Under the pieces are notes generated by a model. The model saw only the letters and a list, made by a program, of their open reading frames with translations. It was not told where the DNA came from and ran no database searches. Below are positions 1-64,000 of a stretch of DNA of 64,000 bases, in pieces. How positions within the stretch are numbered: the first letter of the stretch is position 1; every line of letters starts with the position of its first letter. The translations under genes were made by a program, and so were the position numbers. Source of the DNA: Planctomycetaceae bacterium (GTDB lineage: Bacteria; Planctomycetota; Planctomycetia; Pirellulales; Pirellulaceae); contig JAHEJI010000003.1 of NCBI GenBank assembly GCA_024638965.1, positions 1-64,000 of the forward strand. Direction: 5' to 3'.

Positions 1-66
1 GAAAACGAGACACGCGTGGAAGATCTTGACGATGGGTTGATGTTGGGAATTTCGACGAAGTTTTGA
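1..66 (+). CDS. C-terminal end of an upstream gene (partial)
   Basis: Open frame from the window edge: ENETRVEDLDDGLMLGISTKF, stop TGA at 64-66. Confidence 0.35.
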   Translation, partial: ENETRVEDLDDGLMLGISTKF

Positions 67-357
67 GATTGGATTCCGAAACTAAATTCTCAAACCCTCG
101 CTCAATTTGGTCGTATCTCAACATCAAAAAATCTCTGACTTTAGCCTCGCAAACCTTAAATTTCGCCAGTTGCCGCGTCCTCGCCAGCTGATTTCATGCC
201 CTCGAGCCAAAGGAAGATTTTTTCTTCTAATTGTTTTAATAAATTCTGCTTTTCCTGCTCATACTAAATACCGTATAAGTTAAAAGTAGGATTACCGTTT
301 GGAAAGACGTTTGCCGCAAACTGGGTTTCTTCAAATTTGAATTATCGGGGGCTGGTG

Positions 358-894
358 ATGATTGCTAAGTCAGATCAAGGCATTATTGTTGTGCCATGGG
401 ATTTTTCCGCGCTCTCTCGTGCGGGATTGGATCATGCATTGAACATGACGGACAACTCGAAACTAATTCATGTCGTACATGTTGCCCCCCCATTGTCCGG
501 ACCCGATAACGGAGTCCTGTATACGGCCGCTGAAAAGCAAAAAAGCCGGGAATTGGAACGTCGTTTTCGAGATCAAATCTCGGAAAATTCCGATCTGAAC
601 GACGTCTGCTTTCATGTCGTCTATGGATATGTCGGATTCGAAATCGCGCGGTTCGCTGATCTCTACCAAGCCGAGTTGATTGTCGTTCCGTCCCGGAAAA
701 AACGGACAATTTTGGATATTTTGTTCGGTGGATTGGCGAAACCAGTTATCAGACAAGCTCGGCGACCGGTTCTTGAAGTCCAAGTGGATGAATCGTCCGC
801 GAATTTAAAACCTCAGCCGCACATTTTTTCGGCAACATTGAATCGAGTCTTTGCTCGTCGACCCGACGTGGCAAAGGCCGGAAAGCTTAAATAA
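358..894 (+). CDS. Universal stress protein (UspA family)
   Basis: ORF 337-894; likely start MIAKSDQGIIVVPWDFSALSRAGLDHAL; Usp-like fold pattern ending in ...KPVIRQARRPVLEV. Confidence 0.8.
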   Translation: MIAKSDQGIIVVPWDFSALSRAGLDHALNMTDNSKLIHVVHVAPPLSGPDNGVLYTAAEKQKSRELERRFRDQISENSDLNDVCFHVVYGYVGFEIARFADLYQAELIVVPSRKKRTILDILFGGLAKPVIRQARRPVLEVQVDESSANLKPQPHIFSATLNRVFARRPDVAKAGKLK

Positions 895-963
895 AAACAG
901 GTTTAGGGACTAGGTCGGTTCCGGCCCGAAAGTCCCAACACTCAACCAACGTTATCGGCGAAA

Positions 964-1278
964 ATGAAACACTTGACTGAGAAATTTTGGTTCCTAACCG
1001 CAGCATTATGCGTGCTGGCGACGGCGTCGACATTTGTCGTTGTCACGGGGAATCACCAAATCTCGGAAGAATCATCGACTGAGTTGGTGGACGTCGTCGA
1101 AGAGACGGAGGCGATCGCTCATCGAAACCGGCGACGAGTGGAACGGACATATGCTTCGGCGAAGGGTTTGAAATCCTCGTCAGTTATCAACACCAAGCTC
1201 CGTGCTTGTTGCAGGTTTTTCAAACCAGCAAAAGAGCGCGAAAATCTCAATGGTTTGGGCGGCTATCTGCTGACTTAG
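964..1278 (+). CDS. Hypothetical membrane-anchored small protein
   Basis: ORF with one N-terminal hydrophobic segment, downstream of uspA on the same strand. Confidence 0.4.
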   Translation: MKHLTEKFWFLTAALCVLATASTFVVVTGNHQISEESSTELVDVVEETEAIAHRNRRRVERTYASAKGLKSSSVINTKLRACCRFFKPAKERENLNGLGGYLLT

Positions 1279-1750
1279 CAAGTTCTCTGGCGAACGCTTC
1301 GCGTTAGCGACGCGAACTGCCTGTCACCCCACTTTGCCGCCCGCATTAACTTGCTCAGGCATCTTTCGAAGCCTGTGGAAGGCTGAAGCTAAATCGTTTT
1401 ACGAAATGTTGTTTGTGGAACCGGCTTTAGACGGCAACATTCGGACCAATTCCGCCTGAAGGCGGGACCACAAACGGCGAACTCCAACACAACAAGGGCT
1501 TCCGAGTTCAAGATCCGTTTGTTGAAACCTTAATTCCAGCGCGACTCTGGCATGTTTTGCACTGAACGATTCCAAATACAGAACCAACCTAAAGGAAATA
1601 CCAAGAAACTTGTTCACGGGCTCCTCCAGAATCACATTGGCCCGAGTGAAAAAATTTGAACGGTATTCGGTTTTACAGCAGAGGTTCATTTCAAATTCTC
1701 GATTTTTTCCAAATCAAATTCCAACTCAAAAATAAACGGATGCATTAATC

Positions 1751-3478
1751 ATGATTCGAGCAGCAAATACTAAAGTCAATAAAGGTTTTTCAGTTGGCGA
1801 ACGGACGACCGGAATGTTCTCGCATTTTCGCGAAGACTTTTTGGCGTCCATCGTCGTGTTCCTGGTTGCCTTGCCACTTTGCATCGGGATCGCGGTGGCG
1901 GTTGGCGTCAGCCCCGCGCGGGCTTTGTTAACCGGCATCATCGGCGGGCTCGTGGTTGGCTTCTTTGCCGGTTCACCCCTGCAAGTTAGCGGACCGGCAG
2001 CGGGTCTTTTTGTAATCGTTGCCGACTTGTTGGCGAAAGGACGGGAGAGTTTTTTGGCCAAAGCAAGTGTTGGCGAGAGTGTGACCGAGGGAGAAGCCGT
2101 CGCTTATTCGTTGATGGTTTTGGGAACCGCGGTCTTCTTGGCCGGTTTGCTGCAAATCATTGCCGGCAAATTACGGCTTGGTCAGTGGTTTCGCGCCGTA
2201 TCTCCAGCGGTCATCAAAGGCATGTTAGCCGGAATTGGCGTGCTGATCCTCCTTAGCCAATTTCACGTAATGCTGGACCACGTCGCACTTTGGCACGGCG
2301 AAAAAGCGCACGGTGGTTTGCAGTATCTGGCAACGATTCCCGAAGCGATCATGAAATGTTTTTCGTCGGACACGACCAAGAATCACCATTTGGCAGCCTT
2401 AACCGGTTTGATTACGATCGCGTGCATTGTTATCTGGCCAACGATTGCACCGAAAAAGTTGAAGTTGATGCCTGCGGCCCTCGTCGGAATTTCTGCCGCG
2501 ACGATTTTTGCGGCTGTCACCGGGTTGGATATCCAGATGCTCAACGTCTCGGCCAATATGTTCGAGGAAACCACGCTGCCGACATCGGCAACCTGGTTTC
2601 AGTTGCTGTTTGACCCGATCGTGATCACCGGAGCGATCGTGATCGCGCTGGTTGCGAGCGCGGAAACACTGCTGTGTGCAACAGCGGTTGACCAACTCCA
2701 CACAGGCGAGCGTACCAACTATGACAAAGAACTGACGGCTCAGGGAATCGGAAACGTGTTGTGTGGGTTGATTGGTGCCCTGCCAATGACGGGCGTCATT
2801 GTTCGAAGTTCTGCCAATGTTAATTCAGGAGCCAAAACGCGATTGTCAACGATCCTGCATGGTGGCTGGTTGCTATTGTTTGTGGCGGCACTTCCGTTTG
2901 TACTAGCCTACATTCCCCGCGCAGCACTGGGCGCTTTGCTTGTGCACATCGGGATCAAACTGGTGAATCTAAAACAGATTAAAGCGTTGTGGGCAACCAG
3001 TAAAAGCGAAGTCGCCATTTATGCAGTGACTTTGACGGTCATCGTTTGTCAAGACCTGTTGGTCGGTGTCGTTGTGGGTATCATGCTTTCGTCAGCCAAA
3101 CTTCTCTACCGGTTCTCGCACCTGGAAATGGACTTGCAAACCGAAAACGGCTTAACTCACTTGCAGATGCACGGAGCCGCGACGTTTCTCCGTTTGCCAT
3201 CATTGGCTCAAAAGCTCGATGAAGTTCCCGATTCGGCTGAACTTCATGTGGACTTTGAGCACCTGAGTTACATCGACCACGCCTGCCTCGATTTGTTAAT
3301 GAACTGGGCGAAGCAACATGAACGAACCGGAGGCAAATTGGTGCTTGACTGGGAAAGTCTGCACGGGCGATTTTCGGCCGACCCTGCCGTCGAGGCAAAA
3401 GTCGCAATGGCAAGGACGGCTCCCATTCGTTTGCCGGTTTCCGAACTGCCAACCGATGTGCCCAAGATATCGGCTTAG
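1751..3478 (+). CDS. SulP family inorganic anion transporter with C-terminal STAS domain
   Basis: 575-aa multi-TM protein; N-terminal LVALPLCIGIAVAVGVSPARALLTGIIGG and C-terminal STAS-like region. Confidence 0.88.
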   Translation: MIRAANTKVNKGFSVGERTTGMFSHFREDFLASIVVFLVALPLCIGIAVAVGVSPARALLTGIIGGLVVGFFAGSPLQVSGPAAGLFVIVADLLAKGRESFLAKASVGESVTEGEAVAYSLMVLGTAVFLAGLLQIIAGKLRLGQWFRAVSPAVIKGMLAGIGVLILLSQFHVMLDHVALWHGEKAHGGLQYLATIPEAIMKCFSSDTTKNHHLAALTGLITIACIVIWPTIAPKKLKLMPAALVGISAATIFAAVTGLDIQMLNVSANMFEETTLPTSATWFQLLFDPIVITGAIVIALVASAETLLCATAVDQLHTGERTNYDKELTAQGIGNVLCGLIGALPMTGVIVRSSANVNSGAKTRLSTILHGGWLLLFVAALPFVLAYIPRAALGALLVHIGIKLVNLKQIKALWATSKSEVAIYAVTLTVIVCQDLLVGVVVGIMLSSAKLLYRFSHLEMDLQTENGLTHLQMHGAATFLRLPSLAQKLDEVPDSAELHVDFEHLSYIDHACLDLLMNWAKQHERTGGKLVLDWESLHGRFSADPAVEAKVAMARTAPIRLPVSELPTDVPKISA

Positions 3479-3518
3479 CGAAAACAAAACCTGCTTGGAG
3501 TTGGTTTTGATTTGGATG

Positions 3519-3552
3519 CGGCGGCAAGTCGGTTTCGGCTTGTCGCCGTTTT
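3519..3552 (+). terminator. Rho-independent terminator candidate after SulP gene
   Basis: CGGCGGCAAG-TCGGTTTCGG-CTTGTCGCCG (10-bp stem with one G-U) followed by TTTT. Confidence 0.6.
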
Positions 3553-3584
3553 ATCAACGAATTGGCCCTGAACAGGGAGATTGA

Positions 3585-4907
3585 ATGCCGACAGTGGAAG
3601 CGAGAGCTGCGAACCGATTGCTGTGCTACGCCATGTTGCTTGCCGCGTCATACACGATGATGCGGACCGTCGGAGACAGTCTGTTCCTCTCGCGCGTCGG
3701 CAGCGATTCTCTGGCACTTGTTTTTGTGTTTTCGGGGATCGCAACGGCGGTTATTGCCTCGATCTGGTACGCCGCGACCCGCAGGCTGAGCCTGACCGTT
3801 TCGATCAAAGCCTCGTCCGTAGTCTTCTTTAGTTTGACACTAACTGCTTGGTTGTTGTTGCCGCATCTACATCATTCATGGTGGTTGTTGGCGGCGATCT
3901 ACTTGTTGACGGAGATCAAAGGCTGTGTCAACACGATCAATGTCGTCAGTGCAATGAATGAGTTGCTCGGCGGACATTCGAGCCGACGAGCTTGGGCAAG
4001 AATCGGTCTTGGGGCACCGTTGGCCGGGATTATTGTTGGAGCCTCGATTGGAATTGAAGCAAGTTTTCTTGATCTGCGCAGCTGGCTGTTGTTGTCCGCT
4101 ATCCTCGATGCAATTGCCATTTTCCCAATAGTAAACGCGTCGAAAGTTAAAATTCAACAAGGAAAATCATGGGCGAAGTCCGAAACTTCGCTGAGGTCGT
4201 CGATGGAGAATTTGGCGAAGCGTTTCAAAGTCTACGCATGCTCCCGCCAGTTTCGGTTCTGGATTGGTCTATTGATTATGGCCAAAGTCATTGTGTTGAC
4301 CTTGATAACTTTCTTCTGGAAAGTTTCGGTCAATGATTACTTTGCCGGAAACGAAGCCTCACTGACCCGCTACTTCGCGGTCTACTACGCCTGCATCGGG
4401 ATGCTGACTCTATTGATTCAGTTATTCGTTACGGGTCGGCTAATCTCCCGCAAAAGTCTGTATGTGCCGATCCTGTTCATGCCGGTGGCACTCTCCATCT
4501 TGTGTATGATTGCAGTCTTCAGTTTGGGCGCGTTTTTAATGTTGGTCGTCCTTACGCTTGCCAAGTCACTTGAAGTCTGGAGGCGAAGCGTTCACGACAC
4601 GACCTTGAACCTGCTGTATACCAACATTGATCGAAGGAAGCGACGAACCGCGATTGCCATCAATACCGCCGCGTTAAAGCCTCTTGCCGAAGTTGGAGCA
4701 TCGTTGGCATTGCTGTTGGGAACCACGGCCTGGCAAAGGTCACTGGTTGTGATCGCCCTCGTGCTGTGGATTATCGCTACGCTCGCCCTGCTGCGTTTGA
4801 TCGCCAAAAAGACGACCTCAACTACAGCGTCCGATCGCGAATCGCCCAAGGAACTGGGCTTCACCTCAAACTTCAAACAACTTGTTCCGGGCTTGTTTCA
4901 CCACTAA
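3585..4907 (+). CDS. MFS-like / NTP-NDP-translocase-like membrane transporter
   Basis: 440-aa protein with about 12 hydrophobic segments. Confidence 0.6.
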   Translation: MPTVEARAANRLLCYAMLLAASYTMMRTVGDSLFLSRVGSDSLALVFVFSGIATAVIASIWYAATRRLSLTVSIKASSVVFFSLTLTAWLLLPHLHHSWWLLAAIYLLTEIKGCVNTINVVSAMNELLGGHSSRRAWARIGLGAPLAGIIVGASIGIEASFLDLRSWLLLSAILDAIAIFPIVNASKVKIQQGKSWAKSETSLRSSMENLAKRFKVYACSRQFRFWIGLLIMAKVIVLTLITFFWKVSVNDYFAGNEASLTRYFAVYYACIGMLTLLIQLFVTGRLISRKSLYVPILFMPVALSILCMIAVFSLGAFLMLVVLTLAKSLEVWRRSVHDTTLNLLYTNIDRRKRRTAIAINTAALKPLAEVGASLALLLGTTAWQRSLVVIALVLWIIATLALLRLIAKKTTSTTASDRESPKELGFTSNFKQLVPGLFHH

Positions 4908-5768
4908 CAATGTCGCTTCATGATGAACTCGTTTCTCGGCGGAAATCGCATAGAACTTGTCGAGCACCTCCGGGATTCGCCCAACCAGATGCACCCCGTA
5001 TTGCTTCTTGATTAACCCTTCGATTGCCGTTGGAATCGGGAAAAGCCCCTCGCCAGCCTGGCCAAAGACTTTCAATAGAGCACTATCCTCAAACTCGGCA
5101 ACAATGTCGGGGTAAATATCATTGTCGTCCATCCAGATGTCGAGAGACCTGCGCACCGCAGTATGATCGGTTGGCAGCAAACAAGGAGCATCGGTCAGGG
5201 ATTGAGGAAACCCCTTTTTGTACTGCTTGGCTAAGCCGGGTGTCGCCAACATCGACATCCCACATTCGCCTAATTTGTGGTTGTAAACTTTGAACTCCAG
5301 CGTCGGTGGCGCTGGAGCATCGGAAATAACGAGGTCTAGTTTATGAAGCGCCAAATCGGACAGCAGTTGATCCAGCTTGCCCTCGTAACAAACGGCGCGC
5401 GGGCGATCTTTCATATGCAGCGCCGGTTTGAGCAACTCGAACGCGACATGCTTGGGAACGACATCGGGAAGACCTACCACGAAACGTTTCCGGTTCCCCT
5501 GATGGCCAGTTTTGATGAACTCGCGAAGTTCATGGCCGAGTGCAAATATTTCTTCGGCGTAGCCGTGCACTTGTTTTCCGAATTCGGTCAGCACCAATCC
5601 GCGACCTTGTTTTTCGAACAGCGGTTTGCCAACCGATTTTTCCAAGTCTTTGATTTGAGCTGCCACGGTCGGGCGGGCTAAATGCAGTGATTCGGCGGCT
5701 GCAGATACAGTTCCTGTTTTGACGGTTAGCCAGAAATAAAATAAATGGTGGTAGTTCAGCCATTCCAT
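4866..5768 (-). CDS. LysR family transcriptional regulator, NhaR-like
   Basis: MEWLNYHHLFYFWLTVKTGTVSAAAESLHLARPTVAAQIKDLEKSVGKPLFEKQGRGLVLTEFG: NhaR-type LysR HTH and effector domain. Confidence 0.88.
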   Translation of the reverse strand: MEWLNYHHLFYFWLTVKTGTVSAAAESLHLARPTVAAQIKDLEKSVGKPLFEKQGRGLVLTEFGKQVHGYAEEIFALGHELREFIKTGHQGNRKRFVVGLPDVVPKHVAFELLKPALHMKDRPRAVCYEGKLDQLLSDLALHKLDLVISDAPAPPTLEFKVYNHKLGECGMSMLATPGLAKQYKKGFPQSLTDAPCLLPTDHTAVRRSLDIWMDDNDIYPDIVAEFEDSALLKVFGQAGEGLFPIPTAIEGLIKKQYGVHLVGRIPEVLDKFYAISAEKRVHHEATLLVVKQARNKLFEV

Positions 5769-5925
5769 GATTGTGCTTTCACACGAGCAAACGCTATAAA
5801 TGCATCACGAAGGAAAAACCTACTAGCTGATTTCATTATTGCTTGTTTTTCTTCTTATGCAGAGTGACGTAAAATGAATTAGTAAAAGGCAAAGGGCTTA
5901 GTTGGCCACCATCGGGAGCGAAAAA

Positions 5926-6114
5926 ATGTTATTGATGAAGAAAAAAACGACGAAGAACACCATTCGCTGCCCCAAGTGCGGCATGGCAACCGATGTTATA
6001 TATCGTAGCAAAATACCGGTCAATGAATGCAAAATCGGTTGTAGGATCTGGATCAACCAGGCCGATTTGGACTCGCGACAAAACTCAAATCAACGCGCCT
6101 TAGTCAGACGCTGA
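5926..6114 (+). CDS. Small Cys-containing (zinc-ribbon-like) protein
   Basis: IRCPKCGMATDVIYRSKIPVNECKIGC, four Cys in a CxxC...CxxxC arrangement. Confidence 0.4.
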   Translation: MLLMKKKTTKNTIRCPKCGMATDVIYRSKIPVNECKIGCRIWINQADLDSRQNSNQRALVRR

Positions 6115-6312
6115 TCGGCCGCTCGGATGATGGTTTTCGAGGATTTTTGGACGATGTTAATCCGGGACGTCAACTAAAATGTTTCAAATTCATATTATCA
6201 TCATAAGAGCATCGATCTATTCAATCGTGAATAGGGCTTTCTGAAGTAACACGCCAAATGGTGCGGGATTCGGAAATCGTATTTAGTAATTCAGCATCAT
6301 TTCGTTCCTTTC

Positions 6313-8427
6313 ATGACCACCAATCTCCGCAAACGCGTACGCAATTCCGAAATCCTCGAGCTTGCTCGCAAAGTATGTGAAGCAAACTCAATCGCGTTTT
6401 CGGTTAACGATGCTAATCAATCGCTGGCTGACATTGGCCATGCAGACTTGGAACTCGAGGACAGTCAATTATTGGACGCCGTCGGCCAACGGCTTGGAGT
6501 TCGGTTTCGCGAAGTGGAAGGCACAGCGCGAGACTTAATTCTGGCTGCGATCGAAGTCAGCCCACTTATCGTCGCGCGGAAAGAAACTACAGAATCAGGT
6601 GACGAGGAGGATTCGTACTTCGTCATTGTCCGTAAGAAATCCCGGATGCGTTTCGTCGTATACCTCCACGGGCAAGAAAAAGCGGTTTCGCAGCGCTGGT
6701 TACGCAAGAATTCGGCGCGAAATGAAAATGGAAATTGTCGCTGGTTCCTGGCTCAACCAATGTTCGCGGCGGAAGCTGCGTCTTCATACAACTACCAATC
6801 AGGAACACAATCCAAATCCATTTCGCCGATGAAACGATTGTTCGCGATCCTTCGTCCAGAAGCACGTGATATGAGAACCGTTTTCATCTTCGCGGTGGTC
6901 GTCGGGATTCTGAGCCTCACAATTCCATTGTCAGTGGAAGCCCTGGTCAACACGATCGCGTTTGGCCGGTACCTTCAACCGCTGATTGTGTTGTCATTAA
7001 TCGTATTTGTTTTCCTTTCGTTCCGCGCGGGTCTGGGCGTTCTGATGACGGTCGTTGTCGAAATTATGCAGCGCCGCCTGTTCGTCCGCGTCGTCGATGA
7101 CCTGGCATTGCGTCTGACGCGAGTGCCGGTGTCTTACCTGAAGAACCATCATGGGCCCGAATTGGTCAACCGATTCTTTGATATCGTCAACGTTCAAAAG
7201 ATTACGACTAAATTGCTGCTCGAATCGCTGATGCTGATCTTGCAGACCGCCATCGGTCTGACGGTCCTGGCGTTCTACCACCCATTCCTACTCGGCTACG
7301 ACGTGGGTTTGATTGCTTTGATGACCGTTGTCTTGTTAATCATTGGACGGGGCGCAGTGAAAACAGCCAAGCAGGAATCGACATTCAAATACGAATCAGC
7401 CGCCTGGCTGCAGGAAATCGTCCGACATCCAACGACTTTCAAATTTAACGGGGGACTTGGATTTGCCATCAATCGCGCCGATGAACTCGCGGCACAGTAC
7501 ATTCAAAGTCGTCGAGATCATTTTCGAATCCTAATTCGGCAAGTCACGTTCTCGATGCTGATGCAGGCAGTCGCGGCAACCGTTTTGTTAGGTTTGGGAG
7601 GCTACTTGGTGATTGACCGCCAAATGTCGCTCGGTCAATTGGTAGCGGCCGAACTGATCGTGACCGTTATTCTGGGGTCGTTTGCAAAAATCGGCAAAGA
7701 CCTTGAAAGTTTCTATGACCTACTCGCATCCGTGGACAAACTGGGCAAGCTGTTTGATCTGCCCGCCGAACCGGCCGATAAGCTAATGCTGGCACATCAC
7801 ACCGGCCCGTCAGAAATCAGCTTGAACAATCTTCAGTTCTTGAAGGGTTCAGGAACCTCGGTGAACGCCGACATCCCAGCAGGTTCAACCGTTGCCATCG
7901 TCGGTAAATCGGGTTCGGGAAAAACGAAAGTCATCGAAACGATCGCGGGACTGCACTCGCCCGTCGCCGGTTACGTTTTGGTAAATAGGGCACGAGTCGA
8001 CCTGATTGGCGCTGAATCGCTTCAGTCGAGAATCGGATTCATTAACGATATCGAAATTTTCAATGGAACAATCGACGATAATCTCAGGTTGGGACGGTCG
8101 GAAATTGACTCCAATTCGATTAACCAAATGATCGAAAGGATGGGGCTTCATGACGTCATCACAAATCTGGAAGACGGATTCAAAACTCGCCTGAGTGTTT
8201 CCGGATTCCCTTTGTCATCAGGACAGGCAATTCGATTGGTGCTAGCGAGAGCTTTGATCGCTACGCCTGGTGCATTGCTAATTGATGGCTTACTGGATCG
8301 ACTAACTGATGCCGACCTCGATGACATTTTGGGCCGTCTTACGGATTGCCGGATCACGACCACCATTGTGATAGCAACGGGTCGGAAAGCGATCTCCGAT
8401 TGGGCCGAAATGAAACTGAAGCTATAG
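6313..8427 (+). CDS. ABC transporter transmembrane/ATPase protein of type I secretion type with degenerate NBD
   Basis: Six-TM exporter region, Walker A GKSGSGKT, signature-like LSSGQ, Walker B-like ALLIDG (no catalytic Glu); immediately followed by HlyD and TolC genes. Confidence 0.85.
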   Translation: MTTNLRKRVRNSEILELARKVCEANSIAFSVNDANQSLADIGHADLELEDSQLLDAVGQRLGVRFREVEGTARDLILAAIEVSPLIVARKETTESGDEEDSYFVIVRKKSRMRFVVYLHGQEKAVSQRWLRKNSARNENGNCRWFLAQPMFAAEAASSYNYQSGTQSKSISPMKRLFAILRPEARDMRTVFIFAVVVGILSLTIPLSVEALVNTIAFGRYLQPLIVLSLIVFVFLSFRAGLGVLMTVVVEIMQRRLFVRVVDDLALRLTRVPVSYLKNHHGPELVNRFFDIVNVQKITTKLLLESLMLILQTAIGLTVLAFYHPFLLGYDVGLIALMTVVLLIIGRGAVKTAKQESTFKYESAAWLQEIVRHPTTFKFNGGLGFAINRADELAAQYIQSRRDHFRILIRQVTFSMLMQAVAATVLLGLGGYLVIDRQMSLGQLVAAELIVTVILGSFAKIGKDLESFYDLLASVDKLGKLFDLPAEPADKLMLAHHTGPSEISLNNLQFLKGSGTSVNADIPAGSTVAIVGKSGSGKTKVIETIAGLHSPVAGYVLVNRARVDLIGAESLQSRIGFINDIEIFNGTIDDNLRLGRSEIDSNSINQMIERMGLHDVITNLEDGFKTRLSVSGFPLSSGQAIRLVLARALIATPGALLIDGLLDRLTDADLDDILGRLTDCRITTTIVIATGRKAISDWAEMKLKL

Positions 8428-8526
8428 CGATGTCAAACAAGAAACATTGACGCTGTTAAACAATGGCGATTAGGCAACTTGCAACTGACTTACTTCATTC
8501 TCTGATCGAGTCTGACGAAAAAAACG

Positions 8527-9885
8527 ATGATAAGAAATAAGAGTATTCGAACGACCAGGGCTTTTGTGCCAACCAAGAGCAATACGGCCATCCATTTGGT
8601 CCAATCGTCTCGAATTGCGCAGCGCCTGGCGCGACTGCTGTTGATCGGATTGGTGCTATCGGTGCTGGCCATGGCGTTCCTGCCTTGGCAACAGTCGTCA
8701 CGCGGATCCGGGGAAGTCATTGCCTACGTTCCACAAGAGCGGCAGCAGACGATCCAGGCGCAAGTTAAAGGTGTTGTCGCCCGGATTGCTGACGGACTCG
8801 TGGAAGGTTCGGAGGTAAAAAAGGGGGACTTCATTCTCGAAATTCAACCGTTTGCCGCAAACCTTAAGGAACAACTTCAATCGCAGATTCGCGATTTGAA
8901 CACGAAACTAGAATCGGCCTATGTGAAAACAGAGGCGTACAAACAAAATGTGAAAGGCTTCACGGAGGCAGGTGAGTTCGCCGTCAAAGCAGCGATCGAG
9001 TTAGTTGAATCGGCGGAGGCGAAACTCGATGGCAAACGACGTTTGGTAACGGGCTATGAAGCCAAAGAGCTGCAAGCCCGTTTGAACTACGAGCGACAAA
9101 AATCGCTTTTCGACTCAGGCATCAAACCGGCGAAAGAAATTGAGAAACTGAAAAAAGAATGGGACGTTGCGAAATCGGATCTTGAGTCCGTGCATCAGGA
9201 TGTGGAGTCATTGGAAAACGAACTTTCGGCCAAAGAAAACGAACTGGAGGAGAAACGACGAATCGCACAAACGAAAATCGACTACGCACGGGCGATGCAA
9301 CAAGACGCCATCGGCAGTGCCGCGACGATTCGAAAAGAAAAACGAGAAATCGAAGTCAAACTTGCTGAGCTCAGTCGACTGACCATTACTGCGCCACGCG
9401 ACGGAACGATATTCCGAATGCCCGCCTACGAACGAGGACAGGCGGTCAAAGAAGGCGACGCCATCGTAACCATCGTGCCGGAAATTTCACAAAAAGCGGT
9501 GGAGCTGATGGTGCCCGGTAATGACATGCCGCTAGTTCAGATTGGACAGGAAGTGCGACTTCAATTTGAGGGTTGGCCAGCGGTGCAGTTTCCCGGCTGG
9601 CCGTCGGTTGCAATCGGTACTTTCAGCGGCATCGTTGCCAATGTCGATGCCACGGACAACGGCAAAGGCCAATTTCGAATCCTGATTCTCCCCAACGAAA
9701 AAGACGAAACACAATGGCCATCCGACCGTTACCTGAGACAAGGCGTCCGTGCAAACGGCTGGGTGATGCTGCGCAACGTTGCACTGGGTTACGAGATCTG
9801 GAGGCAACTCAACGGGTTCCCGGTAATCCTCTCGGAAGAGAAACCGTCCGACTCGTCAAGCAAGCCTCCCAAACTTCCAAAATGA
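8527..9885 (+). CDS. HlyD family periplasmic adaptor protein
   Basis: One N-terminal TM, two lipoyl-like halves around long coiled coil, LTITAPRDGTIFRMPAYERGQAVKEGDAIVTIVPE. Confidence 0.9.
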   Translation: MIRNKSIRTTRAFVPTKSNTAIHLVQSSRIAQRLARLLLIGLVLSVLAMAFLPWQQSSRGSGEVIAYVPQERQQTIQAQVKGVVARIADGLVEGSEVKKGDFILEIQPFAANLKEQLQSQIRDLNTKLESAYVKTEAYKQNVKGFTEAGEFAVKAAIELVESAEAKLDGKRRLVTGYEAKELQARLNYERQKSLFDSGIKPAKEIEKLKKEWDVAKSDLESVHQDVESLENELSAKENELEEKRRIAQTKIDYARAMQQDAIGSAATIRKEKREIEVKLAELSRLTITAPRDGTIFRMPAYERGQAVKEGDAIVTIVPEISQKAVELMVPGNDMPLVQIGQEVRLQFEGWPAVQFPGWPSVAIGTFSGIVANVDATDNGKGQFRILILPNEKDETQWPSDRYLRQGVRANGWVMLRNVALGYEIWRQLNGFPVILSEEKPSDSSSKPPKLPK

Positions 9886-11537
9886 TTCTTTTTCTGCTGA
9901 CTTTTAGTTTATTGGGGGGGTGTCAATCGACCAAAGCCACCAAATTCAGCAAACCATCAATTGAGCCCTCGGTCCAAACTACAGAGTGGAAAGTTTTGAC
10001 TTCCCAGGTATCGCGCTCAACCTCGAGTTCAACAGGAAGTCTGAGGGAAGTGAGCACCGACGGCCAACACACGCAGCCAGAAACGGAATCGGATATTGAC
10101 CTTGAGTTGTCCCAATCGGCGGACGCTAAACCTTCCAATTCTACAACTCTTCAAGTCAGCCTGATAACGCTTGCCGAACCGACTCGCGAAACAGCCAGCA
10201 CGACGCCGCTTACTCTCGAACAGGTTCTGACCTCGGTGACAAATTATTATCCAGACATCGAAGTCGCGATCGCGGAGATTGAAGCTGCCGAGGGTAAGCT
10301 GCTCGCCAGCTGGGGCGAATTTGACACCACGTTCGCCGGCTACAGTATCTCAGAGCCCCTTGGGTTCTACCAAACCTATCGCAATGAGGCGGGCGCTGCA
10401 CGTCCGTTGTGGAACGGCGGCAAAATATACGGCTCGTATAAAATTGGACGCGGAAATTTTGAACCCTGGTACGGCGAACGCGAGACAAATGACGGAGGCG
10501 AATTCAAGGCCGGTTTCGCCTTGCCGTTGCTGAAAGACCGCGCAATCGACGACCGACGTGCAGCAGTTAAATCAGCGGAAGCGGGCGTCGCGCAGACCGA
10601 GGCTGGCGTGAATTCCCGTTTGCTGCAATTGCAGCGCGTGGCAACCCAGGCTTATTGGGATTGGGTTGCTACCGGACGGGCGGTCCAAGTTCAGCAACAA
10701 CTGCTAGAATTAGCTGCGCAACGGGTCAGGCAAATCAACGAGCGCGTCGAAAAGGGTGATTTGGCGACGCTCGCTAAACTTGACAATCAGCGATTTATTG
10801 CCAAGCGGCAAAACAGTTTAATCAAGGCACGTAGAGCGCTTCAAAAGGCCGCGATAAAACTTTCACTGTTTTATCGTAACGAAGATTGCTTTCCCATAAT
10901 TGTCGCGAGCAAACAACTGCCACTCGAATTTCCGGACTCACAACGAATTAGCGACGAAGAGCGGGAATCAGATATTGCGACCGCCATCGCCGTTCGTCCC
11001 GAATTACAAGAATTACAAGCGGCTCGACGGCAGGCCAATATTGATTTGCAATATGCGCGCAACTTGATGATGCCCAAATTGAACATGGTCGGATATGCGG
11101 CAAAGGATGTCGGGGCTCCAACCGAAAAGAATGACAAGACTCCATTCCAGCTGCAACTGGGAGTTCTCACCGAAGTGCCAATTCAACGAAGGAAGGCCTT
11201 CGGGAAGATCCAGGCCGCCCAAAGTAAGCTCGTTCAGATTGACGCCAAGTCTCGATTTGTAACGGACAAGATTCGCGCCGAAATTCAGGATGCCGCTTCT
11301 GCGGTGAACGCGGCACTGGAACAAATTGAACAATCGCAACTGAATGTGAATCTGACCCAACAATCCCTTGAACTTGGTCGCAAGTCGTTCGAAGTCGGCG
11401 ACATCGACTTGATCGCACTCAACATTTATGAAACTGCCGTCGCAGACGCAGAACTACAACTGCTCGACGCCCAGTTCAAATACTTGAGCTATCGCACGAT
11501 CTACGAGACCGCAAAATCCGCCGAAGCATTTAGATAA
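9882..11537 (+). CDS. TolC family outer membrane efflux lipoprotein
   Basis: ATGA overlap with HlyD gene; signal/lipobox MILFLLTFSLLGGC; TolC-like repeats. The ORF track start at 9573 is too early. Confidence 0.85.
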   Translation: MILFLLTFSLLGGCQSTKATKFSKPSIEPSVQTTEWKVLTSQVSRSTSSSTGSLREVSTDGQHTQPETESDIDLELSQSADAKPSNSTTLQVSLITLAEPTRETASTTPLTLEQVLTSVTNYYPDIEVAIAEIEAAEGKLLASWGEFDTTFAGYSISEPLGFYQTYRNEAGAARPLWNGGKIYGSYKIGRGNFEPWYGERETNDGGEFKAGFALPLLKDRAIDDRRAAVKSAEAGVAQTEAGVNSRLLQLQRVATQAYWDWVATGRAVQVQQQLLELAAQRVRQINERVEKGDLATLAKLDNQRFIAKRQNSLIKARRALQKAAIKLSLFYRNEDCFPIIVASKQLPLEFPDSQRISDEERESDIATAIAVRPELQELQAARRQANIDLQYARNLMMPKLNMVGYAAKDVGAPTEKNDKTPFQLQLGVLTEVPIQRRKAFGKIQAAQSKLVQIDAKSRFVTDKIRAEIQDAASAVNAALEQIEQSQLNVNLTQQSLELGRKSFEVGDIDLIALNIYETAVADAELQLLDAQFKYLSYRTIYETAKSAEAFR

Positions 11538-11603
11538 TAGCTCGCGATGCAATGCGCGAACTAAAGAAAGCAGTTGCGTGCCGGGCTCGGTCGAATAAAA
11601 CAA

Positions 11604-11960
11604 TCAAGCATTTCGGCTTGATCGAGACGAGGCATCGGTTCGGTTGCCCCACATGCCGCCATGCTTTTTTAATTTCAGATCACCCAAGACTTTGCATTGG
11701 CAGGCCAATCGCAAACCGGAATCGGATTTGTGTGGCGGAAAACTGAGTCGCCATTTTTCGACACTTGTGATTTCAGAAACCGAGCCTTCGACATCAATCG
11801 CACACGTTCCACACGTCCCCATGCCGCGGCAATGAATGGCTGCGGCGATTCCGTTGTAAAGCGGCAATTTGGCTTTCAGCAAAACGTGGCGAAGGTTCTC
11901 ACCCTGCTCGCACTCGATGACTTGCTCGCCAAAAATGATGGTTGGCATGGTTATCTTCAT
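11604..11960 (-). CDS. 2Fe-2S ferredoxin
   Basis: CRGMGTCGTCAID...LACQC plant-type 2Fe-2S motif. Confidence 0.85.
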   Translation of the reverse strand: MKITMPTIIFGEQVIECEQGENLRHVLLKAKLPLYNGIAAAIHCRGMGTCGTCAIDVEGSVSEITSVEKWRLSFPPHKSDSGLRLACQCKVLGDLKLKKHGGMWGNRTDASSRSSRNA

Positions 11961-12077
11961 GGCATGGAAAAGGCTCCTGCACGCCCATGAATCAATTGTG
12001 ACGGCAGGAGTCAGATTCGCTGTTGGTAAAACGCAGATGTGAGCGTCGAACCAAAACCTACTTCGGATTTCTAAAGG

Positions 12078-13445
12078 CTAGCGGATCTTCGAGAAATCCG
12101 CGTATTTGTTAATGTTCTTGGTGATTTCGGCACCTGTGTCGACGTAACGGAGTTTAGCCCCTCCGTTCGCAGAGGCTTTCAGAGTCTCTGTTGCGTTGAC
12201 CTCGGCGGAACCGCCGCCGTTAACGTGGACCGTCGTACTTTTGCTAACCAGATCTTTGGCTCGCAAAACCGCGCCGCCGCCGACGCTGGCATTGTGCTCA
12301 ACTACTGTTCCCTCAATTGAAACTGAACCGCCGCCACCAATGCTGGTCACGATCTCTGTGGCCATCACATTGGTTAGCTTGACCCTGCCTGCTCCGCCGA
12401 CCCGGATGGTGATTTTGTCAGCAGCGATTCCGTCCCGTGTCACCGGGCTGTCCCAATCCGAAGTGATCGTAACTTCCTTTTGAAAGATCGGAGTAGAGCT
12501 CGCGGCGTGACTGTCTTTTTTCTGTTTCGCACTTGTTTTTGTTTGATGATTTTCAGACGCTGGCAAAAGAACTTTGTCGATCACATGAATGATACCGTTA
12601 CTCGTCTCCAAATCGTTGGCGATGACTTGCGCATCGTCGATCAAGAGTTGACCGTCCTTGATCGAGACCTGAACCGCTTGACCCGCAACGGTTTTTGCCT
12701 TTCCAGCTTTGACCGCATCTTGAGCGGTGATTTTTCCAGCAACGACGTGGTACTTCAAAATCGTGGCAAGCTGGTCTTTGTTTTCGGATTTTAAAAGTGA
12801 TGCCAACGTGCCTTTGGGAAGTGCTTTGAAGGCCTTGTCGGTCGGTGCAAAAACGGTGAGTGGTCCTTTACTCGAAAGCGTTTCAACCAGCCCTGCAGCT
12901 TTGGCGGCGGCGAGCAGCGTTTTGAAATTGCCTGCTTTTTTAGCTGTACCGACGATTGTGTTATCGTCTTCGGAAGGAAGCAGCACGGTGTCGATAACGT
13001 GGATCAGCCCGTTGGAGCATTTGATGTTACGAGTGATTATCTTGGCGCCGTTAATCCTGACTTCACTACCCTTGCGGTCAAAGTTGACTTTCTTGCCAAG
13101 CAAAGTTTTAGCTGATTTGAGCGGATGGGAGTTTCTTTTCGGGACAGAGATTTCGGTGGGCAGGACGTGGTATTTGAGAATGTTGGCCAGCGTTTCGCGG
13201 TTCTCCGATTTCAAAAGATTCTCCAATGTTCCCTTGGGGAGTTTGGCGAACGCTTCATCGGTTGGAGCAAACACAGTCAACTCGTCTTTGCTTTGCAAAG
13301 CTTCGTCGAGATTGGCGGCAACAACCAGGCTGGTCAGCGTCTTAAAGGATCCGTTGGCAGCCGCCGTGGTGAGAATGTTATCTTCGGCAGAAACCAAAGT
13401 GGGCAACAAAAGTAGCAGGGCAAGTGTCGTTGTAATGCGTTTCAT
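12078..13445 (-). CDS. Secreted protein with two fasciclin domains and a C-terminal GIN/DUF2807-like domain
   Basis: Two FAS1 repeats ([48 protein letters not shown]) then Gly/Val-rich beta repeat ending [11 protein letters not shown]; start reassigned to [15 protein letters not shown]. Confidence 0.85.
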
Positions 13446-13817
13446 TTCAGCTCCTTTGGGAAGTTCGGTAGGGTGATAAACCGTATGGCACTTGCCGATG
13501 CCGATTATACGAGGCATTTGCCAGATTGGATTCAGCTAAATTGGCGTTCAGCGTGCACTCATAAACGGTGAAATTCGCTTCACTTTGCCCTAAAGTCCCC
13601 AGATCCGTAGCACAAAAAGGTTCTCGCACAAACCGTGCCCACGTAATCTCTGTCCGTACCTCTCAGATTTTTTGAGATCATATGGCAACGACTGAATCTG
13701 ATTTAGACCGGGTTTCGTAGCCATATCTGGTCGAATCAAAGATTGATTTCGCAAGCGAAAAAACTGACGCTCTACGTGCAAACTCTTAGCCAAACTCTCA
13801 CCCCAGTTTCGCTGGTC

Positions 13818-15152
13818 ATGTTGAACCGACGTCAATTCCAGCTGAGCAGCCTGGCGACGATCGTTGCTGGCGGTTTCATCGATGCCGCTTCAAACGGGGC
13901 ATTCGTGAGCGGCGTTCAGCCTTCAGAAGAATGGGCTCAATGGGGTGGCCCTAACCGAGACTTCAAGGCGTCGCAGATTGATGGCGACAGACTCTTACCG
14001 AAACCCGTCCTCAGCTGGAAACGGGACCTTGGGAAGGGCCATGCGGCGGTCGTTGCAAGTGGCGAATTTGGATACAGCCTGCACCTGGATGGCGACGAAG
14101 AAGTATTGGAAAAATGGCGACTCGATAACGGCCAGCAAAGTTGGAGCTGTCGATACAAGGTTGGGTATCACGCCTCGTATCCAAAATACGATGGTCCGCA
14201 CGCGACACCCGTGATTCAGAAGGACCGAATTATCGTGGCCAGCATCGACGCCCAGATCCGTGCAATCGACCTTTCCAACGGTAGGGTTATTTGGAATCGA
14301 GACCTGCGAGCGGACTACGGCACCAAGTTGCCCCAATCAGGCTATGCGTGTAGTCCGATCGTTTGGCAAGATCGCGTTATCCTTCCGACGTTGGGAGAAT
14401 CCCAACCTGTAGAAACCGAAAGTTTCAATCCTCGGCCGAAAATACCCGGTGGGCGAATAGCAATCCCCGGCGCGGTTGCCATGGACGGGCAAACCGGTGA
14501 CGAAGTTTGGCGAACGGAAACGTTTCGCTCAAGTCACAGCTCACCAGTCAAGATTGAAATCGACGACCAGCCGCAATTAGTGTTTCACGGCATGTTTGAA
14601 CTCATTGGAGTTGATCCGAAAAATGGCAAGGTATTGTGGAAGCAACTTTTGCGGAGAGAAGCAGCCGATAACGTATCGTTCACACCGATCTGGGACGCAG
14701 ACCGTAGTCAGTTCCTGATTTCACACGGCTACTGCAACTTCGGCACGCAGGCGATCAAGCTGAAAAACGCTGCCGGCCGATGGCGAACCAGCATCAACTG
14801 GACGAATTCGCGTCTGCAAATCGTGCACACCAATGCGGTGCTTTTGGGCAATATCTTAGTGGGAACGAAACGACCTGCGGCGACATTGATCGTGGCCATC
14901 GACGTCCGGGATGGTCGCACGATTTTTCGAAAACGTGGATTTGGAAAATCCAATTTATTAGCGGTTGGTTTGCAGCTTGTCATATTGGATGAAAGTGGCG
15001 ATCTAGTTGGCGGCCAGCTTAACGAAGAGGGTGTTTCGGAACTCTGGAGAATTCCTGCATTGTCCAAGACTGCCTGGACCGTGCCCGCGCTGGCTGGCAG
15101 GCGATTGCTGTTGCGTAACGGTAGTGAACTCAAGGTTTATCGATTCCCGTGA
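13818..15152 (+). CDS. PQQ-like beta-propeller repeat protein
   Basis: MLNRRQFQLSSLATIVAGG signal, EWAQWGGPNRDF, repeated propeller blades (DGQTGDEVWRTE, DPKNGKVLWKQ). Confidence 0.8.
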   Translation: MLNRRQFQLSSLATIVAGGFIDAASNGAFVSGVQPSEEWAQWGGPNRDFKASQIDGDRLLPKPVLSWKRDLGKGHAAVVASGEFGYSLHLDGDEEVLEKWRLDNGQQSWSCRYKVGYHASYPKYDGPHATPVIQKDRIIVASIDAQIRAIDLSNGRVIWNRDLRADYGTKLPQSGYACSPIVWQDRVILPTLGESQPVETESFNPRPKIPGGRIAIPGAVAMDGQTGDEVWRTETFRSSHSSPVKIEIDDQPQLVFHGMFELIGVDPKNGKVLWKQLLRREAADNVSFTPIWDADRSQFLISHGYCNFGTQAIKLKNAAGRWRTSINWTNSRLQIVHTNAVLLGNILVGTKRPAATLIVAIDVRDGRTIFRKRGFGKSNLLAVGLQLVILDESGDLVGGQLNEEGVSELWRIPALSKTAWTVPALAGRRLLLRNGSELKVYRFP

Positions 15153-15188
15153 CTTGGCATGCATCGTTTCGTTTTACGACGCAAATAT

Positions 15189-15689
15189 TCAATTCAACGA
15201 CCAGATCGCGAAATTCAGAAACGTGGCGAAACTTACCCACAGAATGTAAGGAACTAGCAAACCGGCGGCCAGTTGGGAATGCCGGTAGAACAGCGCAATT
15301 GAAACCGCAATCGAAAGCCATAAAGCTACGATTTCAACGGCTGCCCAACCAAGTTGCTGCAATCCAAAAAAGAGAACGGACCACAGGATGTTTAAAAGCA
15401 AATGAAACGCAAACCACCCCAAGGCGAGTCTGGACTTCGCAAATCCTGATTGCTTCCAAACCAGCCACGCAGCCACCGCCATCATCAGATACAAAACCGA
15501 CCACACCGGTCCAAAAATCCAGTTGGGCGGGTTCCATGACGGCTTGTTCAACTCGACAAACCAATCACTGCCGACGCTCGATGAGGTCGCAAATCCGCCG
15601 ATTGACGCAGCCAGAAAACAAATGGCAATTGAAACGACGAGCCCCATTGCAAGAATGGTCTTTGATGGGGGTTCCCGTTTTTCATTCAT
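15189..15689 (-). CDS. tspO: TspO/MBR family protein
   Basis: Five-TM protein with LNKPSWNPPNWIFGPVWSVLYLMM and WxxLFFGLQ motifs; start reassigned to MNEKREPPSK. Confidence 0.88.
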   Translation of the reverse strand: MNEKREPPSKTILAMGLVVSIAICFLAASIGGFATSSSVGSDWFVELNKPSWNPPNWIFGPVWSVLYLMMAVAAWLVWKQSGFAKSRLALGWFAFHLLLNILWSVLFFGLQQLGWAAVEIVALWLSIAVSIALFYRHSQLAAGLLVPYILWVSFATFLNFAIWSLN

Positions 15690-15871
15690 CAAGGAAGGTC
15701 TCTGGGGGCAGTTGGCTGCTGTTCGAACGATCCGTTCCGAGGTGAAAGTGTTGAAGTTGCGCTTCGGGTTGCCAATTCCAAGCGAAAACGACGCTAGGGC
15801 AACTTCAAAAGTTGAAAGCCTGGTTCGCAATCAGGAGAGCTTGTTGAGCCAGACACCGTGAACTTTGAACT

Positions 15872-17545
15872 CTAACTTCCTGCCGATTCGGGGCGCTGCG
15901 GGCGGTCGGGACGGGTATCCTTGGCTCGGTTGCCGTAGTTGCCGCCACCTCCTCCACCTCGGCTGAAAAGAGACCCGATGCCGCTGCTGAATTCATCTTT
16001 GGAAATCGCTTTGTCGCCATCTTTGTCCAAGGTCTTCAGGCGGTCGGCCATCCGGTTGCCTTCGAGTTCGTCTTCCGTCACCTTGCCGTCTTTGTTTGCG
16101 TCCATCCCGTTGAACATGTTCATTGGGTCGAACCGTCGGTTGCCTCCCCCTCGTTCACCGCCCGCTCGACCACCGGTTTGCGGTTCCGCTTCGTCCGTTT
16201 TGGCAAGGAGGCTTGCATCCGGCTCTACCGTTTCGCCGTTGTCGGCAACACAATACAGATGGTTGGAGCTCCGGAGGATCATCCGGCCGTTGCTCACGGC
16301 GGGTGTGCCCCAGAAGATTTCCTTGTCAGCCGTAACCCGGTTAATGGCGACCTGCTTCAGTTCTTCACCCAAGTCGAATACAAACATTTGTCCGCTGCCA
16401 TTGAGGTAAAACATTCGGTCGCCAACAACGATCGGCGAAGGGTAATCTAGCGAACCCATACGACCGCCAGTTTGTTGCGCACCCTTCAAGCGAACCTGCT
16501 GGACTCGTTCCCCGCTCTCAGCATCAACGACCGTCACAACCCCGCGCGATACGAGGTAAAGTTTCGACTTGTGACGAACCGGCGAGGCGAAGCTGGCGTT
16601 GTCCCGACCGGTCCAGACCGTATTGGTTTCGCTGACGTCACCGCTGCCACCGGCCTCGAGGGCGATACTCCCGCCACCGCGACCAGTGAACGCGTAAACG
16701 CGGTTGCCATCCAGAACCACACTGGAATAGGCATGCTCGGCACCTGTCGCGTCGGCAAACCATCGCAGCTTGCCGTTATTCGGATCGAGTCCCCAAAGTT
16801 CTTTGGCAACACACATCACGAGGTCAGTTCGAGTGTCGTCGATTTTGACCAGAGCCGGCGTACCCCACATTCCATCTAGGCCTTCGGCTTCTTGCCGCCA
16901 AAGTTCCTCACCGGTTTCTTTGTCGAAACCGATGATCGCCTGGCTTTCCGCAGAGGCAGTAACGATGACTGTGTTGTTGTAAACGATAGGGCTGGATGAC
17001 GATCCCCATTTAGTCGGATCGGATTCTTTACCGACTTCTGCTTGCCACAGTTCATTCCCATCCATGTCGAAAGCATGCACTCCGCTCTTGCCGAAAAACG
17101 CATACACATTCTTGCCGTCCGAAACTGGAGTGTGCGAAGCGTAACCGTGAGCCGGAATTCCTGCGCCCGCATATGGGTCTTCCGGCAACGATGCCTTTAC
17201 GTCTTTCTGCCACAACTTATCGCCGGTTTTCATGTCGACGCAAACAAGATGACGAACGAGGTTCTCGATGTCGCCCACGTTGTCTCGGCTCACGCCATAT
17301 CCGGAGTAGCACGTGACGAACGCTTTACCATCGACGATGATCGGGCTTGACGCTCCCGGTCCCGGCAGCGGAGTCTTCCAAGCGAGGTTGGCGTTGGGCG
17401 ACCAGGCGGTCGGCAACGAGTCCGATTCACTTGCAACCCCGGAGCCGGCTGGTCCACGAAACCGAGGCCAGTCATCGGCGTATCCGGTCAAGTTACTACA
17501 AGCCAAAAAAGCTAACGCCAACGAAAATGCTAAGTATCGAACCAT
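15872..17545 (-). CDS. PQQ-binding-like beta-propeller protein with C-terminal EF-hand repeats
   Basis: DDWPRFRGPAGSGVASESDSLPTAWSPNANLAWKTPLPGPGASSPIIV propeller; MDANKDGKVTEDELEGNRMADRLKTLDKDGDKAISKDEF EF-hands. Confidence 0.88.
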   Translation of the reverse strand: MVRYLAFSLALAFLACSNLTGYADDWPRFRGPAGSGVASESDSLPTAWSPNANLAWKTPLPGPGASSPIIVDGKAFVTCYSGYGVSRDNVGDIENLVRHLVCVDMKTGDKLWQKDVKASLPEDPYAGAGIPAHGYASHTPVSDGKNVYAFFGKSGVHAFDMDGNELWQAEVGKESDPTKWGSSSSPIVYNNTVIVTASAESQAIIGFDKETGEELWRQEAEGLDGMWGTPALVKIDDTRTDLVMCVAKELWGLDPNNGKLRWFADATGAEHAYSSVVLDGNRVYAFTGRGGGSIALEAGGSGDVSETNTVWTGRDNASFASPVRHKSKLYLVSRGVVTVVDAESGERVQQVRLKGAQQTGGRMGSLDYPSPIVVGDRMFYLNGSGQMFVFDLGEELKQVAINRVTADKEIFWGTPAVSNGRMILRSSNHLYCVADNGETVEPDASLLAKTDEAEPQTGGRAGGERGGGNRRFDPMNMFNGMDANKDGKVTEDELEGNRMADRLKTLDKDGDKAISKDEFSSGIGSLFSRGGGGGGNYGNRAKDTRPDRPQRPESAGS

Positions 17546-17857
17546 TGTCTTTATCTCGATTTGAATGGAGTTCAAAGAATGGACAGAGTGTACCACATGC
17601 GGCACGACGCTGCCGAGTCCGGTTGGACAACGCCGCGGTAAAAAGTAGGCGAATAACCGAACTGGGTCTTCCATCGCACTACGCCGAGCTGTCGCGATTT
17701 TCGAAGGGCACGCACTCGCATGCGGGATTTTTTGCCGATTCGTCCGCTCGCATCCGCTTTCCATTTATTGCATCGGGTTTTACCTTGCTTTTCTTGTTTG
17801 GTAACAAGTAAGCGGAATCAAGAAAATAACGGAAGTAAAACAAGCGAGCCGTTACAA

Positions 17858-18140
17858 ATGGCATGGCGACCAGGCGCTTGGGTATTGGACGGCGAATTGG
17901 ATAATACGACGCTCAGGTGGACGACCGGCTGGATCAGGCTTCAGGGTCGGGACGAGCCGTTGCGATTGAAACTTGCCGGAAACTGCCATCCAGATTTGGC
18001 GGGCTGGAAAATCAAAGTTATTCGAACTCGCCGTTGTCACGCATGAGCGCAAGGCGTGGATCGAACACGTGTTGTCACGGCCTTTGACTCCCGAGTACGA
18101 CACGTATTTGTTAGATACGATCAGAATTGACCCGGATTGA
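17858..18140 (+). pseudogene. Remnant of a planctomycete-specific MAWRP... hypothetical protein
   Basis: MAWRPGAWVLDGELDNTTLRWTTGWIRLQGRDEPLRLKLAGNCHPDLAGWKIKVIR then frame change to FELAVVTHERKAWIEHVLSRPLTPEYDTYLLDTIRIDPD-stop. Confidence 0.5.
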
Positions 18141-18226
18141 ATGTCAGAGCATTTCAAAAATTGACATTCAGCCTCTGTCATTCTGAAGGAGCTTGCGACT
18201 GAAGAATCCCTCGCTAGTTCACGAAG

Positions 18227-21200
18227 TTAAAGACGATCTTCCGTTTCCAGTTGGCGGATCAGACCGAAGTCAGCCAGGACGGTGTACAGGCAAGGTATCA
18301 CCAGCAGCACGAGGACGGTTGACGCCATCATCCCAAATGCAATGCTGACCGCCAGCGGGATGATAATCTGTGCTTGCAGGCTCCGTTCAAACAACAACGG
18401 CAGCAGGCCGGCAATCGTTGTCAATGAAGTCAGGAGAATGGCACGGAATCGTTTTCGACTGGCCTGTGCCGCAGCGACTTCGATCCCCGCACCTTGCTGC
18501 AGCTGCATTTTTAAAAACAAAACCAACAAAATCGAATCGTTAACGACCACGCCTGATAATGAAATGAACCCCAGAATGCTGGGCATGCTGACATCGACAC
18601 CAACAATCACATGCCCCCAAATCACACCGATCAGCGCCAGTGGGATCGCGAGCATCACAATCAGTGGTTCAACATAGCTGCGAAATTGAAAACTGAGCAA
18701 AATGAAAACACCCACCAAACCTACAACCATGGCGGTCATCATCGACGCAGAAGTCGTGTTGCCTTCTTTGACTTCTCCTTCGAACGAGACCGAAATCTCC
18801 GGATATTTCTGATTCAATTGCGGCAAGAATTCTTTTTGCAAAACGGACGCCAATGGATTCGCCTTTAAGACTCGCGAATTCAAATCGCCGCGTACTGTAA
18901 CCGTTCGCCTTCCATCGACATGGGCGATTCGGGACCAGCCACGGTCCGATTCGATGGTCGTGACCGCACCGATCGGAATGAATTGTCCGCTTGGCAACTT
19001 GAACTGAAAATAGTCCAGATCGGCCAGTGAGTCTTGTTCACCCGGACTCAAGCGAACATCGATTTCATAGGATTCCGGACCGACCTGAATCTCGTCGGCA
19101 GTGAAACCGCTATAGGCTGTCCGGAGTTGATTGGCGAGATTCGCCGCGTCTAAACCGAGTCCCAGCGAACCCTCTTTCAGCCGCAAACGCATTTCGGGTT
19201 TTCCAGGCCGCAGATCGTCCGTGAGGTTGCGCACACCCTGGAAACGGCTTAACCAGGAAGTAAGTTCTGTGCTGGCGGACTTCAATTGGTCGAGATCATT
19301 GCCTTGCAAACGGACTTCGATCGGCCGGCCCGCCGGCCCAAATCCTGGTTCGGTGATTGACAGGTTGATCACTTCAGGAAGATCGCCGACTTCCTCGGTC
19401 CAAGCTGTAATGATATCGTCAATTCGTGTGTTTCGAATTTCTGCACTTAACAAATCGACATTTACCATTGCCACGTGTGGGCCCGATTCGAACGCATCGG
19501 GATTTTTGTTGAACTGAACCGTAACGGTTTTGACCAAATCCTGGCCATCGGGCTGTTGTAACGCATAGGTTTGATTGACCCGGTCCAAACCTCGAGTGAC
19601 CCGTTCAATCAATTCCTCGGTGCGGTTCAACGGTGTGCCAGCCGGCAGCAACATGCGCGCGGACAAGACATCGCCATCGAGATCCGGAAAAGCCTGAAAC
19701 TTGATCACGCCACCGGCCAACATTCCGACGGAAACCATGAATACCGCGAGGACACAGCCCAGCCACAAGTATCGCCAACGCAACAGGAAATCGAGCGGTC
19801 TCCCAAATAGCACCTCGCGCGTCCAAGCGATCACTGAATCAAAAAAACGCCGAAAGCGACCTGACTTTTCTGGATCTTCCCCGTGGATCGCATGACCGAG
19901 GTGGGCTGGCAGGATGGCAAACGCCTCGATCAGGCTGACGCTCATGACCAGGATCAGAATCATCGGTACGACTTTCAAGACCTTGCCGATGTCACCGCTA
20001 ATCAAAGTCAGCGGACCGAGTACACAAATCGTGGTAATGAACGAAGAAAAAACACCGGCGCGAACTTCGATCGTGCCGTCAATCGCGGCTTGCATTGCCG
20101 ATTTTCCAGCAGCCCGATGAGTTGCAATGTTTTCCGCAATCACGATCCCGTCGTCCATCAACAATCCAAGCGCCAACAACATCCCCACCATCGTCAACAT
20201 GTTGACCGTCAAACCGATCATGGGCATGAAGTAAAAGGCCCCGAAAAAAGAGACTGGCAGGCTCATTGCGACCCAGAACGAGAGTCGGGCGTTGAAAAAC
20301 AACCACAAAGTCAAAAAGACCAGCAGCATCCCCTGGGTGCCGTTTTTGATTAACATTTGCAATCGATCGACGACCAAAGTCGAACCGTCCTGGGTCACGA
20401 CCAAATTGACTTGCGGGTGCCTTTCCCGTTCGCGCTGCACAAAATCTTTGATCGTATCGGCGACACGGATGATATCCTGATTTTTTGTTTTATTGATTTG
20501 CAACAACCCAGCCCGTTCGGTGCCGAGCAGGACTTTGTTCTCTTCATACTCGAACAAATCGACGACGCGAGCCACGTCGCGCAACTGCACCTCGGCGCCG
20601 CCGGCCCCTCCTTTGATGATCAGGTTTTCCAGCTCCAGCGGCGAGCGCCGTTCCTCGACAAAGCGGATCAAGATATCCATTTCGCGAGTCTCAATTCCGC
20701 CAGCGGGTGTGCTGACACTTTGACGCGCGACGACGTTGGCAACATCGCTGGCGGTCAGTCCATACCTGGTCAGTGCTTCGGAGGAAAGTTCAATTCGCAG
20801 TTGGTGGTCGGAAAAGCCGATGACGTCGACCAGTGACACCTCGGGAAGTTGTTGAATTCGATCTTTGAGGTCCTCGCACCAGGCCTTCAGGTCCGTCGGC
20901 GTCATTGGCCCGGAGACCAGTAACGCAATGACATTGTCGGTCGTTCCCAACTGCCTGATCACAGGATCTTCGGCATCCTCAGGAAACCCATCGATCGCTT
21001 CGACTTCCGTGCTGATATCGTCTTTGAAGGTAATAAAGTCACCGCCTTCTTCCATTTCGATCGTGATCGTCCCCAGTCCTTCGCGGGCATCAGAGCGAAC
21101 TTCTTTGACGAATTTTACGCCATCGACGGCATCTTCGACTCGTTGACAAACCGCCTCTTCCACTTCTTCTGCGGTGCCACCCGGATAAACGACCCTGACT

Positions 21201-21331
21201 TCGACTTCCCATGGCGTGATGTCGGGGAATGTTTCCCGGCGCATCTGGGGAAGACTCATGACTCCCATCACCAGGAAAATGATCATCAAAAGATTGGCCG
21301 CGGTTGGATGACGCACGAAATAGGCGATCAT
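18227..21331 (-). CDS. RND efflux pump inner-membrane permease (AcrB/HAE family)
   Basis: 1034 aa, canonical RND layout; MIAYFVRHPTAANLLMIIFLVMGVMSLPQMRRETFPDI. Confidence 0.93.
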   Translation of the reverse strand: MIAYFVRHPTAANLLMIIFLVMGVMSLPQMRRETFPDITPWEVEVRVVYPGGTAEEVEEAVCQRVEDAVDGVKFVKEVRSDAREGLGTITIEMEEGGDFITFKDDISTEVEAIDGFPEDAEDPVIRQLGTTDNVIALLVSGPMTPTDLKAWCEDLKDRIQQLPEVSLVDVIGFSDHQLRIELSSEALTRYGLTASDVANVVARQSVSTPAGGIETREMDILIRFVEERRSPLELENLIIKGGAGGAEVQLRDVARVVDLFEYEENKVLLGTERAGLLQINKTKNQDIIRVADTIKDFVQRERERHPQVNLVVTQDGSTLVVDRLQMLIKNGTQGMLLVFLTLWLFFNARLSFWVAMSLPVSFFGAFYFMPMIGLTVNMLTMVGMLLALGLLMDDGIVIAENIATHRAAGKSAMQAAIDGTIEVRAGVFSSFITTICVLGPLTLISGDIGKVLKVVPMILILVMSVSLIEAFAILPAHLGHAIHGEDPEKSGRFRRFFDSVIAWTREVLFGRPLDFLLRWRYLWLGCVLAVFMVSVGMLAGGVIKFQAFPDLDGDVLSARMLLPAGTPLNRTEELIERVTRGLDRVNQTYALQQPDGQDLVKTVTVQFNKNPDAFESGPHVAMVNVDLLSAEIRNTRIDDIITAWTEEVGDLPEVINLSITEPGFGPAGRPIEVRLQGNDLDQLKSASTELTSWLSRFQGVRNLTDDLRPGKPEMRLRLKEGSLGLGLDAANLANQLRTAYSGFTADEIQVGPESYEIDVRLSPGEQDSLADLDYFQFKLPSGQFIPIGAVTTIESDRGWSRIAHVDGRRTVTVRGDLNSRVLKANPLASVLQKEFLPQLNQKYPEISVSFEGEVKEGNTTSASMMTAMVVGLVGVFILLSFQFRSYVEPLIVMLAIPLALIGVIWGHVIVGVDVSMPSILGFISLSGVVVNDSILLVLFLKMQLQQGAGIEVAAAQASRKRFRAILLTSLTTIAGLLPLLFERSLQAQIIIPLAVSIAFGMMASTVLVLLVIPCLYTVLADFGLIRQLETEDRL

Positions 21332-22710
21332 TTCACCGTCCCTTTTCCAGCGGCTGCGTCGATCAAGCGTTGCCTGAGGTCATCGTCGTGGACGCCTTTG
21401 ACGAGCATCCCTTCGACGGCTGGTGTTGGATCGGAAACAACAACGATGTCGTTTTCGTTCAAGCCCGCTTTGATGGCCACAAAACCCGATTGGGCGAATG
21501 AAACTTCCACGGCCCGCCGCAACAATCGCTGGTCGCCATCGACCAGATAAACGTGACCGTCCCTCAATGCCGTGCGCGGAATAATGACTTGTTCAATCTG
21601 TTTCTGCGATCGTAACTCAACCTCGCAAAACGTGCCGCGAACCGGCGGCGGTCGCTGACCCGGGATCGCTCGGGTGTACGGATCGTCGATGGCAAACACG
21701 ATACCCAACGTTCGCGTCTCGGGATCGATGTTTTCGCGAACACGTTCAAAACGGGCCGGCCATTCGATTTCCCGATCACCGTATTTGTATCGGACAATCG
21801 CGTCGATCTTGAACACTTCGCGCATGGTTCGCATGTTCAGATCGAGCGGTTGACCGTTGTTCGGGTTTTGCAAAAGTTTACGAACGTATTGGGGGGCGAC
21901 GTGCGCTTCGACTTCAATTGAATCGACATTGTGCGCTTCAAAGAGGGTCTGTCCGGTAGCCAGGAACTGATCGACTTCGATAAATACCGGCCCGATGCGG
22001 CAATCGAAAGGAGCCCGGAGTACCGTTTTTTGCTGATCCAATTTGGCCTGCTGAAGCTTGGCCTGCTGGACCGCAAGGTTGGCTTCGATGGATTTCGTTG
22101 TCGACGGAAACAGGTTTAGCGAGTTCGTCAACGACTGGACTTTCTGACGCTGCAAAAGAACATTACGCTGCTGTTGTTCGATTTCGGAAGTCGAGATGGC
22201 GTTCCTTTCAAATAATCCGCGCAAGCGCTCCAGTTCGCTTTCGGCAAGGCTCAGAGAGTCGCGTTCGATTGTCAAAGATGCCTGATCATTGGTCTTTTTG
22301 ACTGCCAACTCGTCCAGTTGCGCAACTGTCTGGCTGATGGTTGCGTTCAATTGGGCTACGGCCAATTCATATTCAGCGGGGTCAATTTTCAGGACAACCG
22401 AATCCTTCTTGATAATTGATCCAGCACTTAAGTCTGGATGGACTTCGATGACCCTGCCTTTTACTTCCGCGACGGCTTGCCAGATATTGCCCGGTTCGGC
22501 TGTGCCATAACCGATCGCGCGGGGAACAATCGCTTGCAACGGAGCCTTAATAACACGTAACACGCGGGCAACTTCCTGTTCGGGTTCGCGCTGAGGCGGT
22601 AATCGATTCTGGATTAATATCGCCAGAATCACAGCACCCACAACAACCGGGGGAATAAAAAGTAACTTAGGGAGATGTTTTCGGATGACTGGCGGAATGT
22701 TTTTTTTCAT
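21328..22710 (-). CDS. RND efflux periplasmic adaptor (membrane fusion protein)
   Basis: Lipoyl/coiled-coil MFP architecture, ATGA overlap with the permease gene. Confidence 0.9.
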   Translation of the reverse strand: MKKNIPPVIRKHLPKLLFIPPVVVGAVILAILIQNRLPPQREPEQEVARVLRVIKAPLQAIVPRAIGYGTAEPGNIWQAVAEVKGRVIEVHPDLSAGSIIKKDSVVLKIDPAEYELAVAQLNATISQTVAQLDELAVKKTNDQASLTIERDSLSLAESELERLRGLFERNAISTSEIEQQQRNVLLQRQKVQSLTNSLNLFPSTTKSIEANLAVQQAKLQQAKLDQQKTVLRAPFDCRIGPVFIEVDQFLATGQTLFEAHNVDSIEVEAHVAPQYVRKLLQNPNNGQPLDLNMRTMREVFKIDAIVRYKYGDREIEWPARFERVRENIDPETRTLGIVFAIDDPYTRAIPGQRPPPVRGTFCEVELRSQKQIEQVIIPRTALRDGHVYLVDGDQRLLRRAVEVSFAQSGFVAIKAGLNENDIVVVSDPTPAVEGMLVKGVHDDDLRQRLIDAAAGKGTVK

Positions 22711-22855
22711 GCACTCGAATTTTGGTTGGCATCAAATTGAATCTGAACCTGATATCTTAGTCAAAAACTATCGATGTCGGCTGCACGACGGCGTGCGATT
22801 CTGCGGAAGCTGGCCGCAGTTGTACTGTTCCTGCGAACTTTATGGATAAACGAAG

Positions 22856-22997
22856 CGCGGGGGCGGGAAAAGAGGGGCGGGAAAAAGGTACGGGAAAAAG
22901 GGACACCCAAACTCTGCTATGGAGCCGGGAAAAAGGGAGGAGCTGAAGGAAAGGGGAAAAGGGAAAGGGGAAATCGGACACCCAAACACAGCTGTCA
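22856..22997. repeat. Purine-rich GGGAAAAGG low-complexity tract with duplicated GGACACCCAAAC
   Basis: Repeated gggaaaaggg units; ggacacccaaac occurs at about 22901 and again at about 22976. Confidence 0.55.
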
Positions 22998-23499
22998 AGG
23001 GCTTGAACAATCAGTGTAATCATGTACACGTGCATGCGATTTGGGAGGATTGTTTGCCGAAGGAGTGAGCTTTTTTGGGCGAACGAAGCGAGCGCGGACG
23101 ATCTAAAAGGAGAACGCGACGACGGAACTCGAACCTGTTTGAGCGGTAATCATCGACTAGGACGATTGTCGGCTGGGCTCGTTGAATGAAGACATCGCCA
23201 CGACCCTGATTGCCGTGGCATCAGAAGTTCCGGCAGATTCCGAACTTGCGAATCACATGATCTGGCTCGTGCGGGACAGAGGTTAGCGGAGACTCTTGAG
23301 TTGGCTGCCCGCCAATTTCCAGAGCTAACTTCGCGCGTCGCCGACTTCCAAAGCCGAATCGCAGAACGGCTCCGCGCTCCCGTTTTCAGCAGCGACGATG
23401 ACCCGGATGATTTCCCATTTTGAGTGATGGGCCGGTGCGCGGAAGGAGGGTGTCTACCGGCCGCAGATTGCTTGTGGATGTAGGCAGTGGCTGCAGTTT

Positions 23500-25740
23500 T
23501 TATTGTCGCGATTTCTCATTTTTTTTCAAAACTGCCCGCTCAGCGTAAGTCTCGACCTTGGTGAAGAGTTCGTCAGCACGAATGGGCTTGGAAAGATAAT
23601 CGTCCATCCCGGCTTCGAGGCAGAGTTCGCGATCCCCTTTGATGGCGCTGGCAGTCATGGCCACGATCGGAAAGTGTCCACCACTGACTTCTTCACGCGC
23701 GCGGATTTCGCGTGTCGCCTCCAGTCCGTCCATGACCGGCATCTGCACGTCCATCAACACCACATCGAACTTCGCGGGATCGGGGGTAAACAGGGCTTCG
23801 ACTGCTTCACGTCCGTTGTGAGCCACATGGACCGAATGACCACGTCGATTAAGCAGCGCGACGGCGACTTTTTGATTCACGACTCCATCCTCGGCAAGCA
23901 GGATGTGGAGGGGAGTCTTGGCCGGGACGATCATCGATTCTTTTGAACGAACAGGCTCGCCTGAACCGGGCTCTGCCAGTGCTTGAGTGATCGCCTCAAG
24001 TAGCACAGACTGTTTTACCGGCTTGGGTAAGCAACGGGCCACGTTTAACTGCTTTGCAAGCTGGCCGTCATCTGCACCGATCACCGAGGTCAGGAGCATC
24101 ACTTTCATCGCGGCTAGATCCTGATCCGAGTGTTGGCGGAGTTGTTCGGTAATCTCCAAACCGTCCGTGCCCGGCATCACCGAGTCAACGAGGAGCAATT
24201 GATACGGATTGCCAGCTTTTTTGCCGCGCTCGAGTTCCGCAATCGCTTCGGCACCGTCAGAATGTATCGTCGTTGCCAGCCCCCACTGATCCAGTATTTC
24301 CTTGAGGATCCGCAGGCTGGTGGTGTTGTCATCGATCACCAGGACTCGTTGATTCTTGAGTTCCGGTGCGATGGCGAGCGGTTGTTGTGCAGCGGTATTG
24401 CCCAACTGAATGATGAACTGGAAAGCGCTGCCTTGCCCTTCGTCGCTTTCGACCCAGATCTTTCCGTTCATCATCTCGACCAAGCGCCGTGAAATCGCCA
24501 GTCCTAATCCTGTTCCACCGAACTTCCGGCTGGTCGCACTGTCTGCCTGGCTGAACATTTCGAAAACCCGTGCTTGCTTTTCCAAGGGAATACCGATGCC
24601 TGTGTCACGCACCACGACGTGTAGCATCACGTGATCGTCGCTTTGGGAGTGGACCTTGACTTCCACAACGACTTCCCCTTGGTCGGTAAACTTGATCGCG
24701 TTGCCCGTCAGGTTCAAAACGATTTGACGCAATCGTATTGGGTCACCGACAAGCAAGTCGGGAATCGCGGGGGAAATATCGCAGGCCAGTTCAAGGCCCT
24801 GTTGTGCAGAACGGTTGGCGATTGTCAGCAAGGTGTCGCCAAGTGTTTCTCGCAGACTGAATTCGATCGATTCCAATTCCAGCTTGCCTGCTTCGATCTT
24901 GGAGAAATCCAGGATATCGTTCAGCAGTTGCATGAGGGCGTCGGCGGACTGTTTGACAATATGCTGGTAGTCGCGCTGTTCGTTCGAAAGCTCGGTGTCC
25001 AATAGCACCTCGGTCATCCCGATGATGCCATTCATCGGCGTGCGGATCTCGTGACTTATGGAGGCGAGGAATTCGCTTTTGGCTTGGTTGGCCGCTTCGG
25101 CCCGCTCTTCCTCTCGGAGGGCAATGTTTCTAAGCTGTCGCAATGGCCGATAAACGAATAGCCGTGTGACCACAATGGACGTAGCGGACACCGCCAGGCA
25201 CATCACAAGTCCGAGCAGGGCGGTCAACCGCATGTCATTCGAGATCTGCTCGATAATCGCCCGGCGAGACATCACTAAATTCACCTCGCCGATCAATTCG
25301 CCATTGTCCGCGAAAACATTAGCATTGGCCATGGCATAATTCGAAGACTGTGAGTAAAAGGCGAGTTCGCGCTCGGGCTCGTCTTCCCGGCGGACTTCGA
25401 CCAAGATCAATTTTTCGCCGCGTACATCCAGATCGTCTGTGACCCGAACGTAGACGATTTCTGAATTCGCGAGGCTCGCTTCCAACAGTTGTTTTACCGT
25501 TCTATCATCGATGTTCCACATGGCGCTCGCGGCACTCGTGGCGATGGAGGACGCGCTCTGATCAGCCTCGGTCCGAATTCTATTCTGGAACTGGATATAA
25601 GCGATCAGCGCGACCACAACACCGAAAACCGCGAGGGTGATGAGGATCGTTGTCACCAATGCGACGATATAGCGTACCGTGATTCCGCGCTCGTCCGTGC
25701 TGAATCCTGGCCCCGGTTCAACTTGTGATTCTGCAGTCAT
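23500..25740 (-). CDS. Hybrid sensor histidine kinase with two receiver domains
   Basis: [29 protein letters not shown]-box, [16 protein letters not shown], two REC domains ([28 protein letters not shown]). Confidence 0.93.
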
Positions 25741-26954
25741 TGGTTACGTCCATCGTCTTCCTTGGAAGCATCACCGACGTTGGATGGAGTGAACGGCACA
25801 TCCCTTGGAATGTTTTCGGTCGACAGGGCCTGCGCGCCAAAACCATAGTCCTTCAGCTCCGGCGAGTAGACGCGAGAGAGCTGACGAAAGTCCATGCGTT
25901 CCCACATGGACTCGTCGAGTTCAGCTTGGTAGATCGCCAGATTGTCTTTGGTGACCAGTGTCATCGGCGATTCGAAGCGAGTCGGTATCTGAGCCAGGTC
26001 GACACCCTGGAAAAAATCGTGCAACAGCACAGCGACCCATCCTCCTTCCTTAAAATGTCCGCCCACCGTTGCGCACATCGTTCCCTGCTCGATTAATCTC
26101 ATCGCTTCGGGAGTGGCGTCCACGCCACCGACGATCACATCTTTACCTGCGGTTTGTTGCACGCCCTCCTTGATGCGATCCTGCATGGCCGCGATCGCGC
26201 CGACGGCCATATGATCACTGGCCGACCAAATCACCGAAACGTGATCGTACCGCCGAAGAAGGAAACGGCACCGCTTACGAGCAAATTTCTGGTCCCAATC
26301 GGCTGCCACGACCTGATCCAACACGGCCTCGTCGGAGCGTTCGTCGATGGCTTTCCTCAATCCTTTTTCGCGCGCGAGCGCGGCCTCATGTGAGACGACT
26401 CCATTCAAACCGATCACGTGGACTCGGCCGTCGGGTCCTAGTCGTCGCGGATCTTTTTTGGCCTCGTCAATTAGCGCGTTGGCCAGCTGATAACCGGCGC
26501 CGTAATCATCGGGCAGCATTTCTCCGATCCAGAATCGCAGTGGCGTCCGCGGCTCGCCGACCTGCTCCTTTTCTTCGACGTTGAGTCCCGAGTTGACCAG
26601 AAATACCGGAACTTGATATTGCTCGGCGAGTCTCAAGATGTTCGTTCCCGTTCGCTTGAAACTTTGAACGACAATACCGTCGGGCTTGTCAGCGCGTTCG
26701 CAGACCTCGCGAACCTGCGAAACCATTCGGTTGCGGCTATTGTCAGCGTAAAAAACTTCGAGTTTGATTTCCAGGTCCTGCGCCGCCTCGCGCATGAAAT
26801 CAATGAACAGATCCCAGAAGGGGTTTTGTTCGCCGCTGCCGGTGAACAAGACCACACAGCGCTGTTCGTCGGTGTGGGCCGGTTCCTCACCGTTAAGTGT
26901 TCCGCAAAGAAGTCCGAACACCATCAGGCAGACGGGTACCATCCGCCGTAACAT
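25737..26954 (-). CDS. Periplasmic sugar-binding-like (PBP1/LuxP-like) protein
   Basis: Signal peptide [26 protein letters not shown]_like fold ([26 protein letters not shown]..., [18 protein letters not shown]); 4-bp overlap with the histidine kinase gene. Confidence 0.85.
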
Positions 26955-27351
26955 GCAAGGCGCGGCAAACGGGAGCGTGCAGATCAACGTGAATTTTAAC
27001 CTGAACGTCCTAACGGAGAACAACAATCAGAGCCCCCTTCCTTACTGGAATGTGCCCAGTCCGTTGCGTTATGTACGATGATTATCATCGCGAAACAATA
27101 ACACGCGGTCAAGCGAGTGGGATGGCCGGTCCAAATCATTCGAGGATATCGGTTCGCTTGGAACTGCACTTATTTGGGCGTAAACTTGCTCAGATTACGG
27201 CTTGTTGTCGCACGCGTGTTTCGTCGAATTGTTGATCTCATCTTCGGAACGACCAGCTTGGCAGCGAAACATCCGAGCGTCAGGGGATGATGTTTCAAGG
27301 TTGATCGGGTTGCTCGGTGAGGCGGCTGATTTCGGCTACTTGAAACTCAGT

Positions 27352-27634
27352 GGGCGTTAGGCCAATGGCACTTGCTTCAGAAAGGAATAGAGCCGTACTT
27401 GTAGGCCCGAAGGGTCGGCCATATGTCAGCCCAGGGCAGCGTCCTGGGGAAATGTTAGAGTTACGACATCAGCCCTGAAAGGGGCGGCCCTAAGCAGCGT
27501 TTAGGAACGACGCGTTGGGCCTTGAAGTGGTGATGGTAATTTGGTTTCTCAGGCCGCTGGCCTGGGCTGACATAGGATCGCTCGGTTGGAGCTGAAGTAA
27601 AACATGCTAAAGTAAGTGCCATTCGGCGTTAGCG
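27352..27634. mobile_element. MITE-like non-coding element with imperfect terminal inverted repeats and nested palindrome
   Basis: Left GCGTTAGGCCAATGGCACTTGCTTCAG versus reverse complement of right end CGCTAACGCCGAATGGCACTTACTTTAG; inner perfect 14-bp IR TATGTCAGCCCAGG (27422) / CCTGGGCTGACATA (27561). Confidence 0.5.
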
Positions 27635-27850
27635 ATCTGCTGGGGCGTTTGCTAAAGCAGGCTTCCGAATAGAATTCACAGTATTCAAAATATCTTTCAA
27701 CCAGCAAGGCGTCAAAAGTCGTCGTCACGATAGCATTTTCAAAAAATGTGTAAGCAATTCTGTTTTATTTCGTCGCTAATTGATTAATTGCTCGACAAAC
27801 TAGCAACCGCTAACCAAAAACATACTCGTTCACCCAGAATGGATTGCAAT

Positions 27851-28963
27851 ATGAATACGCGGCCTTCAACAAAAAATTTGCTCACACCGCTTGATCTTCA
27901 CGGACTGAAACTCGCAAACCGCGTGGTGATGGCGCCGTTGACTCGATCCAGAGCGGGTGAGAACCGTATCCCGAACGACTTGATGGCGGAGTATTACGCG
28001 CAGCGCTCATCGGCGGGCTTGATCATCACCGAAGCAACATCCATCTCGCTCCAAGCAATCGGATGGAGACAGTCTCCCGGTATCTATACGGATGAAATGG
28101 TTGAAGGCTGGAGACGGGTTGTCGATGCGGTCCATGAAAACGGTGGCCGCGTGTTCCTGCAGCTATGGCACACCGGCAGAGCATCGCATAGCGACTTTCA
28201 CAACGGCCAACGCCCGGTCGCGCCGTCTGCAATTCCCATTAGCGAGGACCACATTCACACGCCTCTCGGCAAGAAACCGTATGAAACCCCGCGAGCGCTG
28301 GAAACCGACGAAATTCCAAACATCGTCACGGATTATCGGCGGGCGGCTGAGCGTGCCAAGGCGGCAGGATTCGATGGTGTTGAAATCCACTCTGCCAACG
28401 GCTACTTGTTGGACCAATTTTTGCAATCGAAAACGAATCACCGCACTGATGTCTACGGAGGAAGCATTGAAAACCGATACCGCTTGCTTGGTGAGGTAGT
28501 TGATGCTGTCACCAACGTTTTCCCGGCCAATCGAGTTGGCGTGCGTATTTCTCCCAATGGTTCTTTTAACGATATGGGTTCGCCAGACTATCGCGAGCAA
28601 TTCAGTTTTGTCGCGAAGCAACTGGACAATTATGGTTTGGCCTATCTGCATGTTCTGGATGGCCTCGGGTTCGGATTCCACGAACTGGGCGAGCCGATGA
28701 CGTTGCGTGAATTCCGCAATTTCTTTCACGGGCCCTTGATGGGCAACGTTGGATACACTGCAGAATCAGCGGAGGCTGCGATCGCAAGTGGAGACGCTGA
28801 GTTGATTGCTTTTGGCCGCCCATTTATCAGCAATCCCGATCTCGTTGAGCGGTTTGCGAACGATTGGCCGCTTGCCGAACCCGCTGATATGTCGACTTGG
28901 TATTCGTTTGACGAAAAGGGTTACGCCGACTACCCCAAATACCGGGACGAACAACTTGCTTGA
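27851..28963 (+). CDS. NADH:flavin oxidoreductase / Old Yellow Enzyme family alkene reductase
   Basis: NLLTPLDLHGLKLANRVVMAPLTRSRAG...QLWHTGRASH...GFDGVEIHSANGYLLDQFLQ...FGRPFISNPDLVERF. Confidence 0.93.
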   Translation: MNTRPSTKNLLTPLDLHGLKLANRVVMAPLTRSRAGENRIPNDLMAEYYAQRSSAGLIITEATSISLQAIGWRQSPGIYTDEMVEGWRRVVDAVHENGGRVFLQLWHTGRASHSDFHNGQRPVAPSAIPISEDHIHTPLGKKPYETPRALETDEIPNIVTDYRRAAERAKAAGFDGVEIHSANGYLLDQFLQSKTNHRTDVYGGSIENRYRLLGEVVDAVTNVFPANRVGVRISPNGSFNDMGSPDYREQFSFVAKQLDNYGLAYLHVLDGLGFGFHELGEPMTLREFRNFFHGPLMGNVGYTAESAEAAIASGDAELIAFGRPFISNPDLVERFANDWPLAEPADMSTWYSFDEKGYADYPKYRDEQLA

Positions 28964-29192
28964 CCTTAGTCGCGGGTGCCGCGTCAATATTTGACTTTTG
29001 GACCAGCCGCTTCCGCGCCAGGTAGCGTTTGTCAAATCAGTAGGCGAGTCTGTCCCAGACTCGCACCGGCCGAAACGGCGGTCTCTGTCCGTTTGGACAA
29101 ACGAACCTACTGTTTTTGCGGCGAATGTTGCTAACCCCTTTTTTCTATATTCGACAAGGTACAAAAAGAAATTCAGTCCCGGAAAGGATTTC

Positions 29193-29831
29193 ATGACACT
29201 CAAAGACAAATTGCAGAACATCGCCGCAGCCTCGGCCAAACAGATTCCTGCGGAAGCGCGGGCGATTATGAAACGGTCGACTCAGGCCGTCGCCGACTCA
29301 ATTCCAAATCGCATGATTCCAGGTGTGGGCGATCCGCTTCCTGCGTTTGAGTTGCCCGATACCAACGGCAAGCGGGTCAACTCGGTGGCACTTGCTCAGC
29401 AAGGTCCGTTTGTCTTGACATTTTTTCGCGGTAAGTGGTGACCGTATTGCAATGCAGAGCTGGCAGCTCTGAATGGAATTGTCGACAAATTGAGCGAAAA
29501 TGGAGTTAAGCTTTTTGCGGTTTCACCGCAAACATCAGATAACAACCGTGAGTTGGTGGAAAAGCACCGCTTGAAATTTGAGATTCTTCACGACTCGAAA
29601 AACGAATACGCCGCCAAGCTCGATTTAGTGCATGGTTTCGAACCGGACCTTAAGGAAGTTTATCTGCAACTGGGCGCTAATCTCGAAGAAGTGAATGGTG
29701 AATCTTCCTGGACTTTACCGATCCCGACGCGTGTGGTCGCCGGAAGCGAACATAAGATTCTTGCCATTCAATATGACGCCGACTACAAGCTGCGTCCTGA
29801 ACCAGAAGATGTTCTGTCCGTTTTGCCTTAA
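29193..29831 (+). CDS. Peroxiredoxin-like (AhpC/TSA) selenoprotein candidate; TGA at 29439-29441 read as Sec
   Basis: Single frame interrupted only by TGA: ...GPFVLTFFRGKW-U-PYCNAELAALNGIVDKLSENGVKLFAVSPQTSDNNRELVEKH...; TGA replaces the catalytic Cys of FxRGxWCPYCxxEL; hairpin 20 nt downstream. Confidence 0.85.
29455..29471 (+). promoter_or_regulatory. Putative bacterial SECIS hairpin for the peroxiredoxin-like gene
   Basis: CAGAGCT-GGC-AGCTCTG, perfect 7-bp stem, G at first loop position, apical loop starts 20 nt after TGA. Confidence 0.7.
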
Positions 29832-29897
29832 CTCCCACGCAGGCGACTTTAGTTCAAAAGCGGATCGAGATACAGAAAAGTTTGCTCCGGCAATTGA

Positions 29898-31259
29898 CTA
29901 ACCCAGCGCCACCAGTTGCTGGCGAACGTTCTCCAATGCCTCTAGCGCGATCTCCAAATACTCGGGGCCGTCTTCCTGGAGTAATTGTTCGAAGTGAGTT
30001 TCAGGATCGTCCAGCCAACGGTTGTATGCCGCCGTAAACAAACCCACAAATTCATAGTCGCAAGCTTGCAGAGCGCGAACAAATCCGCGATTGGCGAGCG
30101 GCATGACTTGTTCGGGGACTGAGTCGAGTGACCCAAGCGCAAACACTCCGGCAAAGATGACAAACCTGGCATTACTATCCAGCATCTTCACGGCCACGTT
30201 GACCGTCGACTCATCCAGTTTTCCTGATCTTGTCAGCGAACACATCGCCTTCGCTCGGATTTCGTCATCGCGATCCTGGACCAACAAACGAAGTTCCTCA
30301 GCCATCGGTTCGTCGACGATTTTCATCCGCTCAGTTGCGGCAATCGAATGAAGGACGATTGCGCGATTGCCAGACTGTAGTTTCTCTAATAACAGTGCTT
30401 CTCGCTGATGATCCCGTTGATCTTCGAAATCCAACTGGCGAATTGCAACCACTTGTTGCGACGCTGATTTGCTCGACGCCAACTGTAGCCAATCGTCCTG
30501 TGATTGACCCAGCTTTAATGGATTGGGGGCCATCGGTTGAATGAACGAGTCGTTGGTCTTGATTAAATATTTAAGCGATTTACGCATCGGATTTTTGACT
30601 TCGCTTGGCAGTTCATTGGCCCACTCGGGATCTTTCTCGCCGCGGGCCCAAGCTGCGATCGAACTCGCATAGGCCAGTGAGTGGCTGTCGAGAAACGGTC
30701 GAGGAAAAATCCCCCACTGCGTTGAATCCCAAAACGAACCGCTATTGTTGACAAAACCAATATTGCTTTGGAGCATTCCCAGTCCCGTACTGACGACCGC
30801 TAGATCGACGATTTCAGGAAAGTGTGCATAGCCGAACTTATGTTGATACAACAAATCACAAACGACCTGATTAATCAAGGTTGCCGTTGTGAGCAGTGGC
30901 TCTTGTTTCATCTCTGTATTGAGAGTAATCAATCGCTCATCAACATCGTAACTGCCTGGCAGACCGCCAAGACCCTCACATGATCCGCCGCCTCAGCCGC
31001 CTCCGCCGCATTTCTCGAGCTGTTCAGGGACGACGGTCAATCGGAGACCGTTGACGTCATGATCAAGGTGCTCGCCGACGAAACCGATCATCTGGTCCAG
31101 GGTTAGTTTGGATTCATATAAGCCGAACAACGATTTCATGCTCAGCACGGGGAGCTTGAACCGATCGAAACCGATGCATTCGGCGATCTGTTGCAAATGA
31201 AACTCGACTCTCGCTTTGTCGTTGTCGGGCAAGTTGGGTTCTGATCTAAAAAATGCCAT
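29898..31259 (-). CDS. HEAT-repeat-like selenoprotein candidate; TGA at 30995-30993 read as Sec
   Basis: ORF-track ORFs 31259-30993 and 30932-29898 are in the same frame with only TGA between: ...VVPEQLEKCGGGG-U-GGGSCEGLGGLPGSYDVDERLITLNTEMKQEPLLTTATLINQ...; C-terminal helical repeats. Confidence 0.75.
30955..30971 (-). promoter_or_regulatory. Putative bacterial SECIS hairpin for the HEAT-repeat-like gene
   Basis: Minus strand CUUGGC-GGUCU-GCCAGG, 6-bp stem with one G-U, loop GGUCU, loop starts after 27 nt from TGA. Confidence 0.72.
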
Positions 31260-31470
31260 GGACCATCAATGGATGTACGGAGTGACTGAATGGGTGCAGC
31301 ATACAAGAATTGGCTGTGCAAAACAGCGCCGAGTTTGCCGAATCCTCGAATACAGGATCTGCCGGAGGGATAGGGAAGGCTGATCGTGCAATTTCTGGAT
31401 CAGGCGACCGCTGGATTTACCGAAATAATCAACTAACATTTTGAGTGGATTACGAAGCTGGAGCTCCATC

Positions 31471-32262
31471 ATGACGAAAACGACATCGATTCTGAGCCTG
31501 ATCATCTTGTCTTTCGTTTCATTGGCGCCTGCGGGTTTGGTCCTTCAGGACAGCAAATCCAAGAAAGCCAAAAACCAGGTCGCCGAGCAGACAGATGGCG
31601 ACAAAATGACTCAGGCAAAACCCGATCCCCCAGCCTGGGGCGGATTGACCGTTTACCGCTTGGGGACGGAAGTTTCCAAGGCGTCTCATGTCGTAATTCT
31701 GATGCATGGGTTGGGAGGGACCGGGAAAGATCTGGTGCCATTAGGCCAAGTCCTCACCGTCAGCGACAGCACCTGTATCATTTTTCCAGAAGCACCAATG
31801 GGTTTGGCACGCGGGGGACGAGCGTGGGTGAGACAGCCAGCAGACATTCAAACATCGCGAGACAAAGTCGTCGCGCTGCTTACCTACATCAAACAAAAAA
31901 ACCCTAAGGCTGAAATCATTTTAGGTGGATTCTCCCAAGGCGCAACTTTGGCCAGTATGTTTTTGGAACAGGATTCGCAACTGGTAAACGCCCTAATCCT
32001 TTTGTCACCGTCCGGACATTTACCCGCCGAATTAACCGGTGCAGCGAAGGACAAACCGTTGGTTTTTCTTGCCCATGGCCGTAACGATGCGGTGTTGCCA
32101 TTTAAGGGGAGTGACACACTTCAAAAAAAGCTCGTCGAGCATGAATTTGAAGTCGATTGGTTGCCGTTTGAAGGAGGGCACACGATTCCACAAAATGTCG
32201 CGATTGGAATCAATCAGTTCTTGGTGCGTCTCCAAGGCAATGAAGTTGCCAACGACAAGTAA
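31471..32262 (+). CDS. Secreted phospholipase/carboxylesterase family serine hydrolase
   Basis: VVILMHGLGGTGKDLVPLG, GGFSQGATLASM nucleophile elbow, FLAHGRNDAVLPF, EGGHTIP. Confidence 0.88.
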   Translation: MTKTTSILSLIILSFVSLAPAGLVLQDSKSKKAKNQVAEQTDGDKMTQAKPDPPAWGGLTVYRLGTEVSKASHVVILMHGLGGTGKDLVPLGQVLTVSDSTCIIFPEAPMGLARGGRAWVRQPADIQTSRDKVVALLTYIKQKNPKAEIILGGFSQGATLASMFLEQDSQLVNALILLSPSGHLPAELTGAAKDKPLVFLAHGRNDAVLPFKGSDTLQKKLVEHEFEVDWLPFEGGHTIPQNVAIGINQFLVRLQGNEVANDK

Positions 32263-32540
32263 TCACCGAGATCTGCAGCCAGCAAAGGAACGAATACCGC
32301 CGGGGCAGGTCTCCCGATCCAAACCACTTTGACAACCGCTTGCAGAATGCAGAACAAGGATTTGAGAATGCGGTTTGGACTTTGACAACGTTAAATACCA
32401 AAAACGATTACCTCAATTTCGAACCCGTTGACGCTTTCATGTTTCCGTCCTCTTCATTCTTCATTCAAAACCTTACTCACGCATCTCTGCGGACGGCATG
32501 ACGGAGCCCGCGTTGGGCGCATCTTCGAACTGCAACGGCT

Positions 32541-33341
32541 TTATTTCCGTTTGCCTTTTCCTCTGGCGGACTTGTCATCCTTCGACTTGCTGAAATCAAA
32601 CGCGTCACCCAACATCTCTTTGACTTCGGCTTTCTGATTTGGCTTCAACTTTGAGAGCAAACGATCTCGCGCCTTCTCGCGAAGTTTGGCAATTTCTCTG
32701 GCCAAGTCTTCTTCGATTTCCTGTTCTTCTTGTCGAAGCTCAGCTGTCTGACGATCTGTGATGTCCAGTTCCGTTTTGAGCGGGTCACTGGTAAGAATGT
32801 CGACGAGACTGCGACGGCGTAATTGTGATTGCATGCGAATCTGTCTTAGTCGAGTCACCTGATGAGGTAGCAATACCGAATTCAGGTCGTTTTGCGATTG
32901 TTCACTCATTGCCCGAATTCGACTTGTCAGGTTTCCGGTGTCCCTAAAATCCAAACCTCGTATTTGGTCCGCCATGCGGTTTTGAATCTCTGAGTTCAGA
33001 CGTTTTAGTTCTTCGTATTGGTCATCCACCATTTCAAGATCGGCGCGAATGTTCTTGTCAGACAGCAATCCAAGCGTACTTGTTTCGGTGTTGTATTGAT
33101 TAGCGGTTGATCCGATTGGCTGATTAAGCGCGATGTCGTTGAGCATCGGGATCATGGCCCTTAATTCTGCACTGCCATTAGGCCCGTAAGCGGTTCTTTT
33201 CGCGCCCCGCATGAACTGATCGTATTCCGCTCGCGATTGGAAAATCCCAACCGGCCCGGCATCCTCTTCTTTTTGCCCTAAGGCCAAGGTTGCAGGTACA
33301 AGGACTAACATTGCCCATGATGATATTTGTTTTAGCCTCAT
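32541..33341 (-). CDS. Hypothetical secreted coiled-coil protein
   Basis: Signal peptide MRLKQISSWAMLVLVPATLALG, charged helical body. Confidence 0.65.
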   Translation of the reverse strand: MRLKQISSWAMLVLVPATLALGQKEEDAGPVGIFQSRAEYDQFMRGAKRTAYGPNGSAELRAMIPMLNDIALNQPIGSTANQYNTETSTLGLLSDKNIRADLEMVDDQYEELKRLNSEIQNRMADQIRGLDFRDTGNLTSRIRAMSEQSQNDLNSVLLPHQVTRLRQIRMQSQLRRRSLVDILTSDPLKTELDITDRQTAELRQEEQEIEEDLAREIAKLREKARDRLLSKLKPNQKAEVKEMLGDAFDFSKSKDDKSARGKGKRK

Positions 33342-33792
33342 GTCCTCTCCCAAAGTAGACGGACTGCTTATGATCTCTCGTGGCGTTTGACGTTCGCAAT
33401 TTTCAGGGCGCGAGAATCCAAACCTCGATGCGTTGTTGACGACGGTGTCCTGCCAAATTATCGCCAGAATTGAATACGAGATCTACCAATACAGCGTTGA
33501 TTATTGTAATCGAAGGTCACTTTTCAGGGCCATGATGTATTTCGGAACTGAAGGAAACGAGAATTTTCGTCAGCTCTGCTCTTCAAATGCGTCTTTGACG
33601 ATAAGTGAATTATTTGAAAGACACCGCAGTAGGCTGTGGTGGATGCAACTCGAGGGTGCTGTTCAAATATCCAGCAGCAACTCCGCTTGTAATTTGTGAC
33701 GATTGTTGTTGGAACTTCTTTTGTATCCTGTTACAATTTGGTGGACTCGTCGCCGTTTGTTTCGGCGACGACAATAAGGAGGTCAGGAATCG

Positions 33793-34116
33793 ATGATCGA
33801 AGTCGGATCTCGAGTCATTTATCGAAAAACGAAACACAGCCGCAAACCGGGTCCGCGGGCGGGTGCGATCTCTCCATCAAAACATGGAGACTCTTACGGC
33901 TATTTCGTGGACAAGTATTGGGTGGTCGTCGAGCGGAAAGCACCGAATAAATTTGTCGTGCTGACTCGGCGCGGTAAGCGGTTAACGCTAGATGCCGACG
34001 ATCCTAATCTCAGACCTGCCAATCTCTTGGACCGATTGTTGCACGGCAAGCGTTTTCCGAGAATCAAAGCGGGCTGCAACGATTCTAGCCCGGAAAAAGA
34101 AGCTCTTCTTCAATGA
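33793..34116 (+). CDS. Conserved hypothetical basic protein
   Basis: 107-aa coherent ORF MIEVGSRVIYRKTKHSRKPGPRAGAISPSKHGDSYGYFVDKYWVVVER. Confidence 0.6.
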   Translation: MIEVGSRVIYRKTKHSRKPGPRAGAISPSKHGDSYGYFVDKYWVVVERKAPNKFVVLTRRGKRLTLDADDPNLRPANLLDRLLHGKRFPRIKAGCNDSSPEKEALLQ

Positions 34117-34611
34117 GAAATCGCAGCTCCAAATCCGGATCATAGATACCGCGAATGCGCGCGACCGAAATATCACATCGAATCAACTCCCGAGAGCTCA
34201 CAAGCATATTGCAGTACTCGGATCGATCAATAAAGCGGACGTTTTTATCAGTTCGCAACCCGGCTCGATAGCTCGATGTACTGACAAGTTCGCGACTCGA
34301 AGAAACTGACATAGTCACTTTCAATTGGCGATGGTTGGTAAATTGCCAGAAATCCATAAGGCCGGCAAACGGGTGTTCACGGGCAATGGATCTTGTGCCG
34401 TAACATAGATGTTGGACCAGCGATCGTCAACAATTTTGGGCGATATTAATTCTGCAATTCGATTCACCGAAGCTAACCATAAGTTATCCCCCAAATTCGC
34501 GACAACCCCTTGGAACTTCGCTATCTTCGCCAGTCTTATTTTGCGGAAAACCGGTCCAAGACATGGATTTGCCAAATCGACATGTGGATCGTTTTTGGAA
34601 CCCGTCAACAT
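34085..34611 (-). pseudogene. Possible decayed CDS split by a frameshift
   Basis: Frame A (34611-34321) ...DDRWSNIYVTAQDPL and frame B AREHPFAGLMDFWQFTNHRQLKVTMSVSSSRELVSTSSYRAG (to 34085) read as one protein. Confidence 0.3.
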
Positions 34612-34772
34612 TCTATCTGCCTCAATTCCAAACTGCTCTCGGACGCTGTGCGAGGCGGCATGCTCTGGCTTTCGCCGATGATAAACCAGGCTTCACAAGA
34701 TGTTATCGTTTTGTGATATTTCGTTTAACAATTGGTTAAGCCCCGCACCTGGTTTTCAGCACTAACTCGAAC

Positions 34773-35768
34773 TCATTTTTCAATAGAAAACCTTAATCTA
34801 CGCATCTGTCCGTCTGCGCCGCCAGCCACCAGGCTTCCATCGGACGGGTGAACGGCAATCGCGTAGGCCCAACCTTTGATACCCGGTTGCTCTTGCATCA
34901 CTTTCACCTTATTGGCATCGACCACACGAACGTGCCCATCCACACAAGCCGCCGCGATCAGTGTCTCGTTGAGCCAGGCGATGTTTAAGGGTTCGGATTG
35001 CAGTCGGACGTAACGCACCATCCGGCCAATGGTCGGTTGCCAGAATCGAATGGTACGGTCACCCGCCGCCGATGCGACCATCCGCAAACCGCCCTCGGAG
35101 GGACGCAAGGCGAGGGCATGAACGGGCTTAGTGTGTTGATTCAGGCTGCGAACAAGCTCGCCCGACTCAATGTTCCAAACGCGCACTGATTGATCATTTC
35201 CGGCACTGACCAACGTCTTTCCATCCTTCAAAAGACGTAGGGTTGTGACACCGCGCGAATGCCCGCTGTAGGTGCGCAAGACCTTTTTTTTGTGCACGTC
35301 CCAAAGCTTGATTTCACAATCCAGACTTGATGAAAGCAATTTGGAATTATCGCGCCAGACGAGCGACAATACCGAATCTTCGTGTTCGCTTAACGTGATT
35401 AATGATTTTGCCTCTGGCCAGGAAAAGATTTCGACGATTCCTTCTTCCGACGGGTTCCCGCCGCCAATTGCCAATTGCTTTCCGTCGGGTGAAACGGCCA
35501 GGCAGTGCAGATTGGCGGCCGCGGCCTTGATTGTTTTTTGCTTTGTGAGTTCTGGGTAGCTGAGGATATGAAGTCCGGCCTGGCTGGTAGCAACAACGTA
35601 TTTTCCGTCAGGGCTAAACGCCACCGCAGTAATCGGCGGGTCGCTGGCAAACGCACCCGAGGCCAACAAACTGCAGGCCAGCAAGGTCCGAGCGAAGACG
35701 ACACGGTCACATCGTTTTGCAAATTTCAAATTGTGTTCTTTCGATTTACTAGAAATACCAATGCACAC
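34773..35768 (-). CDS. WD40 repeat protein
   Basis: Repeated WD blades: DNSKLLSSSLDCEIKLWDVHKKKVLRTYSGH; GNDQSVRVWNIESGELVRSLNQHTKPV. Confidence 0.88.
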   Translation of the reverse strand: MCIGISSKSKEHNLKFAKRCDRVVFARTLLACSLLASGAFASDPPITAVAFSPDGKYVVATSQAGLHILSYPELTKQKTIKAAAANLHCLAVSPDGKQLAIGGGNPSEEGIVEIFSWPEAKSLITLSEHEDSVLSLVWRDNSKLLSSSLDCEIKLWDVHKKKVLRTYSGHSRGVTTLRLLKDGKTLVSAGNDQSVRVWNIESGELVRSLNQHTKPVHALALRPSEGGLRMVASAAGDRTIRFWQPTIGRMVRYVRLQSEPLNIAWLNETLIAAACVDGHVRVVDANKVKVMQEQPGIKGWAYAIAVHPSDGSLVAGGADGQMRRLRFSIEK

Positions 35769-35996
35769 CTAAAGACACGAATTCCATGCTTGTTATCAGA
35801 GTTTCATTAGTCTACCGAGGATCCGTGTAATTGTCTGGTACGTTGAGAAAATCCGTGACATCCGTGGTTTCAAACTGGCGCTTTAGTATTAGACTGTCAA
35901 AAGCAACCTACCGCTCTTGCTGCAAATGAGTTACATGCATCTGCACGTCAGGTTTGGGAAGTTGATATCCGCAAAAAAAATTCAGGCAGGTCGATA

Positions 35997-37049
35997 ATGA
36001 TGAATAAAGGTAATTCAATAGCGGCAGAATTACTTGCGGTGAGCGCTTCTGCCTACGCCGCATGTGCAAGCGATTGTTTTCTTGAAAAGCATCCGGACGT
36101 AAAAATTCAATTTGGCGAGTCCGCGTTTGTTCACTGGAAAGATCATTTTTGCCAACGCATTCGTGAACTATCTGCCGCAATGAACGAAAAACAACCTGCG
36201 TTGTTCTTGTCTCGAGTCCGTTGGTCTCGAGCTGCATTTCTCGCTCGGGAGGTTCCCGAGAATCTGCTTCGCGAAAGCCTGGTTTGTCTGGCCGAAGTGC
36301 TGGAGGAAGAATTACCAGAGGTCTGTTGCAAGGCTCCAACCGAGTACATCACAGCAGCTGTGAAATCATTCGAATTGTTAGAAGACAAGGCCGCCGAACT
36401 CGACACAAATGATCCCATTTCCAAACTGGCGATGCAATATTTGCTGCAAATCCTTGAGGGGAACAGCGCAGGTGCGATCGAGCTGATTATCGATGCGCAT
36501 GACAAGGGAATGTCATTCGAAAACACATATCAGGTGTTGATAACAGCGCAACGTGAGATCGGCAGGATGTGGCACGAGGCCGAGGTCAATATTGCCGAGG
36601 AACATATTGTTACCTCGACAACTGAACGCACCATGGCCGTATTAAGCTACAAGGGCCAAAGGCAAACTTCAAACGGCTTAACGGTGGTTGCCGCGGCCGT
36701 TGCAGGTAACGCACATGATATCGGAGTCCGTGTCGTGTCCGACTTTTTCGAACTCGCAGGTTGGCGAGTTGTTTGCCTTGGTGCCGATTTACCGGCAATC
36801 GACATTGCTCAGGCCGTCAATTACTTCGACGCCTCGCTCCTCCTGTTGTCGGCCGCCCTCAGCACGCAACTAAAGGCGGTTCGCCAAACCGTGCAAGCCG
36901 TGCGTCAATCGGACACAAAATGCAAAATCATGGTTGGTGGTTCTGCGCTACAAGACGCTCCGGATATTTGGCGACAATTGGGAGCTGATGCTTTTGCGTC
37001 CACTCCCTCCGACGCCGTGCTGACCGGTTTAGGTTTGATCGAGAATTGA
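35997..37049 (+). CDS. Cobalamin-binding (B12-binding) sensory domain protein, CarH/LitR-type
   Basis: W-x9-EH motif (WHEAEVNIAEEH) and B12 fold GNAHDIGVRVVSDFFELAGWRVVCLGADLP; no obvious HTH at N-terminus. Confidence 0.85.
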   Translation: MMNKGNSIAAELLAVSASAYAACASDCFLEKHPDVKIQFGESAFVHWKDHFCQRIRELSAAMNEKQPALFLSRVRWSRAAFLAREVPENLLRESLVCLAEVLEEELPEVCCKAPTEYITAAVKSFELLEDKAAELDTNDPISKLAMQYLLQILEGNSAGAIELIIDAHDKGMSFENTYQVLITAQREIGRMWHEAEVNIAEEHIVTSTTERTMAVLSYKGQRQTSNGLTVVAAAVAGNAHDIGVRVVSDFFELAGWRVVCLGADLPAIDIAQAVNYFDASLLLLSAALSTQLKAVRQTVQAVRQSDTKCKIMVGGSALQDAPDIWRQLGADAFASTPSDAVLTGLGLIEN

Positions 37050-37056
37050 GCCTCAA

Positions 37057-37096
37057 GTAGTCGCCCATTCGTAGTCGCCCATTCGTAGTCGCCCTT
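37057..37096. repeat. 14-bp direct tandem repeat, about 2.9 copies
   Basis: GTAGTCGCCCATTC GTAGTCGCCCATTC GTAGTCGCCCTT. Confidence 0.8.
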
Positions 37097-37532
37097 CTGG
37101 ATTGAGTTTGTTTGAGCGTTGTGGCGTTTTTGAGTTCTCGGGGAGGAAGCACCAGAGTATGTCGCTCCTCTTACAGGGAAAACTGGTGAATTGTCAAAGA
37201 TGCCTTCGCGGCCGATGCCCGCGCTCCCCGAATTGTCAACGTGATTGATACAGCCCGTATGACGACTGGTTTGCTCCCCCAAAATCAAGGGATTGGTCAT
37301 TGTGAATTCGGGATCGCGTTGGTAGGCTATTGGCTTCCCGCACGGTCATGCTGTGTTTATTCCCGACGGAGCGCTAAACTATTTTTCACGCGCGTTGAGA
37401 CGGCTAAATCTTTGCAAATCAAGATACGACGCCTGTGCAGTTCTCATTCGCAATTGTGGTTGAACTCAATTGGACGTTTTGACTCCGAGAAAACGAAGAT
37501 TTTAGACGTTCGCCAAACGGGAACCGAATCAG

Positions 37533-40500
37533 GTGAATCTCAATCATAGCCATAAACCCTATGCGCCTCCCGATACTAACCTGGTTGATCGTCTGCGCTA
37601 TTGGAGCAAACAACAGCCGTCTCAGCCCGCGTTCTATTACTTGGGTCAACAAGAGCAGGTAACGCAGCTAACCTACTCAGAACTCTACCGGGAAGCGCGA
37701 GCGATCGCTGTTCAGTTGACCGAGATGGGGCTTAACGGCGAACGTGCTTTGTTGTTGTATCCGCCAGGGCTGGATTTCGTTGCGGCGTTTTTCGGATGCC
37801 TTTTCGCGGGAACGACTGCCGTTCCAGCTTTGCCACCGCGGCGGAATCGAAACATGGCGCGTGTCGAAGCAATCAGCGAAAACGCGCAGGCAGCTGTCGT
37901 ACTATCTGTTCAGGAGATCGTCGAACGGTCAGCGATTGTGTTGGATAATGCGCCCCACCTGAAGCAAGTTGACTGGCTGGCGACGGACCAGATTTCTGGT
38001 GAGCTGGCCAACGAGTGGTTTGGTGCGGATTTGTATGACGACACGCTTGCGGTTCTGCAATACACGTCAGGCTCGACGGGTCAGCCCAAAGGCGTGATGC
38101 TGACGCACGCGAATCTGATGCACAACTGTTCGTTGATCACGTACGGATTCGCAGCCGATCGAACGAGTTTGGGACTTTCCTGGTTGCCCACTTATCACGA
38201 CATGGGGTTGATTGGCGGAGTCCTCAATCCGCTCTACGTCGGCCGGCCAAATGTTCTCATGTCGCCCATGTCGTTTTTACAAAAACCGATCCGTTGGTTG
38301 CGCGGGATCAGCAAATTCAACGTGACGATCAGCGGCGGTCCAAATTTCGCCTACGCCCTGTGTAACGAAAAAATAACGGACGAAGATTGCGAAGGCCTGG
38401 ATCTAAGTAGTTGGAAAGTGGCCTATAACGGCGCTGAACCGATCCGCGCCGAAACACTTGCAAAGTTCAGCGAAAAATTCGAGCCATACGGTTTCCGAGC
38501 CGAATCACATTATCCCTGTTACGGAATGGCGGAAACGACCCTGATCGTTAGCGGTGCGGATTGTCGGAAACGACCTGTTGTCAGATCGGTTGACGCGAAA
38601 GAACTTGAAGGGAACCGCGTCGTCCTGGTTTCCGATGGAGCCAGTTTTGCGCGGCAACTGGTTGCCTCTGGACAAATCTTGTCAGACCAACAAGTCTTGA
38701 TCGTTGATCCTGTGACTTGCGAACCATTGTCGACTGACCAAGTCGGGGAGATTTGGGTTAGGAGCGATAGTGTTGCCCAAGGTTACTGGAACAACGAAGA
38801 GGAAACAAAACGGGCGTTTCAGGGACGGCTCGCAAACCGTGATAACGGTCAGTTCCTGCGAACCGGCGACCTGGGGTTCTTTCATGGCGACCAGTTGTTT
38901 GTAACGGGTCGCACCAAAGACTTGATCATTATTAACGGTCGAAATCTGTATCCGCATGATATCGAGTCGATTGCGGAACAGGCTCACGAGGCGATTCGAA
39001 TCGGTAGTGGTGTCGCGTTTTCGACTGAAATTGATAATTCCGAACAACTTGTCATCGCTCAGGAATTGGACCGCGGGCACCGAAAACACGACACCCGAGA
39101 AATTACGGCGGCGGTCCGTAAAGCTGTTTTTGAAATTCTGGAAGTCACGCCTCACACGATCGTGCTTCTAAAAACCGGAAGTCTGCCCAAGACGTCCAGC
39201 GGCAAAGTCCAACGCCAAGTCTGTCGAGAAAAATACCTGGCTGGACAACTTGATACGCTGGCCCAATGGCGGCGGGGCGAGGAATCTGAGGCACACACCT
39301 TTTCCGACGTTGCGGCGATCTCTCGAACAACTCCAGCTACGACAATTCCTTCCGCCAGCTCCATTGAATCGTGGTTGGTGCACCGCATTGCGAATCGCCT
39401 GAAGACTCCGCCTGCTCAATTGGATGTCAATGAATCTTTCGCTCATTTTGGTTTGGATTCCGTCGCACTTTTGGGTATCTCGGGCGAGCTTGAAGACTGG
39501 ATGGGTTGTTCCGTTTCTCCGAAACTGTTGTTCAACTATCCGACGATCGCGGAGTTATCCAGCCACCTCGCGACGTCGCTGAAGATCGAGCCAGAAAGCG
39601 CCGGCCCCAAAAACAAACAAGCGCAAAACGCTCTGATCGCAAACGGAATCGATGACCCAGAGAAATTATTCGAGACGGACGCCGAACCTTCGGCAAGCAG
39701 AATATTAGCCAACCTCGACAAAATGTCGGAATCCGACATTGACGAGATGTTGAAGAAAATGCTGAACCTGAATTTCAGCAAAAAACGCGAGTTGCTGAAA
39801 AAACTGCTGCAGGAAGAATCGGGCCGCGAGATTACCAATCATCCATTGTCTTACGGACAGCGAGCGTTGTGGTTCATCTATCAAATGGACCGAAACAGTT
39901 CGGCATACAACATCATGTACGCGACGCGAGTGAACGCGGGTTTCGACCGCGCAGCGTTTTGCAGAGCTTTTCAAACGATCTTGGACCGTCACGAGATCTT
40001 GCGAACGACGTACTCGATGCTCGATGGAATGCCAACTCAAAAAGTGCATCCGCGCCAAGCGTTTCAAATGCAAACTCTCGATGCACGAGACTGGCAACAG
40101 GAAAAACTCGACGCGACGATTGAGTCCGTTGCCGACGAGCCCTTCGATCTCGAAAACGGGCCTATTATTCGTGTGCAGCTGTTTGAAAGGAAAGGCAACC
40201 ACCACGTTTTGCTGTTCACCGTTCATCACATTGCACTCGATTTTTGGTCATTCGATTTGTTGTTCGATGAACTCGAGTTGTTGCACCGTGAGGAAACAAC
40301 CGGAAGGAAGTCGGACTTCTCGCAAACCGGGATTCCGTACGCTGACTTTGTTCGTCGACAGCAGCAAATAATGGACGGCAAGGAAGGCCAGCGGCAATGG
40401 GAATATTGGCACAAACAGCTTGAAGGCAAGTTGCCTGTCCTCGACCTTCCCACCGATTATCCGCGACCGCCATTGCAGTCGTACCGGGGAAAATCCTTTG

Positions 40501-43500
40501 ATTTCGATTTGGGGGACGACCTCTCAAGAAAACTGATGGACCTTTCCAAGTCTCAAGATGCAACGTTGTTTGCCACGTTTCTAGCGGCTTTTCAAGTGCT
40601 GTTGTATCGATACAGCGGTCAGGATGACATCCTCGTTGGCTCACCGACCGCCGGACGAAATCTGCCGGAATTTGAGAATGTTCTCGGCTATTTCCTCAAT
40701 CCAATCGTGTTGCGAGCCAAGTTATCGGCTGAAGAGACCTTCACGAGCTTTCTGGGACACGTCCGTAAAACACTAGTCGGTGGAATCACAAACCAGGACT
40801 ATCCGTTTCCGATGTTGGTCGAGCGATTACAAGCGCCCCGCGACGCAAGTCGTTCTCCGATTTTCCAGGTTGCAATTGGATGGGATAAACCTCGTAAACT
40901 GCACCTGGATCAAGCGCCCGATGCAAGTTCCAACGGCAAACCTGTTAATCTCGCCTCGCTCGGTTTGGAGCCGTTCGCATTGAGGCAGCAAGGTTCGGCG
41001 TTCGACTTGATGTTGATGGTTCTTCACGCCGACGATTCTGTATCGGCTGCGTTCCAATACAACTTGGACCTGTTTGACGAGTCGACCATTGTCAGGATGG
41101 TCGGACATTTTCAGAATTTGCTGGAAAGTATAGTCGACAATCCTGAACGTCCGCTTGCTGATTTAAAGTTGTTAAACAAAGCCGAAGAGAATCTGCTGCT
41201 TGAGGACTGGAACGACACGGCTGTCGAGTTTCCGCGCCCCTGTTGCTTGCATGAAATGTTTGAAGCGCAGGTTAGGCAAAAGCCGGATGCAATTGCGGTG
41301 CAGTGCAATGGCCAACAGCTGACCTACCGCGAACTCAACAAACTAGCCAATCAAGTTGCCCATTATCTGGCAAGTCTCGAAGTTGGACCAGATGTTCTGG
41401 TTGGAGTTTATCTCGACCGTTCCATTGAAATGATAGTTGGCCTACTGGGAGTCTTGAAAGCGGGCGGAGCTTATGTACCGCTTTCTCCGGGCACGCCCGC
41501 CGAACGTCTGGCTTTTCAGCTCGAAGAAAGTCAAGCGACCGTTGTCTTAACGCGACAGAAGCTGGCGGATGATCTTCCGAAACCGGGGCGCCAAATTGTC
41601 TGTCTTGACAGCGACTGGACCAAAATCGCCAAACAAGACAACACAGACAGACCACGACAAGCCGAGCCATCGAATCTGGCTTATGTGATTTTCACGTCGG
41701 GATCCACTGGTAAGCCAAAAGGTGTCCAAATCGAACATCGCGCGGTGGTGAATTTCCTGAGTTCGATGCAGCAGAAACCGGGAATCAACAGCGACGATGT
41801 ATTGTTGGCGGTAACAACGTTTACATTTGACATTTCGGTCCTGGAACTGTTTCTGCCGCTGACCGTGGGAGCCAAGGTGGTTATGGTTTGCCCGGGGGTC
41901 GCGGCTGATGGAGTTCAGTTGGCCGATGCGATTGCCGACTCCAAAGCAACCATCATGCAAGCCACACCGACAACTTGGCGACTGTTAGTCGAAGCGGGTT
42001 GGATGGGCGATCAACAACTAAAAATTCTCTGTGGCGGCGAGGCATTTCCTCCTGATCTTGCTGAGCAATTACTGGGCCGCTGTTCCAGCCTATGGAATAT
42101 GTACGGACCAACCGAAACAACAATTTGGTCGGCCATCGACCGTGTCCGAGAAAGATCGGATCCGATGCCGATCGGTCGTCCGATCGCCAACACCCAGATT
42201 TTTATACTCGATCGCCGCAGGCAACCTGTTCCATGTGGCGTCACGGGCGATCTTTACATCGGCGGCGAAGGACTTGCCCGTGGTTATCTGAATCAACCCG
42301 AATTGACTGCCGAGAAGTTTGTTGACGATCCGTTTCGCCGTAACCATCAGGCGAAGTTGTACAAGACTGGAGATCTGGCTCGCTTCCGCGCCGACGGCAA
42401 GATTGAATTTCTCGGTCGCGAAGATTTTCAGGTCAAAGTCCGCGGATTCCGGATTGAACTCGGCGAAATTGAATCGCGGCTGAGCGATCATCCCGCGATT
42501 CGCCAAACGGTTGTAATGGCCCGCGAATGCAGTTCTAGAATTGACGATAAACAATTGATTGCGTATTTCACCCATCACGACGTTCCAAACACAAGCGACT
42601 TGCGGGATTACCTGAAGCAAGAGTTGCCCGATTACATGTTGCCGTCCATGTTTGTTCCGTTGGACGAACTTCCGCTTAATCCTGTCGGCAAGGTTGATCG
42701 CCAGGCGTTGCCCGCCCCAGACACCGCAAGACCGGATCTGCGTGCTTCCTTCGTCAGACCGCGGAATGATGTGGAAGAAAAACTGGCTGAGATTTGGGCC
42801 AGAGTGCTCGGACTGGATGAGGTCGGCATTGAGGATAATTTTTTTGATCTCGGCGGAGCATCGATGCAGAGTCTTGAAATCACCACGCTTGCACACAAAG
42901 TCGGAATTGAGATTCTGCCTGCCTCGCTGTTCAAACATCCAACCATTGCAGAACTCTCCGCGAGTGGATTGTCCTGTACAAACGAAGTTAGCAGCGACGA
43001 ATCAGATATCGCCGTGGCGAATTCTGCATTCGACCCGATCGAGCCACAGATCGAAACAACAGCTCCCCTGGTCGAACCGCAAGATACGGCTTCATCGGAA
43101 ACCCGTAAAACCAACATCATCATCGAGAGTATCGGAGTTTATCTTCCGCCCAAGTCGGCCTCGACCGATGAAGTTGTTGCTGGCTGTAAGAACAAAATAG
43201 GGTTTCCGCTGGAAGAAATGACAGGGATCAATTCCCGTCGAGTGGCCGACGAAGACGAGTTTACCTCTGATCTTGCCAGCCATGCCGTCGCCGAATGTCT
43301 CGACAACTCAAAGTACACACCCGATCAGATCGACCTGGTCATTTGCTGCCATATTGGTCGTTATGAATCGGCGCGAGCCGCGGCACTCGAGCCCGGCACC
43401 GCGATGTATCTCAAGCAGCGGTTTCGATTTCCGAATGCGATCGCATTTGATGTTTCGAACGCGTGCGCCGGAATGTTCACCGGAATCAGCATCGCCGAAT

Positions 43501-45128
43501 CTTATATTAATTCCGGTGCTGCACGTCGAGTGATGTTGGTCAGTGCCGAACAACTTTCACCTGTGACGACAACGGCGCAGCAGGAAATCTCGGATTTCAT
43601 GGACCCGCGCATTGCTTGTCTAACGCTGGGCGACGCAGCCGCAGCAATTCTTCTGGAGGCCTCGTTGAAAAAGGATGTCGGCTTTCATGAATTGGAAATG
43701 TATTCGCTGTCAAAATACAGCTGGATGTGCGTGGGGCAGCCCACTGAACAGGAACACGGAGGCCCGATCCTCGTCGTTCCCGATCCAATCAAGCATACAA
43801 CAGTCGCAATCGAAAACTCGATCGCCCACTCCAAACACGTGCTGGACCGAAGTTCGTGGAAACCGGAAATGATGCAGCATGTAATTATGCACCAAACATC
43901 CGAACGATCTCTGCTCGACGGGGCACGCGCCATTAATGAAACGTTTCAACGCAAAATCTGCACGCCAGAAAACACGATCAACAATTTGAGCCAGCGAGGT
44001 AACACCGCATCCACCAGCCATTTCGTTGCCGTTTGGGACAACATTCTCAACGGCCACATTAAAAGTGGAGATAACGTCTTCTTCGCAATCACCGGCTCCG
44101 GACAAACCATCGGTACGGGAATATACACCTTTGATGATCTGCCCGATCGAATTCGGAAACGGACGGAATTGGGACACACAGCCGAAAAAGCGAAACAAAT
44201 TGATAAGTCTCAAAGCCCAGTTTCGATCAGCCCAGTACCTCGAATACGAGCGGCCAGTGTGGGGGTACTTTCGCCTGAAACCAAAGTGCCTACCGAAACG
44301 ATGCCGATGGTCAAAGAAGCGGTGGAAAACTGTCTGGCGAAATCTATCTACGACGGATCGGAGATTGACCTGGTTTTGTTCGCGGGCGTTTATCGAACGA
44401 AATTCATCTCCGAACCGGCACTGGCGACAATGATCGCTGGCGAATTGAAAATCAACGACAATATCAAACCCACAGATCAGCAGCGGACCTTCGCTTTTGA
44501 CGTGATCAATGGCGGCGTGGGATTCCTGAGCGCTTGCGATATCGCTGCCCAAATGATTCGCAGTAAAAAAATTCGCACTGCGTTAATCATCGCTTCGGAA
44601 ATTGAAAACAACCGTGAGCATTATCCGGACGAAGTATTTGGTTTGCAGGAAACGGCATCCGCGATCATCCTGGACCAGGCCGATCAAGCGAGGATTGGCT
44701 TTGGAGAATTTGTCTTCAAATACCTTCCCGAACATCTGGAGGCTCGTGTCGTCACCGGCAAATATATGAACGGCAAGCCATGTGTTTATCTCGAGCAAGA
44801 TCCATCGATCGCAGATCTATTTTTGAAGATCATCCCGGAGGCGGTCGACGAACTTCTCAAGCGTGAAGGGCTGTCGATGTCAGAGATCAGCATCGTTTTG
44901 CCGCCACAATTTTCAACCGGGTTCTTGACCGAATTGGGGCGCGTGCTGAATATTCCTCGGGAACGGTTCGTGGATCTCGTTGGCGACGGTAAAGACTGGT
45001 TCACCTCGGCACTTCCTTATACGCTGCACCGGATCGAAACTGAGGGTCTTGCCAAGCCAGGTGAGATCGGGCTGGTAATCAACGTTGGCTCCGGCCTTCA
45101 AGTCGGCTGTGCAATCTATAACTTTTAG
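37533..45128 (+). CDS. Hybrid megasynthase: FAAL - ACP - C - A - PCP - KASIII - degenerate KASIII
   Basis: FAAL (YTSGSTGQPKGVMLTHANLM, PTYHDMGLIGG); ACP FAHFGLDSVALL; C domain HHIALDFWS; A domain IFTSGSTGKPKGVQIEH, NMYGPTETTIWS, YKTGDLARF; PCP FFDLGGASMQSLE; KASIII VSNACAGM / MHQTSE / GNTAST; second KASIII-like C-terminal domain. Confidence 0.92.
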   Translation: MNLNHSHKPYAPPDTNLVDRLRYWSKQQPSQPAFYYLGQQEQVTQLTYSELYREARAIAVQLTEMGLNGERALLLYPPGLDFVAAFFGCLFAGTTAVPALPPRRNRNMARVEAISENAQAAVVLSVQEIVERSAIVLDNAPHLKQVDWLATDQISGELANEWFGADLYDDTLAVLQYTSGSTGQPKGVMLTHANLMHNCSLITYGFAADRTSLGLSWLPTYHDMGLIGGVLNPLYVGRPNVLMSPMSFLQKPIRWLRGISKFNVTISGGPNFAYALCNEKITDEDCEGLDLSSWKVAYNGAEPIRAETLAKFSEKFEPYGFRAESHYPCYGMAETTLIVSGADCRKRPVVRSVDAKELEGNRVVLVSDGASFARQLVASGQILSDQQVLIVDPVTCEPLSTDQVGEIWVRSDSVAQGYWNNEEETKRAFQGRLANRDNGQFLRTGDLGFFHGDQLFVTGRTKDLIIINGRNLYPHDIESIAEQAHEAIRIGSGVAFSTEIDNSEQLVIAQELDRGHRKHDTREITAAVRKAVFEILEVTPHTIVLLKTGSLPKTSSGKVQRQVCREKYLAGQLDTLAQWRRGEESEAHTFSDVAAISRTTPATTIPSASSIESWLVHRIANRLKTPPAQLDVNESFAHFGLDSVALLGISGELEDWMGCSVSPKLLFNYPTIAELSSHLATSLKIEPESAGPKNKQAQNALIANGIDDPEKLFETDAEPSASRILANLDKMSESDIDEMLKKMLNLNFSKKRELLKKLLQEESGREITNHPLSYGQRALWFIYQMDRNSSAYNIMYATRVNAGFDRAAFCRAFQTILDRHEILRTTYSMLDGMPTQKVHPRQAFQMQTLDARDWQQEKLDATIESVADEPFDLENGPIIRVQLFERKGNHHVLLFTVHHIALDFWSFDLLFDELELLHREETTGRKSDFSQTGIPYADFVRRQQQIMDGKEGQRQWEYWHKQLEGKLPVLDLPTDYPRPPLQSYRGKSFDFDLGDDLSRKLMDLSKSQDATLFATFLAAFQVLLYRYSGQDDILVGSPTAGRNLPEFENVLGYFLNPIVLRAKLSAEETFTSFLGHVRKTLVGGITNQDYPFPMLVERLQAPRDASRSPIFQVAIGWDKPRKLHLDQAPDASSNGKPVNLASLGLEPFALRQQGSAFDLMLMVLHADDSVSAAFQYNLDLFDESTIVRMVGHFQNLLESIVDNPERPLADLKLLNKAEENLLLEDWNDTAVEFPRPCCLHEMFEAQVRQKPDAIAVQCNGQQLTYRELNKLANQVAHYLASLEVGPDVLVGVYLDRSIEMIVGLLGVLKAGGAYVPLSPGTPAERLAFQLEESQATVVLTRQKLADDLPKPGRQIVCLDSDWTKIAKQDNTDRPRQAEPSNLAYVIFTSGSTGKPKGVQIEHRAVVNFLSSMQQKPGINSDDVLLAVTTFTFDISVLELFLPLTVGAKVVMVCPGVAADGVQLADAIADSKATIMQATPTTWRLLVEAGWMGDQQLKILCGGEAFPPDLAEQLLGRCSSLWNMYGPTETTIWSAIDRVRERSDPMPIGRPIANTQIFILDRRRQPVPCGVTGDLYIGGEGLARGYLNQPELTAEKFVDDPFRRNHQAKLYKTGDLARFRADGKIEFLGREDFQVKVRGFRIELGEIESRLSDHPAIRQTVVMARECSSRIDDKQLIAYFTHHDVPNTSDLRDYLKQELPDYMLPSMFVPLDELPLNPVGKVDRQALPAPDTARPDLRASFVRPRNDVEEKLAEIWARVLGLDEVGIEDNFFDLGGASMQSLEITTLAHKVGIEILPASLFKHPTIAELSASGLSCTNEVSSDESDIAVANSAFDPIEPQIETTAPLVEPQDTASSETRKTNIIIESIGVYLPPKSASTDEVVAGCKNKIGFPLEEMTGINSRRVADEDEFTSDLASHAVAECLDNSKYTPDQIDLVICCHIGRYESARAAALEPGTAMYLKQRFRFPNAIAFDVSNACAGMFTGISIAESYINSGAARRVMLVSAEQLSPVTTTAQQEISDFMDPRIACLTLGDAAAAILLEASLKKDVGFHELEMYSLSKYSWMCVGQPTEQEHGGPILVVPDPIKHTTVAIENSIAHSKHVLDRSSWKPEMMQHVIMHQTSERSLLDGARAINETFQRKICTPENTINNLSQRGNTASTSHFVAVWDNILNGHIKSGDNVFFAITGSGQTIGTGIYTFDDLPDRIRKRTELGHTAEKAKQIDKSQSPVSISPVPRIRAASVGVLSPETKVPTETMPMVKEAVENCLAKSIYDGSEIDLVLFAGVYRTKFISEPALATMIAGELKINDNIKPTDQQRTFAFDVINGGVGFLSACDIAAQMIRSKKIRTALIIASEIENNREHYPDEVFGLQETASAIILDQADQARIGFGEFVFKYLPEHLEARVVTGKYMNGKPCVYLEQDPSIADLFLKIIPEAVDELLKREGLSMSEISIVLPPQFSTGFLTELGRVLNIPRERFVDLVGDGKDWFTSALPYTLHRIETEGLAKPGEIGLVINVGSGLQVGCAIYNF

Positions 45129-45132
45129 GCCC

Positions 45133-45549
45133 ATGATTCGCGTATTTTTCAAAGCCTTTGTTAAATACCACCGCGGTCTGGCAAAAATGCCGCTGGCCTG
45201 GAAGCCCTGGTTAATCTCGTTGTTAGCCGCCAACATGATCGCGCCGCTGTTCTGGTTTGACCGACTCGAGGCTCAAGTTGTATTCGGCGTTGCTTTGTTG
45301 AACGCGACGACCTTTGTCATTCTGACCGCGACCAGTGGTTTTTCACGACTTCTTGGTTTGGCACACATCTACTGGATTCCGTTAATCTATTTTCTTTGGA
45401 TGCGCCTTGATTTGTTTCCCTCCGATACGGCTTACGGATTTTGGATACGAGCGGTCATCGTTTTGGATGCGGGATCAGTGGTACTCGATGCCGCGAACGT
45501 GTTTCGTTATTTCCGAGGCGAGCGCGAAGAAATGGTCAAAGGTCTCTAG
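45133..45549 (+). CDS. Small multi-pass membrane protein downstream of megasynthase
   Basis: MIRVFFKAFVKYHRGLAKMPLAWKPWLISLLAANMIAPLFWFDRLEAQVVFG, four hydrophobic segments; start 5 nt after megasynthase stop. Confidence 0.7.
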   Translation: MIRVFFKAFVKYHRGLAKMPLAWKPWLISLLAANMIAPLFWFDRLEAQVVFGVALLNATTFVILTATSGFSRLLGLAHIYWIPLIYFLWMRLDLFPSDTAYGFWIRAVIVLDAGSVVLDAANVFRYFRGEREEMVKGL

Positions 45550-45659
45550 CAAGTGGTGTGTCAATGCATTTTTTAAAAGGCGCGGGCGTAACGAAGCCAT
45601 AGAAAAAATGATGTTGAGGAGTAACTAGTTCTTTTTTTGGTTGCCGATAGAGCGCCTGT

Positions 45660-46388
45660 TTATGCTTCCCAAAGTTCAATATTCAACTTTTCCCCATGCG
45701 GAAGGTTTACCGCCAACGCGATCACAAATGGGCCGTGAACTGACGGTTGCACGAATTGCCAATTCTGCGGGTGATCTTCAATCCTGGGACTGAAAGACAC
45801 ATTGATAAGTTGAGTCGCGGAGATATCGAATGAAAACTCCCGCAACGACAGTGACATTCCGATTCCACGGGCTTTGAGGTAGGCCTCTTTGAGTGTCCAA
45901 AATCGAAAGAAGGTCTCCGTCCGAAGAGACTCGGGAACCGAGTCAAGATATTCTCGTTCCTTCGCGGCAAAGACGCAGGGCGCGAGTCGTTCGATTTCGA
46001 CGTTCCGATCGATGTTCTCGCAATCGACGCCAATCTGACATCCGACCGTAACACCGCACAAAACGAGCCCATCGCAGTGAGACACGTTAAACCGTAGCTG
46101 CGACGGATTTTGCGTAGCGTCGATTTCTGGCTTTCCAAATTCACTGGTCTGGAAACGCCAATCGCCCGACTTTTCAGCCGAATATCGCGACAGCGTTTTA
46201 CGCAGTAAAGCCCGTGCGATAAGGAATTGATCGCGATCTTTCTGGAAAACAAATCGTTGGTGCCGCTCGCGTTCGTCGCCGGACATCAGGTCATGGTAAA
46301 GAGTGAGCCATTCCCTTCGCTTGACATCTTCCGTCCGAACGTACCAAAGATGAATATCTCCCCGGATTAGCTCAATCAAATCCGACAA
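45660..46388 (-). CDS. 4'-phosphopantetheinyl transferase (Sfp/AcpT superfamily)
   Basis: LRFNVSHCDGLVLCGVTVGCQIGVDCENIDR and FFRFWTLKEAYLKARGIGMSLSLREFSF motifs. Confidence 0.93.
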   Translation of the reverse strand: MSDLIELIRGDIHLWYVRTEDVKRREWLTLYHDLMSGDERERHQRFVFQKDRDQFLIARALLRKTLSRYSAEKSGDWRFQTSEFGKPEIDATQNPSQLRFNVSHCDGLVLCGVTVGCQIGVDCENIDRNVEIERLAPCVFAAKEREYLDSVPESLRTETFFRFWTLKEAYLKARGIGMSLSLREFSFDISATQLINVSFSPRIEDHPQNWQFVQPSVHGPFVIALAVNLPHGEKLNIELWEA

Positions 46389-46882
46389 TCTGTCCCCATT
46401 TTTTGCTCACTACACTGGGATAAGTTACGGGGCTGGCTAAGTCGCCGTAAAAAATCTTTAAATGACGTCCGTAGGCCGTCGTTAACCATGCTACTTTTTT
46501 TCAAGGCAGCTTGCAAACACACAGACGCCTCGACAAATTTGGCAGAGGTCCTCAAAAATGGGAAAGCCGGCAAGGGAATCCGATTGCTTGATCATTCAAG
46601 ACTCGGTTCGCACTTCGTGGTGCTGAAGCCAGCCTAATCTCGTGAAACGGGTAAGGATTGGCAAAGCGGTGTGGCTTCCGGTCACACCGATTCTCGATGT
46701 TAATTGGGAATTACGAACAACGAGCTTTGCTACGAGCTTTGCTGGCCGAAGAACTCGGGCTGAGAGATCAGTGGAGTTTTCGCCTTTTTTTTGGAATAAC
46801 TACAATACAATGCTGTGAATCGCGAATAAGCCAGATTGTCGCTTTTGTTGATCATCTTCCACACCAGCAATCGGATTAAGTC

Positions 46883-47629
46883 ATGAACACAATTCTCAAA
46901 TCGCTGACCGCAGTAGCATTTCCTATCGCAGTCCTGATCTTGTCAACGACAAGCATGCCAGCTCAACAAACCAAGCCCGCGGAAATGGTGAAAGATCATT
47001 CACCGGTCGGGACCTGGATCTGGGAACGAAAGTCCGGCGATAAAATGATCGAATCCAAAGTCACTATCGCGGAAAAGGACGGTAAGTTTTCGGGAAAAGT
47101 CAAAGACGAAGAACACGATTTAGAAATCAAAAACAGCGCACTGAAAGACGGCACGTTCTCGTTTGAAGTTTTTCCACATCCTGAAGCACCAACGGCCGCG
47201 ATCAAATTCGAAGGCAAGGTTTCAGCCGACAAAATCGCTGGGACCATGAGCTACACGGTCAACGACGAAGACAAGTCGATTCCGTGGACGGCCAAGAAAT
47301 ACGATCCCATGACTCCCGTCATCGGGAAGTGGTTATTGGAATTTGAGACGCCCGACGGAAATGCCCTTTCATTCAAGATTCAGGCAAAGAAAAAGGGTAA
47401 ACGTCTGGGAGTTACTTTTGTTGACGACAAAACGGCCAAAGTCCGCAGCGTCAAGTTCAAGGATGGTGTCTTGACCTTTTCAACAAAGCAGGATTATCAG
47501 GACCAACCTATATCCGTCGACTGGGACCTAACCATTGAAGGAAATCAGGTTAACGGAGTGCTTTATTATTATTTCGACGAAACGCAAGATGAAGGCGAAA
47601 TTGAAGTCACCGGCGAACGAGTCAAATAG
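46883..47629 (+). CDS. Hypothetical secreted beta-rich protein
   Basis: Signal peptide plus repeated WDLTIEGNQVNGVL / SGKVKDEEHDLEIKN type strands. Confidence 0.7.
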   Translation: MNTILKSLTAVAFPIAVLILSTTSMPAQQTKPAEMVKDHSPVGTWIWERKSGDKMIESKVTIAEKDGKFSGKVKDEEHDLEIKNSALKDGTFSFEVFPHPEAPTAAIKFEGKVSADKIAGTMSYTVNDEDKSIPWTAKKYDPMTPVIGKWLLEFETPDGNALSFKIQAKKKGKRLGVTFVDDKTAKVRSVKFKDGVLTFSTKQDYQDQPISVDWDLTIEGNQVNGVLYYYFDETQDEGEIEVTGERVK

Positions 47630-47635
47630 AATTCG

Positions 47636-47697
47636 AATTCGGAATGGGAGGTCGAAGTCAAGGTCGGAATTGGAGGTCGGAGGTCGGAGGTCGGAAA
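47636..47697. repeat. GGAGGTCGG-type short tandem repeats
   Basis: ggaggtcgaagtcaaggtcggaattggaggtcggaggtcggaggtcgg. Confidence 0.7.
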
Positions 47698-47717
47698 AAA
47701 ATCGCTGATCGACGCAG

Positions 47718-48446
47718 TCAATCTGAAGTCGAAGAATGAAGATGCGAATCAGCGTTTTTTTCTCTCAGTCCCTGTAAAAACATCACTTGCTTGGGCGATG
47801 CGAACCGATGTTCGGGTCCGCCCAGGCGCTCAAATGCTTCTTTCACTTCGGGCTGGCGAATGTCCGCTTCGGTGAAAAGCGTGTTGAAAGAGCGGCCCGC
47901 AAAATGTTTGGCAAAGCCATCCCACGAATCATATTGGGCAAAGTTGTGATAGGTGACGACTTCAGCCGAAATAAAGGCAGGAATTGCCAGTTCCTCTAAC
48001 GCTTGCCAGGCAGCTGCACGCTCCTGGTCCTCGTTGTGAAACAGCTTCATCACTTCGTTGAACGGACAATCGATCGGCTCGATTACGTAGAGAAAACCAT
48101 CCGGTTTGAGGACACGCACAACTTCATCAAATACGGGCTGGTAAATGTCGGCTGGAATGTGATGTAACGAGTAAGCAAAAAAAACGCCGTCGACTGTCTT
48201 CGACTGGACTGGAAGTCGATCTGCTCCGGTTTCAACGAATTCGACGTTGGCAATCGGTTCTGCGGCACGATTGAGTTCAGCCTGAACTGGATCGGGATCA
48301 ATCGCCAACACACGCGCGCCATGATCGACCAGGGGACGTGTGAATGCCATGCCACCGCAGCCCGCATCAATCACGAACTTCCCTTCGAGTGAAACGAATC
48401 GCTTGATTACTTCAATGTTGGTCGTGCAGCCAAGGTCTCTGGTCAA
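47718..48446 (-). CDS. Class I SAM-dependent methyltransferase
   Basis: GKFVIDAGCGGMAFTRPLVDHGARVLAIDPDPVQ, VDGVFFAYSLHHIP. Confidence 0.88.
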   Translation of the reverse strand: MTRDLGCTTNIEVIKRFVSLEGKFVIDAGCGGMAFTRPLVDHGARVLAIDPDPVQAELNRAAEPIANVEFVETGADRLPVQSKTVDGVFFAYSLHHIPADIYQPVFDEVVRVLKPDGFLYVIEPIDCPFNEVMKLFHNEDQERAAAWQALEELAIPAFISAEVVTYHNFAQYDSWDGFAKHFAGRSFNTLFTEADIRQPEVKEAFERLGGPEHRFASPKQVMFLQGLREKNADSHLHSSTSD

Positions 48447-48653
48447 GGTCGGATTCCTAATTGCCGGTTAAGTTCATATTCGTTTCAGAATAGCTGATGA
48501 ATATTGCGATTGGGAGTACGAGATGGTCACCGCCGATCGAAGATATTTCCTGTAGCGCGATTGGCTTTCACGCCCCGTGGCGAAAATTGAATTCATGTTG
48601 TCAAATGAAAACCAAAGCAGTGACCAGGATACTCGTTTTTTGAAGGGATAGAG

Positions 48654-49655
48654 ATGGCAACCGTAAAAGCGTATGCGGCGATGAAAGCCGAGGGCGAATT
48701 TCAGCCGTTTGAATATGATTTGCCCACGATCGGGCCGGAACAAGTCGATATCGATGTCGAATCGTGCGGAATTTGTCACAGTGATCTTTCAATGCGCGAT
48801 AACGAATGGCAAATGACAGAGTATCCGTTTGTCGGCGGGCACGAAGTGATCGGCAAGGTCGCGGCCACGGGTGAACTTGTAACAAGCGTGCAAGTCGGTG
48901 ACCGAGTTGGGTTGGGCTGGTTCTCGCGATCGTGTATGCATTGTGATCAATGTTTGGGTGGTGACCAGAATCTCTGCCTCGCGGCCGAAGGAACCGTCAC
49001 TCATCAAATGGGTGGCTTTGCAGACAAAGTTCGCTGCCACTGGGCATGGGCGGTGCCGATTCCGGACGGCCTCCCAGCCGAAAAGTCCGGACCGCTGCTA
49101 TGTGGCGGCATCACGGTCTTCAATCCGATCGTACAACATGGGTTGTCACCGACCGCCCGCGTCGGCGTCGTTGGAATCGGCGGATTGGGCCATATGGCGG
49201 TTAAGTTTTTGCGGGCTTGGGGTTGCGAAGTGACTGCATTTTCACGCAGTCGGGCCAAAGAAGAATCGGCTCGCGAATTGGGAGCTCACGAATACGTTGC
49301 CACCAGCGAAGACGGAGCTTTGGAATCTGTCGCGGGAAAATTCGACTTAATTCTCAACACAACGAACGTCGACTTGCCCTGGGATGCATATGTCGCAGCG
49401 CTTGCGACTAAAGGCGTCTTGCATACTGTCGGTGCGGCACCAAAAGTCGAAGCTGCAATCTTTCCGATGATCGTTGGGCAGAAATCTTTGGCCTCATCGC
49501 CGCTCGGTGGTATCGCAACGACTCGCAAAATGATTGAGTTTTGCGCCCGCCACGACATCACGCCGAATGTCGAGACGTTTGCGATGAGCGACATCAACGA
49601 TGCTTTTGAACGGCTCAAACAAGCGCCACCTCTTCGAGTCGTGTTGACTCGTTAA
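48654..49655 (+). CDS. Zinc-dependent NAD(P)-dependent alcohol dehydrogenase (YahK/cinnamyl-type)
   Basis: SCGICHSDLSMRDNEW, GGHEVIGKV, GWFSRSCMHCDQCLGGDQNLC, VGVVGIGGLGHMAVKF. Confidence 0.92.
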   Translation: MATVKAYAAMKAEGEFQPFEYDLPTIGPEQVDIDVESCGICHSDLSMRDNEWQMTEYPFVGGHEVIGKVAATGELVTSVQVGDRVGLGWFSRSCMHCDQCLGGDQNLCLAAEGTVTHQMGGFADKVRCHWAWAVPIPDGLPAEKSGPLLCGGITVFNPIVQHGLSPTARVGVVGIGGLGHMAVKFLRAWGCEVTAFSRSRAKEESARELGAHEYVATSEDGALESVAGKFDLILNTTNVDLPWDAYVAALATKGVLHTVGAAPKVEAAIFPMIVGQKSLASSPLGGIATTRKMIEFCARHDITPNVETFAMSDINDAFERLKQAPPLRVVLTR

Positions 49656-49994
49656 TTTGAAACTTCTCCGGCTGACAGGGTCCGTGGGATTTTCGGCGGC
49701 CCGACAGCTTGGCAATTGGTCGGAGGATAGGTTCAAAAACACGAGAAGCAAGAAAAATTATTGTGGATTCTTGTGATTTTTAACGGCCATCTTTCATCCC
49801 TTGGTTGCGGCTGCGCCGCGGCGCGTAATTTGTGTCTTTCGTGGTTGGTCCTTTTTTCGTTCCGATGCAAGTGTGTTGAGGCAGCCAGATAAAAGGGTCT
49901 GGCTGCGATTGTGAGCAGGACCCACATCTCCGCGCGAAGGCTGATATCTTGTTTCGCTTCCTTTAAGTTGAAGCTCGTCGCCGTCCACTACTCA

Positions 49995-51233
49995 TTACTG
50001 GTCAGCAATCTTGACCATTGATAACGAACTCTCCGCCGCATTAAGTTCGACCTTGAAATTCCCTAGGAAAGTCATTCCCAACAGAGCTTCGGCGTTGGGC
50101 GCGTCAGTACCCAAAACGACGCAAGTGACATCTTCGACGGTGAACTTGCCCACACGAATCGATTTGGCACTGATGAGTTGCCCTTGAATTTTCCGACCGT
50201 CTGCGAGTGTTAATTCGATCTTGGGATCGTCGGGCCTGGGCTGCAATCCAAACTGACTGGCAGTTCGCCAAGGCAAAGTAACGGCACTGGCACCCGAATC
50301 AACGATCATTTCGGTCGTATGCTTGCCATTCAAGTTCACGGCCACCGAATATGTATTGCCTCTTCTTTGTAACGGAATCGACTCAGACAAAACCGTATCT
50401 TCCAAGTCTTTCAGCCGTTTCATGGAGCGCGAGAAGGACTTGGTTTCTGCAAGCCGGAGATCCAGCCCAGTCTTCTTTTTCGCTTCGTCGATCAGCGCCT
50501 TGAGCTTGTCATCGTTCGCCAATTCCAAGCGGTATTTTGAAATCTCGTCCGCGATGTTTCGCAGATTGAGTGTGTGTTGCAGGTACGTATCGCGCTCTTT
50601 GCTGAGTTCTTTTCGAACTGATTCTAGATTCTCCTGCAGCACTTCGAATTCATCATAGATGAGCAGCATTTTGGCTCGGTTGGCTTCGATCGCTCCTACA
50701 ATCTGATTATTCTTCAACACATCTTTGGGGCCAATTTTGGCCAACTCAGCGTTGAGTTGGCCGTCCAAAATCGTAAGTTGTCTTAATTGGTTCCGATATT
50801 CCAGCTCTAGAGCCATTGCCCGTTTAATCTTATTCTGCAAGTCGTTCAGATTTTTGCGGACCCTCCTCGCATCGGAAAATCCTCGACTTAACTTGGTCTC
50901 TTCGTTCAAAGCGAGTTCGTTGTTGGAAACGCGAACGCCCAACTTAGCGAATTTATTTCTCAACTCCTTGTCAATTTTTTTCGTAACGGATTTGCCAGGA
51001 TCGCTTTTCGATTCGATATATATCCGATCGGCATCCGAAAATACGGACAGGGAGACTTCGATTGTCTCTCCATCTGATTTCTTCAGCTTCACCTGATCAC
51101 CTTTGATCGAAACAAAGGTCGCTTCGACGGTGTAACTTCCGTTTTTACTGGACCAGGTTCGAATTTCTTCCTGGGCAGGCGTTTGAAAACAAATACAAAA
51201 AACGATCAACACCGAAAAGAGGATTCGTTGCAT
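49995..51233 (-). CDS. Secreted retropepsin-like aspartic protease with N-terminal SHD1-like domain
   Basis: EIRTWSSKNGSYTVEATFVSIKGDQVKLKKSDGETIEVSLSVFSDADRIYI (SHD1) and MIVDSGASAVTLPW...ALLGMTFLGNFKVEL (aspartyl protease). Confidence 0.8.
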   Translation of the reverse strand: MQRILFSVLIVFCICFQTPAQEEIRTWSSKNGSYTVEATFVSIKGDQVKLKKSDGETIEVSLSVFSDADRIYIESKSDPGKSVTKKIDKELRNKFAKLGVRVSNNELALNEETKLSRGFSDARRVRKNLNDLQNKIKRAMALELEYRNQLRQLTILDGQLNAELAKIGPKDVLKNNQIVGAIEANRAKMLLIYDEFEVLQENLESVRKELSKERDTYLQHTLNLRNIADEISKYRLELANDDKLKALIDEAKKKTGLDLRLAETKSFSRSMKRLKDLEDTVLSESIPLQRRGNTYSVAVNLNGKHTTEMIVDSGASAVTLPWRTASQFGLQPRPDDPKIELTLADGRKIQGQLISAKSIRVGKFTVEDVTCVVLGTDAPNAEALLGMTFLGNFKVELNAAESSLSMVKIADQ

Positions 51234-51574
51234 CTTAGATTGCCTTTTTGGAAATGGAGATACAAGGCATTTTGATTATACCGCTTTTGTTGTCCGATGC
51301 ATCGAATGGCGTATAAGATCAGATTGCTTTTTCCGTGGCTTGTACCTGATGAGTAGGTATCCTGCGACTACAAAAATGCTCCAGTTTGTCACCAGAACAA
51401 TTTCAGTTCTGTTGCGAGTCTTCTATGCTGCACGCAAAAATTTTCCGTCCAAACCAAGATCCCCAACGGACAATTAGCCAAACGATTTTCAACAGTATGC
51501 GTCCGCCTCGAACCAGTTGACAAGGGTTACTGGGAACCGTGAGTCTTGTAAACTAATGGGGTTTTTGCGGCCAG

Positions 51575-52090
51575 TTGTTTCAGCACGCAAGATCGGGAAC
51601 CAAATCGATGGCCAAACCTGAACCCAAAAAACGTCAGCTCAAATACCAGAGCTTTGACGAAATGTTGGAGGATGTCGAGTCGCTGCAGCGTGACGGATAT
51701 GTCAGTCACGGAAACTGGACGCTCGGTCAGGCGTGCGGGCACGTCGCCGATTGGATGCGGTTTCCTATGGACGGATTCCCCAAACCGCCGCTTCCCATGC
51801 GGGCTATTTTTTGGCTGATGAAAGTCACTGTGGCCCCGGGTATGAAACGCAAAATTCTGGCCGAGGGCTTCAAAGGTGGGATGCCCACCGCGCCGGAGAC
51901 AGTTCCCGCCGCCGATTCGATCACCGATCAACACGGCGTCGATAAGCTCAAACAAACGGTCGACCGATTGCAGGCTTGGGACAAGGAACTGATTCCTTCA
52001 CCGCTGTTTGGACCGATGGACAAGGACACGCAGGTGAAAGTCAGCTTGCTGCACGCTGAGCACCATTTCGGTTACCTCGAACCCAAATAG
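51575..52090 (+). CDS. DUF1569/DinB-like protein
   Basis: KYQSFDEMLEDVESLQRDGYVSHGNWTLGQACGHVADWMRFPMDGFP...HAEHHFGYLEPK. Confidence 0.75.
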   Translation: MFQHARSGTKSMAKPEPKKRQLKYQSFDEMLEDVESLQRDGYVSHGNWTLGQACGHVADWMRFPMDGFPKPPLPMRAIFWLMKVTVAPGMKRKILAEGFKGGMPTAPETVPAADSITDQHGVDKLKQTVDRLQAWDKELIPSPLFGPMDKDTQVKVSLLHAEHHFGYLEPK

Positions 52091-52480
52091 GGACGGATAA
52101 TAGTCAAGCAATGTACTCATCGTTGATGATTCATTCCGCTGTCGACTTTGTTGGGAATTCCCAACCGTTAATCCGCCGCGGCGTAGTGGTTCACTTCAAA
52201 AGGTTCGCTTCAAAATCCGACGTCCTGGACGACAAGTGCTGCCGAAACCAGCATCGAATGGCACTCATCGAGCACCGTTCGGATATTGACCAATTCTTTT
52301 CTTATCGCTAAATGATGCGCCAGCTGAGAACCAGTCTTGCAACCATGTCGCAAAGCGGCAAGAAACGGTATCTTACTTCTTGATACGGCCAACTGTCGTT
52401 TGCAGTCGGCGAGCCCCCGTATCGTCATGTCTCTGATCGGTCGGCAAAAACGGTACATTTTTCTTAGGTCGGAGGATAAT

Positions 52481-52858
52481 ATGAAAGACTTCTCGATTAA
52501 GTTAGCACATCGAACCGGTGAGTTAGCGCGAGTGACAAATGCGCTTTCGTTGTACGGCGTAAATCTCAAGTCGGTTGCGGCGATGAGGTTAGACGATCAG
52601 GCGATGTTGCATCTCATTCCTGATAATCCCGAATCAACGAGAAGCGCCCTTAATGCGGCCAATATTCCTTTCGACGAAACAGAAGCTGCCATCGTGCTAC
52701 TTGAGAATCGCGCCGGTGAACTGACTGGCGTGGCATCCAAGCTTTCCGAGGCCGGCATTAATTTGGAAGCCGCTTACGTGATCGGAGTATCCGATGATCT
52801 AATCGAACTGGCAATTGTTTCTGATGATGCCAAGAAAGCCAAACGAGTTCTGGAGTGA
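52481..52858 (+). CDS. ACT-domain protein (tandem ACT)
   Basis: MKDFSIKLAHRTGELARVTNALSLYGVNLKSVAAMR...ENRAGELTGVASKLSEAGINLEAAYV. Confidence 0.85.
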   Translation: MKDFSIKLAHRTGELARVTNALSLYGVNLKSVAAMRLDDQAMLHLIPDNPESTRSALNAANIPFDETEAAIVLLENRAGELTGVASKLSEAGINLEAAYVIGVSDDLIELAIVSDDAKKAKRVLE

Positions 52859-53011
52859 AAGCCTCGGTTTAACCGCAATCTCGTTCATAGATCGCGTTTG
52901 TGTCATCCTATCCGGGATTTCTCACGTAGGCCGGAACAAAGTCGCGAATGTGCTTGGGTGGTAGAATCCAAGCTCAAACGTGGCTCGTATTTGCCGTGCT
53001 TGACTGACTGA

Positions 53012-54703
53012 TCATGGAGCATCTTTCTGACTCAGCCGCTTTAGGCGAAGCACCTGATAACCAAGCAGGATACCAGTCACGACCAGGCTGGCACCGAAAA
53101 TGACTTGGTAGGACGGCGGTGTGACCTTTGGTTCCCTTTCCGGAAAAAATGTGACCAAAATGACGTAGCCGACCAGCGAAGTAATCGTCGTCATCGCGAC
53201 CAGTTCGACACGTCGGAAAAAACCGGTCGTTATGATCAGCAAGAGGTACAACGAAAGCAACGCTGCCCGGGGCGATTCGTTAGCGCAGAGGGCTGCCGTC
53301 AAAAACAACGGATTCATTGCTGCCCAAATCAGCGGAAGGACGTTTTTAGCTTTTATTGCATTGTGAGTTTTCTGCAACAAGATTGCTACGACCGCCAACG
53401 CACCCAAAATTCCCTGATTAAGCAACAAAACTCGGAAACTATCGTCGTTGCTTTGGCCAAAAACCCAATAATTAATGAGAATCATGGCCATCAATACGAA
53501 GATCGTCACCAGGTGAGCTGCCAACACGGGTTCGCGCAACGTCCATTTTCGCAGCCGGCGCGTTAAGTCGTTCTTTGCCCTAATCGGATCGCCTGCAAGA
53601 AACTGTTGTAAATCGGCGGCCAATTCAGCCGCGGTTGGGTAGCGATCGGGCGGCTCTTTTTCTAAACACTTCAGACAAATGGCTTCCAAGTCTTTGGGAA
53701 CGGTGGCTACGATTTGGCGAGGGCTAATGGGTTCCTCGTGCACAACTTGCATCAAGGTTTCCATCGCGTTGTTCCCGTCAAAAGGAGGTCGCCCGGTAAT
53801 CAGCGCGTAAAGGATCGCCCCAAGTGAATAAACGTCAGCGGAAGCAGTGATTTGTTCGAGCTTGCCTGAGGCCTGCTCGGGTGGCATGTAGCAAGGTGTC
53901 CCCATGACCATGCCCGTTGCCGTCAGTGCGCTGTCTGCTTCAACGCGCTTGGCAAGTCCAAAATCAGAAATTCTTGGCTCGCCGCTTTTATCCAACAATA
54001 CGTTTCCCGGTTTCAGATCGCGATGAACGATGCCATGCTCGTGGGCAAACTGGGCGGCGGCGGCGATTTTTATGACATACTTCGCTGCCACGCGCGGTGG
54101 TAGTGGTCCTTCTTTTTTGAGTTTTGCCGCCAAACTCTCGCCATCGACAAACCCCATTGAAAAATAATGTTGGTTGTCGCAGGAACCGACATCAAAAACG
54201 GGCACGATTCCAGGGTGGTCTAAATTAGCGGCCGCCTGGGCTTCGCCGTAAAAGCGCTGCACTTCATCGTCACTGGCAAATTGACCCGCCAGGATCATCT
54301 TAATCGCCACGATACGGTTCAGGCTTATTTGCCGAGCCTTGTACACCATACCCATGCCGCCGCAAGCAATCCTTTCGATGAGTTCGTAATCGCCGAAACG
54401 ATGAGCCGGTGGGGCAACCGCTTCGATGTTAACATTCGATTGATGGGCTGGCTTTGGTGGTTGGGTCGGGACCAGATCTGCGTTGCCGGTAGAATCCATT
54501 TTTAGTGGGATTCCCAAGTCGTCCGGCGGGTGCTCCAGAAAGTTCGTGGCGCAAGTATAGGCATTCAATAATCCTTCGACTTGCTCGCGCAGATCGGGAG
54601 TCTCCGCGCAAGCATCGTCAAGAAAATCTCGTCGCTGGTCTAATGAAGCGATTTCTCGGGCGGCGTGAAAAATATCTTCGGCGCACTTGTTCTCGTTCGA
54701 CAT
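53012..54703 (-). CDS. Membrane-anchored Ser/Thr protein kinase (PknB-like)
   Basis: YELIERIACGGMGMVYKARQISLNRIVAIKMI, HRDLKPGNVLL, DFGLAKR, C-terminal TM segments. Confidence 0.93.
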   Translation of the reverse strand: MSNENKCAEDIFHAAREIASLDQRRDFLDDACAETPDLREQVEGLLNAYTCATNFLEHPPDDLGIPLKMDSTGNADLVPTQPPKPAHQSNVNIEAVAPPAHRFGDYELIERIACGGMGMVYKARQISLNRIVAIKMILAGQFASDDEVQRFYGEAQAAANLDHPGIVPVFDVGSCDNQHYFSMGFVDGESLAAKLKKEGPLPPRVAAKYVIKIAAAAQFAHEHGIVHRDLKPGNVLLDKSGEPRISDFGLAKRVEADSALTATGMVMGTPCYMPPEQASGKLEQITASADVYSLGAILYALITGRPPFDGNNAMETLMQVVHEEPISPRQIVATVPKDLEAICLKCLEKEPPDRYPTAAELAADLQQFLAGDPIRAKNDLTRRLRKWTLREPVLAAHLVTIFVLMAMILINYWVFGQSNDDSFRVLLLNQGILGALAVVAILLQKTHNAIKAKNVLPLIWAAMNPLFLTAALCANESPRAALLSLYLLLIITTGFFRRVELVAMTTITSLVGYVILVTFFPEREPKVTPPSYQVIFGASLVVTGILLGYQVLRLKRLSQKDAP

Positions 54704-54783
54704 GGTCTTCTCACACTGACGTCGGGACAGATTCTGGAACAAAGTGCGGCGCGAAATTTATTTGCAAATTGTGTCTTGAGAAA

Positions 54784-55362
54784 TCAGGATTGTTGAGAAT
54801 CATATTTATCTTCCGAGAGTTGCTGGTAGAGCCACGCCTTGGCAAACGCCCAGTGTCGATTCACGGTGCGAACGGACAGATTCATTGCTTCCGCGGTTTC
54901 GTGAATTGATAGTCCTACGAAAAAGCGAAGGTTGACGATTCGCGCGACGACCCAGTGTTCTTCGGCAAGCAAATCCAGCGACTGGTCAAGGGCCATGAGG
55001 AAATCGGCGTCATTCGGGTCCGACAAATCAATTTTCTCCATGTCCACACGTTTCCGCCCGCCGCCATGGCGATGCCTTTGCTTTCTCCGAGCGTTTTCCA
55101 CCAAGATTCTTCGCATCGCTTTCGCTGCGGCAGCAAAAAAGTGGCCCTGGCTATTCCAAGCTTGCGGATCATCTGAATCAACGAGTCGGAGGTAGGCCTC
55201 ATGTACCAAAGCTGTCGGCTGCAGTGTTTGCGCTGACGATTCGTGAGCCATCCTGATTTGAGCCAGGCGACGTAGCTCGTTGTAAACCAGCGGCAATAGC
55301 TGTTCAGAAGCCGCTAGATCGCCGTTTTCGATTGCGCCAAGGATACGCGTGACTTCGCTCAT
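54784..55362 (-). CDS. ECF-family RNA polymerase sigma factor
   Basis: YNELRRLAQIRMAHESSAQTLQPTALVHEAYLRLV...LRFFVGLSIHETAEAMNLSVRTVNRHWAFAKAWLYQQL. Confidence 0.92.
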   Translation of the reverse strand: MSEVTRILGAIENGDLAASEQLLPLVYNELRRLAQIRMAHESSAQTLQPTALVHEAYLRLVDSDDPQAWNSQGHFFAAAAKAMRRILVENARRKQRHRHGGGRKRVDMEKIDLSDPNDADFLMALDQSLDLLAEEHWVVARIVNLRFFVGLSIHETAEAMNLSVRTVNRHWAFAKAWLYQQLSEDKYDSQQS

Positions 55363-55470
55363 TGCCTTATTCTAAAGCGCATCTCCTGTCTAAATTTAGT
55401 AATTTTCTCATTTTCTCTGGCACTTTTTCCGCGTATTCGTCGCACTGAAAACAGCGTAACAAAGGGACTA

Positions 55471-56193
55471 ATGACCCAACATACCCGTTTCACAAACGGA
55501 ATCCGAACGATGGACGAAAAGCTCATCCGATTTGTCGACCATGCGCGGGACAAGGGAATGGACTACGCGACGATCCGCCAGATGTTGTTGTCGGGTGGTT
55601 GGAAGGACAAGGACATTGCCGAAATCTTCTGCACGCGCGAGTTGGAACTGCCGATTCCAGAGCCGACTCGAGTTCTGTCGGCTGGCGCTCCGAGTCCACG
55701 CCAGAAAGGATCGGTTTGGCCACGCAGAGCCAGGGACGCGTTTCTCCACTTGCTGATGTTCGGCGCACTTTACTCCTGCGTGACCAGCCTGATCCTCCTG
55801 TTTTTCACCTACATCAATTTCGCATTTCCCGATCCGGCTTGGCGAACGAGCTATGCACAGCTGGAGGAACTCCTTTCAATCATTCGTGCCCAGCTGGCCA
55901 TCGTCATCGTTACTTTTCCAATCTTCTTGATTTTGTGGCATTTCCTGTTACGCGAAGTGCGCCGGAATCCGGAAAAAGTGGCCATCCGCCGCTGGCTGGG
56001 ATATTTATCGGTTTTCGTCGGTGCGTTAACACTGTCGGGCGACGTCATCGCTCTTATTTATTTCTTGCTCGAGGGACAATTGACGGTTCGGTTTCTGTTG
56101 AAGGCGGCAGTGTTGTTTCTAATCGCCGGAAGCCTGGTTCTTTATCTGGTGTTCACCCTGCGTAGCGAGACGGAGAAGGAGACCGAACAATGA
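55471..56193 (+). CDS. DUF5671-like multi-pass membrane protein
   Basis: N-terminal HARDKGMDYATIRQMLLSGGWKDKDIAEIF followed by four TM segments. Confidence 0.7.
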   Translation: MTQHTRFTNGIRTMDEKLIRFVDHARDKGMDYATIRQMLLSGGWKDKDIAEIFCTRELELPIPEPTRVLSAGAPSPRQKGSVWPRRARDAFLHLLMFGALYSCVTSLILLFFTYINFAFPDPAWRTSYAQLEELLSIIRAQLAIVIVTFPIFLILWHFLLREVRRNPEKVAIRRWLGYLSVFVGALTLSGDVIALIYFLLEGQLTVRFLLKAAVLFLIAGSLVLYLVFTLRSETEKETEQ

Positions 56194-56621
56194 CGACAAA
56201 AATTCATCTGCTATTTTCGGTTGCCGCGACGATCGTGGTCGTTGTGGCCATCGTTTGGGGAGTTGTTCTGGCTGGTTCGCCCGGGAAGGCCCGGACGCAG
56301 CGCCTCGATTACCAAAGACTCAACGATTTGCAGACGATCTTTCGCGAGGTTCAATCGCTCTGCCATGACCCGGACATCAAGAATGAGCTAAAGCGTGCAC
56401 TGCCCAAAACACTTGATGAATTGGCAATGCTGGCCCGAACCGAAAGAATCAACTTAACCGATCCAGAGACGGGGGAGCGTTACGTTTACACTGTCAAAAA
56501 CGAGAACACGTACGAGTTGTGTGCGACATTCTCGACAGAACGGAATTCGGACTTCGAGGTATTTTGGAACCACCCGTCGGGCAGAAATTGCTTCACCATC
56601 GATGCTCTCGACCCGCCGTAA
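56190..56621 (+). CDS. Hypothetical single-TM protein
   Basis: ATGA overlap with previous gene; one N-terminal TM. Confidence 0.65.
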   Translation: MTTKIHLLFSVAATIVVVVAIVWGVVLAGSPGKARTQRLDYQRLNDLQTIFREVQSLCHDPDIKNELKRALPKTLDELAMLARTERINLTDPETGERYVYTVKNENTYELCATFSTERNSDFEVFWNHPSGRNCFTIDALDPP

Positions 56622-56633
56622 CGGGCAGGTTCA

Positions 56634-56915
56634 CTACCGGTCGATAAAAATAACGTATTCGCGCCACGGACCGATTTCATCACGATATTGCCAGGCCATG
56701 CACTTGGCTATTTGATGAATGTGATTCAGATCGTGGGTTACCCAGGTCGCCAATAACTGTTGCAAAGTGACTTGGCCAAAGCTTGGATGGGTCCCCGTTC
56801 GCTGCAAATCGGTGTTATTTTCGATCCAGGCATGATCCAAGCCAAGCAACCAATTTCGGAGAAGTGCAGGAGTGCGATCCAGAATTTCAATCGACTGATT
56901 CAAGTTAAATTTCAT
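56634..56915 (-). CDS. DinB-like protein, apparently internally deleted (93 aa)
   Basis: MKFNLNQSIEILDRTPALLRNWLLGLDHAWIENNT joined directly to DLQRTGTHPSFGQVTLQQLLATWVTHDLNHIHQIAKCMAWQYRDEIGPWREYV. Confidence 0.6.
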   Translation of the reverse strand: MKFNLNQSIEILDRTPALLRNWLLGLDHAWIENNTDLQRTGTHPSFGQVTLQQLLATWVTHDLNHIHQIAKCMAWQYRDEIGPWREYVIFIDR

Positions 56916-56983
56916 TGTGTCTTCAAAAGATCGTTGATGCGGGTATTTCTGTATGGGGTTGATTGAGTGTCGGCGGCAAAAAA

Positions 56984-57044
56984 GTGTAGCAACAATTGTC
57001 CCAATTGTTCAATGTATTCAACAATTGGGACAATTGTTGCTACA
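56984..57044. repeat. REP-like palindromic repeat, copy 1
   Basis: GTGTAGCAACAATTGTCCCAATTGTT...AACAATTGGGACAATTGTTGCTACA. Confidence 0.8.
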
Positions 57045-57099
57045 ATCTCCGTCGTAATTTTCAGTTGTTAGTCCTCAAATCGCAAACAAGGGTTCTACA

Positions 57100-57896
57100 T
57101 TGTCTGCCGCTAAACCGATCGGTACGAATGAAGGAGAACCGGTTGCTTTTCGGTTCCTTGATAAACACGCCGATATCGAAAAAACGTACCGGAATCTCCC
57201 ACATTGGTTTCAAGTTGGTTCGGCGATGTTTATTACGTTTCGAACCAACGACTCGATGCCCAAAGACGTGGTGATGAGATGGCATGCCGAACTTGAACAT
57301 TGGCTGACAACGAACGGGTTGCCACAGGAGCTTGCAGGCGAACCGAATTTCCATGACGCATCTCACCCCGCTCATGCGTCAGACCATCGACCCAAGTCTA
57401 GATTCGGGACTTCGAAACGTTCGCCTGAAGCTACAATCGCAACGTCGATTTCGCTTGATTCGATACCTCCGGCGAAGCGAGCTGAGTTTAAGAAGTTGCG
57501 CGAACGAATTTGGCACCGCTCATTGGATGAATGTCATGGTAGGTGTTTGTTAAAGCAGCCGAAATAAGCTCGAATCGTTGCGAATTCGCTCTTGTTTTAC
57601 GATGGCAGGAAATACGACCTCGATCGGTTTATCGTGATGCCAAATCACGTCCATGCCATTGTACAGTTCCGAACGGGTGAATCATTGATTTGGTGAGCGA
57701 GAGTTGGATGTGATACACGGCTCGTCAGATCAATTTTGAGACGGGAGACTCCGGGGCGTTTTGGCAACGCGAGCCGTTTGACCACATTATTCGGAGCCTA
57801 GAGCAATTCGAGTATCTACAAAAGTATGTCGCGGAGAATCCGCTGAAGGCTAATATACGGGATGGTGAGTTTTTATTTTGGGCACGAGAAGTGTAG
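57100..57896 (+). pseudogene. REP-associated tyrosine transposase (RAYT, Y1_Tnp) remnant
   Basis: N-terminal IEKTYRNLPHWFQVGSAMFITFRTNDSMP; later, in other frames, YDLDRFIVMPNHVHAIVQF and FWQREPFDHIIRSLEQFEYLQKYVAENPLKANI...FLFWAREV-stop. Confidence 0.75.
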
Positions 57897-57906
57897 CTCC
57901 AGTTTA

Positions 57907-57970
57907 GTGTAGATCCAATTGTCCCAATTGGATTCTGTTTGGAAACAATTGGGACAATTGTTGCTACACT
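57907..57970. repeat. REP-like palindromic repeat, copy 2
   Basis: GTGTAGATCCAATTGTCCCAATTGG...CAATTGGGACAATTGTTGCTACACT. Confidence 0.78.
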
Positions 57971-58040
57971 TCATCACCGGCGATGATGCTCAACATTATT
58001 GTTGATGACTCTATTGCCGCTCGTCAAAAAAGCCCATTCT

Positions 58041-60869
58041 CTATCTGCTTTTCAGCCTCGACTTATACTCGGGCCGCGATTTCCAATCATCAAAGTAGGG
58101 TTTGTATTCTGGAACCTCCGTCCATTGTCGCGGTTGTGGGTGACCCGGGTTGACCAGACCGTTCGAATAGTCAGCGCCGTTGATACTTCGCTGCAACGAT
58201 TCGGCAAATTGATCCATCTGTGTTTTCATCCGACCGGCAATTTTTGGATGCGATTGGTAAAGGTTGGATTGCTCAGTGGGGTCAGACTCAAGGTCATACA
58301 ATTCATATTGCTTCTTCTGTTTTTTGTCGCCCGTGTAGAGCAACTTAAAGTCGTTGTCGATGAGGGCCATATTTCCAAAACAGCCGAAAGGAATTGGCTT
58401 GTCCCGCGTTCCGATTTCCTTCTCGAACAGTTTGCAAAGGCTCCCACCATCTTGCGGATGAGTTATCTCTGATTGTGGAACTCCGCCGACGTCAGCAATG
58501 GTTGCAAAAATATCCATCGAAACCGCTGGATACTTCGTCACTCTGGGAGTGATTTTTGCCGGCCATTCGACAATCGTTGGGACGCGAAGTCCTCCCTCGT
58601 ACAAACTTCCTTTGTTGCCGCGCAATCCCCCAACTGTATCTGGTTTGAGTCTGGGCAGTCCGCCGTTGTCGCTGGTAAACCAGACTAACGTCTTGTCTGC
58701 GATTCCCAAGTCGCGAAGTGCGGAACGCAAAGCGCCAATGCTGCGGTCCATCGCGACCAACTCACCCAGTTGGTTTCTCGAGTTGTTGTCGAGTTGCGAA
58801 AACGGTTCTGCATCTGCGTCGCTGGCCATAAAAGGACCGTGTGGCGTTCCGTACCAGATCACGGTAAAGAAGGGCTTGTTGGCATCAGCTTGTTGTTTAA
58901 TAAAATTGACCGCTTCATCGACGATGATCTCCGAAGAGTCACCGACAAACTCTTCGAACTTTCCATTCCGGCTCATAATCGGATTAACGTCAAAAAAGTT
59001 GGTCACCGAAAGCCAAGTTTCAAAACCGAACGCGCCTGGATTGTGCGAGTCGCCACCCAAGATCGGCACTCCTGGCCCACGCAACCCGTTAAGATGCCAT
59101 TTCCCGAAATGCCCGGTCGCGTATCCCAAGTCACGCAGCGCTGTCGCGATTGATTTTTCCTGTAGACGTAACGCATAACCTTGTTCCGCAACTCCAGTCC
59201 GCAGATTGGTGCGACCGGTGAGAATGCTGGCGCGGGTCGGAGAACAAACGGGGGCAGCCGCGTAAAACCGATCGAACCGTAATCCGTTTTCCGCCATCGC
59301 ATCCAGGTTGGGCGTTTTCAGAAGCGGGTGGTTGCAATAACCGGTCTGCCCCCACCCCTGATCGTCCGCCATCAAGAGCACGATATTGGGTTTGGTGTTG
59401 GTTTGCTGATCGAAAGCCCATTCGCTGTTTCGAGAGCGGCCTGAGACCTCAACCTGTTTCAATTCCAGGGCGAGTCGCGATACGAGCTGCGGATGTTGGC
59501 TGTACAGATTTTTGGTTTCCCCAGGATCGGTTTGCAAGTCATAAAGTTGGCCAAGTGGCTGGCCAGCAGCCGGTTTGATCCGGCTGGGTTTTGAGAATCC
59601 GCCCGAACCCAGCCCCTCGATCAGTTTCCAATGTCCGGATCGAATCGACATCGTCTTGTTTCCTGATGCCATGACCAGATTGGGACGAATCGGTGAGTCA
59701 TCGGATTTCGTGCCGTTTAGTACGCTTAAGAAACCAAAACTGTCCGGGCCCGCGTCATCGGGTAACTTAACGTCGACTATTTCTGCAAACGTAGCGAGCA
59801 GGTCGGTAAAACAAATCGTCTGGTCCGAAGTTGAACCTGGTTTCACTATCGTTGGCCAGCGGACGACAAATGGCATGCGGTGTCCGGCTTCCCAAGCGTC
59901 CGCCTTCATGCCTCGCAGGCCTCCAGACGAATCATGCCCAAATCGCTGAACGTCTTTTTCGTACCAAACCGGTCCGTTATCGGACGTGAAAATCACCAAC
60001 GTGTTATCTGACATCTGGGCATCTTCCAGCGCCTTCAAGACTCGACCAATCATCGCGTCGACCATCGTTACGAAGTCGCCGTACATGCTGGCTTTGCTGT
60101 TGCCAACGAATTCTGGTGCAGGCAGCCAAGGCGTGTGCGGGGCGGGGTAGGCTAGATAAAGCATCAACGGTTGATCTGATTGATTTGCCGCGTGGTTGTT
60201 GATGACCTGAATTGCTTCATCCGTAAACCGCGGCAGGACGTCCTTAAGCTTCATGTCGGGAGCAATTCCGCCCGCCCGCCAAAATTCGCCTTGGATCGGA
60301 GACCAGCCTTCGCTCGCACGAGCCTCGATTTGTTGGGTGGGCGGGTCGACGGCTCGATCATTGCGAATGTAGAAGTACGGAGGAATATCGGTAGAAGCCC
60401 GGATACCAAAAAAAGAATCGAATCCCCGATCGACCGGTCCGCCCGGCAACCGATTTTCGTATCCGTTTTCGTCAAATCCTAAATGCCACTTCCCCACCAT
60501 CGCGGTGTGATATCCGCTTTGTTTTAAAAGGGAAGCGATCGTTACTTCGTCGTCCCGGATAACGGCTTTGCGACGCCAGACACCCACATTCGCTCGAAAC
60601 GGGTATCGGCCCGTCATGAGTCCGTATCGAGACAGATGGCACAGCGGACCGGGCGCATGCGCATCCGTGAATCGCATCCCGTGCTCGGCCAGTCGGTCAA
60701 TTTGGGGAGTCGGTATCTTGGATTCTGAATTAAAACAACCGGGATCTCCGTAGCCCATATCGTCGGCCATGATGATGACAATATTGGGATACTCATCAGC
60801 TGAAAGCGCCTGAATCGGCAAGGTAGAAATTCCGAACACCAACAAAATAAGACACAAGACTCGATGCAT
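58041..60869 (-). CDS. Secreted protein with two tandem sulfatase domains
   Basis: Domain 1 YPNIVIIMADDMGYGDPG...CHLSRYGLMTGRYPFR; domain 2 PNIVLLMADDQGWGQTG...CSPTRASILTGRTNLR; one uninterrupted ORF. Confidence 0.9.
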   Translation of the reverse strand: MHRVLCLILLVFGISTLPIQALSADEYPNIVIIMADDMGYGDPGCFNSESKIPTPQIDRLAEHGMRFTDAHAPGPLCHLSRYGLMTGRYPFRANVGVWRRKAVIRDDEVTIASLLKQSGYHTAMVGKWHLGFDENGYENRLPGGPVDRGFDSFFGIRASTDIPPYFYIRNDRAVDPPTQQIEARASEGWSPIQGEFWRAGGIAPDMKLKDVLPRFTDEAIQVINNHAANQSDQPLMLYLAYPAPHTPWLPAPEFVGNSKASMYGDFVTMVDAMIGRVLKALEDAQMSDNTLVIFTSDNGPVWYEKDVQRFGHDSSGGLRGMKADAWEAGHRMPFVVRWPTIVKPGSTSDQTICFTDLLATFAEIVDVKLPDDAGPDSFGFLSVLNGTKSDDSPIRPNLVMASGNKTMSIRSGHWKLIEGLGSGGFSKPSRIKPAAGQPLGQLYDLQTDPGETKNLYSQHPQLVSRLALELKQVEVSGRSRNSEWAFDQQTNTKPNIVLLMADDQGWGQTGYCNHPLLKTPNLDAMAENGLRFDRFYAAAPVCSPTRASILTGRTNLRTGVAEQGYALRLQEKSIATALRDLGYATGHFGKWHLNGLRGPGVPILGGDSHNPGAFGFETWLSVTNFFDVNPIMSRNGKFEEFVGDSSEIIVDEAVNFIKQQADANKPFFTVIWYGTPHGPFMASDADAEPFSQLDNNSRNQLGELVAMDRSIGALRSALRDLGIADKTLVWFTSDNGGLPRLKPDTVGGLRGNKGSLYEGGLRVPTIVEWPAKITPRVTKYPAVSMDIFATIADVGGVPQSEITHPQDGGSLCKLFEKEIGTRDKPIPFGCFGNMALIDNDFKLLYTGDKKQKKQYELYDLESDPTEQSNLYQSHPKIAGRMKTQMDQFAESLQRSINGADYSNGLVNPGHPQPRQWTEVPEYKPYFDDWKSRPEYKSRLKSR

Positions 60870-61047
60870 ACCGGTTCCGCCGAGAAACAAGTAGAAAGTT
60901 TACTTTTATTTACCGTAACAGGCAGATACATCCTATCGAAGGCAAAATAACGGGTGGCGGTATAATAGAACAAGAAGAGTCATGGTGCCGAGCATTATTT
61001 TGCCACGATGAGCTTGGAACACGTCGCAGCCTTTTCAAAATAAAGCT

Positions 61048-62262
61048 TTATCCAGCATACATCTGCAACCGAATTCCAATCTGATCGAGGATTTCGCAAA
61101 TCGAACCGAAGTCAGGATGCCGCACGATAATTATCCCATCGGAACGAAGCGTTTGTTTCCAGTCTCGCCGTTGTGCACCAATCGGAAGCAGGTCAACCAC
61201 GCAAAAGTGTTGTCCGTAATCAGCCATCAATCCCTCCAAGCCCTCAATGCGCTGAATCCGCCCGTCGCCCTGAGCCCGTTTGAAAATATGACCCGCGTTG
61301 TATTTGCGTTCGCTGGGAAGACTGAAAGTCCCTTTCGTAACCGCCTCGGCCCAACCTTGATAAATATCAAAATCATTGGCAAAGTTCATCAGATCAACAG
61401 TATTGGCGCCCGCAGGTCGAGCCCCGATCTCGCCAAACACCGCTTCCCCATCTGGCTTTCGAAACCACTCCATGTGTGTGAACCCCGTTTGAAAGTCCAG
61501 GGCTTTGATCACCTCCGCTCCCATCCTGCGACCGGATTCGAAGGTTGCATCGTGAACGTCGCGGAGTGCGATGGTTTGCTGGCTGATCCATTGGTTGCTC
61601 CGGCCGATCAACGGTCGCGGCCGGTACCTGCAGATATTAAAGAACTTGATCTGGCCATCGACGCAAACCGTGTCAAAAGTGTACTCATCGGCTTCGATAA
61701 ACTCTTCAACACTGACTTCACGGACATGGTCAAGCAGAGGCAAAATCTGTTCAAGGTGTTTCTCGTGGTTGACTCGATAAGTGTCCGCCGAACCGGCTCC
61801 TGCGATCGGTTTCACACAGACGGGGTAACCGATTTGGGATGCCGCCTCTCGGACACCGTCTTTCGTCACGGTGCTGGCGTGTCTCGGCGTGCGAATTCCA
61901 TTTTGATCCAATACCTGTTTCATTTTTTCTTTGTCGCGAAACGGAACGGTTTGGGCAACGGTCATTCCTGGCAAGTTCAACATTTCACGAATCTTGGCGG
62001 CCAAGACCATGTATGGTTCCCAAGTACATTCGACTCGATCGATACGAACCTTGTTTGCCACCTCGGCGACTTTGGCAAGCACAGCAGCGTCATCAGAAAG
62101 CTGTACGTGCAAGTAGGCGCTTAATGCGCTTTTTGCGATTTCCGACAAATCGTGTTCGCCTTGATCACCCAGCCCGATGACATGGTTGCCTTCCCGAGCC
62201 AGTCCACGGGTAAAAAAAGGTTGTTCAACCGGAAAACCGGGTGAGATCATGATGACGTTCAT
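61048..62262 (-). CDS. ATP-grasp enzyme (carboxylate-amine ligase-like)
   Basis: GYPVCVKPIAGAGSADTYRV, EFIEADEYTFDTVCVDGQIKF, MEWFRKPDGEAVFGEIGARPAG. Confidence 0.85.
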   Translation of the reverse strand: MNVIMISPGFPVEQPFFTRGLAREGNHVIGLGDQGEHDLSEIAKSALSAYLHVQLSDDAAVLAKVAEVANKVRIDRVECTWEPYMVLAAKIREMLNLPGMTVAQTVPFRDKEKMKQVLDQNGIRTPRHASTVTKDGVREAASQIGYPVCVKPIAGAGSADTYRVNHEKHLEQILPLLDHVREVSVEEFIEADEYTFDTVCVDGQIKFFNICRYRPRPLIGRSNQWISQQTIALRDVHDATFESGRRMGAEVIKALDFQTGFTHMEWFRKPDGEAVFGEIGARPAGANTVDLMNFANDFDIYQGWAEAVTKGTFSLPSERKYNAGHIFKRAQGDGRIQRIEGLEGLMADYGQHFCVVDLLPIGAQRRDWKQTLRSDGIIIVRHPDFGSICEILDQIGIRLQMYAG

Positions 62263-62278
62263 TTTTTTCCCTACAGTA

Positions 62279-62466
62279 GTATCTTAATCTTAGTCGTACT
62301 CCTAATCGTTGTCTCAATCTCGTGAACTCGAAAATCGTTGTTTGTCTGTTGAACCGTCTCACCAGCATGACCGACGAAACAAATTTATCACGACTACGAC
62401 TAAGACTAAGACTAAGACTACGAGTACGAGTACGACTATGACTAAGACTGCGAATACGAGTAAGAA
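62279..62466. repeat. Period-6 degenerate tandem repeats in inverted orientation
   Basis: Left arm TCTTAA TCTTAG TCGTAC TCCTAA; right arm GACTAA GACTAA GACTAA GACTAC GAGTAC GAGTAC GACTAT GACTAA. Confidence 0.8.
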
Positions 62467-62475
62467 AATCTTGGT

Positions 62476-63693
62476 TCATGCCAGTTCAACTTGGACGGTT
62501 TGAATTATCTTCTTCAAAGCATTTTCAACGACCTGTGTTTCAGGATGGCGAACAATAATGTAGCCTTCGCCTTCGTAGCTGCCACTTGGCGCTTGCCCTG
62601 GTTCGGGAATCTTTGCTTCGACAACGATCTCGCCCAGCGACCTCGCAATCTCCTCCAAGCCATGAATGCTCGAGACACGACCTTCTCCCATCCCGCGCAA
62701 ATAGGCTGCTCCAGCCGCATATTTTCGTTGAGGAATTTGGAACCGTTCATGGATCACCGACTCGGCCCAAGCCCGATATAAATCGAAATCGTGGGCGTAG
62801 GAAATCAAAGTCGTAATCTGTGCACCGGGTGGGCGGGCGCCCACTTCTGAAATCGCCACGCTGCCGTCAGCGCGCAAAAACCATTCCATGTGGCTCAACC
62901 CGGTCTGCATCCCAAGCGCCGAAAGGGCCGCCTGGGCAATCTGCTTGACCGGTTTGTAATGGGGCGAGTCGAATTCACGTGGAATCGTTACGCACCACTG
63001 TATCCATGGCTCACGAACGACTTCCAAAGGCGCCGGCGAATAATGGGAAATCGAGGACCAGATTAATTGTCCGTTCACGCAAATACTATCGAACGAATGT
63101 TCTTTTCCCACAATAAACTCTTCGATGACGACCGGATTCTGCGGGCCGGGATTCAAGTGAGCCCAGCACTCGGTCAGTTGTTTGTGGTTTTCGCAGCGGA
63201 AGATCCCCATAGCTCCCGCGCCGTCCGGTGGCTTAACAATCATGGGGAAACCAGTCTGCCTGGCAAAATCCAGGGCGGTTTGAAAGGAATCTGCCAAGAC
63301 ATGCTTGGCACAAGGAAGCCCCGCTTCGCGGAGGACAGACTTCATGACGGATTTATCGCGAAAATTATTGGCTGCCTTTGCCCCCATTCCTGGCACGCCA
63401 AGATGGTCTCGAACTTCCCCTAAGGAAACCTGGATCTGCTCAAGCATGCCCATGATTCGGTCGATTCCGTCAAATTGACGACCGATCATTTCAACCCCTC
63501 GCAAAATCTGTGGTGTACTGATGTCCTCGACCGCATAATAGGCCGACAGACGGCTTTGAAGCTCCGCAGGCAACTTGGTCACTGGATCACAACTAACAAG
63601 TCCCACTTGCGCATCGGGGACTTTCGTCGTGGCATCGATAAATCGTTCCGTCGCGTCCATAAAATAAGGGGCGACAAAGATGACTTTTTTCAT
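62476..63693 (-). CDS. ATP-grasp enzyme (paralogue of preceding gene)
   Basis: GFPMIVKPPDGAGAMGIFRC, EEFIVGKEHSFDSICVNGQLIW, MEWFLRADGSVAISEVGARPPG. Confidence 0.85.
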   Translation of the reverse strand: MKKVIFVAPYFMDATERFIDATTKVPDAQVGLVSCDPVTKLPAELQSRLSAYYAVEDISTPQILRGVEMIGRQFDGIDRIMGMLEQIQVSLGEVRDHLGVPGMGAKAANNFRDKSVMKSVLREAGLPCAKHVLADSFQTALDFARQTGFPMIVKPPDGAGAMGIFRCENHKQLTECWAHLNPGPQNPVVIEEFIVGKEHSFDSICVNGQLIWSSISHYSPAPLEVVREPWIQWCVTIPREFDSPHYKPVKQIAQAALSALGMQTGLSHMEWFLRADGSVAISEVGARPPGAQITTLISYAHDFDLYRAWAESVIHERFQIPQRKYAAGAAYLRGMGEGRVSSIHGLEEIARSLGEIVVEAKIPEPGQAPSGSYEGEGYIIVRHPETQVVENALKKIIQTVQVELA

Positions 63694-63766
63694 TCGTCGA
63701 CTAATCTGACTAGATTATGCTTGTCCATTATACTGTCTTGTTGATCCGTTCAAGAAACGGGAAGCA

Positions 63767-63840
63767 GTGTAGCAACAATTGTCTCAATTGTTTGAGCATT
63801 ACTCGGTGTCGCACTGCAATTGGGAAAATTGCAACTACAC
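63767..63840. repeat. REP-like palindromic repeat, copy 3 (diverged)
   Basis: GTGTAGCAACAATTGTCTCAATTG...CAATTGGGAAAATTGCAACTACAC. Confidence 0.75.
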
Positions 63841-63856
63841 TAAAAACAAACTAATT

Positions 63857-64000
63857 ATGAATATCTGCTTCGTAACTTCCGAATTTGCTCCGTATGCCAA
63901 AGTTGGCGGTTTGGCTGATGTTTCCTCAGCTCTTCCGGCTGCACTTCAACGGGCAGGTCACAAGATTCGGTTAATTGTACCGTACTATCGTGACTTGAAA
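63857..64000 (+). CDS. glgA: Glycogen/starch synthase N-terminus (partial)
   Basis: MNICFVTSEFAPYAKVGGLADVSSALPAALQRAGHKIRLIVPYYRDLK, GT5 KxGGLADV motif; truncated by window end. Confidence 0.9.
   Translation, partial: MNICFVTSEFAPYAKVGGLADVSSALPAALQRAGHKIRLIVPYYRDLK

Follow-up and report, generated by a model that had tools for sequence, protein, structure and literature searches.

How does a lipopeptide assembly line let go of its product when it ends in two ketoacyl synthase domains? The question is raised by one gene in the 64,000-nucleotide stretch of Planctomycetaceae DNA that we analyzed (the window), which belongs to a host genome of 5.7 Mb in 292 contigs. A single unbroken frame encodes FAAL-ACP-C-A-PCP followed by two domains of the KASIII fold, which we call KAS1 and KAS2 (Table 1). 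The first-pass annotation had proposed this order for the 2531-aa protein, and searches of Pfam, NCBIfam, and PDB bear it out. Pfam detected two AMP-binding domains (3.4e-157), two PP-binding domains, and, at the C terminus, two copies each of ACP_syn_III and ACP_syn_III_C. The first adenylating domain grouped with fatty-acid--AMP ligases (NCBIfam PRK05850, 484 bits). No thioesterase or reductase family was found in the synthase with Pfam, and the line terminates in KAS1-KAS2. The specificity code of the A domain (DILQLGMIWK), which we take to denote glycine from established code tables, predicts glycine as its substrate. The condensation domain of the synthase is the only strong one in the host genome (353 bits; elsewhere there is one weak 30.9-bit match), and the genome also carries two other FabH-like genes. 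A separate OleA-like gene lies elsewhere in this genome (L109:1501-2637, G000:C16) and scores above the PRK09258 cut-off.

Table 1. Features of the synthase gene and its conserved neighbors in the window.
Feature	Position	Strand	Evidence or residues
Synthase ORF	37533..45128	+	2531 aa; GTG start at 37533, stop at 45126-45128
FAAL domain	37569..39263	+	aa 13-577; Pfam AMP-binding and PF23024 (FAAL-type C-terminal domain, aa 463-577); PRK05850
ACP	39348..39587	+	aa 606-685; GLDSVAL serine is the phosphopantetheine site; Pfam PP-binding, aa 614-679
Condensation domain	39828..41207	+	aa 766-1225; HHIALDF motif; Pfam Condensation, aa 770-1222, 347.7 bits
Adenylation domain	41253..42707	+	aa 1241-1725; Pfam, with AMP-binding_C at aa 1645-1720; code DILQLGMIW(K) by motif alignment
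PCP	42738..42947	+	aa 1736-1805; LGGAS serine; second Pfam PP-binding stretch
KAS1, active KASIII	43110..44159	+	Cys1978, His2120, Asn2157, Glu1953
KAS1 Cys1978 codon	43464-43466	+	
KAS1 His2120 codon	43890-43892	+	
KAS1 Asn2157 codon	44001-44003	+	
KAS1 Glu1953 codon	43389-43391	+	
KAS2, dead KASIII	44235..45125	+	Gly/Ala/Ser for Cys, Pro for His; keeps Glu2294 (44412-44414), equivalent to OleA Glu117
Small predicted membrane protein	45133..45549	+	begins immediately past the synthase stop; 8 genome_contigs loci have an adjacent homologue
4'-Phosphopantetheinyl transferase (PPTase)	45660..46388	-	Pfam ACPS, 67.5 bits

The two C-terminal halves share a fold but differ in their catalytic residues. 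Both matched KASIII enzymes in the PDB search, and KAS2 was detectable from sequence alone (phmmer E = 6.9e-15 versus 2ebd). KAS1 carries the motifs NACAGM, MHQTS, and RGNTA, which contain the KASIII Cys, His, and Asn, while KAS2 reads NGGVGF, LPPQ, and GDGKDWF at the matching places. The triad was intact in KAS1 of all 81 aligned pairs, and KAS2 had the Cys or the His in 0/81; the conservation of the KAS1 Cys is partly built in for the genome_contigs loci described below because one of two search patterns includes it, a bias that affects neither the pairs from same-order genomes, nor the Glu discussed below, nor KAS2. At the Asn position, KAS2 has Asp in 23 and Asn in 2 of the 27 sequences of a joint alignment. 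KAS2 is also the faster-evolving half, with a mean identity of 45% versus 57% for KAS1. Judged by these residues, KAS1 is active, KAS2 is catalytically dead, and the halves are not equivalent. A tandem duplication of two working KASIII enzymes is ruled out, since KAS2 is dead in every member. The earlier description of two KASIII domains thus stands for the fold but not for their equivalence.

A PCP-KASIII fusion had been flagged as unusual, which it is, but it is no one-off. A first search covered 295 genomes from the order of the host and returned matches in 13 further genomes. Twelve further loci aligned over the full pair, and the rest were one fragment and two KAS1-only matches. Some of these pairs are fused to C-A-PCP and others are free-standing 671-aa proteins directly after a C-A-PCP gene; in all full pairs, the KAS1 triad is present and the KAS2 Cys and His are absent. 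We then scanned genome_contigs with an alignment of eleven pairs and kept 80 loci out of 310 candidates. Among the groups represented are Planctomycetota, Mycobacterium, Mycolicibacter, and Nocardia (Mycobacteriaceae among them), Ktedonobacteria (Chloroflexota), Lentisphaeria (Lentisphaerota), and Bacteroidota (Ferruginibacter, Flavihumibacter, Algoriphagus, Pontibacter, and Gramella), as well as single MAGs labelled Acidobacteriota, Gemmatimonadetes, and Betaproteobacteria. C-A-PCP-KAS1-KAS2 occurs in one ORF in 47 of the 80 loci, 24 are free-standing pairs (part of them beside PKS/NRPS genes, part not), and the remainder are longer or cut versions. As a didomain that terminates the line, KAS1-KAS2 recurs across several phyla. 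The complete FAAL-ACP-C-A-PCP-KAS1-KAS2 architecture was found in only one of the 80 loci, a 2517-aa ORF of the Planctomycetaceae MAG Ww147 (L030; 68% identity to the window over the KAS pair), and the pair of another Pirellulaceae MAG (L029) is 93% identical to that of the window. Chance and misassembly are excluded by these two loci, and the relatives in same-order genomes and genome_contigs rule out a planctomycete oddity. Two planctomycete loci (L080:3875-9019 and L087:6944-12007) carry FAAL-ACP-(weak PCP)-KAS1-KAS2; about 220 aa separate the ACP from KAS1, and no C or A domain was detected there.

The amino acid specified upstream of the pair varies. The code DILQLGMIWK occurs in the group around the window, most mycobacteria have DPWHFSLIVK (presumably serine type, from established code tables), and others occur elsewhere. 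Since the codes differ, the pair seems to act at the carboxyl end whatever the side chain. A Ser-like code is also present in Ktedonobacteria.

We next focused on a Glu-Pro motif shared by the two halves, which was kept in 81/81 KAS1 and 81/81 KAS2 sequences. In OleA, a glutamate of one subunit serves as the general base in the active site of its partner, and this residue (E117) followed by proline is a hallmark of OleA homologues (PMC7064751). We located the Glu117 position through a PDB search with the OleA-like protein of the host: it is the E of DYLEPSTA in 3row, and the active Cys follows 26 residues later. The residue numbers are those of the OleA literature, and the offset from 3row also holds for Cys143 and Asn315. 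In the joint alignment, Glu occupied this position in 31/31 OleA, 27/27 KAS1, and 27/27 KAS2 sequences but in 0/18 FabH-like controls taken from the same phylum, and Pro followed it in all of the OleA (including 3row), KAS1, and KAS2 sequences. KAS1 has the residues at the OleA Glu117-Pro and Cys143-His285-Asn315 positions, whereas KAS2 keeps only Glu-Pro, with Glu435-Pro436-Ala437 (pair numbering) among its few near-invariant positions. In PpyS, E105 has been assigned this base function by modelling, and no product forms with the E105A variant (PMC4578411). In the lipstatin synthase heterodimer LstAB, the triad belongs to LstA, and E60 of LstB is essential (PMC12141560).

An AF2 model of the 672-aa KAS1-KAS2 pair had a pLDDT of 87.2 and a pTM of 0.92, so confidence is high both for each half and for how the two are placed relative to each other. 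Foldseek matched this model to FabH-type structures, each covering about one half. In a tree, KAS1 and KAS2 formed two separate clades with 100% support, apart from both OleA and FabH. Because the clades lie outside OleA, our claim is that the pair works like OleA or LstAB, not that it is an OleA.

The reading we favor, at a probability of roughly 60%, is that the pair is a covalently fused, LstAB/OleA-like pseudo-heterodimer that frees the NRPS chain by non-decarboxylative Claisen condensation. By established domain logic, the FAAL would activate a fatty acid and load it onto the ACP, and the C domain would couple the fatty acyl group to the PCP-bound glycine to yield N-acyl-glycyl-S-PCP. The pair would then release this chain in place of a thioesterase or reductase. 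KAS1 and KAS2 probably pack like the subunits of a FabH or OleA dimer and would form one working active site, with Cys1978, His2120, and Asn2157 from KAS1 and with Glu2294 of KAS2 acting as the general base across the interface. Cys1978 would carry one acyl unit (either N-acylglycyl or a fatty acyl group supplied by CoA or ACP), Glu2294 would remove a proton from an acyl alpha-carbon, and the resulting carbanion would attack the other thioester, with no CO2 lost. The released beta-keto acid would, in the host genome, most likely decarboxylate to an N-acyl-alpha-aminoketone (R-CO-NH-CH2-CO-CH2-R'). Beyond the domains, residues, conservation, and recurrence observed, we infer the second substrate, the direction of condensation (either would lead to the same kind of skeleton), and the product, which is probably a long-chain N-acyl-α-aminoketone or its β-keto acid because the A-domain code predicts glycine. 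One observation counts against a single active site: Glu1953 of KAS1 is as invariant as the KAS2 Glu and would, in the pseudo-heterodimer model, point into the dead KAS2 site. Glu1953 could have a structural role, or two chains may also pair through their KAS1 halves. Also against the favored reading are the position of both halves in clades outside OleA and the lack of OleD/OleC-type genes beside the window synthase. In its favor are the Ole-like gene order at two Bacteroidota loci, the nocuolin precedent, and the minimal FAAL-ACP-(weak PCP)-KAS1-KAS2 lines.

Other reactions were weighed against the same evidence. KAS1 might perform a FabH-type decarboxylative extension, condensing the N-acylglycyl chain with malonyl-ACP or malonyl-CoA; the product would be a 4-acylamino-3-oxobutanoyl thioester or, after hydrolysis and CO2 loss, an acylamino methyl ketone. 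FabH has the thiolase fold with Cys-His-Asn, as has KAS1 with its complete triad (but not KAS2, which is without the Cys and His), and FabH supplies the best PDB and NCBIfam matches, although the KAS1 score of 121 bits is below the NCBIfam fabH cut-off of 292 (TIGR00747). We nevertheless consider such an extension unlikely, as the non-acidic interface residue (usually Phe) that precedes Pro in FabH is replaced by Glu in both halves of all members, and the extension gives no reason for conserving a dead partner that retains its Glu. KAS1 could instead transfer the N-acylglycyl group to an O or N nucleophile, as CerJ-type KASIII enzymes do, to form an ester or amide. Acylating ketosynthases are known from the cervimycin, xenocyloin, and nonactin systems (PMC4578411), and the varied amino acid codes are what would be expected of a general off-loader. 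Acyl transfer, however, needs neither a complete triad nor a Glu base, both of which are conserved, and no conserved gene for an acceptor substrate was seen among the neighbors, making this route quite improbable. A PqsBC-like arrangement, in which KAS2 is a mere scaffold and the nucleophile that KAS1 condenses with its acyl group is a soluble beta-keto acid, would account for the dead half: none of the three catalytic residues is present in PqsB, and PqsBC resembles the homodimer of FabH (PMC4807248). PqsC has Cys-His without the Asn, though, whereas KAS1 has it in 81/81 pairs, and a pure scaffold leaves the invariant Glu-Pro of KAS2 unexplained; we regard this arrangement as very doubtful. 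Intramolecular cyclization to a tetramate or pyrone is scarcely credible: the KS-AT-MT modules without KR in two relatives (L017 and L085) would supply a cyclizable beta-keto amide, but most relatives carry KR, and the window chain has no beta-keto group because its synthase is without a PKS module. The Glu-Pro motif, specific to OleA-type enzymes, points to head-to-head, non-decarboxylative condensation over malonyl extension or ester/amide formation. Among the outcomes first suggested for KASIII off-loading, C-C bond formation is the best supported, and the other two lose ground on this motif.

Each part of the system has a known counterpart. LstA/LstB of Streptomyces toxytricini is similar in residue pattern, with a Cys-His-Asn subunit and a partner bearing an essential Glu (LstB was compared by its published description); in both systems two divergent KASIII-like halves always occur together, and LstAB performs the non-decarboxylative condensation that we propose for the KAS pair. 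LstA and LstB, however, are separate proteins that use acyl-CoA, whereas KAS1 and KAS2 are one covalent unit, either joined to an NRPS/PKS or encoded next to it. OleA (PRK09258/NF006720) is a homodimer of active subunits, and KAS1 scores 113-114 bits (113.9 for PRK09258) against a cut-off of 285. PqsBC of the Pseudomonas quinolone pathway likewise joins an active and a dead KASIII in a FabH-like pseudo-dimer but consists of separate chains and takes a soluble beta-keto acid as substrate. In nocuolin A biosynthesis, two acyl-ACPs are condensed to a beta-keto acid by a ketosynthase that is supplied by a FAAL-ACP (PMC11837247); NocH and NocG are separate proteins with no NRPS module at that step. 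The FAAL-ACP-C-A-PCP loading and elongation section resembles FAAL-initiated lipopeptide NRPS/PKS lines, which normally end in a thioesterase or reductase. The paper on stieleriacines (planctomycete N-acyl tyrosines) covers N-acyl amino acid synthases, with no ketoacyl synthase or FAAL, and a link to these compounds was therefore rejected.

While the parts are of known kinds, their fusion into an NRPS terminus seems not to have been described. A search of the open-access literature found no description of an NRPS ending in a KASIII pair, which is weak evidence of absence, and a FAAL review makes no mention of FabH, KAS, or ketoacyl. If the proposed condensation is correct, the pair represents a new mode of NRPS/PKS chain release, in which a fused active/dead KASIII pair ends the line by linking its chain to another acyl chain through a C-C bond, in several phyla that include many mycobacterial species. 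It also makes the retention of a pseudoenzyme domain for one catalytic residue directly testable and offers a simple genome-mining signature (one half with Cys-His-Asn, followed by one that has Glu-Pro but neither Cys nor His). More speculatively, the family could be an assembly-line route to ceramide-like lipids, in which the amide bond forms first on the NRPS and the C-C bond follows on the KASIII pair. With Gly in the window and a Ser-like code in mycobacteria and Ktedonobacteria, the products would be N-acyl-3-keto-sphingoid lipids or 1-deoxymethyl analogues. We hold this joint reading to be improbable. Elsewhere, the C-C bond of the sphingoid route is made by serine palmitoyltransferase with PLP.

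Among the nearby window ORFs tested, only two recur beside the synthases of relatives, namely the small predicted membrane protein and the PPTase. The membrane character of the former was judged by eye from four hydrophobic stretches; its homologues directly follow the synthase in the glycine-coding planctomycete group and had no Pfam match. A PPTase of the same family lies within the cluster in 19 loci. The earlier suggestion of this enzyme as a partner is sound because it is conserved beside the synthase in relatives, and it likely primes the ACP and PCP.

The neighborhoods of more distant pairs differ. In Ferruginibacter paludis (L038, 4118-12004) and the Bacteroidota MAG KLAP56 (L101, 5610-11995), the pair is directly preceded by genes for an alpha/beta-hydrolase and an AMP-ligase and by an OleD match, which at 416-417 bits stays below the NCBIfam cut-off of 580. 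By their matches, these genes are OleB-, OleC-, and OleD-like in order, with the pair standing where OleA would be, and the two loci are possible lipo-beta-lactone clusters. OleC/OleD was rejected as a general partner, being seen in only 2/80 loci; OleD had no match above the cut-off in the genome of the window, and OleD/OleC-type genes are not beside its synthase. In Bacteroidota, a P450 follows the pair, with a luciferase-like monooxygenase and a PKS opposite. In mycobacteria, a 3β-HSD-type SDR, which matches HpnA/SdmB better than OleD, often follows the pair, and export genes are nearby. Widespread mycobacterial clusters (L045-L104) have the form FAAL-ACP-KS-AT-KR-ACP / C-A(Ser-type)-PCP-KAS1-KAS2 and also carry SDR, FAD oxidase, amidase, and ABC/FtsX export genes. 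The open-access literature searched gave no product for mycobacterial KAS1-KAS2 clusters.

Three other window genes were rejected as pathway members: a methyltransferase (47718-48446) and an Ahr-like alcohol dehydrogenase (48654-49655) do not recur beside relatives, and a B12-binding protein (35997-37049) has no counterpart there. The latter (350 aa, B12-binding_2 plus B12-binding) precedes the synthase in the same orientation and could be a cobalamin-dependent regulator. Between the PPTase and the methyltransferase is a 248-aa ORF (46883-47629) with no Pfam or NCBIfam match. Farther downstream, the gene at 49995-51233 joins an SHD1 domain to a retropepsin-like aspartyl protease domain.
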